In this document: positions 1 to 64,000 of the stretch, in pieces | Position numbering within the stretch: position 1 is the first letter of the stretch | Layout: every line of letters starts with the position of its first letter | Source of the DNA: Psychrobacter sp. AH5 | Lineage (GTDB): Bacteria; Pseudomonadota; Gammaproteobacteria; Pseudomonadales; Moraxellaceae | Direction of reading: 5' to 3' | Assembly (NCBI RefSeq): GCF_040371085.1 | Contig: NZ_JAMBMT010000001.1 | Span: 434,001-498,000 of the forward strand | Length of the DNA: 64,000 nucleotides | The notes under the pieces: model-generated | What the model saw: only the letters and a program-made list of their open reading frames with translations | Databases searched by the model: none | Told to the model about the DNA's origin: nothing | Program-made: the position numbers and the translations under genes

Positions 1-264
1 TATCTCGGCCGTATCGGTATGATTGCGCCTTATGCTGCGCACTTTTGTGATAACTGTAATCGCTTGCGAGTGAGTAGCCAAGGTCGCGTGCATCTGTGTT
101 TATTTGATGAAGGTAATTATGATATTCGTCATTATCTAAAAACCAATGATGTCGAGGGTTTGATTAATACTTTACATAGCTTTATGCCGATAAAACCCGA
201 GCATCATCATTTGCATGAGTCTAACAGCGGTATGATGAATAATTTATCAATGATTGGGGGTTAG
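1..264 (+). CDS. moaA: GTP 3',8-cyclase MoaA, C-terminal part (5' end outside window)
   Basis: This is the last 87 codons of a radical-SAM enzyme that, with MoaC, converts GTP to cyclic pyranopterin monophosphate in molybdenum cofactor synthesis. The reading frame is open from base 1. The fragment carries the C-terminal iron-sulfur ligands (FCDNCNRLRVSSQGRVHLC, a CX2CX13C arrangement) that bind the second cluster near GTP. It ends in the Gly-Gly tail typical of MoaA (SMIGG). The rest of the moa genes follow on the same strand, but an insertion sequence now sits between this gene and moaB. Identification is firm. Confidence 0.96.
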   Translation, partial: YLGRIGMIAPYAAHFCDNCNRLRVSSQGRVHLCLFDEGNYDIRHYLKTNDVEGLINTLHSFMPIKPEHHHLHESNSGMMNNLSMIGG

Positions 265-405
265 TTTTATTTTGAGCTAAAGTCTGACTTACCACTTAAA
301 ATTAACTAACCTAGGATAGGTTTTGACCTAGCATCATACTTTTGCAAAGGTTTAAAGCTGGGTTAAAAACCCAGCCTAAACAAAAAAATTGAATACTAAA
401 AACTA

Positions 406-1120
406 GGGGCTGTAGTAGATAAGGATTAAATATCACACCATTTTCTCAAGGTTTTCAGCTGATTAGATGGTGAGCCATAGTTAAATCTAAACTCGCACTC
501 TTTTAAAAATAAATGGAAGTTCTTCTTATCGATCCCATTATACTTTCTTAGAGTTCGTTTAGACTGGTTCCAAAAGTTCTCAATGCCATTGATGTGATTG
601 TTTTTACCGCAAGTAAACTCTTTAGAATGATTGACTCTGAAATGTTTAAACTCACTCACATCTAATGCGTTGTAACTTCGATAGCTATCCGTATAAACAA
701 AGCTGTCAGGCTTGATTTTACGCTTAATAACAGGCATTAGAGTAGTCTGTTTGGTGTCTGCTACGACAATGGTATAAACCTTACCGTTTCGTTTTAGAAT
801 ACCAAATACAGCGGTTTTACCAGCAGCCCCGCGACCTCTTTTACCTTTGCGTACACCGCCAAAGTAACTTTCATCTAATTCGACTTCACCATCAAAAAGC
901 TCATCAGCTTCTAATGAGAGATGGTAATCTATCACAAGTCTTATTTTATGATAAAAAAGTGCAGCAGTATTAGGCTGAATATCAAGCAAATCTGCGGCTG
1001 TTCTAGCAGTCACTTCAGCTGTGAAAAACTCTAACAGCCTTCGCTGTACTTTTTTACTGAGTTTACAATGGGTTATCTTCATAAAAGTAGTCTAGCATAG
1101 TGCTTATCTACTACAGCCCC
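406..1120 (-). mobile_element. IS1595-family (IS1016-like) insertion sequence with 8-bp target duplication
   Basis: The element is 715 bp. Its terminal inverted repeats begin GGGGCTGTAGTAGATAAG (left, from 406; right, reading inward from 1120). An 8-bp direct duplication, aaaaacta, flanks it at 398-405 and 1121-1128. Eight-base duplications are normal for the IS1595 family. The exact duplication and intact transposase suggest a fairly recent insertion. It splits moaA from the rest of the moa operon. Confidence 0.93.
426..1082 (-). CDS. IS1595-family transposase (IS1016 group)
   Basis: This 218-residue DDE-type transposase occupies nearly the whole IS. The catalytic region is visible: VELDESYFGGVRKGKRGRG (first Asp), VYTDSYRSYNAL (second Asp) and HINGIENFWNQSKRTLRKY (Glu/Asn region). 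The N-terminus (LSKKVQRRLLEFF...TARTAADLL) is the helical region typical of the short IS1016-type members, which lack the zinc ribbon of longer relatives. The frame is complete with no stop or shift, so it may be active. Confidence 0.92.
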   Translation of the reverse strand: MKITHCKLSKKVQRRLLEFFTAEVTARTAADLLDIQPNTAALFYHKIRLVIDYHLSLEADELFDGEVELDESYFGGVRKGKRGRGAAGKTAVFGILKRNGKVYTIVVADTKQTTLMPVIKRKIKPDSFVYTDSYRSYNALDVSEFKHFRVNHSKEFTCGKNNHINGIENFWNQSKRTLRKYNGIDKKNFHLFLKECEFRFNYGSPSNQLKTLRKWCDI

Positions 1121-1147
1121 AAAAACTATATTAATTAAGGATTATCC

Positions 1148-1678
1148 ATGTCTAAGCCTGCTGCTGAATTTATCCCGCTTAATATCGCTATTTTGACGGT
1201 TTCTGATAGCCGTACTATCGCTGAGGACAGCTCAGGACAGTATCTAGTCGATGAGTTAAAAGCGGCCGGTCATCATCTGGCAGATCGTCAATTGATCAAA
1301 GATGATATCTATCAAATCAGAGCGGTTATCAGTGGCTGGATAGCAGACCCTACTATCCATGCGGTAATCACTACCGGCGGCACGGGTTTTTATATCAGAG
1401 ACAGTATGCCAGAGGCGGTCGGCGTCTTGTTCGATAAGTCGATTGATGGTTTTGGCGAGATGTTTCGTTTGCTCTCAAAAGACGATATCGGCATGTCGAC
1501 GGTGCAGTCGCGCGCGGTAGCTGGCATGGCCAATGGTACGGGTATATTCTGTCTGCCAGGATCTACGGGTGCTTGCCGTACCGGTTGGAGCGATATCTTA
1601 AAAGAGCAGTTCGATAATCGTACTCGTCCTTGCAACTTTGTGCCGCATTTTATGCGCGTTAATCCTAGCCATGGTTAA
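1148..1678 (+). CDS. moaB: Molybdenum cofactor biosynthesis protein MoaB
   Basis: This 176-residue MoaB/MogA-fold protein most likely adenylylates molybdopterin before molybdate insertion. The N-terminal strand (IAILTVSDSRTIAEDSSGQ) and the TTGGTGFYIRDSMPEA loop are the conserved MPT-binding motifs. CLPGSTGACRTGW near residue 140 is the second conserved glycine loop. A modest Shine-Dalgarno (aagga) precedes the ATG. It lies just downstream of the IS1595 right end, so any promoter now comes from that junction or read-through. It overlaps mobA by 8 bp. Confidence 0.93.
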   Translation: MSKPAAEFIPLNIAILTVSDSRTIAEDSSGQYLVDELKAAGHHLADRQLIKDDIYQIRAVISGWIADPTIHAVITTGGTGFYIRDSMPEAVGVLFDKSIDGFGEMFRLLSKDDIGMSTVQSRAVAGMANGTGIFCLPGSTGACRTGWSDILKEQFDNRTRPCNFVPHFMRVNPSHG

Positions 1679-2432
1679 ACCGTTTATAAAAGGTTTAGAG
1701 CGTTTGATTCATTTAAATAAGGATGCAATTTTGATAGCAAATTTGGCAGGAATCGTTATCCTAGCAGGCGGCGCTTCTCGCCGTATGGGTACATCCAAAG
1801 CCGAGCTGATTTTGCCGAGTGGCGAGCGCTTACTTGACTATCATGTACGCCAAGCGCTTAAGCTTTTGACCGCTAATACAAGCGTAGCTGATAAAAGCAT
1901 ACCTATTATGATTGCCGATAATGGCCGCGGTTTTTTAGTCGATAAGACGCAATTAGCAGAGGCAAAGACGCCTATTTGCCATATCACCGATTATGATTCT
2001 CCCTCCGTGGTAGCAAAGAGCGAAACACAGGGGCCACTGGTGGCTATTGAGTCGGCTTTGCAAAAGCTAGCTAAACTCAAAAAAGCAGATAAAGTAGAGC
2101 GCGCAGAGGCTTCATGGTTAATGGTTATTAGCTGTGATAGCTTGATTAGCGCTTATGATTTATGGAAAATGCTAGGGTCTTACACGGTATCGATAGCTCA
2201 TGATCAGTCAGTTATTTGTCTGACCGATACCGCCCATTTATATCCACTATTAGGCCTTTATCATTTGACTGTTGAGCCGGAGCTACAAGCTTATATAGAT
2301 AGCGGCGAGCGACAAGTGATGAGGTTTATTAGAGCTATTACTAAGGCTGTGCCGGTAGCAGCAAAATGGCAGTCTTTGACCAATTTTAATACCCCTGACG
2401 ACTTCAAGCGGGCGTGTACTGCTTTGATGTGA
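1671..2432 (+). CDS. mobA: Molybdenum cofactor guanylyltransferase MobA-like
   Basis: The predicted protein is a nucleotidyltransferase that adds GMP to molybdenum cofactor to make the bis-MGD form. The signature GIVILAGGASRRMGTSKAEL near the N-terminus is the GTP-binding motif of MobA and related NTP transferases. An Asp-containing segment (VISCDSLISAYDL) fits the metal-binding site. I chose the ATG at 1671, which overlaps the moaB stop by 8 bp and suggests translational coupling. An upstream start at 1638 would overlap moaB by 41 bp and adds no conserved sequence. The protein is about 253 residues. Middle and C-terminal parts are less conserved, so the substrate is inferred from context. 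Confidence 0.85.
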   Translation: MVKPFIKGLERLIHLNKDAILIANLAGIVILAGGASRRMGTSKAELILPSGERLLDYHVRQALKLLTANTSVADKSIPIMIADNGRGFLVDKTQLAEAKTPICHITDYDSPSVVAKSETQGPLVAIESALQKLAKLKKADKVERAEASWLMVISCDSLISAYDLWKMLGSYTVSIAHDQSVICLTDTAHLYPLLGLYHLTVEPELQAYIDSGERQVMRFIRAITKAVPVAAKWQSLTNFNTPDDFKRACTALM

Positions 2433-2463
2433 TTTTAGAATAAAAAATAACAAGGTTGAATTT

Positions 2464-2961
2464 ATGAGTGCTGCTAATAAAAACGCCACTTTATCGCATT
2501 TAGACAGTGATGGTGATATCACTATGGTTGATGTCAGTGGCAAAACACCAACCACGCGCGAGGCTTATGCGGCAGGATTGGTGCGCTTTCCAAGTGCTAT
2601 TTATGAGCAAATAAAAGCGGCTGATGGCATGACCAAAAAGGGCAGTATCACCCAAACGGCGCATATTGCTGGTATTATGGCTGCCAAGCGCACGCATGAC
2701 CTTATTCCGCTGTGTCATCCCCTACCACTCGACAAGATTGGTTTAAGCTTTGACTATGACGATGAGAATAGCAGTATTCATGTAACTGCAACAGTCAAAG
2801 TCACTCACAAAACCGGAGTGGAGATGGAAGCTTTGACCGCAGTTAGCGTCGCTTGCTTAACCATTTATGATATGACCAAAGCCATCTCCCATGACATTAC
2901 TATAGATAATGTGCGCCTGATCACTAAGACTGGCGGTAAGTCCGATTATCAGTATAGCTAG
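2464..2961 (+). CDS. moaC: Cyclic pyranopterin monophosphate synthase MoaC
   Basis: At 165 residues this has the family's usual length. MoaC works with MoaA to form cPMP. The conserved blocks MVDVSGKTPTTREAYAAG, HDLIPLCHPLPLDKIGLSF and TGVEMEALTAVSVACLTIYDM carry the active-site His and Asp/Glu/Lys residues. The ending TKTGGKSDYQ is also typical. It follows mobA by about 30 bp on the same strand. Confidence 0.97.
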   Translation: MSAANKNATLSHLDSDGDITMVDVSGKTPTTREAYAAGLVRFPSAIYEQIKAADGMTKKGSITQTAHIAGIMAAKRTHDLIPLCHPLPLDKIGLSFDYDDENSSIHVTATVKVTHKTGVEMEALTAVSVACLTIYDMTKAISHDITIDNVRLITKTGGKSDYQYS

Positions 2962-3052
2962 GTTTTAGCTTAAAAAGTACAGTAGTAGGCTACGGCTTTA
3001 AAGCAATAGGATTAATAGTAAAACACTGTGTTGAACAAAGAGGGATATAATA

Positions 3053-3334
3053 ATGAGCGCTATAGCTGAAAATACCAATAACGATACTCTAATGACTATT
3101 AATGTGTTGTATTTTGCTAGCTTAGCTGATGAAGCTAAGTGTAATGAAGAAAAAATCGCTGTCGCCCCTTCGACTTCATTGGCTGAGCTTTATGAGCAAT
3201 TGCGTAACAAGCACCGCTTTAGTCGCCCGCAATCTGATCTGCGCGTAGCAGTGAACGATTATTTTGCCAAGTGGAGCGATGAGATTAAAGAGGGCGATAA
3301 TGTAGTATTTATCACACCAGTGGCCGGGGGCTAA
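3053..3334 (+). CDS. moaD: Molybdopterin synthase small subunit MoaD
   Basis: This ubiquitin-fold sulfur carrier of 93 residues ends in the required Gly-Gly (ITPVAGG). After adenylation and thiocarboxylation, that tail delivers sulfur to cPMP inside MoaE. The first 13 residues are extra; an internal Met at 3092 gives a more typical start (MTINVLYFASLADEAKCNEE). However, the ATG at 3053 has the better ribosome binding site (agaggg). Only 2 bp separate it from moaE. Confidence 0.95.
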   Translation: MSAIAENTNNDTLMTINVLYFASLADEAKCNEEKIAVAPSTSLAELYEQLRNKHRFSRPQSDLRVAVNDYFAKWSDEIKEGDNVVFITPVAGG

Positions 3335-3336
3335 AC

Positions 3337-3828
3337 ATGACAGATAATGTACACAGTCAGTCAATGACCATTAAGCGTAGCGTCGATGAGGTTTATGCAT
3401 TAGCAGAGCGTGATGGTTTTGCATTATTGGATATCGATATTGATGAGGCTCGGCTCAAAGCCATGCTTGATGATGATGGCTGCGGCGCTTTTGTCAGCTT
3501 TGAGGGCAGGGTGCGTAACCACAATAATGCAAGCCGCGTTGATCGTTTGACTTATTATGGCTATGAGGATTTGGCCATTAACCAAGGTCGGCTCATTATC
3601 GAGGAGGCCAAACAGCGCTTTGATATTATCGGCGCGGCGGCTATCCACCGTATTGGCGCATTAGATATTGGCGATGTCGCTATTTGGGTAGGGGTGTCAT
3701 CCGCGCATCGTTATCCGGCTTTTGATGCTTGTCGCTGGATACTCGATACCATCAAAGCCGATATTCCGGTATGGAAACAAGAGTATTATGATGACGACTC
3801 TTCTAAATGGCTTAGTAATAATGGTTAA
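3337..3828 (+). CDS. moaE: Molybdopterin synthase catalytic subunit MoaE
   Basis: The large subunit of molybdopterin synthase, 163 residues. Conserved stretches are FVSFEGRVRNHN (N-terminal core), LTYYGYEDLA, AIHRIGALDIGDVAIWVGVSSAHR and IPVWKQEYYDDDSSKW. The last contains the catalytic lysine motif (WKQE). It is the last moa gene before a hairpin that probably ends the transcript. Confidence 0.96.
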   Translation: MTDNVHSQSMTIKRSVDEVYALAERDGFALLDIDIDEARLKAMLDDDGCGAFVSFEGRVRNHNNASRVDRLTYYGYEDLAINQGRLIIEEAKQRFDIIGAAAIHRIGALDIGDVAIWVGVSSAHRYPAFDACRWILDTIKADIPVWKQEYYDDDSSKWLSNNG

Positions 3829-3897
3829 GTCATGATTAAGCCATTAAAGCAGTTTATAAATGATAGCAGTTTATAAATAATAAAAATATGACCACGG

Positions 3898-3947
3898 CTA
3901 AGTAAGCATAGTTATAAAACTATGTTTGCTTAGTCGTTTTAGCAATT
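3898..3947 (+). terminator. Hairpin after moaE, probable terminator
   Basis: A long near-perfect inverted repeat lies at 3898-3933, with arms ctaagtaagcatag and ctatgtttgcttag. It is followed by short T-runs (tttt at 3937-3940 and a run of seven near 3946). It sits between moaE and modA and would separate the moa and mod transcripts. Confidence 0.65.
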
Positions 3948-4042
3948 TTTTTGGGTAAGTTAAAAAAGTTGCCAACCTTGTGCAGGCAATGACTTTGGTA
4001 TTACTAGCTTGCCGCTATCATAGTGGATAAAGGAGATAAGCT

Positions 4043-4999
4043 ATGAAAAGTAGTCAATTCAGTGGTTATGATGATAAACAAAGCCATAAAACCTTGATGC
4101 AGCTCGTAACAAAAGCATCAAAGACGGTCTTGACCGTTAGTGTGTCAGCCTGTGTGGCTCTGAGCTTAGCGGCTTGTACCAAAGAGAATTCCGATACCGC
4201 CGAGCAAGCGCCCGTCACTACTGATGAAGCGATTGTACAGAATGAGGAAACGGCGGTAGCGGCAAGCCAAGCTGTTAAGGCAGGAGAGAAGATACGCATT
4301 GCAGCGGCGGCGAATTTATCCGATGTGCTACCCAAAATCGTCGAAGGCTATAAGACTGATAACAATTTACCCGATCAAGAGATTGAGCTAACCTTTGCCT
4401 CCTCAGGAAAGCTCTACGCGCAAATGCAGGCCAGCGCCCCTTATGACATCTTTTTATCGGCTAACCAAGAGTTTCCAGCAAAATGGGCGAACGAGAGACC
4501 AGCCGATGCGCCAAAGCACAAGCCTTTTACTTATACCCAAGGACAGCTGACTTTTTATAGTGTCAAACATCCGGTAGCAAAGCTTAATGAGGCAAGCTTA
4601 GCTGAGCTATTAGCCAAAGCGTCTGATAGCAAAATTACCATTGCCAATCCCGATCTGGCTCCTTATGGCGCGTCTGCCAAAGCTTACCTGCAATCACAAA
4701 ATATTTATGAGCCATTGAACCAGCAAAAACGCCTGATTCAAGCGGAAAATATCGGTCAAACCTTCCAATATGCCAATACCGGTAGTGTGGACTATGGCTT
4801 TGTCGCTCAATCACAAGTAACGGCTATCAAAGCCACGCCCGAGCAGTTTTATATCCTAAATCAAGACGCTTATCCTGCTATCTTACAAGATGGCGTAGTG
4901 ATCAGTGATGCCGCCGCGGCCACAGATTTTACCCATTATCTATTATCGCCTGCTGGTCAAAAATACTTTGCCGACGCAGGCTACTTAGCAGTTAAATAA
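4043..4999 (+). CDS. modA: Molybdate ABC transporter substrate-binding protein ModA (lipoprotein)
   Basis: This 318-residue binding protein captures molybdate/tungstate. It has a lipoprotein signal with lipobox LSLAAC (Cys45), so it is probably anchored to a membrane. The mature part starts near IRIAAAANLSDVLPKI, which holds the oxyanion-binding Ser. It continues with LTFASSGKLYAQMQASAPYD and the typical PYGASAKAYL and GSVDYGFVAQSQ segments. The N-terminus before the hydrophobic segment is rather long, but a strong ribosome binding site (aaaggag) supports ATG 4043. modB follows about 134 bp later. Confidence 0.93.
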   Translation: MKSSQFSGYDDKQSHKTLMQLVTKASKTVLTVSVSACVALSLAACTKENSDTAEQAPVTTDEAIVQNEETAVAASQAVKAGEKIRIAAAANLSDVLPKIVEGYKTDNNLPDQEIELTFASSGKLYAQMQASAPYDIFLSANQEFPAKWANERPADAPKHKPFTYTQGQLTFYSVKHPVAKLNEASLAELLAKASDSKITIANPDLAPYGASAKAYLQSQNIYEPLNQQKRLIQAENIGQTFQYANTGSVDYGFVAQSQVTAIKATPEQFYILNQDAYPAILQDGVVISDAAAATDFTHYLLSPAGQKYFADAGYLAVK

Positions 5000-5133
5000 G
5001 CGGCTGGCTCAAATAAACGGCAAAGTTAGCTAAGCTTTAGCGCTAAAGCTAAGATAAATTATTAGCTAAGTTAAACCCTAATAATAAGCTATCATGAGTA
5101 AATAGCCCGTTATGAGCAGACAGTAGTGACACT

Positions 5134-5832
5134 ATGATAGATCAAGCGCTGTTATCAGCGATGCTAGTGCCGTTTTGGGTAAGTATAAAGCTTGCTGGTA
5201 TCACCACGCTGTGCCTAATGCTATTTGCCACGCCTTTAGCGTACTGGTTAGCCAAACCGAGTCATCGTTACCTCATTGGTCGCCTCAAAGTCATACTTAT
5301 GGGCGTCATCGCTATGCCTTTAGTATTGCCTCCTACGGTTATTGGCTTTTATCTATTACTGCTTATGAGTCCGACTACTGGCATAGGGGGCTGGTTTGCT
5401 GCTCATCATATCAAGACCTTTATTTTTACCTTTGAAGGGCTAGTGATTGGCTCTATCATTTATTCTCTACCGTTTTATGTGCAGCCTGTCTACGCGCAGT
5501 TTTTGCGTATTCCTCCAAGCGTGATGGAGGTGGCTAGCTTATTAGAACCTAGTCGCTTGCGCCGGTTTATGCGCGTGGCTTTACCGCAAGCGCGAGTGGG
5601 AATTATTTTAGGCAGCCTAGTCAGCTTTGCCCATACTATTGGCGAGTTTGGGGTGGTGCTGATGATAGGCGGTAGTATCGAGGGCGAGACAAAAGTCATC
5701 TCCATTGCCATCTATGAGCAAGTGGAGGCGCTGAACTATGATATGGCTCATGCCATGTCTTTTATGCTGATTATCGTTGGCATGATTATGGTAGCTTTGA
5801 TCGCGAGCGTCAATCGATTGAATAAGCCATGA
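5134..5832 (+). CDS. modB: Molybdate ABC transporter permease ModB
   Basis: This 232-residue inner-membrane permease has about five hydrophobic segments. It carries the ABC permease EAA-type loop (EVASLLEPSRLRRFMRVALPQARVGIILG). The MPLVLPPTVIGFYLLLLM segment is typical of ModB. Its usual partner, the ATPase ModC, is not encoded next. Only a 12-codon frame starting at 5829 follows before a convergent gene. Either modC lies elsewhere or this importer borrows another ATPase. Confidence 0.93.
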   Translation: MIDQALLSAMLVPFWVSIKLAGITTLCLMLFATPLAYWLAKPSHRYLIGRLKVILMGVIAMPLVLPPTVIGFYLLLLMSPTTGIGGWFAAHHIKTFIFTFEGLVIGSIIYSLPFYVQPVYAQFLRIPPSVMEVASLLEPSRLRRFMRVALPQARVGIILGSLVSFAHTIGEFGVVLMIGGSIEGETKVISIAIYEQVEALNYDMAHAMSFMLIIVGMIMVALIASVNRLNKP

Positions 5833-5926
5833 ATATAGTTATGGACGATAAAACTTATTTTGGCTAGGTGTCTTTATAAAAAACCAGTTTATACAAAGAA
5901 AGTGTATAGCTCGCTTGAGTGTGAAT

Positions 5927-8900
5927 TTACCTACAGGGTATATTAAATTGTACATAAGGCACGATCAGATAATGACTGCTTTCACTGCCCTGATAGCCTG
6001 CTTTTTCATACCAAGAAATATCTTGCTGATAAAATAGCGTAGTAGTAAACCCCGTCATAGCTAGGTGCTGATTTCCTTGCCCTTGAGAAGAATATTCCTT
6101 GGCAAAAGCGGTTGCAAACTGAGCAATTTGTTGGCCTCTTTTTGAGTAAAAGCCATCGCTCTTTGTCTGCTTTCGATAGCAAGCAACATCAAATAATCCC
6201 TTGATATCAAGACGATTTTGCGTCCAGCTATCAGCGCAAAACGTCTGTTCTATAAACGCCCGTCCTGCATCATTAACTAGTGCACGCGGCGTTAGTACAA
6301 GCTCATCTAAGCGCATAAAGCGATGAAAAGTCAGCATGGCAGGCGGATTGACTAGAGGTAAGTTGATTTGTTCGCCATGGGTAGATAGGCTTTTGGCAAG
6401 GGTAGGATGATGCGCTTTATGATGTAGTAGTAGGCTTAAGGTTTGCTTCGCTCGCGTTATGGCTACATATAAGGGTCTATCATGGCTATGATCGGTTGCA
6501 GTAGACGACTGCTCATCAATCACATAGACATGATCAAACTCCATACCTTTAGCGCTATGATAAGTGATTAAGATCACTTGAGTTTTATTATCGTATAGAG
6601 TGGATTCAAGCGCTTGTAGCACCTGCTCATAAGTCACATTTGCCATCTCTTGGGTACGACTAATAATCGCCTCCCAAGCTTTATCTAAAGGGTTTAGCTT
6701 TTGCTCACTACGCCATTGCTGCAAAAATGTCGCTACATTGCCTTTTATTAAGTCTAAACGCTTGTCACTCAAATAGTTAAATAGCGCTTGTCCTATAAAG
6801 CTGTTGAGAGGAGTCACTTGTTCGCTTTCATTATAGCGTTGACTACTGATACTCAATGCTTCCAAATAATGCTGGATAGCATCAAAATAGGACCACTTAG
6901 GCGCGAGTACGGCTATGGTTTGTGGTAGGGCGTTTTTTTGTTTATTGTCTGCTAAACGCTGCTCAATATCAGAGGCCATCCAAGCGGCCATATCAATACC
7001 TTGGGTTTGCTTATAATAGCAATAACGAATAGGACGGTTTGAATAAGGCTGCGTGGCTTTGATACTATGCTCGGCCTGCTTTAGACGCTCCTCATTTGGT
7101 AGAGCAGAGGCGATAAAGGCATTGGCAAGCTCGACGATATTATCGGCACTACGATAGTTATTTAATAAATAAAATTTGTGCTCAGTATTCACGTGATAAT
7201 TATCGGCAAACTGCTGAATATACTTAATGCTAGCACCGCGAAAGGCGTATAGGTTTTGGTCATCATCACCAACCACCATCAAATAACCGCGCTGCTCAAA
7301 GTCGTCATCATCGGTATCACTCTCAGCGTCTATGGCAATATAGCTATCGTTTGCGTCACTATTATCGTCGTTTTGTGTTTGTAGATCCGCCAAAAGCCCA
7401 ATCATCTGATACTGGTATTCATCAATATCTTGAAACTCATCAACCATAATGTATTGAAAGTGTTGTGGCCGCTCTTGCAGTTGACTGATGGCTTGCTCAA
7501 TCATCCACTGATAGCGCGCATTATCACGGCGTTTTTGCAGATGTTTTTCTTGTGCTAAATGCTCAATACGTACAGCAATCTCATCAAGTGCGGCATCGGG
7601 CGCATCTTTTTCACTAAGTCCGGTGATTTGACGCGCTAATCCATGAAAAGTCTGAATAGTGACATTAATGGCATGATAGCCGATCAAAGCGAGCAATCGC
7701 GATCTAAGCTCAGCTACCGCCAAACGGTTATAAGCCAAAATCAAAATCTTCTCAGGCTTGATCTCCTCTATCATCAATAAATAGGCCACCCTATGTACTA
7801 CGACCGTGGTTTTGCCAGAGCCGGGGCCGGCAAGCACCATAGCGGCACGGCTGGTCTCTTTGATAATTTGTTTTTGAGTAGCGCTAAAATAACTCGGCAA
7901 AATCTCTTTTTCATAATCCTTAATATAAGGTTTATGTACATCAATACCGTTATCGATATAGGTTTTGATGACTTTGGAGAGCGGCTGAGTAAAGTAATCT
8001 TCAATTAGTGCCTGTTGGACTTTAGCATCTGCTTGTAGCCAAAAGCTCAGCATATGTATACGGGCGCAGCGATCCTGATAGTGACTTTGTAGATACTGAT
8101 AAGCGTTTTCATGATATTTTGAAGTGGATTTACGGTGCTTGCCAATAAAGAAAATAGCATCTTGGCTATCGTCCAAACGACTAAGCTCAATCAGCTCTAA
8201 GCGTTGTAACTTTTCAAGCTGAGTCAAGATAGTATCAGCATCGCGCTGTAGTTTTTTTGCTAGGCTATCTAAATGAAAATCTTTACCCTCACCATCTTTT
8301 TTATCCGGCAAGGCAGGTAATAGCTGCTCCTCAAATAAAGGCGTTAAGTCTGCTAAGAGCATTTTTGCCTGACGTACCCAGCTCTCCCAATTGTCTGGCA
8401 GCTCTGCATCGATTTGCCATAATTTAGTGTGATTGGTGGAGGAGACAAATACTTGTGCCGCGCTATGATTGCGCGTTTTTAAAATACCAAGCGCCCGAAA
8501 CATTGGCAGAATATGGCGTTTGGTCGTTAAGTTGTGACGCTGCTGAGCTAGCCAGTTATCCAGTGCTTTGGTATTGAGCTGAGTAGTGCCTTGGCTCTCA
8601 ATCGCGTCTATCGTTTCAGTGCCACTTAGCGCGCCATAACTGCTATTTAGGCACTCTTCCATAGCTATAATAATTCGGCTCAAACGATTAAATTCGCCTT
8701 TTAGATAGCGATGGGTATATTTTAGACGCACGCGCACGATAACCTGCCACTGAGCGTGACCTTGATTGACGAGCTCGCGCAGCCCTTTTAACAGCGTTTT
8801 AACAGAATAGCCAAGCGCTAGTGCTAGCTCAGGCAAATGATAGCGCGTTAGACCATTATCATTAGTTTTACTTTGACTACTATTTGGATTTGTTGCCGCT

Positions 8901-11605
8901 GTATGTAAGGTATCATCGGCAAGCTGCTGTAATTGAGTATAGAGCTTCGCTGTACTGGTATGACCACTGGCAGGCGCTTGACTTGAGAGTTTGATACTGA
9001 CCCAAGCTGGTTGCTGGTCTTTTTCAGTTAATAGCCCGTAACGCTCAAGCGCTAACAAAGCCACTCGTACCTGAGTATTTAGCTGCTCGCTGTCATCATC
9101 TGCTGCTAGTATGGGCGCAAGCGTACTACTAGGGAACCATTGATCTTGCATTGGTTTATTGAGCGCTGGACGTATGGCGGTCCAGCAGTCGCGCAAGGTA
9201 TTGGTATTGGGTATTCGCGACTGTCGTTCTTGAAAAAAAAGCGCTTCGATATCTTTTTGATCCCAAAGCATATAGGCGCTACCCGTCTCATAAGACTTAC
9301 GCGCCGCTCGGCCAATCTCCTGAATATAGGACTCAAGGTTATTGGGCGGGCCACTATGAATGACAGTATGGATTCCTTCTTTATCGATACCCATACCAAA
9401 AGCATTGGTACAGACCACCACGTCCAGCTCATCGTTTTTGAATTTTTCAAGGACACTCTTTTTTTGCCCATCATTTAATTTGGAATGATAAGCCGCCGCT
9501 GCCAAGCCTTGCTGGGCAAAATCTTCAGCATATTGATCGCAGCCTTTACGATTACGTAAGTAGACTATAGCTACGCCTTTTTCGGGATGTTCTGGATACT
9601 GGTTTTCGTACCAGACTTTGCGTTCATTGATGATTTTATAGCTGCGGGCTTCGCGCTCCTCTTTGGCTGCTTCTATAAAATGCGCGCTAATATCATCCCG
9701 CCAAATCTTAAGGCTTTCGATAGGAGTGCCATATTGTACCAAGGCTTTGTTAGCCGTTAAGGTAGTCAGCTTATCTACCAGCTCACTTTCCAAGTCATCT
9801 TTGACACGCGCGCTGGCGGTAGCGGTCACCAAGCTGATAGTAGGCGGCACAAATTCTATTAAGTTACTGCTAGCGTTTAGCGGTTGAGTAATTTGTTGAT
9901 CAGAGTTCAGATCTAACATATCAAGCTGAGGTTGAGTTGGTTTAGTAGAGCTTTGCTGCTCGAGCTGCTGTGCAAAATGCGCTCGCAGCTCATCGCTATA
10001 ACAAGCCATCATATGATCGGCGATACGCAAAAAGTCGGGGCGAAAATCAGTACCCCATTGACTAAGCGTATGCGCCTCATCCAATACCCAAAATGCTGGT
10101 GGGCGGTTCTTAAGAAGTTGGCGAATACTATGAGTGCGCAAACGCTCAGGGCTCATATAAATAATATCTATATCGCCTTGCCAAATGCCGTCTAAAATCT
10201 CTTTTTGGGTTTCTATGGACTGCCCTGAAGTTAGATAAGCAATACGGCTGGCGTAATCTGGCAAATCGGCATGCAGATTGACGACTTGATCCTCGATTAG
10301 AGCTTTGAGCGGTGAGATTACTACGGTTAGCTGACGTTGATATTTGCTTAATATCAAGGCTGGCAGCTGAAAGGTCAAACTTTTACCACCGCCAGTTGGC
10401 AATATACCCAGAGGGATATCCTCATTCATCAGCACCGCTTTGACGATAGACAGCTGTCCATCGCGCAAACGCTTAAAGCCAAAAAAGTGCTGGCATTGCT
10501 CATTGATCCAATCTTCGCTTGGCTTACATAAGCGCCAAAAAGCATGTTCAGCTTGAATAAAGCTTCGACTATGAAGAGGATGCTTGATAACCCAAACCGG
10601 ACGACGTGCTTGCGGTTTATCAAAATATCTTAGCCAATTCATAAAGGTAGCTACGCCAAGATGCTGCCATAGCATTGTATGCTCTTTGTCATTATTGATT
10701 AAATGAGCATTGTTCATACAGTCTTGTAATAAGCTGATAAGCTCAGTCCGATTGCCTGCTGGCAGGTCATCAAAGATGGACTCTATATCAAAGATATTGT
10801 CTTTATCTATAGCAAAGTCGCGATGATTGCCTATACTACATAGCTGTGACAACTGCGGTAATAATTTATGCAATAAAATCTGCATAGTGGCTGGCAAAAG
10901 CTGCCATGTTTGTGTACAAAGCTCAAACACACAGCGACTCTCTAAACAATCAAGCACAGGATTATTATAATCTACATTGGCTTTATAGAGCTTGGCAAGG
11001 GCATGACTAGGCTGATGCGGAATCAATAAGCAGCTTAGTATTAGAGTGTCCCAAGCCTTGGCTTGCCAGCCGCGCAGTATATTGGAGTTATTAAGTTGAC
11101 TTGCTAATAAATTATGCTCATCACTAGTGCTCAATAACGCGTGTTTTAATAGCGAATATAGATGAGGCAAATCAAATTCAATAAGATGATGACCTCCCAA
11201 AAAACGAGCTTTATTCAAGAGCTCATAAATACTATTTGCCTGCTGCTTAAACTGCTGAGCGTTAAAGTGCCAATAGTAGTTATCAACTAAAAACGCGCCA
11301 TCTATTAGGGTGTTATCTTGAGGATTAATCTCCAAATCCAGCCACAGCGTCTGCGGTTGGTCTAGTTTCACAAGTATTTGAGAAGCGTGCTGAACGGCTA
11401 TTAATTTCTCTATCTTATTGGTGGCATTAAGACGTAAAAATTCGGCTAGGCTACTTGGCTTGGGCGACTGGTTATCTGCTATCGATAGGTTTGAGTCACT
11501 GAGGTGATAACAGCGCTTATTTTGATCGTTTTGAGGACTTATCTGCTCAAATACTTTAGAAGATGAAAAAGCAGTAGGGTGAATAAAGTCTGGTAAGTCT
11601 GACAT
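5927..11605 (-). CDS. Giant composite helicase: DEDD exonuclease-like + RecQ-type + UvrD-type
   Basis: This 1892-residue protein has three recognisable parts. (a) Residues about 85-190 look like a DnaQ/DEDD 3'-5' exonuclease, with LDLE (D90, E92), HHLIEFDLPHLY (D145) and AWDTLIL (D186). (b) Residues about 370-880 form a RecQ-type SF2 helicase, with Walker A ILPTGGGKSL, DEAH VLDEAHTLSQWGTDFRPDF near 510, motif III TATAS and motif VI QEIGRAARKS. (c) Residues about 1250-1720 form a UvrD/Rep-type SF1 helicase, with Walker A AGPGSGKTTV, Walker B VDEFQDIDEYQ, VGDDDQNLYAFRGAS, NNYRS, TYHSAKGMEFDHV and YVAITRAKQTL. The gene has no co-directional operon partner and sits beside the CRISPR trailer. A role in recombination or DNA repair is likely; a defence role is only a guess. 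The frame is intact throughout. Confidence 0.88.
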   Translation of the reverse strand: MSDLPDFIHPTAFSSSKVFEQISPQNDQNKRCYHLSDSNLSIADNQSPKPSSLAEFLRLNATNKIEKLIAVQHASQILVKLDQPQTLWLDLEINPQDNTLIDGAFLVDNYYWHFNAQQFKQQANSIYELLNKARFLGGHHLIEFDLPHLYSLLKHALLSTSDEHNLLASQLNNSNILRGWQAKAWDTLILSCLLIPHQPSHALAKLYKANVDYNNPVLDCLESRCVFELCTQTWQLLPATMQILLHKLLPQLSQLCSIGNHRDFAIDKDNIFDIESIFDDLPAGNRTELISLLQDCMNNAHLINNDKEHTMLWQHLGVATFMNWLRYFDKPQARRPVWVIKHPLHSRSFIQAEHAFWRLCKPSEDWINEQCQHFFGFKRLRDGQLSIVKAVLMNEDIPLGILPTGGGKSLTFQLPALILSKYQRQLTVVISPLKALIEDQVVNLHADLPDYASRIAYLTSGQSIETQKEILDGIWQGDIDIIYMSPERLRTHSIRQLLKNRPPAFWVLDEAHTLSQWGTDFRPDFLRIADHMMACYSDELRAHFAQQLEQQSSTKPTQPQLDMLDLNSDQQITQPLNASSNLIEFVPPTISLVTATASARVKDDLESELVDKLTTLTANKALVQYGTPIESLKIWRDDISAHFIEAAKEEREARSYKIINERKVWYENQYPEHPEKGVAIVYLRNRKGCDQYAEDFAQQGLAAAAYHSKLNDGQKKSVLEKFKNDELDVVVCTNAFGMGIDKEGIHTVIHSGPPNNLESYIQEIGRAARKSYETGSAYMLWDQKDIEALFFQERQSRIPNTNTLRDCWTAIRPALNKPMQDQWFPSSTLAPILAADDDSEQLNTQVRVALLALERYGLLTEKDQQPAWVSIKLSSQAPASGHTSTAKLYTQLQQLADDTLHTAATNPNSSQSKTNDNGLTRYHLPELALALGYSVKTLLKGLRELVNQGHAQWQVIVRVRLKYTHRYLKGEFNRLSRIIIAMEECLNSSYGALSGTETIDAIESQGTTQLNTKALDNWLAQQRHNLTTKRHILPMFRALGILKTRNHSAAQVFVSSTNHTKLWQIDAELPDNWESWVRQAKMLLADLTPLFEEQLLPALPDKKDGEGKDFHLDSLAKKLQRDADTILTQLEKLQRLELIELSRLDDSQDAIFFIGKHRKSTSKYHENAYQYLQSHYQDRCARIHMLSFWLQADAKVQQALIEDYFTQPLSKVIKTYIDNGIDVHKPYIKDYEKEILPSYFSATQKQIIKETSRAAMVLAGPGSGKTTVVVHRVAYLLMIEEIKPEKILILAYNRLAVAELRSRLLALIGYHAINVTIQTFHGLARQITGLSEKDAPDAALDEIAVRIEHLAQEKHLQKRRDNARYQWMIEQAISQLQERPQHFQYIMVDEFQDIDEYQYQMIGLLADLQTQNDDNSDANDSYIAIDAESDTDDDDFEQRGYLMVVGDDDQNLYAFRGASIKYIQQFADNYHVNTEHKFYLLNNYRSADNIVELANAFIASALPNEERLKQAEHSIKATQPYSNRPIRYCYYKQTQGIDMAAWMASDIEQRLADNKQKNALPQTIAVLAPKWSYFDAIQHYLEALSISSQRYNESEQVTPLNSFIGQALFNYLSDKRLDLIKGNVATFLQQWRSEQKLNPLDKAWEAIISRTQEMANVTYEQVLQALESTLYDNKTQVILITYHSAKGMEFDHVYVIDEQSSTATDHSHDRPLYVAITRAKQTLSLLLHHKAHHPTLAKSLSTHGEQINLPLVNPPAMLTFHRFMRLDELVLTPRALVNDAGRAFIEQTFCADSWTQNRLDIKGLFDVACYRKQTKSDGFYSKRGQQIAQFATAFAKEYSSQGQGNQHLAMTGFTTTLFYQQDISWYEKAGYQGSESSHYLIVPYVQFNIPCR

Positions 11606-11884
11606 AGTTGTAGCTTCTAAATAGTAAAAAAATAAATAATCTATATTATATAGATTTCTGCCTCTTAGGTATGGCAGGGTTGCTAACTATTGTCGTTTAT
11701 AGACTATCTATTTTTTGGCTATAAGTATCTCAGAGAAGAGTAATTTGAACACATGAAAGATGTTCAGCTCGTCGCAAGGAGAAATCTATTTTATCAAATC
11801 GCGTTTGAAGTCATAACTTCTGAAAATCCTATTTAAAGGGTTTTCCTTGCGAGCCTAAAATTGGCATGCAATTTTTTAACGGCT
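11606..11884. other. Intergenic region between helicase gene and CRISPR trailer
   Basis: No coding frame is convincing here. The stretch is AT-rich near the helicase start (11606-11680), presumably its promoter region. From 11781 it enters the first copy of a duplicated block that ends in a degenerate CRISPR repeat. Confidence 0.6.
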
Positions 11885-12217
11885 CTCATAAGCCACCTGT
11901 GCGGTGGTGAAGCTCGGGTGTTGCGATGCACACTGATGTTAAAATTTCTAAGCCACCTGTGCGGTGATGAAGGGTGAGGTGTCCTGGCGGGTGCGTCCGC
12001 CAAATTTCTAAGTCACCTATGCGGTGATGAAGTTTTATGGATAAATGATTATGAAAGTGACAGATTTCTAAGTTACCTAAGCGGTGAAATCTATTTTATC
12101 AAATCGCGTTTGAAGTCATAACTTCTGAAAATTCTATTTAAAGGATTTTCCTTGCGAGCCTAAAATTGGCATGCAATTTTTTAACGGCTCTCATAAGTCA
12201 CCTGTGCTGTGGTGAAG
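11781..12217. repeat. 305-bp-offset direct duplication at the CRISPR trailer end
   Basis: The block 11781-11912 recurs at 12086-12217 with only a few substitutions. Each copy starts gaaatctattttatc and ends with a degenerate CRISPR repeat beginning ctcataag instead of tttctaag. Copy 2 interrupts a repeat that starts at 12065 and is broken at about 12085. The simplest reading is a tandem duplication of the distal array end plus its flank. Confidence 0.85.
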
Positions 12218-12457
12218 AATACTATCAAAATGACCGCGATTTTATAAACTTTCTAAGCCACCTGTGCGGTGATGAAGAAGTATGAAAAACGCGCCTATGT
12301 CCTAGAGTTTTTCTAAGTCACCTATGCGGTGGTGAAGTACTGTTGATAAGGACTGCCTTACCGAGCGTATTTCTAAGTCACCTATGCGGTGATGAAGAAC
12401 TGGCTATGGTACTAAAGCAAGCGCGGGATTTTCTAAGTCACCTATGCGGTGATGAAG
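11885..12457 (-). CRISPR. Old, degenerate trailer segment of the type I-F array
   Basis: Eight full-length repeats start at 11885, 11945, 12005, 12190, 12250, 12310, 12370 and 12430, and one broken repeat starts at 12065. Spacers are mostly 32 bp. Repeats vary (CCACCTGTGCGGTGG, TTACCTAAGCGG, CACCTGTGCTGTGG cores), unlike the uniform main array. In the direction of crRNA synthesis (minus strand) this is the leader-distal end, where decay is expected. It is separated from the main array by IS elements. Confidence 0.93.
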
Positions 12458-12477
12458 TGACTGATTGTAGTGGTCAA

Positions 12478-13293
12478 CTAATTTAGGACACCTGATAAGA
12501 GGTTTTGATTAAAGTAGCGCTTCTCTTTTTCTACTGGTGGTAAATAATTATTGAAGCTGTGCGGTCTCACAGTTTGATAATAGCCCCAAATATAGTCGCT
12601 AATAGCACTTGATGCTTCAGCCATATCCTCGTAGCCACCCTTTGGCATCCACTCACTCTTAAAGCTTCTAAAGAAACGCTCAGTTGGGGCGTTATCCCAA
12701 CAGTTTCCTTTTCGGCTCATACTTTGAACCATGCCATTACAACTCGCGACTGACTCAGCGAATTCTTGACTGGTATAATGCGTGCCTTGGTCAGAGTGAA
12801 ACAGCACTCCATTAGGCTTGAGTCTCGTCTGATACGCCATCTGTAGCGCTTTGGCGGTCAAAGTACTATTGGGAGAGTCTGAGACACTAAAGCCCACCAC
12901 ACGCCGTGCAAACAGGTCTAACACTACCGCTAGGTAACACCAGCCGCCTTTGATGCGAATATAGGTTACATCCCCTGTCCAGACTTGGTTAGGCGCATCA
13001 GGACTAAAATTGCGGTCTAAGATATTGTCATGGGTTTTATGCTCTTGATCCGCATGCTTGTACTTATGGGTCTTAAACTGACAGCTTTTAAGTCCCATAC
13101 TCTTCATGAGAGTGCTTGCTAGGTAACGCGTCAGTCTGATGTTATGCTCATTCCATAGTATGGCGATGATGGTGCGAGCGCCAGCTGATTGCTTTGAGTC
13201 GTTGAATATTTGGCGTATCAAGGCTTTGAGTTTGACCCGCTTTATATCGATAGGTTTAGTCTGTATGCCATAGTAATAGCTGCTTCTGACCAC
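12478..13293 (-). CDS. IS3-family transposase OrfB (DDE integrase domain)
   Basis: The protein is the catalytic half of the IS3 transposase, 271 residues from a GTG-type start, or longer if fused to OrfA. The integrase-core residues are visible: WTGDVTYIRIKGGW (Asp1), VLFHSDQGTHYTS (Asp2) and GNCWDNAPTERFFRSFKSEW (Glu). The upstream HTH_21-type region is reached in the -1 frame from OrfA. The frame is intact. Confidence 0.92.
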   Translation of the reverse strand: MVRSSYYYGIQTKPIDIKRVKLKALIRQIFNDSKQSAGARTIIAILWNEHNIRLTRYLASTLMKSMGLKSCQFKTHKYKHADQEHKTHDNILDRNFSPDAPNQVWTGDVTYIRIKGGWCYLAVVLDLFARRVVGFSVSDSPNSTLTAKALQMAYQTRLKPNGVLFHSDQGTHYTSQEFAESVASCNGMVQSMSRKGNCWDNAPTERFFRSFKSEWMPKGGYEDMAEASSAISDYIWGYYQTVRPHSFNNYLPPVEKEKRYFNQNLLSGVLN

Positions 13294-13355
13294 ACCAAAC
13301 AGGGTGCATAGCTTACGTTTGCTCAGTCGTTTGTCTTGCTCTGCTAAAGTCTTAA

Positions 13356-13667
13356 TCAGCGATAGCCGTTCAGGCTGTCCAAGGCTAGCAGAGCTGAAGC
13401 CTTTTTTAGAATGTCGCGCTCCATAGTCAGTCGTTTAACTTGTTTACGTAGCTCTTGTAGTTCTCTTTGCTCATCGGTGAGGGCTAAACCTGTAGCTGGT
13501 GCAATGCCTTGCTGCTCTTTTTTATATTTGCGTACCCAGTTATCTAAGGTTGATGCACCAACCCCTAAAGATTCTGCCACTTCTGCTATTTTGCGCTTGT
13601 GATCAACGACTAGGCTTACGGCCTCTAATTTGAATTCTCGGGTATATTCTCTGCGTTTGGTAGTCAT
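13356..13667 (-). CDS. IS3-family transposase OrfA (helix-turn-helix), with -1 frameshift signal
   Basis: This small DNA-binding subunit of 103 residues begins MTTKRREYTREFKLEAVSLV, with a ribosome binding site (aggat) just upstream. A coiled-coil-like segment (LQELRKQVKRLTMERDILKK) follows the HTH. The slippery stretch AAAAAAG (minus strand, plus coordinates 13401-13407) lies near its end. Shifting -1 there joins the frame KKGFSSASLGQPERLSLIKT, which continues into OrfB. This is the standard way IS3 elements make the fused OrfAB transposase. Confidence 0.88.
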   Translation of the reverse strand: MTTKRREYTREFKLEAVSLVVDHKRKIAEVAESLGVGASTLDNWVRKYKKEQQGIAPATGLALTDEQRELQELRKQVKRLTMERDILKKASALLALDSLNGYR

Positions 13668-13755
13668 ACTGGTTATCCTCTTTGGGGTAGTATAACCTTG
13701 TATCTTGAATAATCGCTTAATACTATCGATGAAAGTTGATAAAATAAAGCAGTTA

Positions 13756-14978
13756 TTCATGAGCATTGAGAGTATGAGTATAACCTTAGTGCCTAGACAC
13801 TGTGTAAGAGATTATGCCCAATGCTCATCCTATCATCTTAATATTCTGAATGGTATCCAAGTGCCTCGACATCTTATCAGATGCCATGAGTGACACTGCA
13901 TAAACAAGGGAAGACAATAAGATGACACATTATATAGGCATAGACGTTAGTAAAAATAAGCTAGATATTGCATGGCTCAAAGACACTGACAAACTAAAAT
14001 TCAAAACTAAAGTCTTTAAAAATGATCACAGTGACTATGCTACTCTTATCAACTGGCTAATTGCTAACATTACTGATGACTTAAACAACATCCACATAAC
14101 CCTTGAAGCCACAGGCGTCTATCACGAGAACATCGCCTACTACCTATTTGATAAAAAGCTTAACGTCAGCATCATCAATCCTGCTTACGTCAAAAGCTAT
14201 GCTGCTAGTTTAGGAAGTCGCAACAAGACGGATAAGAAAGATAGTATGTTATTAGCCCGCTACACCTATAGTGCTAAGCCTAAATTGTGGACACCGCCGC
14301 CCAGCAGAGGCGCGTCACCTCAAGTCTTTACTGTCGCGCTTAGACGTGCTACAAGAAGACTTACAACGTGAGCTGAATCGATTGGAAAAAACGGAGGCCA
14401 CAGACACCGCTCCTATCGTTAAAGCGTCTATTGAGCAGATGATAGTCTCTTTGCAAGCCGCCATTGTTAAGCTCAATGGTGATATTGATGACCATATCGA
14501 TGGTCATTCCAATTTAAAGCAAGACCAATATCTGCTACAAACTATTAAAGGCGTCGGCCCTGTTGTCTCAAAGCAGATGATGTCGCTGATGCATAATAAG
14601 CAGTTTAGTCAAGCGTCGCAAATGGCAGCCTTTTTAGGTCTAGTTCCCAAGCATAGTGAATCAGGGCTATTTAAGGGCAAGTCTCGCTTAGCAAAGAATG
14701 GCTCAAGTGCCGTAAGAGCTAAATTGTATATGCCGGCGCTAGTCGCCATTAAGCATAATCCCGACATTAAGGCGCAGTATGAGCGACTGCTTGCTAACGG
14801 TAAGTGCAAAATGCAGGCTGTCTGTGCGGCGATGCGTAAGCTTGTGCATATTTGTTTCGGCGTGGTTAAACATCAGCAACCTTACCAAGCAAGAGTTGAG
14901 CTGATTAGCACTTGATTTGGCTTTTTTAAGATGGTATCTCTTAAACATGGTCCGATTTAATTGTGCCACTATAATAAC
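13756..14978 (+). mobile_element. IS110-family element (approximate boundaries)
   Basis: IS110 elements lack clear terminal inverted repeats, so the limits are set by neighbours: the IS3 orfA side on the left and the paired 36-bp repeats on the right. The 13756-13921 stretch upstream of the transposase has no coding frame. It would correspond to the non-coding end of such elements, which in some members encodes the bridge RNA. It may lie inside the IS3 element. Confidence 0.55.
13922..14915 (+). pseudogene. IS110-family transposase, broken by a +1 frameshift
   Basis: The first part (13922 to about 14297) reads YIGIDVSKNKLDIAWL, ITLEATGVYHE and NKTDKKDSMLLARY, which carry the DEDD acidic residues of IS110 transposases. 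The second part, in the +1 frame to 14915, has the transposase_20 region (LLQTIKGVGPVVSKQMMSL, AAFLGLVPKHSESG, GSSAVRAKLYMPAL) and the catalytic-serine-type C-terminus. The shift occurs at ccgccgccc around 14292-14300. One extra C there turns the expected PPPAEARHLKS into PPPSRGASPQ. Without that base the gene would be an ordinary 330-residue transposase, so it is probably inactive. Confidence 0.9.
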
Positions 14979-15014
14979 CTCTTAAACATGGTCCGATTTA
15001 ATTATGCCACTATA
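14938..15014. repeat. Two 36-bp direct repeats at the IS/array junction
   Basis: The units 14938-14973 and 14979-15014 differ by one base (ttgtgcc versus ttatgcc) and are 5 bp apart. On the minus strand each ends TATAGTGGCACAATTAAATC, resembling the IS3 left terminus at 12466. The second unit runs directly into a CRISPR repeat that lacks its first ten bases. They look like IS termini left by two insertion or recombination events. Confidence 0.75.
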
Positions 15015-18000
15015 CCTATGCGGTGATGAAGATTGTGGTTGCTCAGCTATCCCCTGAGTTTACTTTCTAAGTCACCTATGCGGTGATGAAGCTAAATTCT
15101 GCCTTGCCACCTGTTGCCACGTATTTCTAAGTCACCTATGCGGTGATGAAGTCTGCAAAGATTTCTTGTGTTAGGCTCATTCTTTTCTAAGTCACCTATG
15201 CGGTGATGAAGCACGGTATTTATAGCCGTCCCCGTCTGCCTCATTTCTAAGTCACCTATGCGGTGATGAAGGAATATCTTGCTCAAACTTGCACAAGTCG
15301 TCATTTCTAAGTCACCTATGCGGTGATGAAGCCTCGGTTTCAATTTCGATAGCCAGCGCCAGATTTCTAAGTCACCTATGCGGTGATGAAGAGTCGCTGT
15401 TGCTTGTGTTTTGCCAAACCAACTTTCTAAGTCACCTATGCGGTGATGAAGAGAACTAAAAGAATATTAATTTATCTTATACTTTTCTAAGTCACCTATG
15501 CGGTGATGAAGATCGCCTGTCAAATGCTTACTGTTCATAGTTTTTTCTAAGTCACCTATGCGGTGATGAAGCATTTACAGCGAGCGCTTATCGCACAGAG
15601 TATTTTCTAAGTCACCTATGCGGTGATGAAGGGGGCGGATTATCTCAAGAAGTCTTGGAGGGCTTTCTAAGTCACCTATGCGGTGATGAAGGCTATCTCT
15701 GCATTAAACCCTAAGGGCTTTATTTTCTAAGTCACCTATGCGGTGATGAAGCACAAATTGGTGGGCGCGCTTCAAAGCGGCGTTTTCTAAGTCACCTATG
15801 CGGTGATGAAGTTGATTGCTATTGCTATATCAGTTGCAGTATCTTTCTAAGTCACCTATGCGGTGATGAAGGCAGTTGGGTTAATGGCAGCACAAAACCA
15901 TCATTTCTAAGTCACCTATGCGGTGATGAAGCGTACCAAAAACAAATTTAGGTGAGTCTGTTATTTCTAAGTCACCTATGCGGTGATGAAGTTCGTTGCG
16001 CTCAAGTCCGTACTTGATGTACTTTTCTAAGTCACCTATGCGGTGATGAAGTGTTGTGACTGTTAAATACCGCAACACTAGCATTTCTAAGTCACCTATG
16101 CGGTGATGAAGGCGATTATGACATGGCAGAAAAAGCAATTCAATTTCTAAGTCACCTATGCGGTGATGAAGAGCTGCAAGGCTTAACGGTTGAGGAGTTT
16201 GTATTTCTAAGTCACCTATGCGGTGATGAAGTGATTAGTCTTTTTGCTGCTGTCTCTGTTAATTTTCTAAGTCACCTATGCGGTGATGAAGCACTCAGTA
16301 AGTCTTGACCGCTCATTTCAAACTTTCTAAGTCACCTATGCGGTGATGAAGAGAACATTATCACGTTTATCTATGGCGACCCCTTTCTAAGTCACCTATG
16401 CGGTGATGAAGCTACTTGCTTTTGGATGATGTTAACCACCAATTTTCTAAGTCACCTATGCGGTGATGAAGCTTTTACAACCAAGACCTAATTAACGCTA
16501 AACTTTCTAAGTCACCTATGCGGTGATGAAGATAATGTTAGATGATAGCTAGGAGTAACTGATTTTCTAAGTCACCTATGCGGTGATGAAGGAATACAAG
16601 TTAAGTTATAGAGCTTGTCTTGTGTTTCTAAGTCACCTATGCGGTGATGAAGTCTCTATATTGATTTACGGGTTAGTTGTCACATTTCTAAGTCACCTAT
16701 GCGGTGATGAAGTCAGCTTTGAGCTTGTCAAAACGCGCTTGTATTTTCTAAGTCACCTATGCGGTGATGAAGACTCAATGCCGCTTGCATCTTTGTAATG
16801 CGGTTTTCTAAGTCACCTATGCGGTGATGAAGTCACAGGCGCAGACGAGCTTAGTTATACAGAGTTTCTAAGTCACCTATGCGGTGATGAAGTCAACCAA
16901 CTCGCTCGCTGTCATCAACGCTTTTTTCTAAGTCACCTATGCGGTGATGAAGCATTGGAGTGCTGGTAAATACTTGCGCTTTAGTTTCTAAGTCACCTAT
17001 GCGGTGATGAAGAGATAGCGATTATGGCGCTATCTGGGCCAATATTTCTAAGTCACCTATGCGGTGATGAAGTTTTGGATTCTCGCCTCTACGCATAGCA
17101 TTGATTTCTAAGTCACCTATGCGGTGATGAAGTTATTTCTGCCCCATCTATCAACAGCCTCCTTTTTCTAAGTCACCTATGCGGTGATGAAGAAGGTGCT
17201 GGTCGCAGTCGATATGATTAATGATTTCTAAGTCACCTATGCGGTGATGAAGCGGTCAGCATCTTGCTCAGATACGATTTGATATTTCTAAGTCACCTAT
17301 GCGGTGATGAAGCTAGGTTGCAAATCTAACATGGCAACGGTGATTTTCTAAGTCACCTATGCGGTGATGAAGACTCTATCAGGGATAAGAGAAGCGATTT
17401 TTGATTTCTAAGTCACCTATGCGGTGATGAAGCATAGCGACCATCATAGTCAGCATAAGGTAATTTTCTAAGTCACCTATGCGGTGATGAAGCTATCGAG
17501 GAAGAAACACCACTAGGCAAGATATTTCTAAGTCACCTATGCGGTGATGAAGATGGCATTAAGTCAGTAGGCTCTAGCGTGGTTTTTCTAAGTCACCTAT
17601 GCGGTGATGAAGTACGAATTCAAAATCAAGTGGTATCACAAGGCTTTCTAAGTCACCTATGCGGTGATGAAGATTACAGCGTGATACTTGCTAGATTGCC
17701 AAGCTTTCTAAGTCACCTATGCGGTGATGAAGTACCGAGTCAAGGCGGTTTTGATGATGTCACATTTCTAAGTCACCTATGCGGTGATGAAGTGGTTCGC
17801 AAACTCTGTGACGCGCTGCACATCTTTCTAAGTCACCTATGCGGTGATGAAGATACCATTACTCGCTCTGTAATCGCTAATTGATTTCTAAGTCACCTAT
17901 GCGGTGATGAAGAGCGTCATTCGATGTATCTAGCGCGTAGGGTATTTCTAAGTCACCTATGCGGTGATGAAGCTAGTGCTAGAAAATCGGCTGGCGCTGT

Positions 18001-19712
18001 TGGCTTTCTAAGTCACCTATGCGGTGATGAAGTGGTTTATGCAACCAATTAGTATTGAGTATGATTTCTAAGTCACCTATGCGGTGATGAAGTGACCAAA
18101 CCTCGCCGTAAATATCAGGTATGCTTTCTAAGTCACCTATGCGGTGATGAAGGAGACAGCCGAAACCGTCTTACTGCTTAACGATTTCTAAGTCACCTAT
18201 GCGGTGATGAAGCAGTGCTAGACGTTATCAAGGCGGTCATCAAATTTCTAAGTCACCTATGCGGTGATGAAGAAATAACTCCCATCTGATACCGCCCTCT
18301 AGTGTTTCTAAGTCACCTATGCGGTGATGAAGAGTTATTTAACGCTAAGTTTGACATGGACTTGTTTCTAAGTCACCTATGCGGTGATGAAGTTAACAGC
18401 GGTTATTAATAAAGACAAGGATCATTTCTAAGTCACCTATGCGGTGATGAAGAGCCTTGATCAATCACCACTTTGTCCGATAACTTTCTAAGTCACCTAT
18501 GCGGTGATGAAGCAAGGTGCTGATGACATTGAGAACTCTATTACTTTCTAAGTCACCTATGCGGTGATGAAGAATGTCCGAACGCGCTTGTAGATAGGCT
18601 TATGTTTCTAAGTCACCTATGCGGTGATGAAGATAGTGCTATCGCAACGGTAGTGACAGCTATGTTTCTAAGTCACCTATGCGGTGATGAAGATAATAGA
18701 TATAGTCAAACAGGGATTTGAGAGTTTCTAAGTCACCTATGCGGTGATGAAGATAATCAGGCATTTAAACTCCCTAGCGCATCATTTCTAAGTCACCTAT
18801 GCGGTGATGAAGAACGAAGTTATGACGTAGATAATTTTATGAAATTTCTAAGTCACCTATGCGGTGATGAAGTCAGTAGCTATTATCGCGGTGGCAGGTA
18901 TATCTTTCTAAGTCACCTATGCGGTGATGAAGTATTTCTACGAGCAGACAGGCGGCGACATATCTTTCTAAGTCACCTATGCGGTGATGAAGAGCAATAC
19001 ACACAACCACCGACTTATGATGAGTTTCTAAGTCACCTATGCGGTGATGAAGTTAACACAATTAGTTATGTAGTGCCGTTTTTATTTCTAAGTCACCTAT
19101 GCGGTGATGAAGGAATTAAGCGCATTATCTTCGTCAAGACCACTTTTCTAAGTCACCTATGCGGTGATGAAGGTCAGCGACACGCGCTTCGCGCAAGATA
19201 GCACTTTCTAAGTCACCTATGCGGTGATGAAGCCTGTCACGCCCCATGAGCGATAATCGCTTGATTTCTAAGTCACCTATGCGGTGATGAAGGAATATAC
19301 AGGGCGCTTATGGTCGTGGTCGATTTTCTAAGTCACCTATGCGGTGATGAAGCTCAAGCTCAGCTATAGCAAGCGCACCAAAGCTTTCTAAGTCACCTAT
19401 GCGGTGATGAAGCAAGCCACACGTATGCTATTTACTGAGTTGCCTTTCTAAGTCACCTATGCGGTGATGAAGGGCTCGATTAGGACGCATAACGGACGAA
19501 TTAATTTCTAAGTCACCTATGCGGTGATGAAGTTGTTATTGTCGGCTGCTTAGTTGGCATGTCATTTCTAAGTCACCTATGCGGTGATGAAGTTAAGTGC
19601 TGCCGGCTCAATGTTTAAGTCATTTTTCTAAGTCACCTATGCGGTGATGAAGCTCGACTTGGCTCTAGTGTTGGCTTTTTAGGCTTTCTAAGTCACCTAT
19701 GCGGTGATGAAG
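15014..19712 (-). CRISPR. Main type I-F CRISPR array, 78 identical repeats plus one truncated
   Basis: Complete 28-bp repeats occur every 60 bp from 15064-15091 to 19685-19712. A truncated copy at 15014-15031 abuts the IS region. Spacers are 32 bp, except one of 33 bp at 16592-16624. On the minus strand the repeat contains stem TCACC / GGTGA with loop GCATA, and ends in the 8-nt handle CTTAGAAA, as in type I-F crRNAs. All 78 repeats look identical. Transcription runs leftwards from the csy4-proximal leader: the repeat orientation, the TATAAT just outside the first repeat and the degenerate distal end all agree. Apparent reading frames with FLSHLCGDE are only translated repeats. Confidence 0.98.
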
Positions 19713-19889
19713 AGGAATTATACCTCAAAAAATTCAGCTACGATAAGGGATGGAGGGCAGAACACCCTATTTCACCCTCCATTTTTCGCTCTATCGTAAC
19801 TGGTTGATTTCATTACAAGTTTTTAAACAGCTCAAAAAAAGGGTTTTTTGCCCAATTTTTGGGTCATTCGTCATGACCATTTTATTGAC
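19713..19889 (-). promoter_or_regulatory. CRISPR leader with promoter and inverted repeat
   Basis: This is the 177 bp between the first repeat and csy4. On the minus strand a perfect TATAAT (19722-19717) lies four bases before the first repeat, with a weak -35-like TTATCG 18 bp upstream. Transcription would then start inside or at the first repeat. A nested inverted repeat surrounds this: TACGATA (19739-19745) with TATCGTA (19792-19798), and GGAGGG with CCCTCC inside. It could be a leader anchor for spacer integration or a csy4 terminator. Confidence 0.65.
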
Positions 19890-20495
19890 TTACCAATGCG
19901 GTACAGTAACCGTATCTGCCGCATTATTAATGCCATAACTATTTAACGACCCTTTGACCTCGTTATCTACCATCTCTTGAATAATAGATAAAGTGTAGGG
20001 CTGATTATTGCTAATGCTCCTTAAGTTAATATACGGATAGGGTTTATTATCCTGCTTGTGTTTGGCGCAGTGTATTAGCGCCGCCTCCAGCGTAATGCCT
20101 TTATGCTCAGCGAAGGCTTCAGCTTGCTTGAACACGTTTTTATTGCGGTAGCGTCTGACTACGATGTGCCCTTTGGCTTTGTCACCAACTTCATTGATGC
20201 GCTTTACATGCACGTAGTCAGTTAATCGCTCTAACCATTTATCAAGGTTTAAAATTTCTAATTCCTTTTGATTAGGTGCAAAGACACGTAACTTTAGTCC
20301 CAGCTTGGATGATTTACCCTTTTCATCATAATGATAATCAGGGAAGCTGACACCGATGGAGTCGATGCCGTGATTATTTTTCATCTCCGCTAAGGCAATG
20401 TGCAATTGGGTAAATAGCTTACTCCAAATGAAGTAGCTACTGATTTCAGGATCAGGTAATAGGGTGATTTCTTGGTAATGGGTAAGGTTAGACAT
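19890..20495 (-). CDS. csy4: Cas6f/Csy4 crRNA-processing endoribonuclease
   Basis: This 201-residue type I-F Cas6 cuts the pre-crRNA at the base of the repeat hairpin and stays bound to the 3' end. The N-terminal KLFTQLHIALAE places His32 where the catalytic His29 of Pseudomonas Csy4 lies. IDSIGVSFPDY is the next conserved strand. KGHIVVRRYRNKNVFK, with Arg/Lys-rich residues, fits the RNA-binding helix. It is the last gene of csy1-2-3-4; its ATG overlaps the csy3 stop by one base (TAATG). The leader and array follow directly. Confidence 0.93.
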   Translation of the reverse strand: MSNLTHYQEITLLPDPEISSYFIWSKLFTQLHIALAEMKNNHGIDSIGVSFPDYHYDEKGKSSKLGLKLRVFAPNQKELEILNLDKWLERLTDYVHVKRINEVGDKAKGHIVVRRYRNKNVFKQAEAFAEHKGITLEAALIHCAKHKQDNKPYPYINLRSISNNQPYTLSIIQEMVDNEVKGSLNSYGINNAADTVTVPHW

Positions 20496-21511
20496 TATTT
20501 CTCCTTGGCGCTGGCACCGAATACGCCACCACGGATAAGTACACCCATCACATAATGCTGTTGGTTGACGTCTGGCGCCTCACCTTTTAATACCCAATTA
20601 TCAAACAAGGTGTAAAAGTCCATGTCAGCTTTGGGCTGGCGAAAGGCAGTACCTAAAGTGGTTACGGCACCATAAGGCTCAACGGCGATAGGGAACTCGG
20701 CATCAGGATACCAGTCGTCGATAGTACGAATGGCGTTGCTGACTTTTTGTGAGTGCATGCCCGCTTTACCATTAATTTGATAAAGCTCTTTAGATTTCGT
20801 TTTGCCAGTATCAAGTACTAGCTCTTGCGAGGGATAGACTTCTTGACCGTAGCCCATGATAGCAGTAGCTTTGACGTATAAAATGATAAAAGCGTCATCA
20901 TTTAATCCTTGCTCAATAAGGCTGGCAAGTTGATTGATATCATCGTTTTGTGCCGCCTCCTCATCAAAGCCACGTAGCGAGATTGATTTAGCATCAAAAT
21001 CAAAGCGCTGCGCACTGCCATCAACGGTACAGCTAACACTAACTTGAATACTTTCAGCGCCTACGCGGTTGCGCCACAGCCAGCGTGCATTAGCGATATT
21101 AGTAGCATAGCGGCGTGCCAATTCACTGACACCTTGGTTTTCTAAATAATCCTGTACAGTCGAAACTAAAGCTTGTTGATAATCTTGGTTGTTACAAACG
21201 CTAGGCTTACCTGAGAAAGGTAATACCTTACAGCTCCAAGTTACTACCAAGGTGTCGCAGTCCTCGTCTAACGCGGCAGAATCTACGCGTTGTAGGTTAG
21301 CTTTTTCGATTTCAGCATCTAATTTGGCAGGGTCAATTTTTTCAGGGTTTTTTAGACGGTTACTAATCGTACCGCGCACTGATTTTTCTTTAATAGTAAC
21401 AGGTTGCGCTTTGCTGTCTTTGTTTTGAATGTTTTGTTGGGCAAAAAAAGCGTCAGAGATGTCGAGGTTACGCTCAAAAGCCAATACGCTAGCGGTTTTT
21501 AATTTACTCAT
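20495..21511 (-). CDS. csy3: Cas7f/Csy3 backbone subunit of the type I-F Cascade
   Basis: This 338-residue subunit would polymerise along the crRNA guide (six copies in a canonical 32-nt complex). Recognisable features are the N-terminal KTASVLAFERNLDISDAFF, the thumb region rich in charged residues, and the C-terminal EVYPSQEL and AVTTLGTAFRQPK strands. Csy3 thumbs flip out every sixth guide base, which matters for the guide match near csy1. It has a good ribosome binding site (ggagc) and lies 53 bp after csy2. Confidence 0.93.
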   Translation of the reverse strand: MSKLKTASVLAFERNLDISDAFFAQQNIQNKDSKAQPVTIKEKSVRGTISNRLKNPEKIDPAKLDAEIEKANLQRVDSAALDEDCDTLVVTWSCKVLPFSGKPSVCNNQDYQQALVSTVQDYLENQGVSELARRYATNIANARWLWRNRVGAESIQVSVSCTVDGSAQRFDFDAKSISLRGFDEEAAQNDDINQLASLIEQGLNDDAFIILYVKATAIMGYGQEVYPSQELVLDTGKTKSKELYQINGKAGMHSQKVSNAIRTIDDWYPDAEFPIAVEPYGAVTTLGTAFRQPKADMDFYTLFDNWVLKGEAPDVNQQHYVMGVLIRGGVFGASAKEK

Positions 21512-21564
21512 AGTAGTGCTCCAGTGGTTTAAAACTTAGGTAAAAAGTATGATAAAAAAAGCGA

Positions 21565-22515
21565 TTAAAATTCAGGTTCTTGGGTTACTAGGTACAGATT
21601 CTGTTCATTATCATAATGGTAACGCCAAAACGCATTAGTGATATCATATTCGCTATAGGCTCCGCCTAAGCGCTGCGGATACACCCACTTACCAAGGCTA
21701 TAAATGGCTTCGACATACTGGCTGGGGTATTCAGGATTGCGCACATTTTGCATGACGCCCGCATCATAAAGCTCAGAGATACCTTGATAACCTATCGGCA
21801 TCGGTACTAACCAGCCGCGCCCTGTTTTACGAGAAGCCGCTGCCCATTTAGTATCGCCGTTTTTTTGGGTTTCAGGGATATGATGCAACGCGCAAACCTC
21901 TATTAATGCATCAAGCGGCGTAGCGTCTGGATTATCGGCTTGTACCTCATTAATAATCTCAGTAAACTCCTCTTGCGCGTCCATCAGTACAAAGGCAGGT
22001 AATAGATGAGCTGTGATAGCATCGACATCATCATAACTAATAAACTGCACAGGATTGAAACGATCGATACCCTGCACGCTACCGCCAGCCATGCGTTGTT
22101 GCTGAATCCATTGCTTAGTTTTGGTCATCAGGATTTCAGTTTTCGCCTCATCAGGTCTATTGCTGCCTAATACTTCAACCGCAAAACTCATGACCAATCG
22201 GCATTTACCCTCTTCGATAATAGAAGCGGTTTTGCCATCTTTTTTGATAGGGTTTCGTGTTTGATTAAACGTATAGTTGCTATAGCTCTTGTCTCGGTAT
22301 ATCTGTGGATGGCACTCGTGGCAAGCAAGCAATACACCGCATAGAGACAAATTATCTAACTCATCAAGTGCTGCTACTTTACGCGACATCGCATGAAAGC
22401 TACCCAAAAACCCAGTGATAGCGGGGAAGCCAAAGGTTAGTGGGCTAGAGATAGCATTAGCACCTTCAATAACTACTTTTTTGAACAATAAATAACCGAT
22501 CACTGAATCACTCAT
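21565..22515 (-). CDS. csy2: Cas5f/Csy2 subunit of the type I-F Cascade
   Basis: This 316-residue subunit forms the tail with Csy1 and holds the 5' handle of the crRNA. The start YLLFKKVVIEGANAISSPL followed by TFGFPAITGFLGSFHAMSRK is the typical Csy2 opening. GWLVPMPIGYQGISELYDAG and a C-terminal YSLGKWVYPQRLG are also family-like. The ATG overlaps the csy1 stop (ATGA), indicating translational coupling. Confidence 0.92.
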   Translation of the reverse strand: MSDSVIGYLLFKKVVIEGANAISSPLTFGFPAITGFLGSFHAMSRKVAALDELDNLSLCGVLLACHECHPQIYRDKSYSNYTFNQTRNPIKKDGKTASIIEEGKCRLVMSFAVEVLGSNRPDEAKTEILMTKTKQWIQQQRMAGGSVQGIDRFNPVQFISYDDVDAITAHLLPAFVLMDAQEEFTEIINEVQADNPDATPLDALIEVCALHHIPETQKNGDTKWAAASRKTGRGWLVPMPIGYQGISELYDAGVMQNVRNPEYPSQYVEAIYSLGKWVYPQRLGGAYSEYDITNAFWRYHYDNEQNLYLVTQEPEF

Positions 22516-23873
22516 AAAAACACTCCTTTACCTGCTCGCTCATACAAGCTCTTCATAGCTTCAATATCACGTTCCCACTGGTTGTGCTCAGGATCAGCAA
22601 TCTCGGTACGAATATCCTTAAACTTCTCTTGCAATAGAGCGTTCATCCAGCGAGCAAAGCGATGAATAATTTCTTTGTGCCACTCTGTCTGCTCGCGGCG
22701 AGTACTCCATTCCTCTTCGTCAGGCAATTCGGCACGCTTGGGGTCTAACCAAAACTGCTCACACTCATCCAGCTCAGAATCCTTTGTCCAGCCAGCGGGC
22801 AGATCGTTACGCATATAATTGGCAAACTCAAAAATGCGCTTCAAAATTTCATCCATCGCCTCTTTACGTGCATCGCGAATATCGACATTGTTCTTGGCAC
22901 TTTTTACCACGTAGAAGATATCTTGAATGATAGGATTGACCTTATTAGCTAACGACTTGGCAAAGATAGTGCTAGCAAACTTAGAAGGCTTAAAAGTGCT
23001 ATTTGCTATGTTCAGCATTGGTGGTAGAGAGGGGAGGAGATAGTTAATTCCACCCTGTGAACTCATATGTCTACTGACACCTTGTGGATTACTTCCTCCT
23101 ATTCGCACAATAGCTAACTCTGAAAGAGTAAGATAAGAAAGTTGTTCGATTTCAGTGTTTTTAGAAAATCTATTCTTTTTTGCTGCAACAATTTCTTCAG
23201 AATATTTAATGTGATTGATTTTTTTGTGAACATAATTTGTCAAAGAAGAAGGGTAGAGAGGAACTATGCATATGTACTCATAATCGTTAATATGCCATAG
23301 AGTTTGTTTATTATATTCACTGGTATGTGGCTGAGAGTTTGCTCCAATAAGAGACTGTCTAAACACTTCAAAATACTGTTCTGAGAGTTCAGTGTTTTTT
23401 GATAAAGCTTGTTTAAATGATTCATTATTTTCAATAATGAGGTCTTTAATTTTCTTATCTCCTATAACCTCATAATCATAAAATGAAAATAGTGGAAGAG
23501 CAGCAGCGTTTCCACTCGCATCTAGATTGTGATTATTGATAGATTGATGCCCAACTAAGCTCTCTGGTAAGTCATTTTTAGGGCTAAAATTGATATTATC
23601 TCCTTTTGAGCTTGAATGTACTCCTTTTGAGATATGAGTACCAAAGCCGATTTGATTGGTCATTTTATTAGCGGCATAATCCATCCAAGTCTCTAATTCG
23701 TATTTCTCTTTGAATTTAGACAATGATTCATTCAGTTCAGATATTTTATCAATATCATCATCTTCAATAGCTTTAGCGAGTTGCTTTTGTTCTTTCTCAG
23801 TTTTCTTATCATATAGATGAGATAGAAATGCTTTTACAGCATCTTTTGCTTGTTCAGGGGAGATATCTGACAT
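22512..23873 (-). CDS. csy1: Cas8f/Csy1 large subunit of the type I-F Cascade
   Basis: This 453-residue subunit recognises the CC PAM. It is identified by position, length and the family-like segments GGSNPQGVSRHMSSQGG and LPSLPPML, and the C-terminal acidic/Trp-rich WARWM-type region (HRFARWMNALLQEKF). It starts the csy1-4 operon. A ribosome binding site (agga, 23881-23884) is 7 nt upstream. Its promoter and leader contain a sequence matching the guide of the neighbouring solitary repeat pair, so expression is probably auto-repressed by the complex it encodes. Confidence 0.92.
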   Translation of the reverse strand: MSDISPEQAKDAVKAFLSHLYDKKTEKEQKQLAKAIEDDDIDKISELNESLSKFKEKYELETWMDYAANKMTNQIGFGTHISKGVHSSSKGDNINFSPKNDLPESLVGHQSINNHNLDASGNAAALPLFSFYDYEVIGDKKIKDLIIENNESFKQALSKNTELSEQYFEVFRQSLIGANSQPHTSEYNKQTLWHINDYEYICIVPLYPSSLTNYVHKKINHIKYSEEIVAAKKNRFSKNTEIEQLSYLTLSELAIVRIGGSNPQGVSRHMSSQGGINYLLPSLPPMLNIANSTFKPSKFASTIFAKSLANKVNPIIQDIFYVVKSAKNNVDIRDARKEAMDEILKRIFEFANYMRNDLPAGWTKDSELDECEQFWLDPKRAELPDEEEWSTRREQTEWHKEIIHRFARWMNALLQEKFKDIRTEIADPEHNQWERDIEAMKSLYERAGKGVFL

Positions 23874-23891
23874 TATTAAATCCTTTTTTAT

Positions 23892-23914
23892 CCATGCTGT
23901 TACATTTAAAAACT
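23892..23914 (+). promoter_or_regulatory. Protospacer-like target of the solitary CRISPR guide, with CC PAM, in the csy1 leader
   Basis: CC at 23892-23893 is the type I-F PAM in the right place. Directly after it, bases 23894-23914 match guide positions 1-21 of the repeat pair at 24008-24085. Positions 1-5, 7-11, 13 and 15-21 agree. Mismatches are at 6, 12 and 14. Positions 6 and 12 are bases that Cas7 thumbs flip out of the guide, so they need not pair. The site lies just after the predicted csy1 start of transcription and ends next to the ribosome binding site. Confidence 0.82.
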
Positions 23915-23931
23915 AATATAGGCTTTCCGCT

Positions 23932-23960
23932 ACTATAGAACTAACAAGATAAATAGTAAA
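23932..23960 (-). promoter_or_regulatory. Predicted promoter of csy1-4
   Basis: On the minus strand a -35 TTTACT (23960-23955) and a -10 TATAGT (23937-23932) are spaced by exactly 17 bp. Transcription would start near 23925, giving a leader of about 52 nt. It is placed back to back with the promoter of the solitary repeat pair, so both share a 75-bp divergent control region. Confidence 0.6.
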
Positions 23961-23976
23961 CACTTTTTTAGCATAA

Positions 23977-24006
23977 TTTAAGATGGCTGTTTAAAACTGT
24001 TATAAT
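23977..24006 (+). promoter_or_regulatory. Predicted promoter of the solitary CRISPR-like RNA
   Basis: A perfect -10 TATAAT (24001-24006) with a -35-like TTTAAG (23977-23982) 18 bp upstream reads rightwards into the degenerate repeats. Expected start is near 24013, the first base of the repeat hairpin stem. This explains why the repeat bases 5' of the stem are not conserved. Confidence 0.65.
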
Positions 24007-24007
24007 G

Positions 24008-24085
24008 CAATATCACCGTATAGGTGACTTAGAAAATGCTATTACAGTAAAAAACTTTTTCACCACCGCATAGGTGGCTTATCGC
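24008..24085 (+). ncRNA. Solitary crRNA-like regulatory RNA (two degenerate I-F repeats, 22-nt guide)
   Basis: Repeat-like unit 1 is 24008-24035, with 24 of 28 bases identical to the array repeat. It has an intact stem TCACC/GGTGA and handle CTTAGAAA. Unit 2 is 24058-24085 (21 of 28), with stem CCACC/GGTGG: both stem changes are compensated, so the hairpin is kept while the handle is lost. The guide between them is 24036-24057, 22 nt rather than 32. The orientation is opposite to the main array and to cas transcription. Csy4 could release a short crRNA-like guide, whose best match is the csy1 leader. This resembles CreA/CreR-type Cas-regulating RNAs known from other type I systems. No toxin gene is evident, so an autoregulator is more likely than a CreTA pair. 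Confidence 0.82.
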
Positions 24086-24086
24086 A

Positions 24087-24112
24087 AAGCACGGTTAGCG
24101 CCGTGCTTTTTT
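24087..24112 (+). terminator. Terminator of the solitary CRISPR-like RNA
   Basis: A GC-rich hairpin, GCACGG (24089-24094) pairing with CCGTGC (24101-24106), is followed by six T (24107-24112). It lies two bases after the second degenerate repeat and completes an independent transcription unit. Confidence 0.8.
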
Positions 24113-24136
24113 ATGCCTGTCACACTTAAACTCAGC

Positions 24137-27100
24137 CTACTCACGCATAAATCCAAAAAATTCATGAAACCTCCAGCCTCTGTTATTGCTCAGCGTTATT
24201 CGATCAAGGGATACAGACGAGTAAGTAATAGCAAGCGAGCGCAGGCTTTTATCAGGTTGTTTGCGCTGTATGTCTTTGAGCGCTGCTTGAGTCGTTGTCA
24301 GTAGCCAAGGTTTAATATAAGGGTGGGTGAATTCAAAATTTAATACTTGCAGCTCTTTATTATGTGGACTGGTATGAGTCAAGCCTTTTTCAAACACGTC
24401 TTCGCTATAATAAGCATCAAAACCTTGTGTAGTCTCGTTCGTATCTTCATCATCATTGACCATGCGCGGAATTAACAACCAATCGTCTTGTGGAGTACCT
24501 GCTCGAAAGGGTGTGATTTGCTGCAAATGAGTATGGGCGCGGTTTGCTGTAGCGTCAGAGTGCCAATAAGCATTCACATAGTTTATCTTGCTGCTATTCA
24601 GCAGTTCATGCATGACTTGATGTTCAAGCTCACTCAAGGTTTCAGTTTTTTTGTGCTTACGCTCGTCGGTATTGATTGAGCTAATAATTCTTGGCCGCGC
24701 ATCAACATGTGCCAATTGCTCACCAGTTATCAGCTCGTTCAAGTCATAACTTTTTGGCTTAATAGTAATAGTTTCAAACCCAGGATGAGTAAAAATAGGC
24801 GCTTTTGCATGACGTTTCTTAAAATAACGAATGTTATATTGCAGCAGTAGGATATTTGGCTCATTAGCGACCTTATCAGGACGATGTCGCCAGACACGAC
24901 CTGCCAGCTGAATGATAGAGCGCATAGAGGAGGGTTCTACTATTGACCAGTCATAATCATGGTCGCGTCCGACCTCTGCGACAGGGGTGGCAAGTACCAT
25001 AAAGATATGATTTTTGGCAGGATTATTAGCAATGGCTTGCTTAATCTCAAGATGGTTAAATATGCTCACTTTACTATCGCTACGGTCTAAGATTCTATCC
25101 AACTTATTCTCTAAAGCGTTGCGCAGTAGCAAAAGCTGCTTGGCGTGATAGCAAGTAATATGAATGAAAGTGTCTGCGGGCAGCTGTACATTGTCAGGCG
25201 TAAAGAGTTGCTGGGCGATACTGGTAATATTATTGACGTTGGCGACACGTATAAGCCCGATACTCACTTTTTGATCTGTCGTCTGATGAGTGAGCGCATG
25301 ATGCTGGTGTAGCTTGATTGCACCATCAACCAGTGTTTGCGCAAGCTTGCTATAAAACTGATGATCTTGGTTTTTGTTATAGCTCATTAAACTCAGGGGT
25401 AAAATCTCTGCTTTGCGGCGAATAGGTTGTTTGGCTAAATAGCTGGCTCGCTGCTCACTAAAGGTGTTATGAGCCTGATAAAAATCAACAACGTCGGCAC
25501 ATTGCTCGGACAGCATCGCTTTGGGCTGTTCGTCATACCAAGCACAAACCACTTTTGGCGCAGGTTTATTTTGGCTTTGATTAAACAATTTGCGCCCTTC
25601 CATATAAGCCTCAAACAATCCTGTTACCAAATCAGGCGTCAAGGTCGCAGACGATAACAGCACCCGCGTACCAAAAAGTCCAGCAAGATGCACTAAACGC
25701 GACAGCGCAGGCAAGTCCGCTTGATCAAAGTCATCAGGCTCATCGAGTATCAAGTCACTACTAAGCAGTCGCAGCATGGGGGCAATATATTTACCGCCGC
25801 GTTTGCACTCAGAGGCTTGGATAATATGGTCAACGGTGCAGGTCACGATAGGCGCAAATATTAAATCGCGTGCTTTAGGGCTAGCGATGACCGTATCGAG
25901 ATTCAGCGCTTCATAGTCTTGATAATCAATATCACTATCAACGATTTCATCTAACAAATCCTCACTAGATTCACTACCAAAGCTTTTAGATTCATTATCA
26001 GGCTCATCGTCTTTTTTATATTCGCCAATAATATCGGTAAACTCATCGTTTTTATTGTCGTATGCCATTTCAAACAGCTTTTTGTTGGCGCTACCGCCGA
26101 CCAGTATGGCTAATTGGTCACCTGCTAATTTTAAGTTTTTACGAAAGCTTAAGCCGGTTTGCAAGGTTAGAATCCGTAGACCTAGCGCAATAGTAAAGCG
26201 TGCGCCTTTTTTGGGATCAGCTAAGGCGTACATAATACGAGCATTACCAATCGTTTTACCCGCGCCTGTCGATGCCATATTGACCCCAAAAAACCCATGC
26301 TCGCGCGTTGTATCAGCCAAAGCATAGGTCATTTTGAAGGCTTGGTTCTGCCATTTAAAACGTTCAATTCCAGTAGGTTTGGCTAATGGGTCATGGTTGC
26401 GCAGTGTCGGCATCTCACTAGCGATGATAGGCAGCGCACGAGCGATGTGCGCGGTAAAAGCACCAACACCTAATAAGTGTTCTTCAAGAGACTGTTTAAC
26501 CGTCGGTGTGCTAGCGCTCCGATCAGTATTAGCGGCTAAATTTTTGAAGCTACTATCGACTTTGATGCAGCGAGAGTCGTCTTGCTTGAGACTAGAATAG
26601 TTATGATCGCCTACCATTAAGCACAGACGGGATAAATGCAGTAAGAAGGGGTCGCTAATGGCTTTATTGTCATCAACCGCTTGCTGGCTTATTTGCATTA
26701 AAGCAGGGTCATTCAAAGCTTTTTTAGACCAACGTCTGATATTTTTTTGCCAAGCGAGGCTATTTATCACTAACTGCTCAAATTGCCAAAAGTTGTTTAA
26801 CTGAGTTTTAGTCATCTCCTCTAGTGATTTTGGATTTTTAACCCAGTAGTCGATAGGAGTTAACTTGCTATAAAACTGATTCAATTGAACTTTAATATCT
26901 ATTAGACCTCTAGGGCTTCTGAGACGCTCTATTTGTCTTGGAGGATAATAGACTTTATTAATTGGTGGCAAGCGATGATGAGTGACAATCAGCCAAGCGA
27001 CCCACTGCGCTAGGGGCGGCATCACTCTTACATTGACAGCATCTTGATTAGCACTAGATAGTAGCTTTTCTATATTATTGCCATCTAGCCATTTTTTTAA

Positions 27101-27625
27101 GTGCATTAAACGGTTAAGCCATGCTTCATCAGTCTTGCAGTCCTCAATTATTAGCTCAAACAACTTTAACGATATCCACTCATGGCGATAAGAATCCCCT
27201 TGTTTGCTACCGATAAGGAGCTTTTTTTGAAAGCCAACGGTTGATTTGCCAATGTCGTGGAGTAATGCAGATATAGTAGCAATAATTTGAATACTACTGG
27301 CATAACTCCATTCATTCTCCCACTCACTGTGCAGAATATTTCTTTTGGTGCGGTTAACAGGAACCACACCTACCTCATTAAACCTACGCTTATTACCCAC
27401 GATCCAGACCAGCTCCGTCAACTGGCGAGTTTTATTACGATGACAGCTGACTGCTGTCGATTTGGTCGCAGATTTGCGCAGTAATTGCTTAACGGTTTGC
27501 AAGCCATCTTCGGTAATAGCCGTCTGCCAAACATTGTCACCAATGCGGTTAGCAAAGCTGTCCAAGATACGCCGTGTACGTTTAAGCGATTTCTTCTCGC
27601 ATTGAGAGACAAAAGTGACAATCAT
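24137..27625 (-). CDS. cas3: Cas2-Cas3 fusion nuclease-helicase, type I-F
   Basis: The protein has 1162 residues. The N-terminal 95 residues (MIVTFVSQCEKKSLKRTRRI) are the Cas2 domain that joins Cas1 in spacer acquisition. An HD nuclease follows, with LLHDIGKSTVGFQ (H123, D124), HEW (148-150) and VTHHRLPP. The SF2 helicase has Walker A MASTGAGKTIGNAR, a DEPD box (LILDEPDDFDQADLP), SSATL and QLAGRVWRHR. A C-terminal domain closes it. Fusion of Cas2 to Cas3 is diagnostic of subtype I-F. It directly abuts cas1 with no gap. It ends 263 bp before csy1, where the solitary RNA lies. Confidence 0.97.
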   Translation of the reverse strand: MIVTFVSQCEKKSLKRTRRILDSFANRIGDNVWQTAITEDGLQTVKQLLRKSATKSTAVSCHRNKTRQLTELVWIVGNKRRFNEVGVVPVNRTKRNILHSEWENEWSYASSIQIIATISALLHDIGKSTVGFQKKLLIGSKQGDSYRHEWISLKLFELIIEDCKTDEAWLNRLMHLKKWLDGNNIEKLLSSANQDAVNVRVMPPLAQWVAWLIVTHHRLPPINKVYYPPRQIERLRSPRGLIDIKVQLNQFYSKLTPIDYWVKNPKSLEEMTKTQLNNFWQFEQLVINSLAWQKNIRRWSKKALNDPALMQISQQAVDDNKAISDPFLLHLSRLCLMVGDHNYSSLKQDDSRCIKVDSSFKNLAANTDRSASTPTVKQSLEEHLLGVGAFTAHIARALPIIASEMPTLRNHDPLAKPTGIERFKWQNQAFKMTYALADTTREHGFFGVNMASTGAGKTIGNARIMYALADPKKGARFTIALGLRILTLQTGLSFRKNLKLAGDQLAILVGGSANKKLFEMAYDNKNDEFTDIIGEYKKDDEPDNESKSFGSESSEDLLDEIVDSDIDYQDYEALNLDTVIASPKARDLIFAPIVTCTVDHIIQASECKRGGKYIAPMLRLLSSDLILDEPDDFDQADLPALSRLVHLAGLFGTRVLLSSATLTPDLVTGLFEAYMEGRKLFNQSQNKPAPKVVCAWYDEQPKAMLSEQCADVVDFYQAHNTFSEQRASYLAKQPIRRKAEILPLSLMSYNKNQDHQFYSKLAQTLVDGAIKLHQHHALTHQTTDQKVSIGLIRVANVNNITSIAQQLFTPDNVQLPADTFIHITCYHAKQLLLLRNALENKLDRILDRSDSKVSIFNHLEIKQAIANNPAKNHIFMVLATPVAEVGRDHDYDWSIVEPSSMRSIIQLAGRVWRHRPDKVANEPNILLLQYNIRYFKKRHAKAPIFTHPGFETITIKPKSYDLNELITGEQLAHVDARPRIISSINTDERKHKKTETLSELEHQVMHELLNSSKINYVNAYWHSDATANRAHTHLQQITPFRAGTPQDDWLLIPRMVNDDEDTNETTQGFDAYYSEDVFEKGLTHTSPHNKELQVLNFEFTHPYIKPWLLTTTQAALKDIQRKQPDKSLRSLAITYSSVSLDRITLSNNRGWRFHEFFGFMRE

Positions 27626-28621
27626 TTATATCTCCCAACTTTTAGTCATCGCCAATTGTTTAACCACCTCAAACTGATAATCCAGCGCATGATGCTTAGT
27701 AAACATATTGATGCACTCTTGGCGAAACTCTTGCTCGCTCATGTTTTCACTGGCACAAATAAAGGCGAGGGGCAGCACCAGCGCATCTTTGATAATATCA
27801 GCAATATCAAACACCAATGCCCCGCGCCGGGTCTTGCCATGCATGACTGCAAAACCGTGTGGAATGCCCAGCGTCCATGCCGTTGTCGCACCGAGTCCAT
27901 AAGCCAGATAGTTTCCATGATTGAGGAAACCATTGGCCTTATCGATACCATCGTGCTCACGGGTAAAGCCGTCATAACCGGTATTTTTGGCAGCTAGCTT
28001 ATACAGTTGCTTGGTCAGGCGGGCTTCCAATTGCAATAAATGCATGACCTCGGTTTGCTTATCGATTTGCTGAATATTATTACTGAGCAATTTTTGTATC
28101 GCATCATTACTGCTATCAAAGCCGTGGCGCTTAAAGTCACTATCTTTACCCCATACCGCTTGCAGATAAGCAATGCGGGCTATTTGCAACTGCTTAGCAG
28201 CGGCAAGGCGTTTGTCATCATCCCACCACCAGCTCATCCAACCTTGAATATATTCTGTCGGACGATACTCACTTTGCGGAGTCATCCATTCGACGAAGAC
28301 TTCACGCTCACTGCCCATAAACAGCGGCATACCGCCACCACCACAAAAACCGACCAACACCCCCGCTTGGGATAGCAGGCGCATCGCCGCTTGAGTGATG
28401 GAAGTTCCCGTACCTAGCAAGATGGATGTGGTATTGGCGATAGGAATGTTGTAATACAGATTGGCCTTGTCGTCTTCGGTCAAATAGAGGACACGGCCGT
28501 CTTTTTGCATGACGCGGCAGTGGGAGAGGTAGTAGATATTGGCACGTTTGGAGTGCAAAATAGTCTTGAGGTCGGAAGAGACGAAACTATTATCGGTATA
28601 GGGGTTACTGGGTTTGCTCAT
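27626..28621 (-). CDS. cas1: Cas1 integrase, type I-F
   Basis: This 331-residue spacer-integration nuclease carries the metal-binding residues Glu (LEARLTKQLYKLAAKNTG), His (FAVMHGKTRRGA) and Asp (LVFDIADIIKDALVLPLAF). Upstream conserved parts are ILLGTGTSITQAAMRLLSQAG and VLVGFCGGGGMPLF. It is the first gene of the cas operon, and its stop is immediately followed by the cas2-3 start. An inverted repeat lies 14 bp before its start. Confidence 0.96.
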   Translation of the reverse strand: MSKPSNPYTDNSFVSSDLKTILHSKRANIYYLSHCRVMQKDGRVLYLTEDDKANLYYNIPIANTTSILLGTGTSITQAAMRLLSQAGVLVGFCGGGGMPLFMGSEREVFVEWMTPQSEYRPTEYIQGWMSWWWDDDKRLAAAKQLQIARIAYLQAVWGKDSDFKRHGFDSSNDAIQKLLSNNIQQIDKQTEVMHLLQLEARLTKQLYKLAAKNTGYDGFTREHDGIDKANGFLNHGNYLAYGLGATTAWTLGIPHGFAVMHGKTRRGALVFDIADIIKDALVLPLAFICASENMSEQEFRQECINMFTKHHALDYQFEVVKQLAMTKSWEI

Positions 28622-28634
28622 AAAACATGACCTA

Positions 28635-28661
28635 TTAAACCATAATGTAAGTATGGTTTAA
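28635..28661. promoter_or_regulatory. Perfect 10-bp inverted repeat in front of cas1
   Basis: TTAAACCATA (28635-28644) and TATGGTTTAA (28652-28661) are perfect inverse copies with a 7-bp centre. They lie 14 bp upstream of the cas1 start codon. The position suits an operator for a dimeric repressor. A leader hairpin is the alternative. No regulator gene in the window can be tied to it. Confidence 0.5.
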
Positions 28662-28823
28662 CTTACCCAAATTTTGTGCATAAAACAATGGTTAAAGATA
28701 AGTTTGCGACAACAGATGTCGTAAAGTGCAATAAATTCTGAACAGACGCTGGTTATTGAACTGATAATGATGTGTATAAAAAGCAGTAGTACAAAATGAA
28801 TTTAAAATTCACCACCCAAAAAA

Positions 28824-28856
28824 AAGCCCCAACTCACATAAAGTGAATTGGGGCTT
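28824..28856 (-). terminator. Terminator after tRNA-Val
   Basis: The stem GCCCCAACTCAC / GTGAATTGGGGC (28826-28854) has one mismatch and loop ATAAA. On the minus strand it is followed by eight T. It lies just downstream of the tRNA and may also stop rightward transcription weakly. Confidence 0.85.
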
Positions 28857-28864
28857 TTCGAATT

Positions 28865-28941
<77 letters not shown>

Positions 28942-29090
28942 ATTTAGGTTGAGCATTTTAGCAAGTTTTGAGGACTTTGCAAGCTTTTATTGCAATAATT
29001 AAAAGTTATTTTAAAAAAGTATTAACATAGCTATTATTTTAACTACTTTATACTGGTGGTCTTTGCTTTATAGCTGAGGATTGAGACTAA

Positions 29091-29753
29091 CTATTGGCGT
29101 AAGAAAGTTAGTAAATGTCCCTTAAAAGGCTGATCTAAATAGATAGTATCTATAGGTTTTTGCTGTTCACTGCTAAAACCTAGCGCCTCCATTTTTGCCA
29201 CTATTTTATTTTTGCGACCACGACCCGGATCGACGATGATAACCTCACAAATAGGCTTGGCATGGCGACCGATAAAATCAGCCAATATAGCCACGTGTTG
29301 ATCCTCATAAAGCAAGTCACTACCGATGATAGTATCAAATAGACCCAAACTACCTTTATGCTGTGACCAGTCCAAGCGCTCAAAGGTGATCTGCTTATCT
29401 TCATTAAGCTCAGCGTTTTTATCCAAAAAATACTGTACTGCTGGATGGTAGTCTGTGGCGGTGATATCCGCTTGCCTATGATTGAGTAATAAGCTTGAGA
29501 GTGCCATGCCGCAGCCGACCTCCAAGATACGCTTGCCTGCTATATCGTAGCCTGACATATGATGAGCAAGTACCAAGCTTGAGGGCCAAATTATTCCAAA
29601 TAGTGGCCAGGAGGCTGAGCAAATACCCAAAGCTGCTGCTATGCCTTGAGGATCGCTGAATTCTTGATTATCACGCAAAGTACAGACATGAATATCTGTC
29701 TCTCCAAACTCAAGCGTTTGATAACGCAAGCGCACATCCATAACAGTAGTCAT
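29091..29753 (-). CDS. Class I SAM-dependent methyltransferase (methyltransf_16-like)
   Basis: This 220-residue protein has a Rossmann methyltransferase fold: motif I LEVGCGMALSSLLL, acidic strand-2 end DITATDYHP, and the post-II segment DTIIGSDLLYEDQHV. This layout resembles protein lysine methyltransferases of the METTL family and their bacterial relatives; the substrate cannot be read from sequence. I chose ATG 29753, which has AGGA at good spacing, over the GTG at 29771. It stands alone between the tRNA and the unknown cluster. Confidence 0.78.
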   Translation of the reverse strand: MTTVMDVRLRYQTLEFGETDIHVCTLRDNQEFSDPQGIAAALGICSASWPLFGIIWPSSLVLAHHMSGYDIAGKRILEVGCGMALSSLLLNHRQADITATDYHPAVQYFLDKNAELNEDKQITFERLDWSQHKGSLGLFDTIIGSDLLYEDQHVAILADFIGRHAKPICEVIIVDPGRGRKNKIVAKMEALGFSSEQQKPIDTIYLDQPFKGHLLTFLRQ

Positions 29754-30030
29754 AACTGATCCTAAAGACACAAAAGAGCTGAGAGAGTAAAACGCTTACT
29801 AGGCGTGCAATATTAGGACAGTATGCCTCATTGGGCGCTAAATTGTTGGTTTATATACAAAATATCAAAGAGCAGGAAGGGAGTTTGAGTACCTCATCGA
29901 AAAGATACTCAAATAAAATGGAGAAACTAATAGATATGACTAGAAGATTATAATGAGCGTATGTTTAGCGAAAAAACAGAGTAAGTAACCGTCGAGTGAT
30001 GTGAGTGATGTGAGTGATGTCGAGTTGGTT
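29754..30030. other. Intergenic region with short tandem repeat
   Basis: No gene is seen. Near its right edge a 9-bp unit (gtgagtgat) is repeated about three times between 29995 and 30019, just after the stop of the 206-residue gene. The rest probably holds the methyltransferase promoter. Confidence 0.5.
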
Positions 30031-30651
30031 TTAAGCTTCGGTTTCAAACTTCAATCCAGAGGTCTTAAGACCCCAAATCAGCTCTACAAAGGCGCGGTTA
30101 TTGGTCAGTGGCTCACCATCAATGATAATGGCATAGCCATCATTATCGATCCACAAAAATACAAAGCTGGTTTCAGGAATCAACAAATCAACTTGCTGAA
30201 AAAAAGAGATAGCACGGCTATCGACTGCCCAGCCGCGCTGCTGCTGCCTAAGCATAAAGCCTGAAAAGTCTGCGGCCGCTACGCTTAACATATCCGCTTC
30301 TTCTTGACTGTAGCCAATACGTGCCAAACAAAAGCCGTCATCTGAAGCAATAGCGGCGCGGCGCTTACCGGATAAACTAGCAACCACATAAGGCAAGAAC
30401 TGATCTAAGGGCAGATTAGGCGCTGGCAAAAAAGTGGATAGCTTTTCGATAAAGCCTTGCTCGACAAAGCCCTCAAGCCATAGCTCAGGGTATTCTTTGA
30501 GCCAGTTGACTACTAGCATCGTCTCGCGGTGCGATAATAGTGCCTGAAGAGCCAATTGCATCGCGGTAGGCTGATGCTGCGAAAAAGCCTCGAAGACGCC
30601 GGCAGGAGTAAGAGTGATATAGGTTTTTTCAGGGTTAGCAAAAGTGGACAT
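30031..30651 (-). CDS. Unknown protein, last gene of the Roadblock/PAS cluster
   Basis: I do not recognise this 206-residue soluble protein. It has no signal peptide or membrane segment. It opens with a short N-terminal helix-rich part (TPAGVFEAFSQHQPTAMQLALQALL) and ends with a strand-rich part (FVFLWIDNDGYAIIIDGEPL). It follows the 212-residue unknown by 80 bp on the same strand and is read as part of the same cluster. A ribosome binding site (aaggtcc) precedes the ATG. Confidence 0.7.
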   Translation of the reverse strand: MSTFANPEKTYITLTPAGVFEAFSQHQPTAMQLALQALLSHRETMLVVNWLKEYPELWLEGFVEQGFIEKLSTFLPAPNLPLDQFLPYVVASLSGKRRAAIASDDGFCLARIGYSQEEADMLSVAAADFSGFMLRQQQRGWAVDSRAISFFQQVDLLIPETSFVFLWIDNDGYAIIIDGEPLTNNRAFVELIWGLKTSGLKFETEA

Positions 30652-30731
30652 AAAATGGACCTTATAAAGTTTAAGCGCTGTCGCTATTTTTATTCATGCT
30701 ACCTATATATACGTTATCTTTATAAAAAAGA

Positions 30732-31370
30732 TTAAGATAACAGCTCCGCTTGTGTTTCAGCCTTTGTTTGCTCCAAACGCTCTTGGCAGCTACGCCAGCG
30801 CTGGTCAAACTGCCAATCACTCTTACCCAAACCAAACCAAACGATAGAGAAAGCCAAGCGATCGTTACAGGCCAAACAATGAGCGAAAAATTCATTTTCT
30901 AGCTGTGCAATAGTACTCCAATCTTCTTCATGACGAGCCTTCATCAGCTCGCTGGTGATGTTTTTAGCAATCTCTTTGGCATCGTCACTACTGATACGTA
31001 GGCGGTGAGTATCGACGTTGAGTGAAGGAGTGATAAGCACACTCCAGCGCGTCGCAAACTCGCTACTATGCTTAATATAATCAATTTTGTTAATACAATT
31101 ACGAAAAGCGCGCTCTATTTGCGGGTGCAGGCGATTTTGGATACGAATAAAGATATCCTCAACATCATAAGGTATATCGTACCAACAACCAAAAAAGAAA
31201 TCCGCTACCGCCCCTTGCAGCGGCTCTTTTTCTTTGAGTAATAAAGCGGCATTGATACGCTGCTCGTGATAGTAGCGATTACTAGGCGCTGAAACTATCT
31301 TACGCGAATAAAGGCGAAAGTCATGACGGGCAGTCATCTCTTGGGTGGAGTTAGGGGCGAGGTCGCTCAT
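30732..31370 (-). CDS. Unknown protein of the Roadblock/PAS cluster
   Basis: This 212-residue protein shows no domain I recognise. It is soluble, rich in aromatic and charged residues, with FFFGCWYDIPYDVEDIFIRIQ, a mostly helical C-terminal half and a Gln/Glu/Lys-rich tail. A strong ribosome binding site (aggataagg) precedes it, and the gap from the PhnD-like gene is 44 bp. This suggests co-transcription. Confidence 0.7.
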   Translation of the reverse strand: MSDLAPNSTQEMTARHDFRLYSRKIVSAPSNRYYHEQRINAALLLKEKEPLQGAVADFFFGCWYDIPYDVEDIFIRIQNRLHPQIERAFRNCINKIDYIKHSSEFATRWSVLITPSLNVDTHRLRISSDDAKEIAKNITSELMKARHEEDWSTIAQLENEFFAHCLACNDRLAFSIVWFGLGKSDWQFDQRWRSCQERLEQTKAETQAELLS

Positions 31371-31414
31371 AGCCTTATCCTAAGGTAGTAATCAGCAAAG
31401 CTGAGTGAATCAAT

Positions 31415-32164
31415 TTAATCAAGTAAAGTTTCCATCAAGTCTATCATAAACTCGCCGTCTTCTTCACTCATAGCCTCAAACCCTTGCGGCATACCCAGCT
31501 CCGTTAGCGCCTCTTTACCATCTTCGTCATGGTGTAGGTTTAAGATAGCGTCCAGCAAGATTTGAGTATCAGCTAGATCCTCTTTGACGAGCAGTACGTG
31601 ACTAATATCAGCCAAATCGCTCTCGATTAGCACTGAGAGTTGGGCTTTAGTCAAACGCGTAAAGCTATGAAAGATCTCCGCTAAGAAAAAAGCTACCTGC
31701 GCCTCGCCTTTGATAACTTTACGCGCCGCTGCTTGATAGGTCTCAGTGATATCCCAGTTTAGATCAGTCTCTGTGATATCGACTGCCTCAAGTAGTCGCA
31801 GGCCAATGAGTTTGACATCGCGGTTATCTGCCATCGCCACTTGCGCACCTGCGCTGATATGCTCGAGGCTAGTAATGTCACTATTTGCGGCGGCGGCAAT
31901 TACCATCTCATCGGATTTGCCAACAGGACGCGCAACCGCACGATAGCCATGCTCACGAATAAGAGTAGCGGCATCAAAGGGATTGGCATAAATGACTTGA
32001 ATATCACCTTTAGCGATTAGCTCTTCTTGCTCAGCATGAGCCGCTGGCATATTTAAGTGCATGTTTAGATTGGCACGTTTTTGAATTAGAATATTTAGCA
32101 TATGCCAGCCTGCAAAACGCTCAGGCGAAAAATCAGGGGCGATTAACATATTATGTGTCGTCAT
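31415..32164 (-). CDS. PhnD-like substrate-binding-fold protein without signal peptide
   Basis: This 249-residue protein resembles the phosphonate-binding (PhnD/SsuA) fold: LIAPDFSPERFAGWHMLNIL, IQVIYANPFDAATLIREHGYRAVARPVGKSDEM, and a later KVIKGEAQVAFFLAEIF. It has no signal peptide or lipobox, so it should be cytoplasmic. That suggests a ligand sensor rather than a transporter part. It starts 3 bp after the PAS gene stop, which points to an operon. Confidence 0.72.
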   Translation of the reverse strand: MTTHNMLIAPDFSPERFAGWHMLNILIQKRANLNMHLNMPAAHAEQEELIAKGDIQVIYANPFDAATLIREHGYRAVARPVGKSDEMVIAAAANSDITSLEHISAGAQVAMADNRDVKLIGLRLLEAVDITETDLNWDITETYQAAARKVIKGEAQVAFFLAEIFHSFTRLTKAQLSVLIESDLADISHVLLVKEDLADTQILLDAILNLHHDEDGKEALTELGMPQGFEAMSEEDGEFMIDLMETLLD

Positions 32165-32167
32165 GAT

Positions 32168-32662
32168 TTAACCTTCCTCGTTTTGTTTCATTTGTGCATA
32201 TTGCGCGCTTGCCGCTTCGATTTTGCTACGTGATGGTTTACGGCGTACCGAAGTATAGCCAACCGTTTCTCCGCGGCGAATGTTAGGAACGACCGTAGCA
32301 TAGACCCAATAGTGGCTACCATCTTTACATAAGTTTTTGACATAACCATGCCATTTTTGTCCGGCTTCAGCGGTGTCCCACAGATCTTTGTAAGCGGCTT
32401 TTGGCATATCAGGATGGCGCAAAATATAATGTGGTTTACCGATTAGCTCATCAATCTCATAGCCACTAATCTCGACAAAAGCGTCATTAACGTGAGTAAT
32501 AGTCCCTTCTAAGTCGGTACGCGAGACAATGAGCTTGCCATCAGGGTAAGGTCTCTCAATTCCTGTATCGTAGATAACCCGCGTGCCGCCATCGTGATAA
32601 GTCACAGTGATGGCTTTAGCTGAGGCATCTGGTTTATTAGCATCAGGGAGGGAAGCACCCAT
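32168..32662 (-). CDS. Single PAS-domain sensor protein
   Basis: The 164-residue protein is essentially one PAS domain: GKLIVSRTDLEGTITHVNDAFVEISGYEIDELIGKPH, then HPDMPKAAYKDLWDTAEAGQKWHGYVKNLCKDGSHYWVYATVVPN. This resembles the PAS of aerotaxis receptors such as Aer, which bind FAD, but no HAMP or signalling domain follows. It may be a stand-alone redox or ligand sensor that passes its signal to neighbours in the cluster. Confidence 0.85.
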   Translation of the reverse strand: MGASLPDANKPDASAKAITVTYHDGGTRVIYDTGIERPYPDGKLIVSRTDLEGTITHVNDAFVEISGYEIDELIGKPHYILRHPDMPKAAYKDLWDTAEAGQKWHGYVKNLCKDGSHYWVYATVVPNIRRGETVGYTSVRRKPSRSKIEAASAQYAQMKQNEEG

Positions 32663-32874
32663 AGCAATCTCCTTTATTTATCATTGTAATAATTATAGTT
32701 AAAACTATTTTGACTCTCTAATAGGGGACGTCATAGTACGCTACTATTAATAGATTCATAGCACTGATTATGCTCTAAGCTTAACTTGCTGATAGATACT
32801 GATGGGCAATATTTCAATACCCACTAGTCTACATTGGTTTGAATTCATATATTGTGTAATCGACTGAAATAGAG

Positions 32875-33237
32875 TTAGATAAGCTTAGCTAAGGCTTCTG
32901 AGGCGCGCTTGATATCTAAGAAAATCAGACCTAGCTTAGCATTTGGTTTTGCCATGATAGTCAATACCGCCTCGTCACCAGATGAGGTCATGATGACATA
33001 GCCTTTTTCACCTTGGATCATAATACGATCAATGCTACCCCGTGCCAATTCGCGTCCAGCGCGATCGCCTAACGACAGCAGTGCGGCTGACATTGCACCA
33101 ACTCGATCTTCATCAACACCCGTAGGAAGGGCTGAGGCAATCATCAGGCCATCGTTAGATATTAGTGCTGATGCTTCAACGTCTGCTGATGAGCTATTGA
33201 GATCTTCTAAGATTTGTTGAAATGAATCTGTACGCAT
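32875..33237 (-). CDS. Roadblock/LC7-domain protein
   Basis: This 120-residue protein matches the Roadblock/LC7 fold used by MglB and related regulators of small GTPases. It has FQQILEDLNSSSADVEASALISNDGLMIASALP, then MSAALLSLGDRAGRELARG and YVIMTSSGDEAVLTIMAKPNAKLGLIFLD. No MglA-type GTPase is encoded in this window. It probably starts the five-gene cluster (212 bp gap to the PAS gene). The function in this organism is unknown to me. Confidence 0.85.
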   Translation of the reverse strand: MRTDSFQQILEDLNSSSADVEASALISNDGLMIASALPTGVDEDRVGAMSAALLSLGDRAGRELARGSIDRIMIQGEKGYVIMTSSGDEAVLTIMAKPNAKLGLIFLDIKRASEALAKLI

Positions 33238-33333
33238 CGCTTTTTTCCTATCATTGGTGGTAGTTCAGGTATTTAATGAACGATTAATTTATTTAAAATC
33301 AAACTCGATATTATAAAGCCTTACTTTTATTAT

Positions 33334-34390
33334 CTTAGATTAACACATGAAGTGCAATTTCAAAGAGCAGGTGAAAAAAAGACCTAGATGCGCTAGCATC
33401 AAAGTTTTTATCCACCGACCAAAGTGAGATTGCAACCATGAGCTATACGCATCTAAGCCTAGGGGAACGATACCAGATTTATGCCCTAATAGGGGCAAAA
33501 CATAGTATTAATTTCATAGCTCGAGAGTTAAACAGAAGTCCCAGTACCATATCAAGAGAGCTTAGACGCAATAAAAGCCTACGAGGTTACCGAGCAAAGC
33601 ATGCTAATAACAAGGCTTGTGACAGACGGGCTAACAACGCCACAACTATTGTGGCTGACATCTGGGTATGGGTGACAGACAAGCTTAAAGAGAACTGGAG
33701 TCCTGAGCAAATATCTGGCGTTCATGCTGGTATCAGTCGTATGAGCATTTATCGCTATATTTGGCGTGATAAGAGGCAGGGCGGCACATTGTGGCAGTGT
33801 CTCAGACGTAAAGCCAAACCATAACGGCAGCGTCTAACCGCTGAGACTCGAGGCCGTATCAATGACAGAGTCTCGATTCATGAGCGCCCTTGTATTGTTG
33901 AAGAACGTACGCGAATTGGTGACTGGGAAGCGGATACCGTTATCGGTCAGCATCACAAGCAAGCGATTGTCACGCTCGTTGAACGTAAAACGGGGCTGCT
34001 GAAGATGAAGCGTGTGGGTCATAAAACAGCACAGCAAGTATCAGAGGCAATGATAGAACTCTTAGCGCCAGTGAGTTTGCAGGTTAAGACCATTACCTCT
34101 GACAATGGTAAAGAGTTTGCTCAGCATAAGAAGGTGAAACAAAAGCTCTTTAGCCCTTTCTTCTTTGCCGATGCTTATGCGTCATGGCAGCGAGGAACCA
34201 ACGAGAATACCAATGGCCTTATCAGAGAGTACTTGCCTAAGGGTTGTGACTTTAGACAAGTCTCTGATAATGAAATACAGGACATTGAGAACAAACTAAA
34301 CAACAGACCAAGAAAACGATTAGGGTTTAAGACGCCTATGCAGGCGTTCTATAATATTAATTAGCGTTGCACTTGGTGTGTTAATCTAAG
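33334..34390 (+). mobile_element. IS30-family insertion sequence with TAT target duplication
   Basis: The terminal inverted repeats start CTTAGATTAACACA at 33334 and end TGTGTTAATCTAAG at 34390. The similarity continues inward (AAGTGCAA on both sides). A 3-bp direct repeat TAT flanks the element (33331-33333 and 34391-34393), consistent with IS30. Length is 1057 bp. The transposase carries a premature stop. Confidence 0.88.
33438..34364 (+). pseudogene. IS30-family transposase with in-frame stop
   Basis: The N-terminal part has the IS30 HTH (LSLGERYQIYALIGAKHSINFIARELNRSPSTISRELRRN). The stop TAA at 33822-33824 falls in the same frame: reading on gives RQRLTAETRGR, RIGDWEADTVIG, VTLVERKTGL, then TSDNGKEFA and NENTNGLIREYLPKG, the DDE core. 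No frameshift is needed. The codon was probably a tyrosine TAT/TAC. The two fragments (33438-33824 and the rest to 34364) are likely non-functional unless read through. Confidence 0.9.
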
Positions 34391-35063
34391 TATTAAAATA
34401 GCTTAGGCGCTAACAAATATTAGTTTTTAGTTGTTTTTCTACCTTTTATCTCTTTTATGAAGTTGTAACTATTTTTACGGAAGTTATCTTAAAGTGTCAT
34501 AGATCTTAAGGGTTTTAAAAGTAAGCATTTTATAGCGATATCGTATGTGGCGATAGATTAATGGGGCAATAATTAGCAGCTATAACTTCTCTTGATGATG
34601 ATATTTACTAGACTTATACGACCAAAAAATGATATATAGATACGACACAAAAATAAATTTATATTTTTGGTCATCAGCTAGACGTCTAAAAAGTCTACCC
34701 TATTAACTTTTTTGGTGGTGTGTCAAAAAGTATGCTGATTAAAATTTGAACAATTTTTGAAGCCTTGAAAGCCCTATAGAATCAGAGAACTTAGCATAGA
34801 TTTCTTATTGACTTTTATCGCCAGCATACTTTTTAAAACACCACCACTTTTTTATCTATGAGTCAAAGGACTATTATTCATGTTCTAAACTTAGATAAAA
34901 CTGCGTAGTCTTAGAGGTTTAATCCCTAGTGTTTCAATCCCAGCAATCCAAATTCTGTAATGGTATGGGTAGCAGCTTTGTGGGTTGTACGATAAAATGA
35001 TATCCCTGCAACGCCATACCGTTACGAATGACACGCTCACCATTTTTACCTTAAGGAAGCTAT
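34391..35063. other. 673-bp region between IS30 and gdhA, no gene
   Basis: No convincing coding frame was found. It contains a MITE-like palindromic element at 34714-34845. The last 200 bp presumably hold the gdhA promoter, but I see no clear consensus pair that I would name. A ribosome binding site (aagga, about 35052) is near the gdhA start. Confidence 0.6.
34714..34845. repeat. MITE-like palindromic element upstream of gdhA
   Basis: Left arm 34714-34737 (starts GGTGGTGTGTCAAAAAG) and right arm 34822-34845 are inverted copies matching at 22 of 24 positions, 84 bp apart. There is no coding frame inside. Size and structure suit a miniature transposable element or a large operator hairpin. 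No target duplication was confirmed. Confidence 0.6.
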
Positions 35064-36410
35064 ATGAGTATCAATCAAGCCATCAAAAAAGTCGAAGAAC
35101 GCTACGCCCACCAGCCAGAGTTTGTACAAGCGGTCAAAGAAGTTGCCCTCACTATCGCCCCCTTATATGATGCCCATCCTGAGTACGAAAAATTAAAAAT
35201 ATTTGAGCGTTTGGTAGAGCCTGATCGTGTTATCGCCTTTCGTGTCAATTGGGAAAATGATAAAGGAGAGGTTCAAGTCAATCGTGGCTGGCGCGTACAG
35301 TTCTGTAATGCTTTAGGTCCTTATAAAGGAGGTCTACGCTTTCATCCAACCGTTAACCAATCCGTACTAAAATTCTTAGGCTTTGAGCAAATCTTCAAAA
35401 ACGCTTTAACCGGACTACCGATTGGTGGTGGTAAAGGCGGCTCTGATTTTGACCCTAAAGGTAAGTCAGAGTCTGAGATTCGCCGTTTCTGTTACGCCTT
35501 TATGCGCGAGCTTCATCACTACATTAGTAAAGATATGGACGTACCAGCCGGTGACATCGGTGTAGGTGGCCGTGAAGTCAGCTACATGTATGCTATGTAT
35601 AAGAACCTAACGCATGAGTACAGCGGTGTATTGACCGGTAAAGGCGTAGGTTTTGGTGGTAGTCTAATGCGTACTGAGGCGACGGGTTATGGCGCAGTAT
35701 ATTTCTTAGAAAACATGCTAAAAGCGCAGAACGAAAGTATTGAGGGCAAAGTCGTCTTAGTATCAGGCGCGGGTAACGTCTCGCTACATGCTGCCGAAAA
35801 AGCTTGTATGTTAGGCGCTAAAGTGGTGACCGTCTCAGACTCGCAAGGGACGCTCTATGATGAAAAAGGCCTAGACCAAGAAAAAATAAATTGGCTCAAA
35901 AAACAAAAAGATCAAAGTAAGCCTTTGAGCGAATATATTGAGGTGTATGGCGGCGAGTGGTTTGCCGGTCAAAAGCCTTGGCATATCAAAGGGGATATCG
36001 CTATTCCATCCGCTACCCAAAATGAAGTGAATGAAGAGGATGCTAAGCTTATGGTCGATAACGGTATCAAGTACGTGGTTGAAGGCGCCAATATGCCATT
36101 GACTGCTGAAGCCATCGATCATATTCGTGACAACCGGGTGCATTATGCGCCAGGCAAAGCGGCGAATGCAGGCGGCGTAGCGGTGTCGGCTCTAGAGATG
36201 TCACAAAACTCAGTGCGTCAGTATAAAACCTTTGAGCAGATTGATGAGCGCCTAAAAAATATCATGAAAAACATCCATGACTGCGCCGCTGAAGCCTCAG
36301 AAACTTATAATCAAACCGATAATGGCTATGTAGATTATATGGCTGGCTCTAACATCGTAGGTTTCAAGCGAGTAGCGGATGCGCTAGTGGCTTATGGTTT
36401 CTTAAACTAA
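35064..36410 (+). CDS. gdhA: NADP-specific glutamate dehydrogenase
   Basis: This 448-residue enzyme of the hexameric GdhA class catalyses reductive amination of 2-oxoglutarate with ammonium. Conserved parts are RVNWENDKGEVQVNRGWRVQ, GPYKGGLRFHPTVN, LPIGGGKGGSDFDPKGKS (catalytic Lys), DVPAGDIGVGGRE, the Rossmann segment VLVSGAGNVSLHAAEKA, and EGANMPLTAEA. Length is normal. A terminator follows. It stands alone; regulation cannot be judged. Confidence 0.97.
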   Translation: MSINQAIKKVEERYAHQPEFVQAVKEVALTIAPLYDAHPEYEKLKIFERLVEPDRVIAFRVNWENDKGEVQVNRGWRVQFCNALGPYKGGLRFHPTVNQSVLKFLGFEQIFKNALTGLPIGGGKGGSDFDPKGKSESEIRRFCYAFMRELHHYISKDMDVPAGDIGVGGREVSYMYAMYKNLTHEYSGVLTGKGVGFGGSLMRTEATGYGAVYFLENMLKAQNESIEGKVVLVSGAGNVSLHAAEKACMLGAKVVTVSDSQGTLYDEKGLDQEKINWLKKQKDQSKPLSEYIEVYGGEWFAGQKPWHIKGDIAIPSATQNEVNEEDAKLMVDNGIKYVVEGANMPLTAEAIDHIRDNRVHYAPGKAANAGGVAVSALEMSQNSVRQYKTFEQIDERLKNIMKNIHDCAAEASETYNQTDNGYVDYMAGSNIVGFKRVADALVAYGFLN

Positions 36411-36460
36411 TCTCTTTGATAAAAGCTTATCTTCATAAGTTTTTATCAATAGCAAAACCT

Positions 36461-36504
36461 AAAATACCGCGCTTGACTACTATCAGCTAAGCGCGGTATT
36501 TTTT
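36461..36504 (+). terminator. Terminator after gdhA
   Basis: The stem AATACCGCGCTT / AAGCGCGGTATT (one arm around 36463-36474, other 36489-36500) is perfect, with a 14-bp loop and a T-run to 36504. Symmetry makes it usable by the convergent gene as well. Confidence 0.88.
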
Positions 36505-36527
36505 ATTATCATTATCCTTCAAAAACA

Positions 36528-37475
36528 CTAATACTGACGAATAATCTCAACCCCAGCCGGCGGATCGATAAGCTCTTGACGCTCAAAGTCCCAGTTATGA
36601 CCCTCCCAAAAATGCGCTGTTTTGTCCTCATCATTAAAGCCTAACATCAGTATCGATAATGACTCGGATAACGCTGACGATTGGTTATTAGCTTGCTCGC
36701 GCTTAAGAGAGTTACGAGCGGCTAATAACACTTTATAAAGTAAAAACCCAGAGGTTGGCGCGGAGGAGTGAATATCAGCGAAAGAGGGATAATCGGCCAC
36801 GGCACTATGATGCTCTGACAATACTTGGCAGTGCTCAGGGTTAGCTAGTAGCTGTGTTAGAGCGAATGACACAGTCAGTTCACGAGCACTAGTGATAGGG
36901 TCATCATCAGGGCTAGGATCATCAGCAGCTAGAGGATACTGATAAGCCACATTACTAAACAGTAAACCCAGCGCTGAGTGCTTTATCATCTGCTTTATAG
37001 CTGGCAGACGATTACTTCTTGGCGGCATACCAAAGTGCAGTTTACTATCGCCAATTTGCCGAAAAAATAATAATTTTGGTAATCTTTTGGCTAGCGGATG
37101 ACTAGCAAAAAACTCGGCATGAATAAAATGATTAAATAACACTACGACATCTGTCGGCTGCAAGGTTTGCTCTAGAGTTTCAATAGTTATAGAAGGATTA
37201 TTAGCTATTAGTACCACTCTCTGTTGCTGCATAAGCGCTTGTTGAATCACAGGCGGCAAGCTTTGATAGGCTTCAGTATCAGTATCAGTATCAGTATCAG
37301 TATCAGTATCAGTATCAGTATCAGTATCAGTATCAGTATCAGTATCAGTATCAGTAGCATAAAAAGTATCGAGGCTTGTCTTAGTGCGGTTGACGCCCGC
37401 TAGACTTTTTTTAATAGTGTTACAAGAGGCATAGCATTCATCAGTGTAAATTAAATCTGTTAAATAACTTTGCAT
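36528..37475 (-). CDS. Unknown protein with a Thr-Asp dipeptide repeat
   Basis: I do not recognise this 315-residue protein. Residues about 40-68 are an alternating Asp-Thr tract encoded by 14 perfect hexamers. After it comes a soluble domain, RVVLIANNPSITIETLEQ and TDVVVLFNHFIHAEFFASHP, that loosely resembles a glycosyltransferase/sialyltransferase-like opening. It ends WEGHNWDFERQELIDPP. The start at 37475 has no clear ribosome binding site. The real start may lie after the repeat, in which case the tract would be in the leader. Confidence 0.65.
   Translation of the reverse strand: MQSYLTDLIYTDECYASCNTIKKSLAGVNRTKTSLDTFYATDTDTDTDTDTDTDTDTDTDTDTDTDTEAYQSLPPVIQQALMQQQRVVLIANNPSITIETLEQTLQPTDVVVLFNHFIHAEFFASHPLAKRLPKLLFFRQIGDSKLHFGMPPRSNRLPAIKQMIKHSALGLLFSNVAYQYPLAADDPSPDDDPITSARELTVSFALTQLLANPEHCQVLSEHHSAVADYPSFADIHSSAPTSGFLLYKVLLAARNSLKREQANNQSSALSESLSILMLGFNDEDKTAHFWEGHNWDFERQELIDPPAGVEIIRQY
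37273..37356 (-). repeat. 14-copy hexanucleotide tandem repeat
   Basis: The unit tcagta (plus strand) is repeated 14 times without variation over 84 bp. Because the unit is a multiple of three, slippage changes only the number of Thr-Asp pairs and keeps the frame. Confidence 0.95.
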
Positions 37476-37695
37476 AGGAGCATAGGTTCTCTGATCTTAA
37501 AATTAGAATAAATAGCGCCAATTAAATAGCTCAATATTATAACGTTTATAAGCTTTAAGAGCCGACTTAATTACAAACTTAGTATTCATAGTGGCTTGAA
37601 ACAGGAGTCATACATTACGCTACTTTTTGAGGTTAACAATAGCTTAGCTAGTAGTTAATATAACAGTAACCCTGTCGATAACCTAAGGAGAGACT

Positions 37696-38274
37696 ATGTT
37701 TGATGCTATAAAAGAAAACAAGCAAAAGTTACCACTAGTAGCGCTAAGCGCTTGTTTGGCTTTGTCCACTATTACCATAAGCACCGCCGCTAATGCAGAC
37801 GTTACTGAAGAGATTCGCGCCGCTCAAGCGACCAAGGTAAGTCTTAAACAAGCTATTAATATTGCTAAAAAACAAGCAAAAGGCACTTTGATGAGCGTAG
37901 AGTTAGATGAGGATAGCGATACAAAAAACAACGTTGCCTACGAGATGAAATTTAGCGATGGTGCCACAGAATATGAGGTGAAAGTGGACGCTATTACTGG
38001 CCAAGTGGTCAAGGTGGAAAAAGAGCGTTTAGATAAGGAAGATATCAATGAGTATAACAACCAAAACCGTGCAAAAATAAGCGCTATGGCGGTGATTGGC
38101 GCTATCGAAAAGCAGGCTAAAGCTCAAGTGTTAGAAATAGAGTTTGATAATGATGGCGACTATGCCGATCATCCTAGCTACTATGAAGTTGATATGCTGC
38201 GAGATAATCAAATTATTGAGCTAAAGATAGATGCTAGTACAGGCCGAGAGTTCTCTCGTAGAGTCAAGAGCTAA
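37696..38274 (+). CDS. Exported protein with two PepSY domains
   Basis: The 192-residue protein has a Sec signal peptide (residues about 13-34, LPLVALSACLALSTITISTAANA, cleavage after ANA). Two PepSY-type repeats follow: VSLKQAINIAKKQAKGTLMSVEL...YEVKVDAITGQVVKVE and KISAMAVIGAIEKQAKAQVLEIEF...IELKIDASTGREF. Such proteins are periplasmic and often thought to modulate peptidases or sense metals, but the role here is unknown. It has a strong ribosome binding site (aaggag). Confidence 0.88.
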   Translation: MFDAIKENKQKLPLVALSACLALSTITISTAANADVTEEIRAAQATKVSLKQAINIAKKQAKGTLMSVELDEDSDTKNNVAYEMKFSDGATEYEVKVDAITGQVVKVEKERLDKEDINEYNNQNRAKISAMAVIGAIEKQAKAQVLEIEFDNDGDYADHPSYYEVDMLRDNQIIELKIDASTGREFSRRVKS

Positions 38275-38336
38275 CAGCGCTGTTTAATAGGGTTTTTAAA
38301 GTAGCCTGTTATCTTCTAGCTTATTTTCACTATACT

Positions 38337-38367
38337 AAGCCTCAACGACGGATTGAGGCTTTTTTAT
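38337..38367 (+). terminator. Terminator after the PepSY gene
   Basis: The hairpin GCCTCAA / TTGAGGC is followed by six T, 65 bp after the gene's stop. Confidence 0.85.
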
Positions 38368-38587
38368 GCTCTCATAGATGAGGCAATGCTCAAAGCTATA
38401 AATAATAACCATACCTGTGCTAATACTTAATAGCCACTCTTGCAATTTTATGTTGTTGCCCCAACTTTTTGACTCCTGCTCACTGTTTTAGTACGTTTTT
38501 TTTGCCCAGCTGCGGCTTAGTCGCGTTAAACTAATCTACATGCTGTAGTAGCAATGATAACAATAATTTTGATTTAAGGGACTTACT
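38368..38587 (+). other. Intergenic region before the ABC importer
   Basis: No gene is seen. It presumably carries the importer's promoter; a ribosome binding site (aaggga) ends it. Confidence 0.5.
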
Positions 38588-39415
38588 ATGAAACGCCGTG
38601 CTTTATTAACTTTGGCCGCTAGTACTTTATTACTAGCTGCCTGTAGCCAATCTACTACCGACGACACTGCTACTGCTGATAGCACAGCTGAAAGCTCAGA
38701 GCTGCTGCAACGTATCAATAATGGTGGCACTATCAACGTCGGCACTGAAGGCACTTATCCGCCATTTACCTACCATGATACGACAGGTAAGCTCACCGGT
38801 TATGATGTGGAAGTCACTCGCGCGGTCGCCGACAAACTAGGCGTCGATGTCGAATTCAAAGAGACGCAGTGGGATGCGATGCTAGCAGGATTGGACTCAG
38901 GGCGTTTCGATATGGTGGCCAATCAGGTCAGTCTAACCACTCCTGAGCGAGAAGCTAAGTACGATATAGCGATTCCTTATAGCTGGTCAGGTGCGGTGGT
39001 ATTAGCTCCTACTGATGACAACCGTTATAGCTCATGGGATGGCCTAAAAGGCCTACGTACCGCTCAGTCGTTATCAAGTAACTACGGCGAGCTGGCGCAG
39101 CGTTATGGAGCAGAGGTAGTGCCAGTCGAAGGCATGGCACAAGCGATACAACTGGTCAAACAAGACCGCGCCGACTTTACTATGAATGATAATCTAGCGG
39201 TACTCGATTATCTCAAAAAATTCCCCGACAGCGATCTTGAGATCAAGCTTGTTGCGCCCGCTAGTGAGCAACGAGGTTCAGGCCTTATTTTGCTCAAAGG
39301 CGATCAACAGGTGGTTGCCAAGTTGGATGAGGCAATGAGCGCTTTGCAAGCTGATGGCACTTTGACTAAGCTGAGCCAAGAGTTCTTTGGTGCTGATATT
39401 AGTAAGCAAAATTAA
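38588..39415 (+). CDS. Amino acid ABC transporter substrate-binding lipoprotein (cystine/polar type)
   Basis: The 275-residue family-3 solute-binding protein has a lipobox LLLAAC (Cys19). Mature conserved parts are [51 protein letters not shown] and [15 protein letters not shown]. It is closest in style to cystine binders (FliY/TcyA), but the ligand is uncertain. Its stop overlaps the permease start (TAATG). Confidence 0.87.
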
Positions 39416-40152
39416 TGATGGCGTCCATCCTATCGATGTTTACTGATTTATTGGCGCTGCTACCTTTTATGAGTGCTGAGCGCGCGCAGATCGTCATTGA
39501 TTCTTTTTGGCCGATGCTCAAAGGCGGTATCTACTATTCGATACCGCTTGCGCTCATCTCCTTTGCGATAGGTATGGGTATTGCGCTGATAGTAGCGCTG
39601 ATTCGTATCGTTCCGCGCGCCGGCTGGCTGCATGAGATTATTTATCGACTAGCACGTATTTATGTCTCAGCTATTCGCGGCACACCGATGTTAGTGCAGC
39701 TGTTTATCATCTTTTATGGGCTGCCAAGTGTTGGGGTCAAGCTTGATCCTTTTCCATCAGCGATTATTGCTTTCTCCTTAAATATTGGCGCTTACGCGTC
39801 AGAGACGGTGCGCGCCTCCATTTTGTCTATTCCAAAAGGGCAATGGGAAGCAGGCTCAACAGTGGGATTGACTTATTTGCAGACCTTTCGCCATGTCATC
39901 TTGCCGCAAGCGCTACGCGTATCTGTGCCGCCCTTATCTAATACCTTTATTAGTCTAGTAAAAGACACCTCGCTTGCCTCATTGGTATTAGTGACAGAGC
40001 TGTTTAAACAAGCGCAGATCATCACCGCGCGTAATTATGAGTTTATGCTGGTCTATACCGAAGCGGCGTTTATTTATTGGGGTATCTGTCTGTTTTTGAC
40101 CTTTATCCAAGGTAAGCTTGAAACTCGCCTTGACCGTTATGTGGCAAAATAA
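39415..40152 (+). CDS. Amino acid ABC transporter permease
   Basis: A 245-residue HisM/GlnP-type inner-membrane protein with about five membrane segments. The EAA loop is [36 protein letters not shown]. The segment [22 protein letters not shown] is typical of polar amino acid permeases. The start overlaps the binding-protein stop by one base. The ATPase gene follows after about 70 bp. Confidence 0.92.
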
Positions 40153-40220
40153 CTTAGAAGATTATCTCAACTGTCATAGGTCTAACTTTTACACGACTGC
40201 TTTTTTTAATAGGACTTTAC

Positions 40221-40964
40221 ATGATTCAGATCACTAACATCCATAAAGCTTTTGGCACCAATCAAGTGCTTAAAGGTATTGATTTGACTATTGAAAAAGG
40301 CAAAGTGGTCGTGATACTAGGGCCCTCAGGATCTGGCAAAACCACCTTTTTGCGCTGTATTAATGCGCTGGAGATACCCGATCAAGGGGTGATCGCTTTT
40401 GATGATGGTAGTCTAAGCGTAGATTTTAGCGCTAGGCCTAATAAAAAAAAGCTACTGGCTCTGCAGCGCAAATCGGGCATGGTGTTTCAGTCCTATAATC
40501 TGTTTCCGCATAAGACCGCGCTACAAAATTTGATGCTAGGGCCAACGGTGGTGCAGGGGACTTCTAAGGCCGACGCGCAAACCCAAGCCTTAGCGCTACT
40601 CAAAAAGGTAGGTCTTGCGGACAAAGCTGATCTATATCCATTTCAGCTCTCAGGCGGTCAGCAGCAGCGTGTGGGTATCGCTCGCGCCTTAGCCATTGAG
40701 CCGTCCTTATTACTATTTGATGAGCCAACCTCCGCGCTTGATCCAGAGCTAGTACAGGACGTGCTTGAGACGATGAAGCAGCTGGCAAGTGAGGGCTGGA
40801 CCATGGTGGTTGTCACTCACGAGATTAGGTTTGCTCGTGATGTCGCCGATCATGTGGTGTTAATCGAGGATGGTTATGTGGTAGAAGAGGGTAGTGCTGA
40901 GCAGATGTTTGAGCTATCGACTCATCCGCGTACGCAAGCTTTCTTGCAGCGTATCGAAAGCTAA
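40221..40964 (+). CDS. Amino acid ABC transporter ATP-binding protein
   Basis: This 247-residue ATPase has Walker A LGPSGSGKTTFLRC, the Q-loop in GMVFQSYNLFPH, signature LSGGQQQRVGIARAL, Walker B LLLFDEPTSALDPELV and the His switch VVTHEIRFA. An insertion (DDGSLSVDFSARPNKKK) before the Q-loop matches the cystine-type (TcyN/YecC) ATPases. It completes the three-gene importer. Confidence 0.93.
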   Translation: MIQITNIHKAFGTNQVLKGIDLTIEKGKVVVILGPSGSGKTTFLRCINALEIPDQGVIAFDDGSLSVDFSARPNKKKLLALQRKSGMVFQSYNLFPHKTALQNLMLGPTVVQGTSKADAQTQALALLKKVGLADKADLYPFQLSGGQQQRVGIARALAIEPSLLLFDEPTSALDPELVQDVLETMKQLASEGWTMVVVTHEIRFARDVADHVVLIEDGYVVEEGSAEQMFELSTHPRTQAFLQRIES

Positions 40965-41004
40965 TCTGTAGTAAGTGTTCATTTTCTAAGCCTATAAAGC
41001 TAAA

Positions 41005-41036
41005 AAAACCAGCTAAACAAAATTAGCTGGCTTTAA
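41005..41036. terminator. Bidirectional terminator between ABC ATPase and allE
   Basis: CCAGCTAA (41009-41016) and TTAGCTGG (41023-41030) are perfect inverse copies, preceded by seven A and followed by CTTT. It serves convergent transcripts. Confidence 0.75.
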
Positions 41037-41093
41037 TTATAATAAGCTTTAACGACTACGGCTTATGTTTTGATGACTATCTTTTAGTTATTA

Positions 41094-41930
41094 CTATCTT
41101 GCTGGACGAATAAACGGCATATGACGATTGACGTCTTTATATAGCAGGTATCTAAACGGACCCGGTCCGCCAGCGTAGCAAGACTGCGGGCAGAACGCGC
41201 GTAGCCACATAAAGTCGCCTGCTTCCACCTCAACCCACTCAGCATTTAGATGATAGACCGCTTTACCCTCTAATACATATAGACCATGTTCCATAACATG
41301 CGTTTCATCAAACGGAATCACGCCGCCTGGCTGAAAAGTCACAATGTTGACATGCATGTCGTGACTCATATCAGATTGTTCGGTAAATCTAGTGGTTTTC
41401 CAAACGCCGTTAGTGCCTGGCATCTCAATAGCTTCTACCTCATGATCGCTAGTGACAAAGGCTTCAGGCGCATCAATACCGTCAACATATTGATAGGCTT
41501 TACGGATCCAATGGAATTTAACGTGCTTGTCACTATTATTTTTTATGGTCCATTTGCAGCCAGGCGGTAAGAAGGCATAGCCACCCGCTTCAAGATGATG
41601 TGCTGCGCCTTCGATAGTGATATCCATCTCACCTTCAACGACAAACAATACCGCTTCAGCTTTTGCATCTAGCTCAGGTTTGTCCGAGCCGCCGTTAGGC
41701 TCAACCTCAACGATATACTGTGAGAAAGTTTCAGAAAAACCAGTTAAAGGACGAGCAATTACCCACATGCGCATGCCTGTCCAAAAAGGTAGGTAGCTGA
41801 TAACAATGTCGGTTAGTACACGTTTTGGGATAATCGCATAGGCTTCGGTGAAGATAGCGCGATCAGATAAGAGCTGGGTTTGTGGAGGCAAGCCGCCAGT
41901 TGGTGCGTAATAGGTGCTTTTCGTTGACAT
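41094..41930 (-). CDS. allE: (S)-ureidoglycine aminohydrolase (cupin)
   Basis: This 278-residue bicupin releases ammonia from (S)-ureidoglycine to give ureidoglycolate. Family-like segments are YYAPTGGLPPQTQLLSDRAIFTEAYAIIPK, the first cupin LFVVEGEMDITIEG and LEAGGYAFLPPG, and the second cupin FDETHVMEHGLYVLEGKAVYHLN and EVEAGDFMWLRAFCPQ with the metal-binding His/Glu residues. It lies beside allA on the same strand. A ribosome binding site (aaggaat) precedes it. Confidence 0.93.
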   Translation of the reverse strand: MSTKSTYYAPTGGLPPQTQLLSDRAIFTEAYAIIPKRVLTDIVISYLPFWTGMRMWVIARPLTGFSETFSQYIVEVEPNGGSDKPELDAKAEAVLFVVEGEMDITIEGAAHHLEAGGYAFLPPGCKWTIKNNSDKHVKFHWIRKAYQYVDGIDAPEAFVTSDHEVEAIEMPGTNGVWKTTRFTEQSDMSHDMHVNIVTFQPGGVIPFDETHVMEHGLYVLEGKAVYHLNAEWVEVEAGDFMWLRAFCPQSCYAGGPGPFRYLLYKDVNRHMPFIRPAR

Positions 41931-42032
41931 TATTCATATTCCTTAGTGGTTTTATGTCGCCATAAATTTATGTCTGAACTTTAGCAGTAAGAAACCCTGC
42001 TCCTAAAGTTATTAATCATCTGACTATAGCGA

Positions 42033-42575
42033 CTAAGCCTGAGATTTAGACTGTTCAGTAGCTACATCGATACAAACTTCCCAATCATCAATCTCAAACT
42101 CATAGCAATTATTGCCAGGTCCATTAATGCGATCAACTACCAAAAAGTCACAGTCAGCATTTAAAGCTAGCAGTGGGTGATGCCAAACATTGGCGTCGTA
42201 TTGCACGCCTTGATGCGACTTGGCATAAAAGACTTCTAAATCATCAGCTGATTTTGGTGCGTCGCCTGCTTTGGCAACCACGACCAAATAGTCTGTGCCA
42301 TTCATAGAAAAGAAGGCCTGAGTACCAAACGGATGGTATTCCATAACCGATAGAGTGATAGGGCAATCGCGTCTTTTGGTACGAAAAATACTAAAGCCAA
42401 CTTCACCGCCGTCAAGCTCAACTTTTGAGATAGCATTATGACGACAAGCATAGCCGCGGTTAATGTCCCAGCTGTTCTCAGGGCATTTTTCTTGCTCATC
42501 ATAAGGCTCAATCACTGAGCCATAAGGCGCAAATGCAGCTTTAGTTAGAGGCTTAGCAATGATTGTGGTAGTCAT
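42033..42575 (-). CDS. allA: Ureidoglycolate lyase
   Basis: This 180-residue enzyme splits (S)-ureidoglycolate into glyoxylate and urea. Typical sequence is [15 protein letters not shown] at the start, then [32 protein letters not shown] with the active-site His pair, and [17 protein letters not shown]. It is upstream of allE (about 100 bp). Confidence 0.95.
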
Positions 42576-42871
42576 AAGTTCACCTGTAGTTTAGTTAGCA
42601 ACATTATTTAGTAATGTTATCTAGTTAATGGTTTTAGCAAGGTATTTAGTCGTGGTGTATCAATGATCAGGAGCGAAATTCAAGCTATTATCTTTAGCTT
42701 ATCTGGTCGCGGTTTATCTCTAATTTATACTATAAATCAAGACAGTACTAGCATTGGCTTGTTTGAGCTCAGCAAAGAGCGAATAGCCAACTAAATAGTA
42801 AAGCGATAAAACATGAGAGCAGAGATAATCCTAAAAGCTGGGTTAGAGCTTGGCTAACCCAGCCGCTTGCA
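42576..42871. other. Intergenic region between puuE and allA
   Basis: Nearly 300 bp without a supported gene. A small hydrophobic minus-strand frame (42769-42960) overlaps the puuE end and lacks a ribosome binding site. The part near allA is probably its promoter; no operator-like palindrome was seen here. Confidence 0.5.
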
Positions 42872-43864
42872 TTACATCCAGTTGGCTGTGTTGTCAGCCG
42901 TGGCTGGATGATTGTCATACCAATGCTTAGCAATGGCATCACGGCGGCAAACCCAAACATCAGGCTTACTAGTAATGTATTTCAAAAACTGCTTTAGCGC
43001 AGTAATACGCCCCGCGCGGCCAATAATCCGGCAATGCAAACCGATCGTTAGCATTTTAGGTTGGTTTTTACCGTCTTTAGCGCCTTCTTCATAAAGGGTG
43101 TCAAAGCTGTCTTTTAGATACTGATAAAAAGGCTCAGCATTGGTAAAGCCAGGACTTGAAGCAAAGCGCATATCATTAGTCTCAAGGGTGTAGGGGATAA
43201 CTAGATGCGGTTTACGAGTAATTTTATCGCCGTCTTCTACCTTGACATCGAGCCAGTATGGAAGCTCATCAGCATAAGAGTCGGAGTCATAAATATAACC
43301 CCCTTGCTCAGCGACTAACTCACGAGTATTTGGGCTGTCGCGGCCGGTGTACCAGCCTAAAGGCTGTTTGCCAAGCATCCGCTCAAAAATCTCAGTAGCT
43401 TTACGGACGTGCTCGCGCTCGGTCTCGCGGTACATATACTGATAAGTGATCCAGCGTAGTCCGTGGCTTGCGACTTCGTGACCGTCCTCTAATACGCGCT
43501 CAATAATATGTGGGGTTTTTTCAGCCGCTGCGGCACAAGTAAAAGTAGTGATAGGCAGACCGTACTCTTTAAACAAGTCGAGCACACGCCAAACGCCAAC
43601 GCGGCTCCCGTATTCAAAAGCGGACTCGATAGATTGATGGCGATTATTAAATTCAGGCGTGCCTAATACGTCGGACAAAAACCGCTCTGATTGACCATCA
43701 CCATGAATCACGCTGTTTTCTGCGCCTTCCTCGATATTTAGTACGAATTGAACAGCAATTCTAGCGCCCCCTGGCCAATTGGCGTTTGGTGGATTATCGC
43801 CATAGCCTTTTAGATCGCGAGGGTAGGCGGCTTGATCGAAGTCACTGGTGATTTTTTTGGTCAT
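42872..43864 (-). CDS. puuE: Allantoinase PuuE (polysaccharide deacetylase family)
   Basis: This cofactor-simple allantoinase (about 330 residues) hydrolyses allantoin to allantoate. Seen are YPRDLKGYGDNPPNANWPGGARIAVQFVLN, the NodB-like HEVASHGLRWITY, GWYTGRDSPNTRELV and MLTIGLHCRIIGRAGR. I chose ATG 43864, which follows aaggaaat; the start at 43894 adds ten unconserved residues. A RutR-like palindrome lies upstream. Confidence 0.95.
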   Translation of the reverse strand: MTKKITSDFDQAAYPRDLKGYGDNPPNANWPGGARIAVQFVLNIEEGAENSVIHGDGQSERFLSDVLGTPEFNNRHQSIESAFEYGSRVGVWRVLDLFKEYGLPITTFTCAAAAEKTPHIIERVLEDGHEVASHGLRWITYQYMYRETEREHVRKATEIFERMLGKQPLGWYTGRDSPNTRELVAEQGGYIYDSDSYADELPYWLDVKVEDGDKITRKPHLVIPYTLETNDMRFASSPGFTNAEPFYQYLKDSFDTLYEEGAKDGKNQPKMLTIGLHCRIIGRAGRITALKQFLKYITSKPDVWVCRRDAIAKHWYDNHPATADNTANWM

Positions 43865-44236
43865 CGTAAATATTTCCTTATAAGAACCGGACATTAATAT
43901 TACCCAAGACTAACCTATCAAATATGAAAGTATTATGACTGGTTATAGGTAACTAATTAAGTATATGATAAATTAATATTTTTGAAAATTGCTCGACATT
44001 GTGCTGCTCATAAGCGGTTATAACCACTTAATATAAATAGAATTTGCAAATAAGAGGCGGCGGAGATTTGGCCGGATAATCTTTAGATATTGCTAGATTA
44101 GGTTTTAAATGGGATTGTTGCTTTTACTGTAAGTCTATCTGACCATTTGGTCAAGTTAATTCTTAGATTATCTTATCAATCTATGAGAGCGAGGGTATAA
44201 GCATTATATCCTCGCTCCTATCCTACAAATTAGCTA
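43865..44236. other. Intergenic region between puuD and puuE
   Basis: A 372-bp gap without a gene. It carries a TGACCATTTGGTCA palindrome at 44140-44153, and the remaining AT-rich part is the likely puuE promoter region. Confidence 0.6.
44140..44153. promoter_or_regulatory. RutR-type operator upstream of puuE
   Basis: The palindrome TGACCATTTGGTCA matches the known RutR box (TTGACCA-NN-TGGTCAA) closely. It is about 275 bp upstream of the puuE start. Identical or near-identical copies lie before the regulator/uraD genes and the permease gene. Confidence 0.75.
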
Positions 44237-45541
44237 TTAAAGCCCTGAAGCATAAGCCACAAGCTGAGCACGCTCTTCATCAGTAAGGCCGGTGATGTTG
44301 CCTAGTGGCATATAACTACTTTGTACTGCGGTAATTATTTTAGCTTTATGAGTCTTCATGTCCTCAGGGGTAACAATGATAATTCCCGCTGGCGGCGCAT
44401 TAAAGCCGGCTTGAGTAGGCTGCGCCATGTGGCAAACGCTGCATTTTGCTTGTACCACACCCATGATTGCATCGTCAGCGGACGAGGCGACTGCTACTGC
44501 TTCAGCCGTGCCTTCGGTAGCTGGTACTGCCGCAGCAGTGGCACCATCGGCAGGTGGCGTTGTTTCAGGAGCGGCCTCTACAGGAACCGCAGATTGTACT
44601 GGTGGAACTGGCAACGGCTCAATCGGTGCCGGACGCATCCAGATAATTAATAATACGGTCGCTATCGCAGGAATGACTAAGTATTTTGGCTGATGATGAC
44701 CCAAATGCTTTTGGTTGAAATAATGACGAGCGGTAGCCGTGATAACCCCAACGAACACCAATACCAACCAGCCTTGAGCATGCGAGTACATCATCGGATA
44801 GTGATTACTAATCATGGTAAAGATGAGCGGTAGGGTGAAGTAGTTATTCATCACTGAACGGTTTCTAGCCATTAACGCTAAATCTGCCACTTCTTTACCT
44901 GGTTTTACTCCGCGGCGGACGCAGTCTACTAGCGCGCGCTGAGCGGGCATGATACCAAAGAAGACGTTACCTGCCATGATAGTACCCAAAATAGCACCGA
45001 CATGGATGAAAGAGGCACGATCACTAAATAACTGATAAGAGATATAAGTGGCAATGACCATTAGTACAAAGATACAAATACTAAAGACCATTTTGTTTTT
45101 GCCAATACGGCTACGAACAATAATCTCATAAATAGCGTAGCTAATGAGTAAGAATAAAATACTAGTTGAGATAGCGCCAACATTGCTGCCAAAATCAACT
45201 TTACTAGGATCAATCAGATAAGCGGTGGCATTGGCGTAATAAACGATGGCCATCATCGCCGCACCAGTCAGCCAAGTGGTATAGGCTTCCCATTTGAACC
45301 AATGCAGAGTTTTTGGCATTTCCTCAGGCTCAAGCTTGTACTTAGCGATTTCATAAAAACCACCACCATGTACCGCCCATAAGTCACCTGAGATACCCTT
45401 TTTGGATTTCCATTCAGGTGGTTTTTGTAGGCTCATATCTAGCCATACAAAGTAAAATGACGCACCAATCCAAGCTATACCAGCGATAACGTGGAACCAG
45501 CGAAAGAATAATGCTAACCAATCGAAAAGATATGCGCCCAT
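44237..45541 (-). CDS. puuD: Urate hydroxylase PuuD (membrane protein with cytochrome c domain)
   Basis: This 434-residue enzyme oxidises urate to 5-hydroxyisourate in the inner membrane. About eight membrane segments follow the N-terminal LFDWLALFFRWFHVIAGIAWIGASF. A linker rich in Pro/Ala/Glu leads to a C-terminal c-type cytochrome with heme motif CSVCH (C367, C370, H371) and an axial-type Met (YMPLG, M411). It is the entry step of the pathway encoded around it. Confidence 0.95.
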   Translation of the reverse strand: MGAYLFDWLALFFRWFHVIAGIAWIGASFYFVWLDMSLQKPPEWKSKKGISGDLWAVHGGGFYEIAKYKLEPEEMPKTLHWFKWEAYTTWLTGAAMMAIVYYANATAYLIDPSKVDFGSNVGAISTSILFLLISYAIYEIIVRSRIGKNKMVFSICIFVLMVIATYISYQLFSDRASFIHVGAILGTIMAGNVFFGIMPAQRALVDCVRRGVKPGKEVADLALMARNRSVMNNYFTLPLIFTMISNHYPMMYSHAQGWLVLVFVGVITATARHYFNQKHLGHHQPKYLVIPAIATVLLIIWMRPAPIEPLPVPPVQSAVPVEAAPETTPPADGATAAAVPATEGTAEAVAVASSADDAIMGVVQAKCSVCHMAQPTQAGFNAPPAGIIIVTPEDMKTHKAKIITAVQSSYMPLGNITGLTDEERAQLVAYASGL

Positions 45542-45793
45542 GCGACAAGTGTCCTTTTGTATTGCTATGTTTTGGTAACTTGTAACGACTTAACTCACTT
45601 GACTTGTGTTACAAGCGCTTCCGTGCCGTCTTAGATGTCTAATAATCTATGTCTGATAATGCATAAACGTCATAAGATAAATAATAATGTAGTCACCAGT
45701 ATTAGCTGTCTATAATGATTATATGGGATGGCTAAAGCCGTGTCTTACTTTTATAAAGCAGTAAAGATAAATATTTATAATTAAATCATAACC
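45542..45793. other. Intergenic region between uraH and puuD
   Basis: No gene. Just upstream of puuD, CTTGTAAC (45579-45586) and GTTACAAG (45608-45615) form an inverted repeat, a possible operator of unknown protein; there is no RutR-type box here. Confidence 0.45.
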
Positions 45794-46162
45794 TTAAGAG
45801 CCGCGATAAGTACCGTAGCCGTGAGCACTAAGTAATAGTGGCACATGATAGTGGCTAGCGTCACTCAACACAAAATCGATGACGACTTGCGGATAAAAAG
45901 CAGTGAGCTTTTGTGCGTCAAAATAAGACTGCGTATCAAATGTCAAAGTATAGCGGCCCTTATCTAAAGTTTGCTCACTACTATCGATAGCCGCGTCAAA
46001 CTGCCAGCTATCAGGGGTGACACGGCCATCATCATTGGTAGTACCTTTGGCTAGCAAAGTGGCTGCACCGCTATCGCTAAGGCGATGTAGAGTCACGGCG
46101 ATACTAGCGGCAGGTTTGCCAAGATGAGTATCTAAAATATGAGAAGAGAGAGTAGCTGACAT
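45794..46162 (-). CDS. uraH: 5-Hydroxyisourate hydrolase
   Basis: This 122-residue transthyretin-like enzyme opens 5-hydroxyisourate to OHCU. The N-terminal HILDTHLGKPAASI holds the catalytic His. The signature YRGS C-terminus is present, preceded by HVPLLLSAHGYGTY. It lies about 60 bp after uraD on the same strand, with a ribosome binding site (aagga). Confidence 0.95.
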   Translation of the reverse strand: MSATLSSHILDTHLGKPAASIAVTLHRLSDSGAATLLAKGTTNDDGRVTPDSWQFDAAIDSSEQTLDKGRYTLTFDTQSYFDAQKLTAFYPQVVIDFVLSDASHYHVPLLLSAHGYGTYRGS

Positions 46163-46223
46163 AATAAGTCCTTTTATTTTCTAGTAAATGAGGGGTTGAT
46201 TAAATTGAGCCGTTTGACTGAGT

Positions 46224-46745
46224 TTATTTTTGACCCAGTAGCTTTTGGATACGCAAACGAGTAATTTTATTTTGCTCAGTAGCCGCGTTAGCCAGCTCAG
46301 TATTGCGATCATTGGGTAGGCGAGCCTGCAATAAATCAAGCATTTGCTGAGCGCTTTTACCAGTAGCAAAAACGATAAAGATAAAGCCAAATTTATCAAG
46401 ATAATCCTGATTACCTTTCGCAAGAGCTTCTAGTACAGCGTCGTCAGCCTCGTTAGCTCCTGATTGCTCATGAGCGGCGCTATCTTGAGTATTACGGTAT
46501 TTTTGCTTGAGCGTAGCGACATTGCCGATTTGTGGATGACCATCAAAAGCCTCTAACAGATCTGATTCATTGTTTTGTACTTGTTGCCATATCGCATCAC
46601 TGCTATTTAATAAAGCTTCTACATTTTTGAAAGGTCGGGCGCTTGCTAGTTGCTGTGCCCATTGACTACTTGTACAACAAGTAAGAAGAGTTGCTTGCGC
46701 TTCTGCTTGGCTAAGCTCATTGAACTGCGTTAAAGTTAAGCTCAC
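46224..46745 (-). CDS. uraD: OHCU decarboxylase
   Basis: The 173-residue enzyme decarboxylates OHCU to (S)-allantoin. It has SARPFKNVEALL, FDGHPQIG (catalytic His70), and FGFIFIVFATGKSAQQML, all typical. It begins with GTG, preceded by AGGA. Upstream, divergent from the TetR gene, lies a RutR-type palindrome. Confidence 0.95.
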   Translation of the reverse strand: MSLTLTQFNELSQAEAQATLLTCCTSSQWAQQLASARPFKNVEALLNSSDAIWQQVQNNESDLLEAFDGHPQIGNVATLKQKYRNTQDSAAHEQSGANEADDAVLEALAKGNQDYLDKFGFIFIVFATGKSAQQMLDLLQARLPNDRNTELANAATEQNKITRLRIQKLLGQK

Positions 46746-47045
46746 GATAAAATCCTTTTTTTTATGCTATAAAAGTTTAGTAACTTAAAGTCCATTCTGT
46801 GTCAAAATGCTTGTTATACTTCTAACAAAAAAGTACTAATGAAAAGCAGATTGGTTTATATTGTCTATTGTGCTAAAACCTGACCATTTGGTCAACTATT
46901 TTATACGATATAATTGGTTTTGTCGCGATTAATATTAAAAAAACCGTGTTTTGGCACTAAGTTAGCCATTTAATAGCTCAAATTGCCACCATCTACTTTG
47001 TTTATTTAGCTTTTTTTATATCAGCCACGTTTAATGGATTAAGTT
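46746..47045. promoter_or_regulatory. Divergent control region of uraD and the TetR regulator
   Basis: The 300-bp region holds TGACCATTTGGTCA at 46881-46894, identical to the site before puuE. The region is AT-rich. The palindrome is 136 bp from the uraD start and about 150 bp from the regulator start, so it can serve both. Confidence 0.72.
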
Positions 47046-47708
47046 ATGACTGCTACTACAGAAGATAATTTGAACTATACAGATGATACTCATCATCGTA
47101 GTCAACATCACATTCGCGCGCACAATCAAGCCATTATCTTGAGTGCTGCAGAAGAGGAGTTTGTATTACAAGGTTATCGCGGCGCTACTATGCAAGGGAT
47201 TGCCGATCGTGCCAAACTGCCAAAAGCCAATATTCATTATTATTTTAAAAATAAAAAAAATCTTTATGAAAAAGTGCTACGGACCATTATTGAAGAATGG
47301 AACGAGGGCTTAGTGACCATGACGGTCGATAGTGATCCTAAAGTAGTGATCGAAAAATTCGTTAGAACCAAGTTGCATCAGGCGTTTACTAATCCTAATC
47401 GTCATAAGCTCTTTGCCTTAGAGGTCATAGGCGGCGCGCCGCATATTCATAGTTTTATGTCGACCACTATGCAGGACTGGGCGCTCGATAAAGCGCAAGT
47501 GATGAAGAGCTGGCACAGCCAAGGCAAAATTGGCATTGCTGATCCGCTACAGTTATTGATATTGATCTGGGCTACTACTCAGCGCTATGCTGAGTTTGAG
47601 ACGGAGATCGTAGGTTTACTACAAAAGGACGCTTACGATAAAGATGATGAACAGCGAGCGGCGGATTTTTTAGTGCCGTTTATCTTGCGAGGATGTGGTA
47701 TACATTAG
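47046..47708 (+). CDS. TetR-family regulator, RutR-like
   Basis: The 220-residue protein has an N-terminal HTH: AIILSAAEEEFVLQGYRGATMQGIADRAKLPKANIHYYFKNKKNLYEKVL. The long C-terminal ligand domain, RTIIEEWNEGLVTM and KLFALEVIGGAPHI, resembles RutR, which senses pyrimidines or purines. Its gene lies between the urate genes and the NCS2 permease. Three RutR-type boxes nearby suggest it controls this set; the effector is not readable. Confidence 0.85.
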   Translation: MTATTEDNLNYTDDTHHRSQHHIRAHNQAIILSAAEEEFVLQGYRGATMQGIADRAKLPKANIHYYFKNKKNLYEKVLRTIIEEWNEGLVTMTVDSDPKVVIEKFVRTKLHQAFTNPNRHKLFALEVIGGAPHIHSFMSTTMQDWALDKAQVMKSWHSQGKIGIADPLQLLILIWATTQRYAEFETEIVGLLQKDAYDKDDEQRAADFLVPFILRGCGIH

Positions 47709-47826
47709 TCCATTTTATTAGCCATAAAGGCTTGACTGTTTATAAATAAAATCGCCTTAGTGCTACTAACTCTAGAGTTAGCGTCACTAAGGCGAAATTT
47801 TTGCTCTAAATAAACGAGCCTATAAG

Positions 47827-49260
47827 TTATAGCACTTCAGCAGCAGGCTTGAGCTTACGCGCAGGCTTTAAACCATCATCCTTATGCTGCTCAGCGGTAT
47901 CGTACTCAACCCCAAAGTTCTTGGGTAAGATAGTATCAAGTAGAATGGCAACCACCCCTGACATAGTCACAGCTGAGCCAAAGATATTGCGAAACAGCTG
48001 CGGCATTTGTGCAAAGACATCAGGAACAAAAGCCACACCCAACCCAAGACCGAGCGAGGTTGCGATAATCAACACATTACGGTGAGTAAAGTTCACTGTG
48101 GCTAAGATACGAATACCCGCAGTAGCTACAGTTGCAAACATCAGTAGCGTGACACCGCCGACCACAGGCTTTGGCAATTGAGTAAAGATAGCACCCAAGA
48201 TTGGGAATAGACCCATAATGAATAAAATACCAGCAACATAAAAACCAACATAACGGCTGGCAATACCAGTCATTTGAATGACGCCGTTGTTTTGACTAAA
48301 GGTAGTCACGGGGAAGCTGTTGAAGATACCAGCAACTGCAGAGTTGACACCGTCGGCTAATACCCCGCCTTTGATACGTTTTTCGTATAGTGGGCCTTTG
48401 ATGGGCTCGCCTGAGATCATTGAGGTTGCAGTTAAGTCACCTGAGGTCTCAATACTAGTAATGATATACATAAAAGCGATAGGAATAAACGCTTGCCAAT
48501 CAAAACCAAAGCCAAATTTGAACGGGATAGGCACGGTCAATAACGGCGCTTGTGAGACTAACGAGAAGTCGATACGGCCCATAAATGCCGCTACTAGTAG
48601 GCCTAACATCAGGCCAATAAAGATAGCGCTTGAGCGAATCACTTTATTATTGACGATGCTGATTAGCACCACACTGACTAAGACGCCGCCGCCCAATAGT
48701 AGATTAGGGAGGCTACCGAAATTTTCAGCGCCAACCCCGCCTGCTAGATCAGTCAGACCCACTTTAGTCAATGACAGACCGATAGTAACGATGACACAGC
48801 CGGTGACGATAGGGCTCATCAAAGACTTAAGCTTAGTGATGAACTGACTCAAAAATATCTCAACAAAGGCACCTAAGAAGGTCACGCCAAAGATGACGGA
48901 GAGTATCTCCTCAGGACTACCGCCGCGGTTTTTGACCACAAAACCTGCGGCTAACACTGCAGCTAAGAAACCAAAGCTGGTCCCTTGTAATGCCATAAGC
49001 CCTGAACCTACTGGGCCTACTTTACGCGTTTGAATAAAAGTGGCGACCCCAGATACCATAAGGGCCATACTAATTAAATAAGGAATGTGTTCGCCTAATC
49101 CTAAGGCGCCACCAATAATTAAAGAGGGAGTAATAACACCAACAAAAGCGGCTAGTACATGCTGTACAGCACCTAAGAAGGCTTTTGCTGGGGCAGGACG
49201 GTCATGCAATCCATACAATAAGTCAAGATTTCCTTGCATCTGCTCATTCGTTTCGCTCAT
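47827..49260 (-). CDS. NCS2 xanthine/uric acid permease
   Basis: A 477-residue inner-membrane nucleobase:cation symporter with about 12-14 hydrophobic segments. Typical NCS2 blocks include ALQGTSFGFLAAV, TGCVIVTIGLSL, TSIETSGDLTATSMISGEPI and FNSFPVTTFSQNNGVIQMTGIASRYVG. In context it most likely imports urate or xanthine. A RutR-type box lies 122 bp upstream. Confidence 0.9.
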   Translation of the reverse strand: MSETNEQMQGNLDLLYGLHDRPAPAKAFLGAVQHVLAAFVGVITPSLIIGGALGLGEHIPYLISMALMVSGVATFIQTRKVGPVGSGLMALQGTSFGFLAAVLAAGFVVKNRGGSPEEILSVIFGVTFLGAFVEIFLSQFITKLKSLMSPIVTGCVIVTIGLSLTKVGLTDLAGGVGAENFGSLPNLLLGGGVLVSVVLISIVNNKVIRSSAIFIGLMLGLLVAAFMGRIDFSLVSQAPLLTVPIPFKFGFGFDWQAFIPIAFMYIITSIETSGDLTATSMISGEPIKGPLYEKRIKGGVLADGVNSAVAGIFNSFPVTTFSQNNGVIQMTGIASRYVGFYVAGILFIMGLFPILGAIFTQLPKPVVGGVTLLMFATVATAGIRILATVNFTHRNVLIIATSLGLGLGVAFVPDVFAQMPQLFRNIFGSAVTMSGVVAILLDTILPKNFGVEYDTAEQHKDDGLKPARKLKPAAEVL

Positions 49261-49381
49261 GATAACTTCCTTTTAGATGAATCTTTTGGTTTTATCGAAC
49301 CAAAAGTTGCACTTGTCCATGTGCTGATAGCTAAGGATTAACAATCTAATCTCTTCGTCAACCGCTATTTGATAAATAACC

Positions 49382-49395
49382 TGACCATTTAGTCA
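49382..49395. promoter_or_regulatory. RutR-type operator before the NCS2 permease
   Basis: TGACCATTTAGTCA differs by one base from the two palindromes at 44140 and 46881. It lies 122 bp upstream of the permease start. Confidence 0.68.
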
Positions 49396-49527
49396 GTTAT
49401 CTGTAGGATATATTGAAAAGACTAACTATTGCAACGTTTTTTTAGTTAAACACTTTATTTATTTAGAAATAATTATTTTTTAGTAGAAGACTTAAGTAAA
49501 TAAAGTTTTCAAACTGATTTTTCTCTA

Positions 49528-49587
49528 TTGCCAAATTGTTAATACTTCGCTATTATGCCTGCCATATTATTAATGATAATAATTATC
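49528..49587 (+). promoter_or_regulatory. Predicted promoter and Fur-box-like site of the TonB-dependent receptor
   Basis: A -35 TTGCCA (49528-49533) and -10 TATTAT (49551-49556) are 17 bp apart. The palindrome GATAATAATTATC (49575-49587) lies just downstream and fits the Fur box core, so iron repression is likely. The leader is about 200 nt. Confidence 0.65.
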
Positions 49588-49763
49588 GTTAACATTCGTA
49601 ATAGTGTTTATAGACTGATTTAAAGCTTTAGGGTTTAAAACAGCAGTTATAAATCGTTATCTGCCGCAAGCGATCCGTGCAGTGACATTGCAAGTAGTGC
49701 AAGTAATGCAAGTAATGATTATTTTTTGGGCATAAATTTAATAGTGAATACAGTGAGTATGTT

Positions 49764-51839
49764 ATGGGCGTAGCAACGTTTTCTAGTCGTTTAACCGTTT
49801 TATCTATGGGTATAGCCGCAGTATTGGGAGTTCAAGTTGCAAATGCAGCTGAGACTAATGAGCTGCCCACGATCACTTTGCAGACTATCACGGTAACGGC
49901 AAACACCTCAGTACGCGACAAAGTGCAAGAAGACTCCATTTATATAGAAGACTACACGCCAGCGGCGCAGGCCAGTCATCTCAGTGATTTTTTGAATGTA
50001 GTTCCGGGAGTGACGGTAGGGGGTACCTCCTCTGTCAATCAGCGGGTACGCATACGCGGCCTTGATGATACCAATCTAAAGGTGACCATCGATGGCGCTC
50101 GTCAAGAAGGAGCGCTGTTTTATCATATGGGTGATGTCACTATTGATCCTGACTTATTAAAAGCCGCTGAGGTCTCAGTTGGTAATAACTCAGTCACTTT
50201 GGGTAACGATGCTTTAGGCGGCGCAGTAGCTTTTGAGACCGTTGATGCCGCTGATCTACTTAGACCAGGTCAGCAAATCGGTGCCAAATTAAATGTAGGT
50301 TATGCTAGCAATAACGATGAATTATTAACCTCAGCAACTGTCTACGGCGCTCCAAGCGATAATATTGATTTGTTAGCTTATTATAGTAAGCGAGATAGAG
50401 AGTCTGGCGAAGATGGGGAGGGTCGTGAGCTTTTTGAGGATAGCAAGGGCGAGAATATTCTATTAAAAGCTGGGGCTGCTATTAATGAAGACAACCGCGT
50501 AGGCGCAAGCTTTAGCCGTACTGAGAAAAAAGGGGTGTTTCCTTTTCGTCCCGACTTTCCAAGTAGCACAAGCGCTGACCCGATTCCACAAAAGGTAAAC
50601 CGAGATACTTATACTATTGATTATAACTTTGATCCCGTAAACGCTTTGATTGATGTAGATACTACTATTTATCAAACCGAAACGGAGATTTTGCGTAATA
50701 ACAATGCTGATATCTCATCCAATTATGATTGGAGAGCCAAGGTAAAAACTACGGGTGCCAAAATTGAAAATACTAGTATTATCGACACGGACACCGGTCG
50801 TCATAAGCTAATCGCTGGGGCTGAGCATTATAAAAAAGAGTCTGAGATGGCCCGAGACTATAAAAGTGCTAATAGCGATAGCGCAAAAAACACCTCACTA
50901 TATCTAGAAGATCAGTGGCAGATGGGCAAATTTAGCTTAACCCCAGGGGTGCGTTATGATCGCTATGAATCGCCTGAATTTGTAGCTGGCGGTAAGACCT
51001 ACGACAACGTGGTTGGAGCTTTGGCTGCCAGTTATGAGATTGCTCCAAGCACTCAGGTTTTTGCCAGCTATACGCAATTGTTCAATGGCCCTGACTTAGG
51101 ACAAGCTATCTTTAATAGTAATGGCGCTGGTATTTATGTCAATAATGATCTAAAGGCAGAAGAGGGCTATAACTCTGAGGTGGGTATTGCCACAACACTA
51201 CGCGGATTGACGATAGCGGATGATGCGCTACAGTTAAGTGCCAAATACTTTAATTCCAACATCGAAAACTTTCAGCAGTTTGTTAGAACTGGAGATCGCG
51301 CTGGTCGCTATGGTCTAAACTGTACTACCGGTGAGCGCGGTTCACCTGGTAACTTACAACCTTGTCAGGGTATGATCAACAGTGATGAGGACTATGAGAT
51401 CAAAGGGGTTGAGCTGGCAGCGGACTATACTACTCGTAACTTTGGTATGGGTCTAAGCTACTCACGCGCTCGTAGTGAGGGCGACAAAACAGGCGATAGC
51501 ATTCCTTCTGTAAGTGGTGGTAGTGCCGACTCTGGTGATCGTTATATGGTTAACTTAAACTATCAGCCGAATGATACGGTGGATCTAGGCTGGCGCAGTA
51601 CTTACGTCGCCTCAATCACTGATAATCAACAACAAACCAAACCAAATTATGATGTGCATGATATCTATATGACTTATCTGCCGCGTCAGCTTGAGGGCGT
51701 AAAAGCAACGGTTGGGGTTTATAATTTATTTGATGAAACTTATGCCAGCCACGCATCGCGCTTAAACACTACTGATGCTACTGCGACTGACTTTGAGCCG
51801 GGCCGTAATATCAAAGCTTCGCTAACTTATCAGTTCTAA
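49764..51839 (+). CDS. TonB-dependent outer-membrane receptor (ferric siderophore/heme type)
   Basis: This 691-residue receptor has a signal peptide ending in ANA. A TonB box-like ITVTA precedes a plug domain (LSDFLNVVPGVTVGG, VRIRGLDDTNLKVTIDGARQEG, LGNDALGGAVAFET). A 22-strand barrel follows, ending in a C-terminal aromatic residue (ASLTYQF). The plug is closest in style to FetA/FrpB-type ferric-catecholate receptors. The catecholate-type ABC importer downstream agrees, but a heme ligand cannot be excluded. Confidence 0.88.
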   Translation: MGVATFSSRLTVLSMGIAAVLGVQVANAAETNELPTITLQTITVTANTSVRDKVQEDSIYIEDYTPAAQASHLSDFLNVVPGVTVGGTSSVNQRVRIRGLDDTNLKVTIDGARQEGALFYHMGDVTIDPDLLKAAEVSVGNNSVTLGNDALGGAVAFETVDAADLLRPGQQIGAKLNVGYASNNDELLTSATVYGAPSDNIDLLAYYSKRDRESGEDGEGRELFEDSKGENILLKAGAAINEDNRVGASFSRTEKKGVFPFRPDFPSSTSADPIPQKVNRDTYTIDYNFDPVNALIDVDTTIYQTETEILRNNNADISSNYDWRAKVKTTGAKIENTSIIDTDTGRHKLIAGAEHYKKESEMARDYKSANSDSAKNTSLYLEDQWQMGKFSLTPGVRYDRYESPEFVAGGKTYDNVVGALAASYEIAPSTQVFASYTQLFNGPDLGQAIFNSNGAGIYVNNDLKAEEGYNSEVGIATTLRGLTIADDALQLSAKYFNSNIENFQQFVRTGDRAGRYGLNCTTGERGSPGNLQPCQGMINSDEDYEIKGVELAADYTTRNFGMGLSYSRARSEGDKTGDSIPSVSGGSADSGDRYMVNLNYQPNDTVDLGWRSTYVASITDNQQQTKPNYDVHDIYMTYLPRQLEGVKATVGVYNLFDETYASHASRLNTTDATATDFEPGRNIKASLTYQF

Positions 51840-51874
51840 GCTAGCCCTAAGCTATGAGTTACTAGAGCTGTTAG

Positions 51875-51907
51875 AGTCAGCTTTCTATTTGGGAAGCTGG
51901 CTTTTTT
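51875..51907 (+). terminator. Terminator after the receptor gene
   Basis: AGTCAGCTTTC and GGGAAGCTGGCT form a stem with a T-run (51902-51907). Confidence 0.75.
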
Positions 51908-52011
51908 ATGCCTATAAATCGCGGCTACTCGCTCTAAAGCTCTATTTACAGCGCTTTTGCTTACAGTAATGAACTACTTCTATCGACAAACCATCATCAA
52001 GAAAATAAAAA

Positions 52012-53358
52012 ATGAGCTCATTAACCCTACGTCAAAGCTGCCTTTGGCTACATCGTTACACTGGCATAGTCATGGCAGGCTTTTTGTTATTAGCAGGACT
52101 AACCGGAGCGCTATTAGCGTTTCATGAAGAATTGGATGAGTGGTTCAATCAGGATTTGGCTTATATTCAAGCGTCCAAGAAGCCGCCACTAGCTATCGCT
52201 GATTTGCATGATAAAGTCATAGCTACTTATCCTGAGTATAACTTCTCCTCTATGCCAACCTCCATAGAAGCTGAGCGCTCAGCAGTGTTTTTGGTAGATA
52301 GAGCGCGCGGCAAGCAAGCAAGTACGGCAGCCAAAGCGCCATTTCAAGAGGTGTATCTCAATCCCTATGACGGCGCTATCTTAGGGACGCGCGATAAAGA
52401 GCAGTGGGCATGGCAAAATACTATGCATAAAGTATTTTGGCTACATAGAGATTTACTGCTTGGTGATATTGGTAAATGGCTCTTAGGTATTATCTCTTTG
52501 CTTTGGACAATAAACTGCTTTATTGGCTTTTATTTGACTTGGCCTCGTAAAGTAAAAAATAAAAATAATAGCGCCAATCAAAGCCAAAGACTGCCTGCAA
52601 AAAAACGAGCGTCCTTTATTAAGCGCTGGCTACCCGCGTGGAAAATCCGCACCAACACCAATACCTTTAAACTCAATTATGATTTGCATCAAGCCTTTGG
52701 CTTATGGCTATGGCTGATGCTATTGGTGATAGCTTGGTCGAGTGTGGGCTTTAATTTACAACCCGTTTATCAACCAGTGATGCAAACGCTAGTAGGACTC
52801 GAAGCTAGAGAAGACAGACCAGCTAGGCCTAAAGAGCAAAGCCAAATACAGCATCAATCTGCTGACGCTAATAATAAAATCACGAAAGCCAATAGTATCG
52901 CTTATCTAAGCGAGCAGGCCAATATAGCGGCGCATCATAATGGTGTAGAGGTAGAGCGGCTCTTGGGAATTCGCTGGCTAGCGGAGGAAAATCAGTGGCA
53001 GATGCGCTTTAGCACCAATCAAGATATTGGCAAAAAAGGCGGCGCGTCATCTATTACGGTCGATGCAGCTAGCGGTCAGCTAGAAAAAGTAAAGTTTGGT
53101 TATCAAAGCTCATTCGCTAGCAAAACCGATCAGTGGTTAGCAACATTGCATATGGGACATATTGGCTTAGCAGAAGACGAAAAAACAGCTCATCGACTCT
53201 ATCAAGTGTTTTTAGCGCTGATTGGTCTAGCAGTCAGCACACTGTCAGGCACTGGCGTCTATCTATGGCTTAAAGGTCGTCAAAGCCGCGCAAAACAAAG
53301 ACAAAAATTAGCGCTAAAAAACGATTTCTCAAAGCAAATAGGAAAAACTAGCTATTAA
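52012..53358 (+). CDS. PepSY-associated TM protein (iron-uptake reductase-like)
   Basis: This 448-residue inner-membrane protein has about four membrane segments. The N-terminal HRYTGIVMAGFLLLAGLTGALLAFHEELDEW is typical of PepSY_TM proteins (PiuB/FoxB type). Further His-containing segments are MHKVFWLHRDLLLGD, LNYDLHQAFGLWLWLML and LATLHMGHIG. Such proteins often accompany siderophore receptors and are proposed to reduce or release iron from the chelate. It follows the receptor on the same strand. Confidence 0.87.
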   Translation: MSSLTLRQSCLWLHRYTGIVMAGFLLLAGLTGALLAFHEELDEWFNQDLAYIQASKKPPLAIADLHDKVIATYPEYNFSSMPTSIEAERSAVFLVDRARGKQASTAAKAPFQEVYLNPYDGAILGTRDKEQWAWQNTMHKVFWLHRDLLLGDIGKWLLGIISLLWTINCFIGFYLTWPRKVKNKNNSANQSQRLPAKKRASFIKRWLPAWKIRTNTNTFKLNYDLHQAFGLWLWLMLLVIAWSSVGFNLQPVYQPVMQTLVGLEAREDRPARPKEQSQIQHQSADANNKITKANSIAYLSEQANIAAHHNGVEVERLLGIRWLAEENQWQMRFSTNQDIGKKGGASSITVDAASGQLEKVKFGYQSSFASKTDQWLATLHMGHIGLAEDEKTAHRLYQVFLALIGLAVSTLSGTGVYLWLKGRQSRAKQRQKLALKNDFSKQIGKTSY

Positions 53359-53386
53359 AAAGCATCTTATTACCTATTGCTGCGGG

Positions 53387-53716
53387 TCAAAGCTTTAATT
53401 GCAAAAAGATGTCGTAGGCTATTCCAACGCTAAGGAGTAAGAAAGCAAGTAGCTCACCGAGCATTACACTTCTATGCCAACTATTACTCTTGTCAAAGTT
53501 TTTTGTATAGTCTACCGAAGCTATATCTTGCGTCAAATCCATAGGAATAATCACTAGTCTTAGCAGGTACAAAGTAATACCCAGCCAAGTCAAAGTATCT
53601 GCTATGGCTTTATTTACAGCATAAGACAGGCATAAACCAAAGCTAAGGATTAAAAGTAATCGGCACAGATTTTTATAATTTATCCAGCGGTGGTTCAATA
53701 GCATCTTATGCATCAA
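53387..53716 (-). CDS. Small membrane protein of unknown function
   Basis: This 109-residue protein has about three hydrophobic stretches (LCRLLLILSFGLCLSYAV, LTWLGITLYLLRLVIIPM, LLAFLLLSVGIAYDIFL). I do not recognise the family. It lies 32 bp after the siderophore ATPase on the same strand and may be co-transcribed with it. Confidence 0.65.
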   Translation of the reverse strand: MMHKMLLNHRWINYKNLCRLLLILSFGLCLSYAVNKAIADTLTWLGITLYLLRLVIIPMDLTQDIASVDYTKNFDKSNSWHRSVMLGELLAFLLLSVGIAYDIFLQLKL

Positions 53717-53748
53717 GCCTTCCTTTTTACTGTTTATCAGCGCTATAT

Positions 53749-54519
53749 TTAAACGGTATCTACAATGACCGGACGGCCTTGGTGGCTCAGTACGGTCACC
53801 TCAACCTCGTATAATTGTTTCATAGTCTCTGGCGTTAGTACCTCATTAGGACTGCCAACCGCCAGCACTTGACCGTCTTTCATGGTCACCACCGTATCGG
53901 CAAACTGCGCCGCTTGATTGATATCGTGCAAGACGATGACCACCGTTTTTTGCTGGTTATGGCTCAAGCTGCGCAGCTCACGCATCAGACGTCCGGCGTG
54001 GTACATGTCCAAATTGTTGAGCGGCTCATCGAGCAGCAGATAAGGCGTATCTTGGCAGACAATCATCGCAATCAAGACGCGCTGACACTGACCGCCTGAT
54101 AGCGTCGATAAAAAACGATTGGCCAGCTCTTGTAATTCAAAGCGCTCAATGATCTCATCGACTTTTTGTTGGTCGCTGACAGTAGGACGTCCCTGATGAT
54201 AAGGGTAGCGCCCAAACATCAATAGCTCATGCACGCGCAGGCGTCCTTGCACATTATTATCTTGGCTGAGCATCGCTACTGTTTTTGCTAAGCTGCGAGC
54301 ATCACTATTGACAATGTCATGCTCTTTATTATCTACCAAAAAGCTCACTTGCCCGTTTTGTAATGGTTGCAGCCGTGCCATGACTGAGAACAAGGTTGAT
54401 TTGCCTGCGCCATTAGGGCCGATCAAGGCGATCACTTGCGCGGGAGGCAGGGATAAATAAATGCTATGCAAGATTTGCTGCTTGCCAATATGATGTGAGA
54501 GATTACTTATTTTAATCAT
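53749..54519 (-). CDS. Ferric siderophore ABC transporter ATP-binding protein
   Basis: A 256-residue FecE/FhuC-type ATPase: Walker A LIGPNGAGKSTLF, Q-loop AMLSQDN, signature LSGGQCQRVLIAM, Walker B LLLDEPLNNLDMYH and His switch VIVLHDINQAAQ. It resembles the catecholate-type set (YclP/VctC/CeuD). It is the fourth gene of the minus-strand importer operon. Confidence 0.92.
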   Translation of the reverse strand: MIKISNLSHHIGKQQILHSIYLSLPPAQVIALIGPNGAGKSTLFSVMARLQPLQNGQVSFLVDNKEHDIVNSDARSLAKTVAMLSQDNNVQGRLRVHELLMFGRYPYHQGRPTVSDQQKVDEIIERFELQELANRFLSTLSGGQCQRVLIAMIVCQDTPYLLLDEPLNNLDMYHAGRLMRELRSLSHNQQKTVVIVLHDINQAAQFADTVVTMKDGQVLAVGSPNEVLTPETMKQLYEVEVTVLSHQGRPVIVDTV

Positions 54520-54592
54520 AGTTATTTTTATTCATACCTCTTTTTAGGAGCAAGGTGTCAAAAGCAGTTTTAACAGCCGTTTTGAGATGAGG

Positions 54593-55633
54593 CTATACTC
54601 GGCGGCGATGAGTCATAAATATTAGTATTAAAAAGACTAGCCCGCCCGCCAGCTCAATGACTACCGACAACACACCCGCCATACCTAATACTTGCTCAAA
54701 GAGTGCTTGCCCTAGTACCAAGCAAATCATGGCGATTAGACTGACTAATATTAGGCGCTGAGAGTGCGTCATATCACTAGCGAGTCGATTGGTCAAAGCA
54801 CAGACGAGTAGGCCAAAGAAAGTCACCGGACCGACTAAAGCGGTGGCGGTAGCGACTAACACCGCGATCAATGTCAACAATCCAAAAGCCAACCGCTGAT
54901 AATTGATGCCTAAGTTGATCGCTTGCGCCTTACCGAGCATCAGCACATCACATTGATAACGCCAGCGCCAAATAGCCCAAGCAGTAACTATGCAGATAGC
55001 AATGCTGATACCGAGTAGCTGCGGATTGATGGTATTGAACTGTGCGTAACTGGCGGCTTGCACCACTACAAAATCATCAGGATTAATGAGCCTAGCGATC
55101 AGCGCGGATAGGCTACGAAACAATACGCCAAAGATAACCCCTACCAATATTAGCCGCGTCAAATCCTGACTGCTTTTTGAGAATAAAACTTTGAATAGTA
55201 ATAATGAGGCGCCAAACATCAACGCAACTTCAAGGATGAATTTGGCAATAGGATTAATGCTAGTAAAGCTAATAGCGCCTAAGAAAAACACTAGCAAACT
55301 TTGCAGCAGTACATATAAGGAGTCAAATCCCAATAATGATGGCGTGAGAATCGGATTATGCGTTAGCGTTTGAAACAGTAGCGTTGATACGCCGATAGCA
55401 TAGCCGACTACCATCAAAGCGAGCAGCTTTTTGCCGCGTAAGGGCAAAGCAAAATCCCAGTGCCCATTGACATTGAGGGTCAAAAATAGCAGGGCTGAGA
55501 GCAGTAAAATAGTACTTGCTACTAGTAGCGGGTGTGCAGCCAACGCTTGCCACAGACGTGTAAGCTTGCCATAAGAGCAAACATCGCTATCGGTATTTAT
55601 ACTGGTAACATGAGAGGCAAATGGCAAAGGCAT
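54593..55633 (-). CDS. Ferric siderophore ABC transporter permease 2
   Basis: A 346-residue FecCD-family permease with about nine membrane segments: LMVVGYAIGVSTLLFQTLTHNPILTPSLLGFDSLYVLLQ and LGINYQRLAFGLLTLIAVLVATATALVGPVTFFGLLV are typical. It matches the CeuC/YclO partner type. An unusually long N-terminus (about 30 residues) precedes the first helix. Confidence 0.91.
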   Translation of the reverse strand: MPLPFASHVTSINTDSDVCSYGKLTRLWQALAAHPLLVASTILLLSALLFLTLNVNGHWDFALPLRGKKLLALMVVGYAIGVSTLLFQTLTHNPILTPSLLGFDSLYVLLQSLLVFFLGAISFTSINPIAKFILEVALMFGASLLLFKVLFSKSSQDLTRLILVGVIFGVLFRSLSALIARLINPDDFVVVQAASYAQFNTINPQLLGISIAICIVTAWAIWRWRYQCDVLMLGKAQAINLGINYQRLAFGLLTLIAVLVATATALVGPVTFFGLLVCALTNRLASDMTHSQRLILVSLIAMICLVLGQALFEQVLGMAGVLSVVIELAGGLVFLILIFMTHRRRV

Positions 55634-55711
55634 ACGCTAATCTTATAAAAAATGATAAATAGTGACGATAATAAAGTGATGATAGACTTAACAATTACTT
55701 TGCTCTAAAGC

Positions 55712-56794
55712 TTACGCCTCGCTTGGCGCACGCAGCAGCAGCCATAAAAATACCACCGTGCCTACTACGCCAAACACTGTCGCTACGGGCACTTCAAACG
55801 GATAGCGAATAGAGCGCCCAATGATATCGCACAAGAGTACTGCCGATGCACCAAGAAGCGCGACCGCCGGCAAGCTGCGGCGCAATTTATCCCCCATGAT
55901 ACGGCTAACGATATTAGGCACAATGAGGCCAATAAAGGGAATCATACCGACCGTCACTACTACCATCGCGCTCATCATCGCTACCATGCCGACGCCTAGC
56001 CAAGTCACCTGACGCTTACTGATGCCTAAGTTTAAGGCAATGTTATCGCCCAAACCGACGATGGTCAGCTTATCAGCAATCATATAAGCGATGACACACA
56101 GGCCGCCGGTCAGCCAAAGTAGCTCATAGCGTCCTGCTAAGACGCTAGAGAAATCACCAAACTGCCAAACGCTAAGCATTTGCAGCGTTTCGGTCTGATA
56201 AGCAATAAAGGTCGTCACCGCCTCGATAATACCGCCAAAGACGATACCTATCAGCGGAATGAGCAAAAAATCAGTGGGCGGGATACGGCGGATAAGCCCC
56301 ATAAATAGCATCATACCCAGCACGGCGGTGATAGTCGCCACGCTCATCTTCACCATCAAGGTGCTGGCAGGGAATAGCAGGCTGACGACTAATAATCCCA
56401 AGGCAGCGCTTTGAGTCGCGCCAACCATGGAGGGCTCAACGAAGCGGTTTTTTAGCACCACTTGAATAATCATACCCGCGACCGCCATCGCAATACCAGT
56501 TAGGATAATGGCAATAGTACGTGGCAAACGACTCACTAACATCAGCGAGCTATCGGCGTTGGCGCTATGGCTAATCAAGCCTTGTAGCATACCCGACCAA
56601 GAAAAATCAGCGACGCCAATCGATAAGCTTAGTAATACTAATAACCCCATCACTACTAAGCTGGCGCTATTGATTAGCCAAGGCGGTATAGCAGCTTTAG
56701 AGGGCTTATCATGCTGCTGCCACTTTTTTGATACGCGAGGTATCTTTGGGCTAGCAGTATGCATATCATAATAGCGGCGAGAAAATAACGGCAT
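55712..56794 (-). CDS. Ferric siderophore ABC transporter permease 1
   Basis: A 360-residue FecCD-family permease: VSRLPRTIAIILTGIAMAVAGMIIQVVLKNRFVEPSMVGATQSAALGLLV and GLGDNIALNLGISKRQVTW, then FIGLIVPNIVSRIMGD. An alternative start at 56764 (MHTASPK) would drop ten N-terminal residues. It lies 20 bp after the binding-protein gene. Confidence 0.92.
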   Translation of the reverse strand: MPLFSRRYYDMHTASPKIPRVSKKWQQHDKPSKAAIPPWLINSASLVVMGLLVLLSLSIGVADFSWSGMLQGLISHSANADSSLMLVSRLPRTIAIILTGIAMAVAGMIIQVVLKNRFVEPSMVGATQSAALGLLVVSLLFPASTLMVKMSVATITAVLGMMLFMGLIRRIPPTDFLLIPLIGIVFGGIIEAVTTFIAYQTETLQMLSVWQFGDFSSVLAGRYELLWLTGGLCVIAYMIADKLTIVGLGDNIALNLGISKRQVTWLGVGMVAMMSAMVVVTVGMIPFIGLIVPNIVSRIMGDKLRRSLPAVALLGASAVLLCDIIGRSIRYPFEVPVATVFGVVGTVVFLWLLLRAPSEA

Positions 56795-56813
56795 AGTCAG
56801 ACTGATCTAAAGG

Positions 56814-57860
56814 TTACTGTGCTTTGGTAAAGGCGGTATTGATAGTGTCCAAATCCTTCATCCATTGATAGTAGCCGCCAAAAGCAAGATAGGAGTCTGG
56901 GCTTAGATAGACCACTTGATCTTTACTCCAAGCGCTTGTTTGCGCCACTAATGGATTGTTTAGTACCGCTTTAGCGCCAACGCTGTCCTCACCGATAGCC
57001 GCGCTACGATCTACTACAAACAACCAGTCCGGATTCATCTTTTGTATATACTCAAACGAGATTGGCTGACCATGAGCGGCGTCAGTAATTTGCTTATCCG
57101 CCATTGGCACCCCAAGCACATTATGAATAAAACCATATCTTGATTTGTCACCATAGGCCGACAGCTTATTGCCATTGACCATCACGACCAGGCCCGCTCC
57201 TTTATCTTGAGTGACTTTTTGAGTTTGAGCGATCTTATTATCGATATTTTGCTGTAGTTTTAGAGCTTCATCACTCTTGCCAAATAGCGCGCCTAAGTCG
57301 TGCAAGCGCTGTTTACTTGACTCATAAATGTTAGCTGTATCAATAGTCATATCGAGCGTCGGCGCAATAGTTGATAGCTCATGGTATTTCTCAGCCATAC
57401 GAGAGCCAACTAAGATAGCTTGCGGCTGTATAGCATTTAACGCCTCAAGATCAGGCTCGAACACCGTGCCTACTTCTTCAGGGTCAGGCTGGTTTTTTGA
57501 GGATAAATTATCTAGTTTTAGACCGCTTGGTATACCAGTAACCGCCACATCGAGCGCAGCTAAGTCTTGTAATAGGCTCATGTCATAGACCACTATCGGT
57601 GAGGGATTCATTGGCAAAGTGACATCGCCTTTTACCGTATCAACATCGATAGTAGCTACAGAAACCGCATCGTTGTTAGCAACGTTTGAGGCGGCATCAG
57701 CCGTTTTATTCTCAACCTTAGTATCGTCTATATCAGTCTCACTAGAGTCAGGTGATGTACATCCTGTTAAGCTGATACTGACAAGTAACGCGGCGCTCAT
57801 AGCCGCTAGTAACGGGCGTTTAAATAAAGGGCTTTGGGTCGTAATAGTAGGGTTAGACAT
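56814..57860 (-). CDS. Ferric siderophore ABC transporter substrate-binding lipoprotein
   Basis: This FecB/CeuE-type binding protein of about 348 residues is a lipoprotein (lipobox SLTGC). After an acidic linker comes VKGDVTLPMNPSPIVVYDMSLLQDLAALDVAVTGIP, NAIQPQAILVGSRMAEKYHEL and NPDWLFVVDRSAAIG. These are typical of catecholate binders (YclQ, VctP, CeuE). I chose ATG 57860 because it puts a normal signal peptide at the N-terminus; 57908 adds 16 odd residues. It is the first gene of the operon. Confidence 0.91.
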   Translation of the reverse strand: MSNPTITTQSPLFKRPLLAAMSAALLVSISLTGCTSPDSSETDIDDTKVENKTADAASNVANNDAVSVATIDVDTVKGDVTLPMNPSPIVVYDMSLLQDLAALDVAVTGIPSGLKLDNLSSKNQPDPEEVGTVFEPDLEALNAIQPQAILVGSRMAEKYHELSTIAPTLDMTIDTANIYESSKQRLHDLGALFGKSDEALKLQQNIDNKIAQTQKVTQDKGAGLVVMVNGNKLSAYGDKSRYGFIHNVLGVPMADKQITDAAHGQPISFEYIQKMNPDWLFVVDRSAAIGEDSVGAKAVLNNPLVAQTSAWSKDQVVYLSPDSYLAFGGYYQWMKDLDTINTAFTKAQ

Positions 57861-58341
57861 AAGACACTCGGCAAATAGCAAATGATTATCGATACTACGG
57901 ATACCCACATGACAAACAATATTATTGACAGTAAAAATAAAAAAGAGCGTGCTTAACGCTAGAATAGAAGCGCTAAAACAGTGCTCATTGTTTGAGAGTC
58001 AAAATATTAAAGATAAATCTATGGGTTAGCGTATGATGATAATCTTATTAATTATAAATAGTATTGGCTGATAATCACGATAAATCAGTCATAAAAAGCC
58101 ATGATAAAGCAACACTGTAAAATTATCAATGATAATGGTTATCGTTTGTATTTTAGTTTGTATCTAGACAGGAATATCTCATAGCGCACTAATTTTTATT
58201 GATAATGGTTATCGTTTGTATTATCATCATACCAACTTTAATCAGCCAAAATTCTCATAGCTGCGACTTATACCTATGAATAGTAGCGAATTTAAAATCA
58301 ACAAATTCAAAACAGAACTTTAGATAAAGCAGTAGGATGTT
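57861..58341. other. Divergent control region of siderophore importer and tonB
   Basis: The 480-bp region has no gene. It contains two identical Fur-box-like repeats (58131-58152 and 58201-58222). Confidence 0.65.
58131..58222. promoter_or_regulatory. Duplicated Fur-box-like site between importer and tonB
   Basis: The 22-bp stretch beginning GATAATGGTTATCGTTTG occurs exactly at 58131-58152 and 58201-58222, 70 bp apart. GATAAT-type hexamers in a Fur-box arrangement suggest iron repression of both divergent operons. Confidence 0.68.
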
Positions 58342-59340
58342 ATGGGTTCAGAAAACTTAAACGCGCCGCCTTACCGAGTGATATTGATTATTATCAGTGT
58401 GGTGGTAAGCTTGCACATCTTGACTGCTGTAGCGATAGTGATGGTACAGCCGCCAGCTATTAGTGAAGAGGAAAAGCAGATAGAGCCTATTGAGATCCAA
58501 TTACTCACTTTGCCTGCTGAGACTCCAAAGCCAATGGTAGAAAAAGCGGTAGCCAAGCCAGTGCCTAAATCTGTGCAACCGCCTCAAAAGGCTAGTGAAC
58601 CACTTAAAGCAAAGAGTAAGCCTAAGCTTGCGGACACTGTTAAACCAAAAGCAGTCGTAGAGCCAAAACCAGCTTCTGAGGTTGTATCAAAGCCTGTAAA
58701 GCCTAAAGTGGATAAAGCTGAGGCGGATAAGCCTGTTGAAGTCAAAAAAGTAGTAGAACTGCAGCCAACACCTAAAGTTGAGACTATTACCTCAACTAAA
58801 CTTGCTGAGCAACAAGCCGAGCAGCAGCGTCAAAAAGTGTTAGCAGCGCAGGCTCATGCCAAAGCTATGCAGCAAGCACAGCAGCGCCAAGCAGAGCTAG
58901 AGGCGCAAAGAGCGGCGCAAGCTGAACGCGAAGCACAAGCAGCTGCCACGGCTAAAGCGGCGAGAGAGGCGGCCGAAAAAGCGGCACAACTTGCTAAAGA
59001 GCAGGCGGCAAAAGCAGCTGCCGAAAAAGCTAAAGCTGCCAGTAGTGAGCCTGTTAGCTATGGCGCTATAGGGAATTCTAGTTGGTTAAGAGAACCTATA
59101 TTTACCTCTATCAAAAACAAAGACTATGGTTTTAAAGGGACTGAGGTTTCAATTACGGTAAGTATGTCGGTAGATGCCAATGGTACTATAGGAAATATCA
59201 AAATATCCAAGTCCTCAGGCAATCACAAATTTGATAGAGACTTTATAAGAGCCTTATCAAACGCTAAGCTTAATCCGGCAACTAGAGATAATACTCCGGT
59301 TAAAAGTACCGCCATTTTACCGTTTCGTATGACTTTATAA
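58342..59340 (+). CDS. tonB: TonB energy-transducing protein
   Basis: The 332-residue protein has an N-terminal anchor (VILIIISVVVSLHILTAVAIVMV), a Pro/Lys/Val-rich periplasmic spacer, a long Ala/Gln/Glu/Lys coiled-coil-like section (residues about 155-240), and a C-terminal TonB domain (VSITVSMSVDANGTIGNIKISKSSGNHKFDRDF). It links ExbB-ExbD to outer-membrane receptors. It has a ribosome binding site (agga). exbB and exbD follow. Confidence 0.92.
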   Translation: MGSENLNAPPYRVILIIISVVVSLHILTAVAIVMVQPPAISEEEKQIEPIEIQLLTLPAETPKPMVEKAVAKPVPKSVQPPQKASEPLKAKSKPKLADTVKPKAVVEPKPASEVVSKPVKPKVDKAEADKPVEVKKVVELQPTPKVETITSTKLAEQQAEQQRQKVLAAQAHAKAMQQAQQRQAELEAQRAAQAEREAQAAATAKAAREAAEKAAQLAKEQAAKAAAEKAKAASSEPVSYGAIGNSSWLREPIFTSIKNKDYGFKGTEVSITVSMSVDANGTIGNIKISKSSGNHKFDRDFIRALSNAKLNPATRDNTPVKSTAILPFRMTL

Positions 59341-59418
59341 TCATAGGTATGAGGCAAAACGCTATAACTAGTTATGCTATAACTATTGAGAATCATCCAA
59401 ATATCAAAGGAGTCTAAG

Positions 59419-60090
59419 ATGGACTTTATGAACTATTGGCAAATAAGCGATATTGTCACCAAGACTCTATTTTTCTTATTATTAGCTTTATCAGTAGTCT
59501 CGTGGGTGACCGGTATCATACGGGTCATGCAAAGTCGCAAATTAGCCATGACAGTCGCTGATGATTTGACTCAGCAAGTACAAGCCAAGCGTCCTAACTT
59601 AGTAACCTCTGACGCTGCTACTCGGCGTTTAGTGACCGAGCAAGCTTTGCTCAAGCATATTGGTCGTTATCGCTTTGCTAGTGAGCGCGGCCTGCCTATC
59701 TTGGGTACTACTGCCGCCATCGCGCCTTTTATCGGACTGTTCGGTACAGTGTGGGGTATTTTTCATGCGCTGCATAATATTGGTAGCACCGGTCAAGCAG
59801 GTCTTGCGCAAGTCGCAGGGCCGGTAGGCGAGGCTTTGATTATGACCGGTTTGGGTATCGCCGTTGCCATTCCGGCAGTAGTATTTTATAACCTTACCGT
59901 GCGTATCAACCGCCGGGTTATGTATCAAGCCAATGACCGAGCTCATGACTTATTGGCGCAGTCGGCTACTATGACAGAGGCTTCTACTACGGATGTTGCC
60001 AAAGGTAAAGAAACATCAGTGGCTAGTTCTGTTAATACAGCCTCAAAGTCAAACGCTTCTTATTCTGCAGCTTCGGCTTCACAGGTATAG
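59419..60090 (+). CDS. exbB: ExbB proton-channel subunit
   Basis: About 223 residues with three membrane segments (TLFFLLLALSVVSWVTGII, TAAIAPFIGLFGTVWGIFHAL, EALIMTGLGIAVAIPAVVFYN), typical of MotA/TolQ/ExbB. I chose ATG 59419, which follows aaaggag; the earlier in-frame start at 59386 is not supported by a ribosome binding site. The C-terminal tail is Ser/Thr/Ala-rich. Confidence 0.94.
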   Translation: MDFMNYWQISDIVTKTLFFLLLALSVVSWVTGIIRVMQSRKLAMTVADDLTQQVQAKRPNLVTSDAATRRLVTEQALLKHIGRYRFASERGLPILGTTAAIAPFIGLFGTVWGIFHALHNIGSTGQAGLAQVAGPVGEALIMTGLGIAVAIPAVVFYNLTVRINRRVMYQANDRAHDLLAQSATMTEASTTDVAKGKETSVASSVNTASKSNASYSAASASQV

Positions 60091-60172
60091 CAAAAGCTTA
60101 CTTTGGCAAAATAACCATAGCGCTGGATTAAAATGGCTAGCTTAACCTATCTTATATTAACTAGAGACAATT

Positions 60173-60574
60173 ATGGCCTTTCAATTAGGAGACGATGACG
60201 CTCAAGGTATGAATGAGATGAACCTTATTCCGCTGATTGATGTCATGCTAGTGTTGATGATTATTTTTTTATTGACAGCGACGGTGCTCAATCCGACAGT
60301 GCCACTAGACTTGCCAAAGACTAGCGCTACTGTCAACGAGACGCCGCCTGAGGTAATCCAGATCAGTATTGATAAAGATGCTGAATTGTTTTGGGATGAT
60401 AAGTCTATCAGTATGGAGGCTTTGCAAGCGCGTTTGCAACAAGAGGCAAATGCGGGTAAAGAGCCATCAATACAGCTACGAGCGGACAAAGACAGCAAGT
60501 ACGATACGGTAGCGCAAGTATTAGCAGCTACTAGTCAGGCAGGATTAACTAAGATTGCATTCGTTAACCAATAA
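60173..60574 (+). CDS. exbD: ExbD accessory subunit
   Basis: The 133-residue protein has the ExbD/TolR start MNLIPLIDVMLVLMIIFLLTA, with the proton-carrying Asp in LIDVMLV. A periplasmic domain follows (SIQLRADKDSKYDTVAQVLAATSQAG). It is coupled to exbB by position and strand. Confidence 0.95.
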   Translation: MAFQLGDDDAQGMNEMNLIPLIDVMLVLMIIFLLTATVLNPTVPLDLPKTSATVNETPPEVIQISIDKDAELFWDDKSISMEALQARLQQEANAGKEPSIQLRADKDSKYDTVAQVLAATSQAGLTKIAFVNQ

Positions 60575-60634
60575 GTTATCTGCAGCCTTGCAAGTTATAA
60601 TAATAAAAATAGTTGAAATTAGTATTATTCTCCA

Positions 60635-60669
60635 CACCCTGCTAGTGAAATGCTAGTAGGGTTTTTTTT
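60635..60669 (+). terminator. Terminator after exbD
   Basis: ACCCTGCTAG (from 60635) pairs with CTAGTAGGGT (one wobble pair), followed by a T-run to 60669. It closes the tonB-exbB-exbD unit and separates it from the second TonB-like gene. Confidence 0.85.
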
Positions 60670-60789
60670 AGTGTTCAAAAATGGTGCGGGTAAATCTGAA
60701 CAACCTACTCATTTGCTACTACTATAGATCATCGCTATCATTGGTCATGGGATTAACGACAAGTCACACTAGCTACTGATTAGGAAGTT

Positions 60790-61959
60790 ATGAGTGTAAT
60801 AACTATCACTGTGCCATCACGCAAAAGAGTATTTACCGTATTTATCATGGTAATAGGCTTGCACGTACTGACGGCCATTGTTTTGAGAAGTGTTGAGAGT
60901 CCAACCGCTATCACAAAGCCATTAATACAAACTACGCCAATCGATATCGAACTGATAACGCTAGCTAATCAATCAGAAGCTACAGTAGCTAAAGGTGGAG
61001 AGGCTGCGAAAAGTGCAGAAGCCCCAGAATCAAGCTTTGAATCAGTACCTAAAACCAAGACGCCAGAAGTTATAGCCTCTAATTCTAAGGTAGTAGAAAA
61101 AGAGACAGCAGCAGAAGTGATAGATAATGAAGTAGTAGAGGAAGTCATCGTAAATCCTGAAACTTCTACGACGGAAACTATAAACTCTAAAACTGTAGAG
61201 CCAACAGGGGTAATGTCAAAAACCACTGAACCTGCTGATGAATCTGCTACTGAGTTAGAGTTGTTATCAGGGACTACAGCAACCATAAAGACCACTATCA
61301 AAGAGTCAGCTAATGGTACGGACAATGCAAGTCAAGGTTTAGATGAAGAGGCTTTAAATGGCAGAGGTTTAGCTAAAAAGGGCGCATCTAAGGATGAGGG
61401 GAAATCACCTATTGCTGGTGGCTATGCTCCGTTTTCAATGGCACCGCAAAGCCCAATGGCAGGTAATATTATCACCAACAATAATACTTCTAATAAAAGC
61501 ACGAGCTATCACAAGTCTATTACAGGTATAAAAAATAAACAGGGAACAAATCAAGGTGATAACAGTCGTGCTCTTATCAGCATCATACCAGCGTTACCCT
61601 TTGAGCATGAGTTAATCGATAGTAGCTATGCTATAACAGCAGATGATTGGCTAATAGCTCCTAGGTTTATGGTTGCTGACTTAGCTCAATATTTATTGGA
61701 TAGTGGCTTTAATAATAACGGCAATAACCGCATTAATGATAATAAGAGTGAAAAAGAAAGGGTTAGTATCTACTTTAGTCTGTCAGTCGATGCTCAAGGA
61801 CGAATAAAAGAGATTAGCACTATAATATCCTCTGGCAATGAAAAGCTTGATGAGGCCATAAAAGGCGATTTGCTAAAAGCTCGACTAAAAAGGTATGATA
61901 AAAACGGCAAGTCGCTGGCAGGTATAGCTACTTTAACCCTTGCAATTGATAGCCCCTAA
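60790..61959 (+). CDS. Second TonB-like protein
   Basis: This 389-residue protein shares the opening with the first TonB: basic start, one anchor (VFTVFIMVIGLHVLTAIVL), then PIDIELITLANQ. The spacer is acidic and Thr/Glu/Val-rich rather than Pro/Lys-rich. A C-terminal domain (VSIYFSLSVDAQGRIKEISTIISSGNEKLDEAIKGDLLKARLKRYDKNGK) matches TonB_C. It has its own ribosome binding site (aggaag). It may serve another receptor set or be a diverging duplicate. Confidence 0.78.
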   Translation: MSVITITVPSRKRVFTVFIMVIGLHVLTAIVLRSVESPTAITKPLIQTTPIDIELITLANQSEATVAKGGEAAKSAEAPESSFESVPKTKTPEVIASNSKVVEKETAAEVIDNEVVEEVIVNPETSTTETINSKTVEPTGVMSKTTEPADESATELELLSGTTATIKTTIKESANGTDNASQGLDEEALNGRGLAKKGASKDEGKSPIAGGYAPFSMAPQSPMAGNIITNNNTSNKSTSYHKSITGIKNKQGTNQGDNSRALISIIPALPFEHELIDSSYAITADDWLIAPRFMVADLAQYLLDSGFNNNGNNRINDNKSEKERVSIYFSLSVDAQGRIKEISTIISSGNEKLDEAIKGDLLKARLKRYDKNGKSLAGIATLTLAIDSP

Positions 61960-62119
61960 GCTATAACAGCTAAGTTATAGCAATAAACCTGCTATATAAA
62001 TGAGTAAGGCAATAACTAAAAATATCGTCAGTATGACAAGTAACACTACTAAAATAATAAGAATATTCTCCAAGGCAATTAATCATAATAGCTGACTTAT
62101 ACATTAAGCCGACTGACGC

Positions 62120-62659
62120 TTACCAGCCATAACCAAAGGGGCTATAAAAAGGACTATAACCAAAGCGGCCACCATAACCAAACGGATAGGGCGAGCGTAG
62201 ATAATCAAGATCACGCTGACGAATATAATAGTAGCGTCCTTGCGAGTAGGCCTCTTCTAACTTCTCGATACCCTCAAGCGGACAAACGGGCTGCCAATCA
62301 TAGCCTTCGCGGCCAAGCTTGTAGGCATTGAGCTCAGTACAGTAGCTCTTCAACCCTTGCTGACGACCTTGCTCCCACAACACTCTATTAGGGGTGGCGC
62401 CAACGACACTAGCGCATTGATTAGCATACTGACCAAAATAAGCACCAGAGCGCCCTTGCAAGCCATCCGCGTAGCCAACATCTTGCCAATTACTACTTTG
62501 ACATTGCTCAGGCGTCAGAGCTTGAGTCGTTGCACACCCTGATAATACTAAGGCTAGCGCGCCAATAAGTGATAGGCTAATAGCGGTTTTTTGCTTAGTG
62601 CTAGAGACTAATAAAGAAGATATCGATGACATAGAGGCCATTTCAAAAAAAGAACTCAT
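62120..62659 (-). CDS. DUF2799-like lipoprotein
   Basis: The 179-residue protein has a lipobox VLSGC (Cys42 from the 62659 start). The mature domain begins TPEQCQSSNWQDVGYADGLQGR, the usual opening of DUF2799 proteins, with several Cys. The C-terminal tail is rich in Tyr/Gly/Phe/Pro (YPFGYGGRFGYSPFYSPFG). ATG 62659 has a weak ribosome binding site; 62632 is possible. Function is unknown; it should be membrane-anchored in the periplasm. Confidence 0.82.
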   Translation of the reverse strand: MSSFFEMASMSSISSLLVSSTKQKTAISLSLIGALALVLSGCATTQALTPEQCQSSNWQDVGYADGLQGRSGAYFGQYANQCASVVGATPNRVLWEQGRQQGLKSYCTELNAYKLGREGYDWQPVCPLEGIEKLEEAYSQGRYYYIRQRDLDYLRSPYPFGYGGRFGYSPFYSPFGYGW

Positions 62660-62938
62660 GTTGCACCTACTTACTCAAAATAGTTAAAGAATGGTTTATC
62701 ATAGCATTTTTTGAGGAAATGACTTTTTGTATTGTGTTATCCAGAAGATGTTTTTGAGTAGCTAAGCTTTTGATATAAAAAGTATAATACACCTTTTTAT
62801 ACAGCTTAGCAGATGACCTATAATGCTAATCGTTAAGCTACTGAGCTTGATTTATTATCTTTTATACTCATTATGAGTAGCTAGATCAGGGCAGTATTGG
62901 TCTTTTATAAATTTAAATTAGCAAAAGGTTAGGTGGTT

Positions 62939-63640
62939 ATGGGAATTTGGATTGCTATCCTTATTGTACTTTTTGTATTAGGGAGTATGATGGCGCTCAA
63001 GCCTAACGGTATCGATCAGCGTTTGGATAAGCTGCGTATGACTGCGCGGCGTTTGCAGCTCAATCCAAAACTAGTGGCTTGTCCAGATTGGCTACCTGGC
63101 CGCGATAACGAGCTGGGCCGCGGTATGATGGCACAGTACTGCTTAGTGTTAGAAGGAATACAGCTGCCTTATACCCGTTACCGAGTCGTCGATGGTCAGT
63201 GGCGAGCTGATAGTAATTTTGTAGATACTGATAGTGAGGCGACTAAGCTTACTATTCCAAGTGCTATTCGTAACTCACAAGGCAACGCTAACACGTTCTC
63301 CAAAAAGATAAACTTTAACTTCGATAAGACGCCATTAGAGCTACCGGCGAGTATAGAGCCTTTTGTAAAAGGCTTATGGACTAAAGCCAATAGTATTGTC
63401 ATTTATTGGGAAGATATTGCTTATGTGCGTCCTATCAGCAATCCAAGCTATCGGGCTAAAACGATAGAAGAGGATTTATTAGCATTGAAGATGAAGCTTG
63501 AGCAGTGGGCTGAGCAGATGAAAAAAACAGCCAACCCTGCTGTGTATACTGATCATAGCTTCAACACCAATACTATGACTACAAGCGCGAATAGGGCGCA
63601 TAATCCTTTTGATAGTGTTATCAATAGCAAGTTTGATTAG
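62939..63640 (+). CDS. Membrane-anchored protein of unknown function
   Basis: This protein of about 233 residues has one N-terminal membrane segment (GIWIAILIVLFVLGSMMAL) and a cytoplasmic or periplasmic domain with RLDKLRMTARRLQLNPKLVACPDWLPGRDNELGRGMMAQYCLVLEGIQ. I do not recognise a named family. I prefer ATG 62939 with aaagg upstream to the GTG two codons earlier. Confidence 0.75.
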   Translation: MGIWIAILIVLFVLGSMMALKPNGIDQRLDKLRMTARRLQLNPKLVACPDWLPGRDNELGRGMMAQYCLVLEGIQLPYTRYRVVDGQWRADSNFVDTDSEATKLTIPSAIRNSQGNANTFSKKINFNFDKTPLELPASIEPFVKGLWTKANSIVIYWEDIAYVRPISNPSYRAKTIEEDLLALKMKLEQWAEQMKKTANPAVYTDHSFNTNTMTTSANRAHNPFDSVINSKFD

Positions 63641-63843
63641 GGCTTTATTTTAAAAGTTGACATTTTGTCGCTTAGCAGTGTAACTTCTTTATAAGCCTAA
63701 ATTTATCAGGCGAAGACATTTAATCGATATTTGCCAATTATTTTATAGTTTATACCTCTTTTATTGACAGCGATTACCACAAGCCAATGAGTACTAATAA
63801 TAAGCTTGGCTGCCAATTTTTATCTCATTTTTATCCATTTATT

Positions 63844-64000
63844 ATGGTGTCGTCAACTATGGCAAAAACCACAACCAAAAAATCCACTAAGTCTACAGCT
63901 AGCCAAACAGAAACTAGCGAAAAAGTGGCAAAGACTAAAGTAGCCTCCAAACCAGCCGCTAAAAAGCCCAGCAAAACCGCCACCAAAAAAGCGGCTAGTA
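63844..64000 (+). CDS. Lys/Ala/Thr-rich protein, N-terminal part (runs off the window)
   Basis: An open frame starts at ATG 63844, or at ATG 63859 with MAKTTTKKSTKSTASQTE, and is still open at 64000. It is highly basic and Ala/Thr/Lys-rich, like histone H1-like proteins or the basic extensions of DNA-binding enzymes (topoisomerase, polyphosphate kinase-related). The identity cannot be decided from 50 residues. Confidence 0.6.
   Translation, partial: MVSSTMAKTTTKKSTKSTASQTETSEKVAKTKVASKPAAKKPSKTATKKAAS

Follow-up and report, generated by a model that had tools for sequence, protein, structure and literature searches.

Organization of the type I-F1 locus

The window analysed here is a 64,000-nucleotide stretch of the Psychrobacter sp. 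AH5 genome. On its − strand is a type I-F1 locus with the order cas1 (27626–28621, TIGR03637), cas2-3 (24137–27625, TIGR02562), csy1 (cas8f; 22512–23873, TIGR02564), csy2 (cas5f; 21565–22515, TIGR02565), csy3 (cas7f; 20495–21511, TIGR02566) and csy4 (cas6f; 19890–20495, TIGR02563), followed by a CRISPR array; the operon predicted to be regulated starts with csy1, and csy4 encodes the predicted processing enzyme. The main run of the array (15064–19712, − strand) comprises 78 matched copies of the repeat CTTCATCACCGCATAGGTGACTTAGAAA. Interrupting the array are two insertion sequences (window 12478–14915), one IS3-like (rve and HTH_Tnp_1) and one IS110-like, and nine further repeats, several of them diverged, are located at 11889–12451. 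A second array with the same repeat (G000:C1:1476163–1478400, 38 repeats listed) lies about 1 Mb from the window locus.

A mini-array between cas2-3 and csy1

Separating cas2-3 from csy1 is a gap of 263 bp, and inside it, on the + strand, is a mini-array composed of two repeats (R1, 24008–24035; R2, 24058–24085) and a 22-nt guide (24036–24057), exactly to the base as the first-pass annotation had described two degenerate I-F repeats around a guide. Compared by eye with the array repeat, R1 shares 24/28 bases and R2 21/28. The 5′ part of R1 has diverged, while its 8-nt handle, CTTAGAAA, is intact and the repeat folds as a 5-bp hairpin; R2 has an intact hairpin, in which one T-A pair is now C-G, and has lost the last four bases of the handle. 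The halves needed in a mature guide RNA, the handle in R1 and the hairpin in R2, are retained. From the known Csy4 cleavage site, the predicted processed RNA spans 24028–24077 (+) and is 50 nt long (8 + 22 + 20), compared with the usual 60.

Ahead of R1 is a promoter-like site on the + strand (23978–24006; TTAAGA-17-TATAAT, with TG ahead as in an extended −10) that scores 10/12 in a consensus scan. Behind R2 is a hairpin resembling an intrinsic terminator, followed by a T run (24088–24112, +), with a folding energy of −12.1 kcal/mol; a simple terminator scan did not include this hairpin among its calls, and listed none. The whole RNA (24013–24112) has a folding z of −4.05. The promoter and the GC hairpin with its T run had both been claimed from the first reading of the sequence, and a promoter-like site and such a hairpin are present, albeit with the former weak relative to shuffled sequences and the latter absent from the terminator scan.

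The only Rfam family matched is CRISPR-DR4, with two matches that both fall under the gathering score. Ordinary arrays carry 32-nt spacers between near-identical repeats, and the element differs from them in its single 22-nt spacer and in the divergence of its repeats; it agrees with mini-arrays and CreR-like elements, in which two repeat-like sequences flank a spacer within a cas locus.

The target in the csy1 leader

The guide matches 18/21 positions of a target in the csy1 leader (23894–23914, +), preceded by CC at the PAM position (23892–23893, +). Mismatches are at positions 6, 12 and 14, so that pairing is seen at 17/18 of the positions that are not multiples of six, as the first-pass annotation had counted. 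The PAM of the Csy complex is described as two G-C pairs (PMC4344526), and every sixth base is described as flipped out in the complex (PMC7305327).

This match is beyond chance. A search for the CC and the guide together, leaving positions 6 and 12 free and allowing at most three mismatches, gives two hits in the window against 0.00 expected, and the same two in the 3.24-Mb genome, namely the target (one mismatch) and the guide itself (two mismatches, both in the CC). As the guide's own DNA has AA where CC would be, and so lacks a PAM, the csy1 leader is the sole other genome site at up to three mismatches. Shuffled guides equalled the true guide in 0/500 cases by one score and in 1/300 by the plainer score of a search blind to PAM and phase. 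The spacer is thus a partial match (18/21), unique in the genome, to the leader of a cas gene, with CC, the PAM of the subtype.

The target ends 20 nt ahead of the csy1 start codon. A promoter-like site of csy1 on the − strand (23960–23932; TTTACT-17-TATAGT, 9/12 in the consensus scan) would put the target roughly between +11 and +32 relative to the predicted csy1 start, a position that depends on a weak promoter call. The consensus scan gave two promoter-like sites compared with 0.9 in shuffles and, owing to this background, both calls are weak when taken singly. The mini-array promoter faces away from the target and is outside the stretch that the target covers.

Mini-arrays in related loci

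Matches to csy1 were present in 30/195 near-relative genomes, 20/105 genomes of the genus and 71/348 of the family, in 34/369 of a class sample and 52/390 of an order sample, and a named scan contributed 51 loci; these sets overlap. For family matches without a locus, 38 extra stretches were retrieved, and from the class and order samples only matches with a locus id were used. The loci scanned numbered 133 + 58, a tally in which some genomes recur and the window itself is counted (L001, L155), and the compared loci have shared ancestry. A structural rule blind to the target (two hairpins with the I-F handle, 12–40 nt apart) found pairs in 37/133 and 14/58 loci, four of which (L063, L071, L072, L074) have an ordinary array, a run of 32-nt spacers, inside the searched region. 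The element, which had been called solitary, is instead one of a widespread set.

Starting from the handle only, guide–target pairs were found in 69/133 loci, compared with a median of 15 for 30 shuffled handles, so that about 15 of the 69 are expected by chance. Three of the shuffled handles hit 53–56 loci and the other 27 hit 8–27; we suspect that the three resemble the true handle. A −10 box for the mini-array (at least 5/6 of TATAAT, 3–11 nt before the R1 stem) was present in 17/34 loci, compared with a shuffled fraction of 0.23, which is suggestive only. Of the 20 csy1-bearing Psychrobacter genomes, eight gave a pair neither under the structural rule nor in the handle search, and the Psychrobacter loci without a pair include the one with the closest csy1 (63%, L002). 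A second csy1-bearing genome of the same species was not found in the sample, in which G195 (77% complete) lacks csy1. A plasmid search for csy1 returned 17 records.

Agreement of guide and target across relatives

For 46 distinct spacers defined by structure, a search of the region that imposed neither PAM nor phase identified the best match; this set leaves out L071, L072, L074, L155 (the window itself) and repeated guides (L046 twice, L047, L048, L049, L066, L076, L077, L197). CC stands ahead of the best match for 35/46 spacers. In these 35, mismatches occupy 47/70 cells at positions 6 and 12 (67%) versus 36/503 elsewhere (7%), an odds ratio of 26.5, and there are none at positions 1–5. A CC target at p ≤ 0.01 was found for 34/46 spacers. 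Seven 32-nt spacers among the 46 (six in L063 and one extra in L003) have the appearance of acquired spacers, and 0/7 have a significant CC target; among the remaining spacers the count is 34/39. The five of these above p = 0.01 are those of L035 (0.013), L172 (0.033), the 19-mer of L063 (0.053), L193 (0.09) and L085 (0.127).

Guides were also swapped between loci, using 27 guides of which 24 have CC ahead of the best match; L071, L072 and L074, whose searched regions contain main arrays, were left out, as were repeated guides and any spacer of at least 32 nt. Only 12/702 swapped pairs reach the weakest own CC match. Independent drift of guide and leader had been set beforehand as the finding that would speak against the regulatory reading, and the opposite was observed: guides are different sequences between species, yet most fit their own locus behind CC and differ from it chiefly at positions 6 and 12, as expected if guide and target change together.

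The position and orientation of the target vary. In 11 other csy1-adjacent loci it starts 71–109 nt before the csy1 match, compared with 20 in the window, and in four of these 11 (L011, L013, L015, L036) a promoter-like −10 ends at the PAM. In L019, L020, L067, L098, L100 and L176 the csy1-sense strand carries the CC target, so that the complex would face the opposite way. Upstream of csy1 in P. urativorans (L003, L046) is a three-repeat mini-array with an extra 32-nt spacer between identical copies of R1, as if added by the adaptation machinery; this spacer matched no phage or plasmid, and a CC target for it was absent from the vicinity. In L009 (1171–1410) a 79-aa ORF, presumably DUF2188-like, lies between the mini-array and csy1, and the CC target is upstream of the ORF, so that the guide may control a cargo gene. 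In five Acinetobacter loci (L040, L041, L042, L098, L100) the targets are 324–386 nt from the csy1 match, within the gap from which I-F CreTA has been reported (PMC10097628), and these loci may be CreTA modules.

Guide length

Guides with a significant target cluster in length, 31/34 being within 1 nt of 14, 20, 26 or 32 (18 exactly), although many of these 34 loci are related; 30/34 of these guides are shorter than 31 nt. The clustering persists in 13 loci outside Psychrobacter, Acinetobacter and Moraxella (Rayleigh p ~0.002). These lengths correspond to the rule L = 6N−4, where L is the spacer length and N the number of Cas7 subunits, reported for Aggregatibacter I-F1, in which R-loops shorter than 32 bp form but do not trigger Cas2/3 (PMC7296934). 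At 22 nt, the window guide is one of the 3/34 that are not within 1 nt of 6N−4 and, as an exception, it is itself no demonstration of the length rule. Shorter spacers had lower affinity in the same Aggregatibacter work, in which a 14-nt spacer was without effect on phage in vivo (PMC7296934), and the 22-nt guide may accordingly bind weakly. In type I-B, a 24-bp spacer is reported to reduce target transcription to ~11%, with no interference (PMC10989794). We found no description of natural guide lengths in the literature on I-F mini-arrays that we searched, which is no proof of absence.

Proposed mechanism and alternatives

At the level of sequence, our analysis covers the repeats, the guide, the CC-flanked target and the guide–target agreement in relatives. 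Given these, it is highly probable that the element is a two-repeat type I-F1 mini-array with a CC-flanked match in the csy1 leader, predicted to bring the cell's own Csy complex there and likely to block csy1–csy4 transcription without cutting. The CC and the six-base rhythm of mismatches are marks of a Csy complex reading DNA, which makes self-repression of csy1–csy4 the best reading.

A short + strand RNA would be made from the mini-array and trimmed by Csy4 to about 50 nt (24028–24077), and Csy1–3 would assemble on the trimmed guide RNA. The complex would then dock at the CC and open an R-loop of about 21 bp, probably too short for Cas2/3, which needs 32 bp in another I-F1 system. Covering the early part of the predicted csy1 transcript, the bound complex would halt RNA polymerase, and the block would lift when Csy proteins are scarce, occupied by array crRNAs or bound by anti-CRISPRs. 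As cas1 and cas2-3 are upstream of the target and the guide promoter faces away from it, the loop would be confined to the effector genes. Binding without cleavage, as proposed in the first-pass annotation, is consistent with the behaviour reported for I-F1 complexes of another genus (PMC7296934).

Were the guide RNA an ordinary antisense small RNA, it would pair with the csy1 mRNA leader and lower translation or stability without Csy proteins. There is indeed complementarity between the guide and the predicted leader RNA of csy1, and the terminator-like hairpin would give a discrete RNA. Such pairing, however, needs neither CC beside the target nor free sixth bases, both of which are present across relatives, and the target is on the other strand in the six loci named above; in the four loci where a −10 ends at the PAM, it would be untranscribed. 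We therefore regard the antisense explanation as very unlikely. Less probable still is a CreTA antitoxin guide, for which the target would be the promoter of a small toxic RNA, freed upon Csy loss. Acinetobacter I-F CreTA occupies the same cas3–csy1 gap and has the same guide anatomy (PMC10097628), but in the window the PAM stands just 20 nt from the csy1 start, and a scan of both strands of the 263-bp gap gave no mini-ORF with a Shine-Dalgarno sequence; the scan is weak, having been positive in only 4/34 loci, and within its scope no toxin RNA gene was seen behind the target.

Lowest in our estimation, with a very slim chance, is that the element has no working target, being either a mini-CRISPR in decay or an RNA decoy comparable to the phage Racrs (RNA anti-CRISPRs). 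The repeats have diverged, and solitary I-F repeats can inhibit Cascade (PMC10651486). Decay is opposed by the retention of pairing positions in unrelated guides while every sixth position drifts, and a decoy requires no guide match; Racrs are solitary repeat units that lack a second repeat and guide, whereas the window has two repeats and a matching guide.

Self-repression may also be a wider feature, although here we put the balance at about even: Gammaproteobacterial I-F1 systems would carry an autorepressor ruled by length, with guides near 14, 20 and 26 nt that correspond to whole numbers of Cas7 and stay below the 32-bp R-loop that fires Cas2/3, and with only the non-flipped bases kept. 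The Psychrobacter element would then be the leader-roadblock form of it, sensing free Csy complex, such that a large array (78 repeats in the main run) or an anti-CRISPR raises csy1–csy4 and leaves cas1 and cas2-3 untouched. If so, csy expression would shift with array size and with anti-CRISPR proteins, and natural guides, expected to bind and not to cut, would make a nuclease-armed system reusable for self-regulation. Genomes record the six-base rhythm, the CC and the guide lengths, so that I-F1 rules established in vitro can be checked against natural selection.

Relation to known systems

Type I-F1 mini-arrays with two repeat-like sequences around a spacer that partly matches cas promoters, chiefly that of cas8, were reportedly described by Shmakov et al. 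in 2023, who are said to have found crRNA-like repressors in type I-F as well and to have tested one I-F1 mini-array case. The window element resembles these in its two repeat-like sequences and in a spacer with a partial match to the cas region.

CreR denotes crRNA-like RNAs by which the effector is led to the promoter region of the cas operon (PMC12737573, PMC13131331), and the window element is similar in being a predicted crRNA-like guide aimed at its own cas operon. It differs in that CreR is named for I-B, I-E and V-A in PMC13131331, whereas the window has an I-F1 guide with a predicted csy1-leader site. That crRNA-like regulators occur in other type I systems, as the first-pass annotation put it, is correct but too narrow, type I-F being among them (PMC10097628).

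A close experimental parallel is the Acinetobacter I-F CreA, whose 20-nt guide has mismatches at positions 6, 11 and 18 to a CC-flanked target lying downstream of the promoter; repression there is reported as about eightfold (PMC10097628). Shared with this CreTA are the cas3–csy1 gap, two degenerate repeats, the CC, a short and partly matching guide and a target downstream of a promoter, but CreTA represses a toxic RNA (PMC10097628) and the gene after the window target is csy1. With the Aggregatibacter I-F1 Cascade the window shares short guides, R-loops predicted not to trigger Cas2/3 and the context of the 6N−4 rule, whereas the Aggregatibacter spacers were engineered (PMC7296934) and the window guide is natural and, at 22 nt, 2 above the 20 of the rule.

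The kind of element is already known, from the reported I-F1 mini-arrays at cas8 promoters and from CreR; what the window adds is a further example, with its target in the leader. Taken together, rhythm, PAM and length across the compared loci put the reading as predicted self-repression on firmer ground than the single sequence did.
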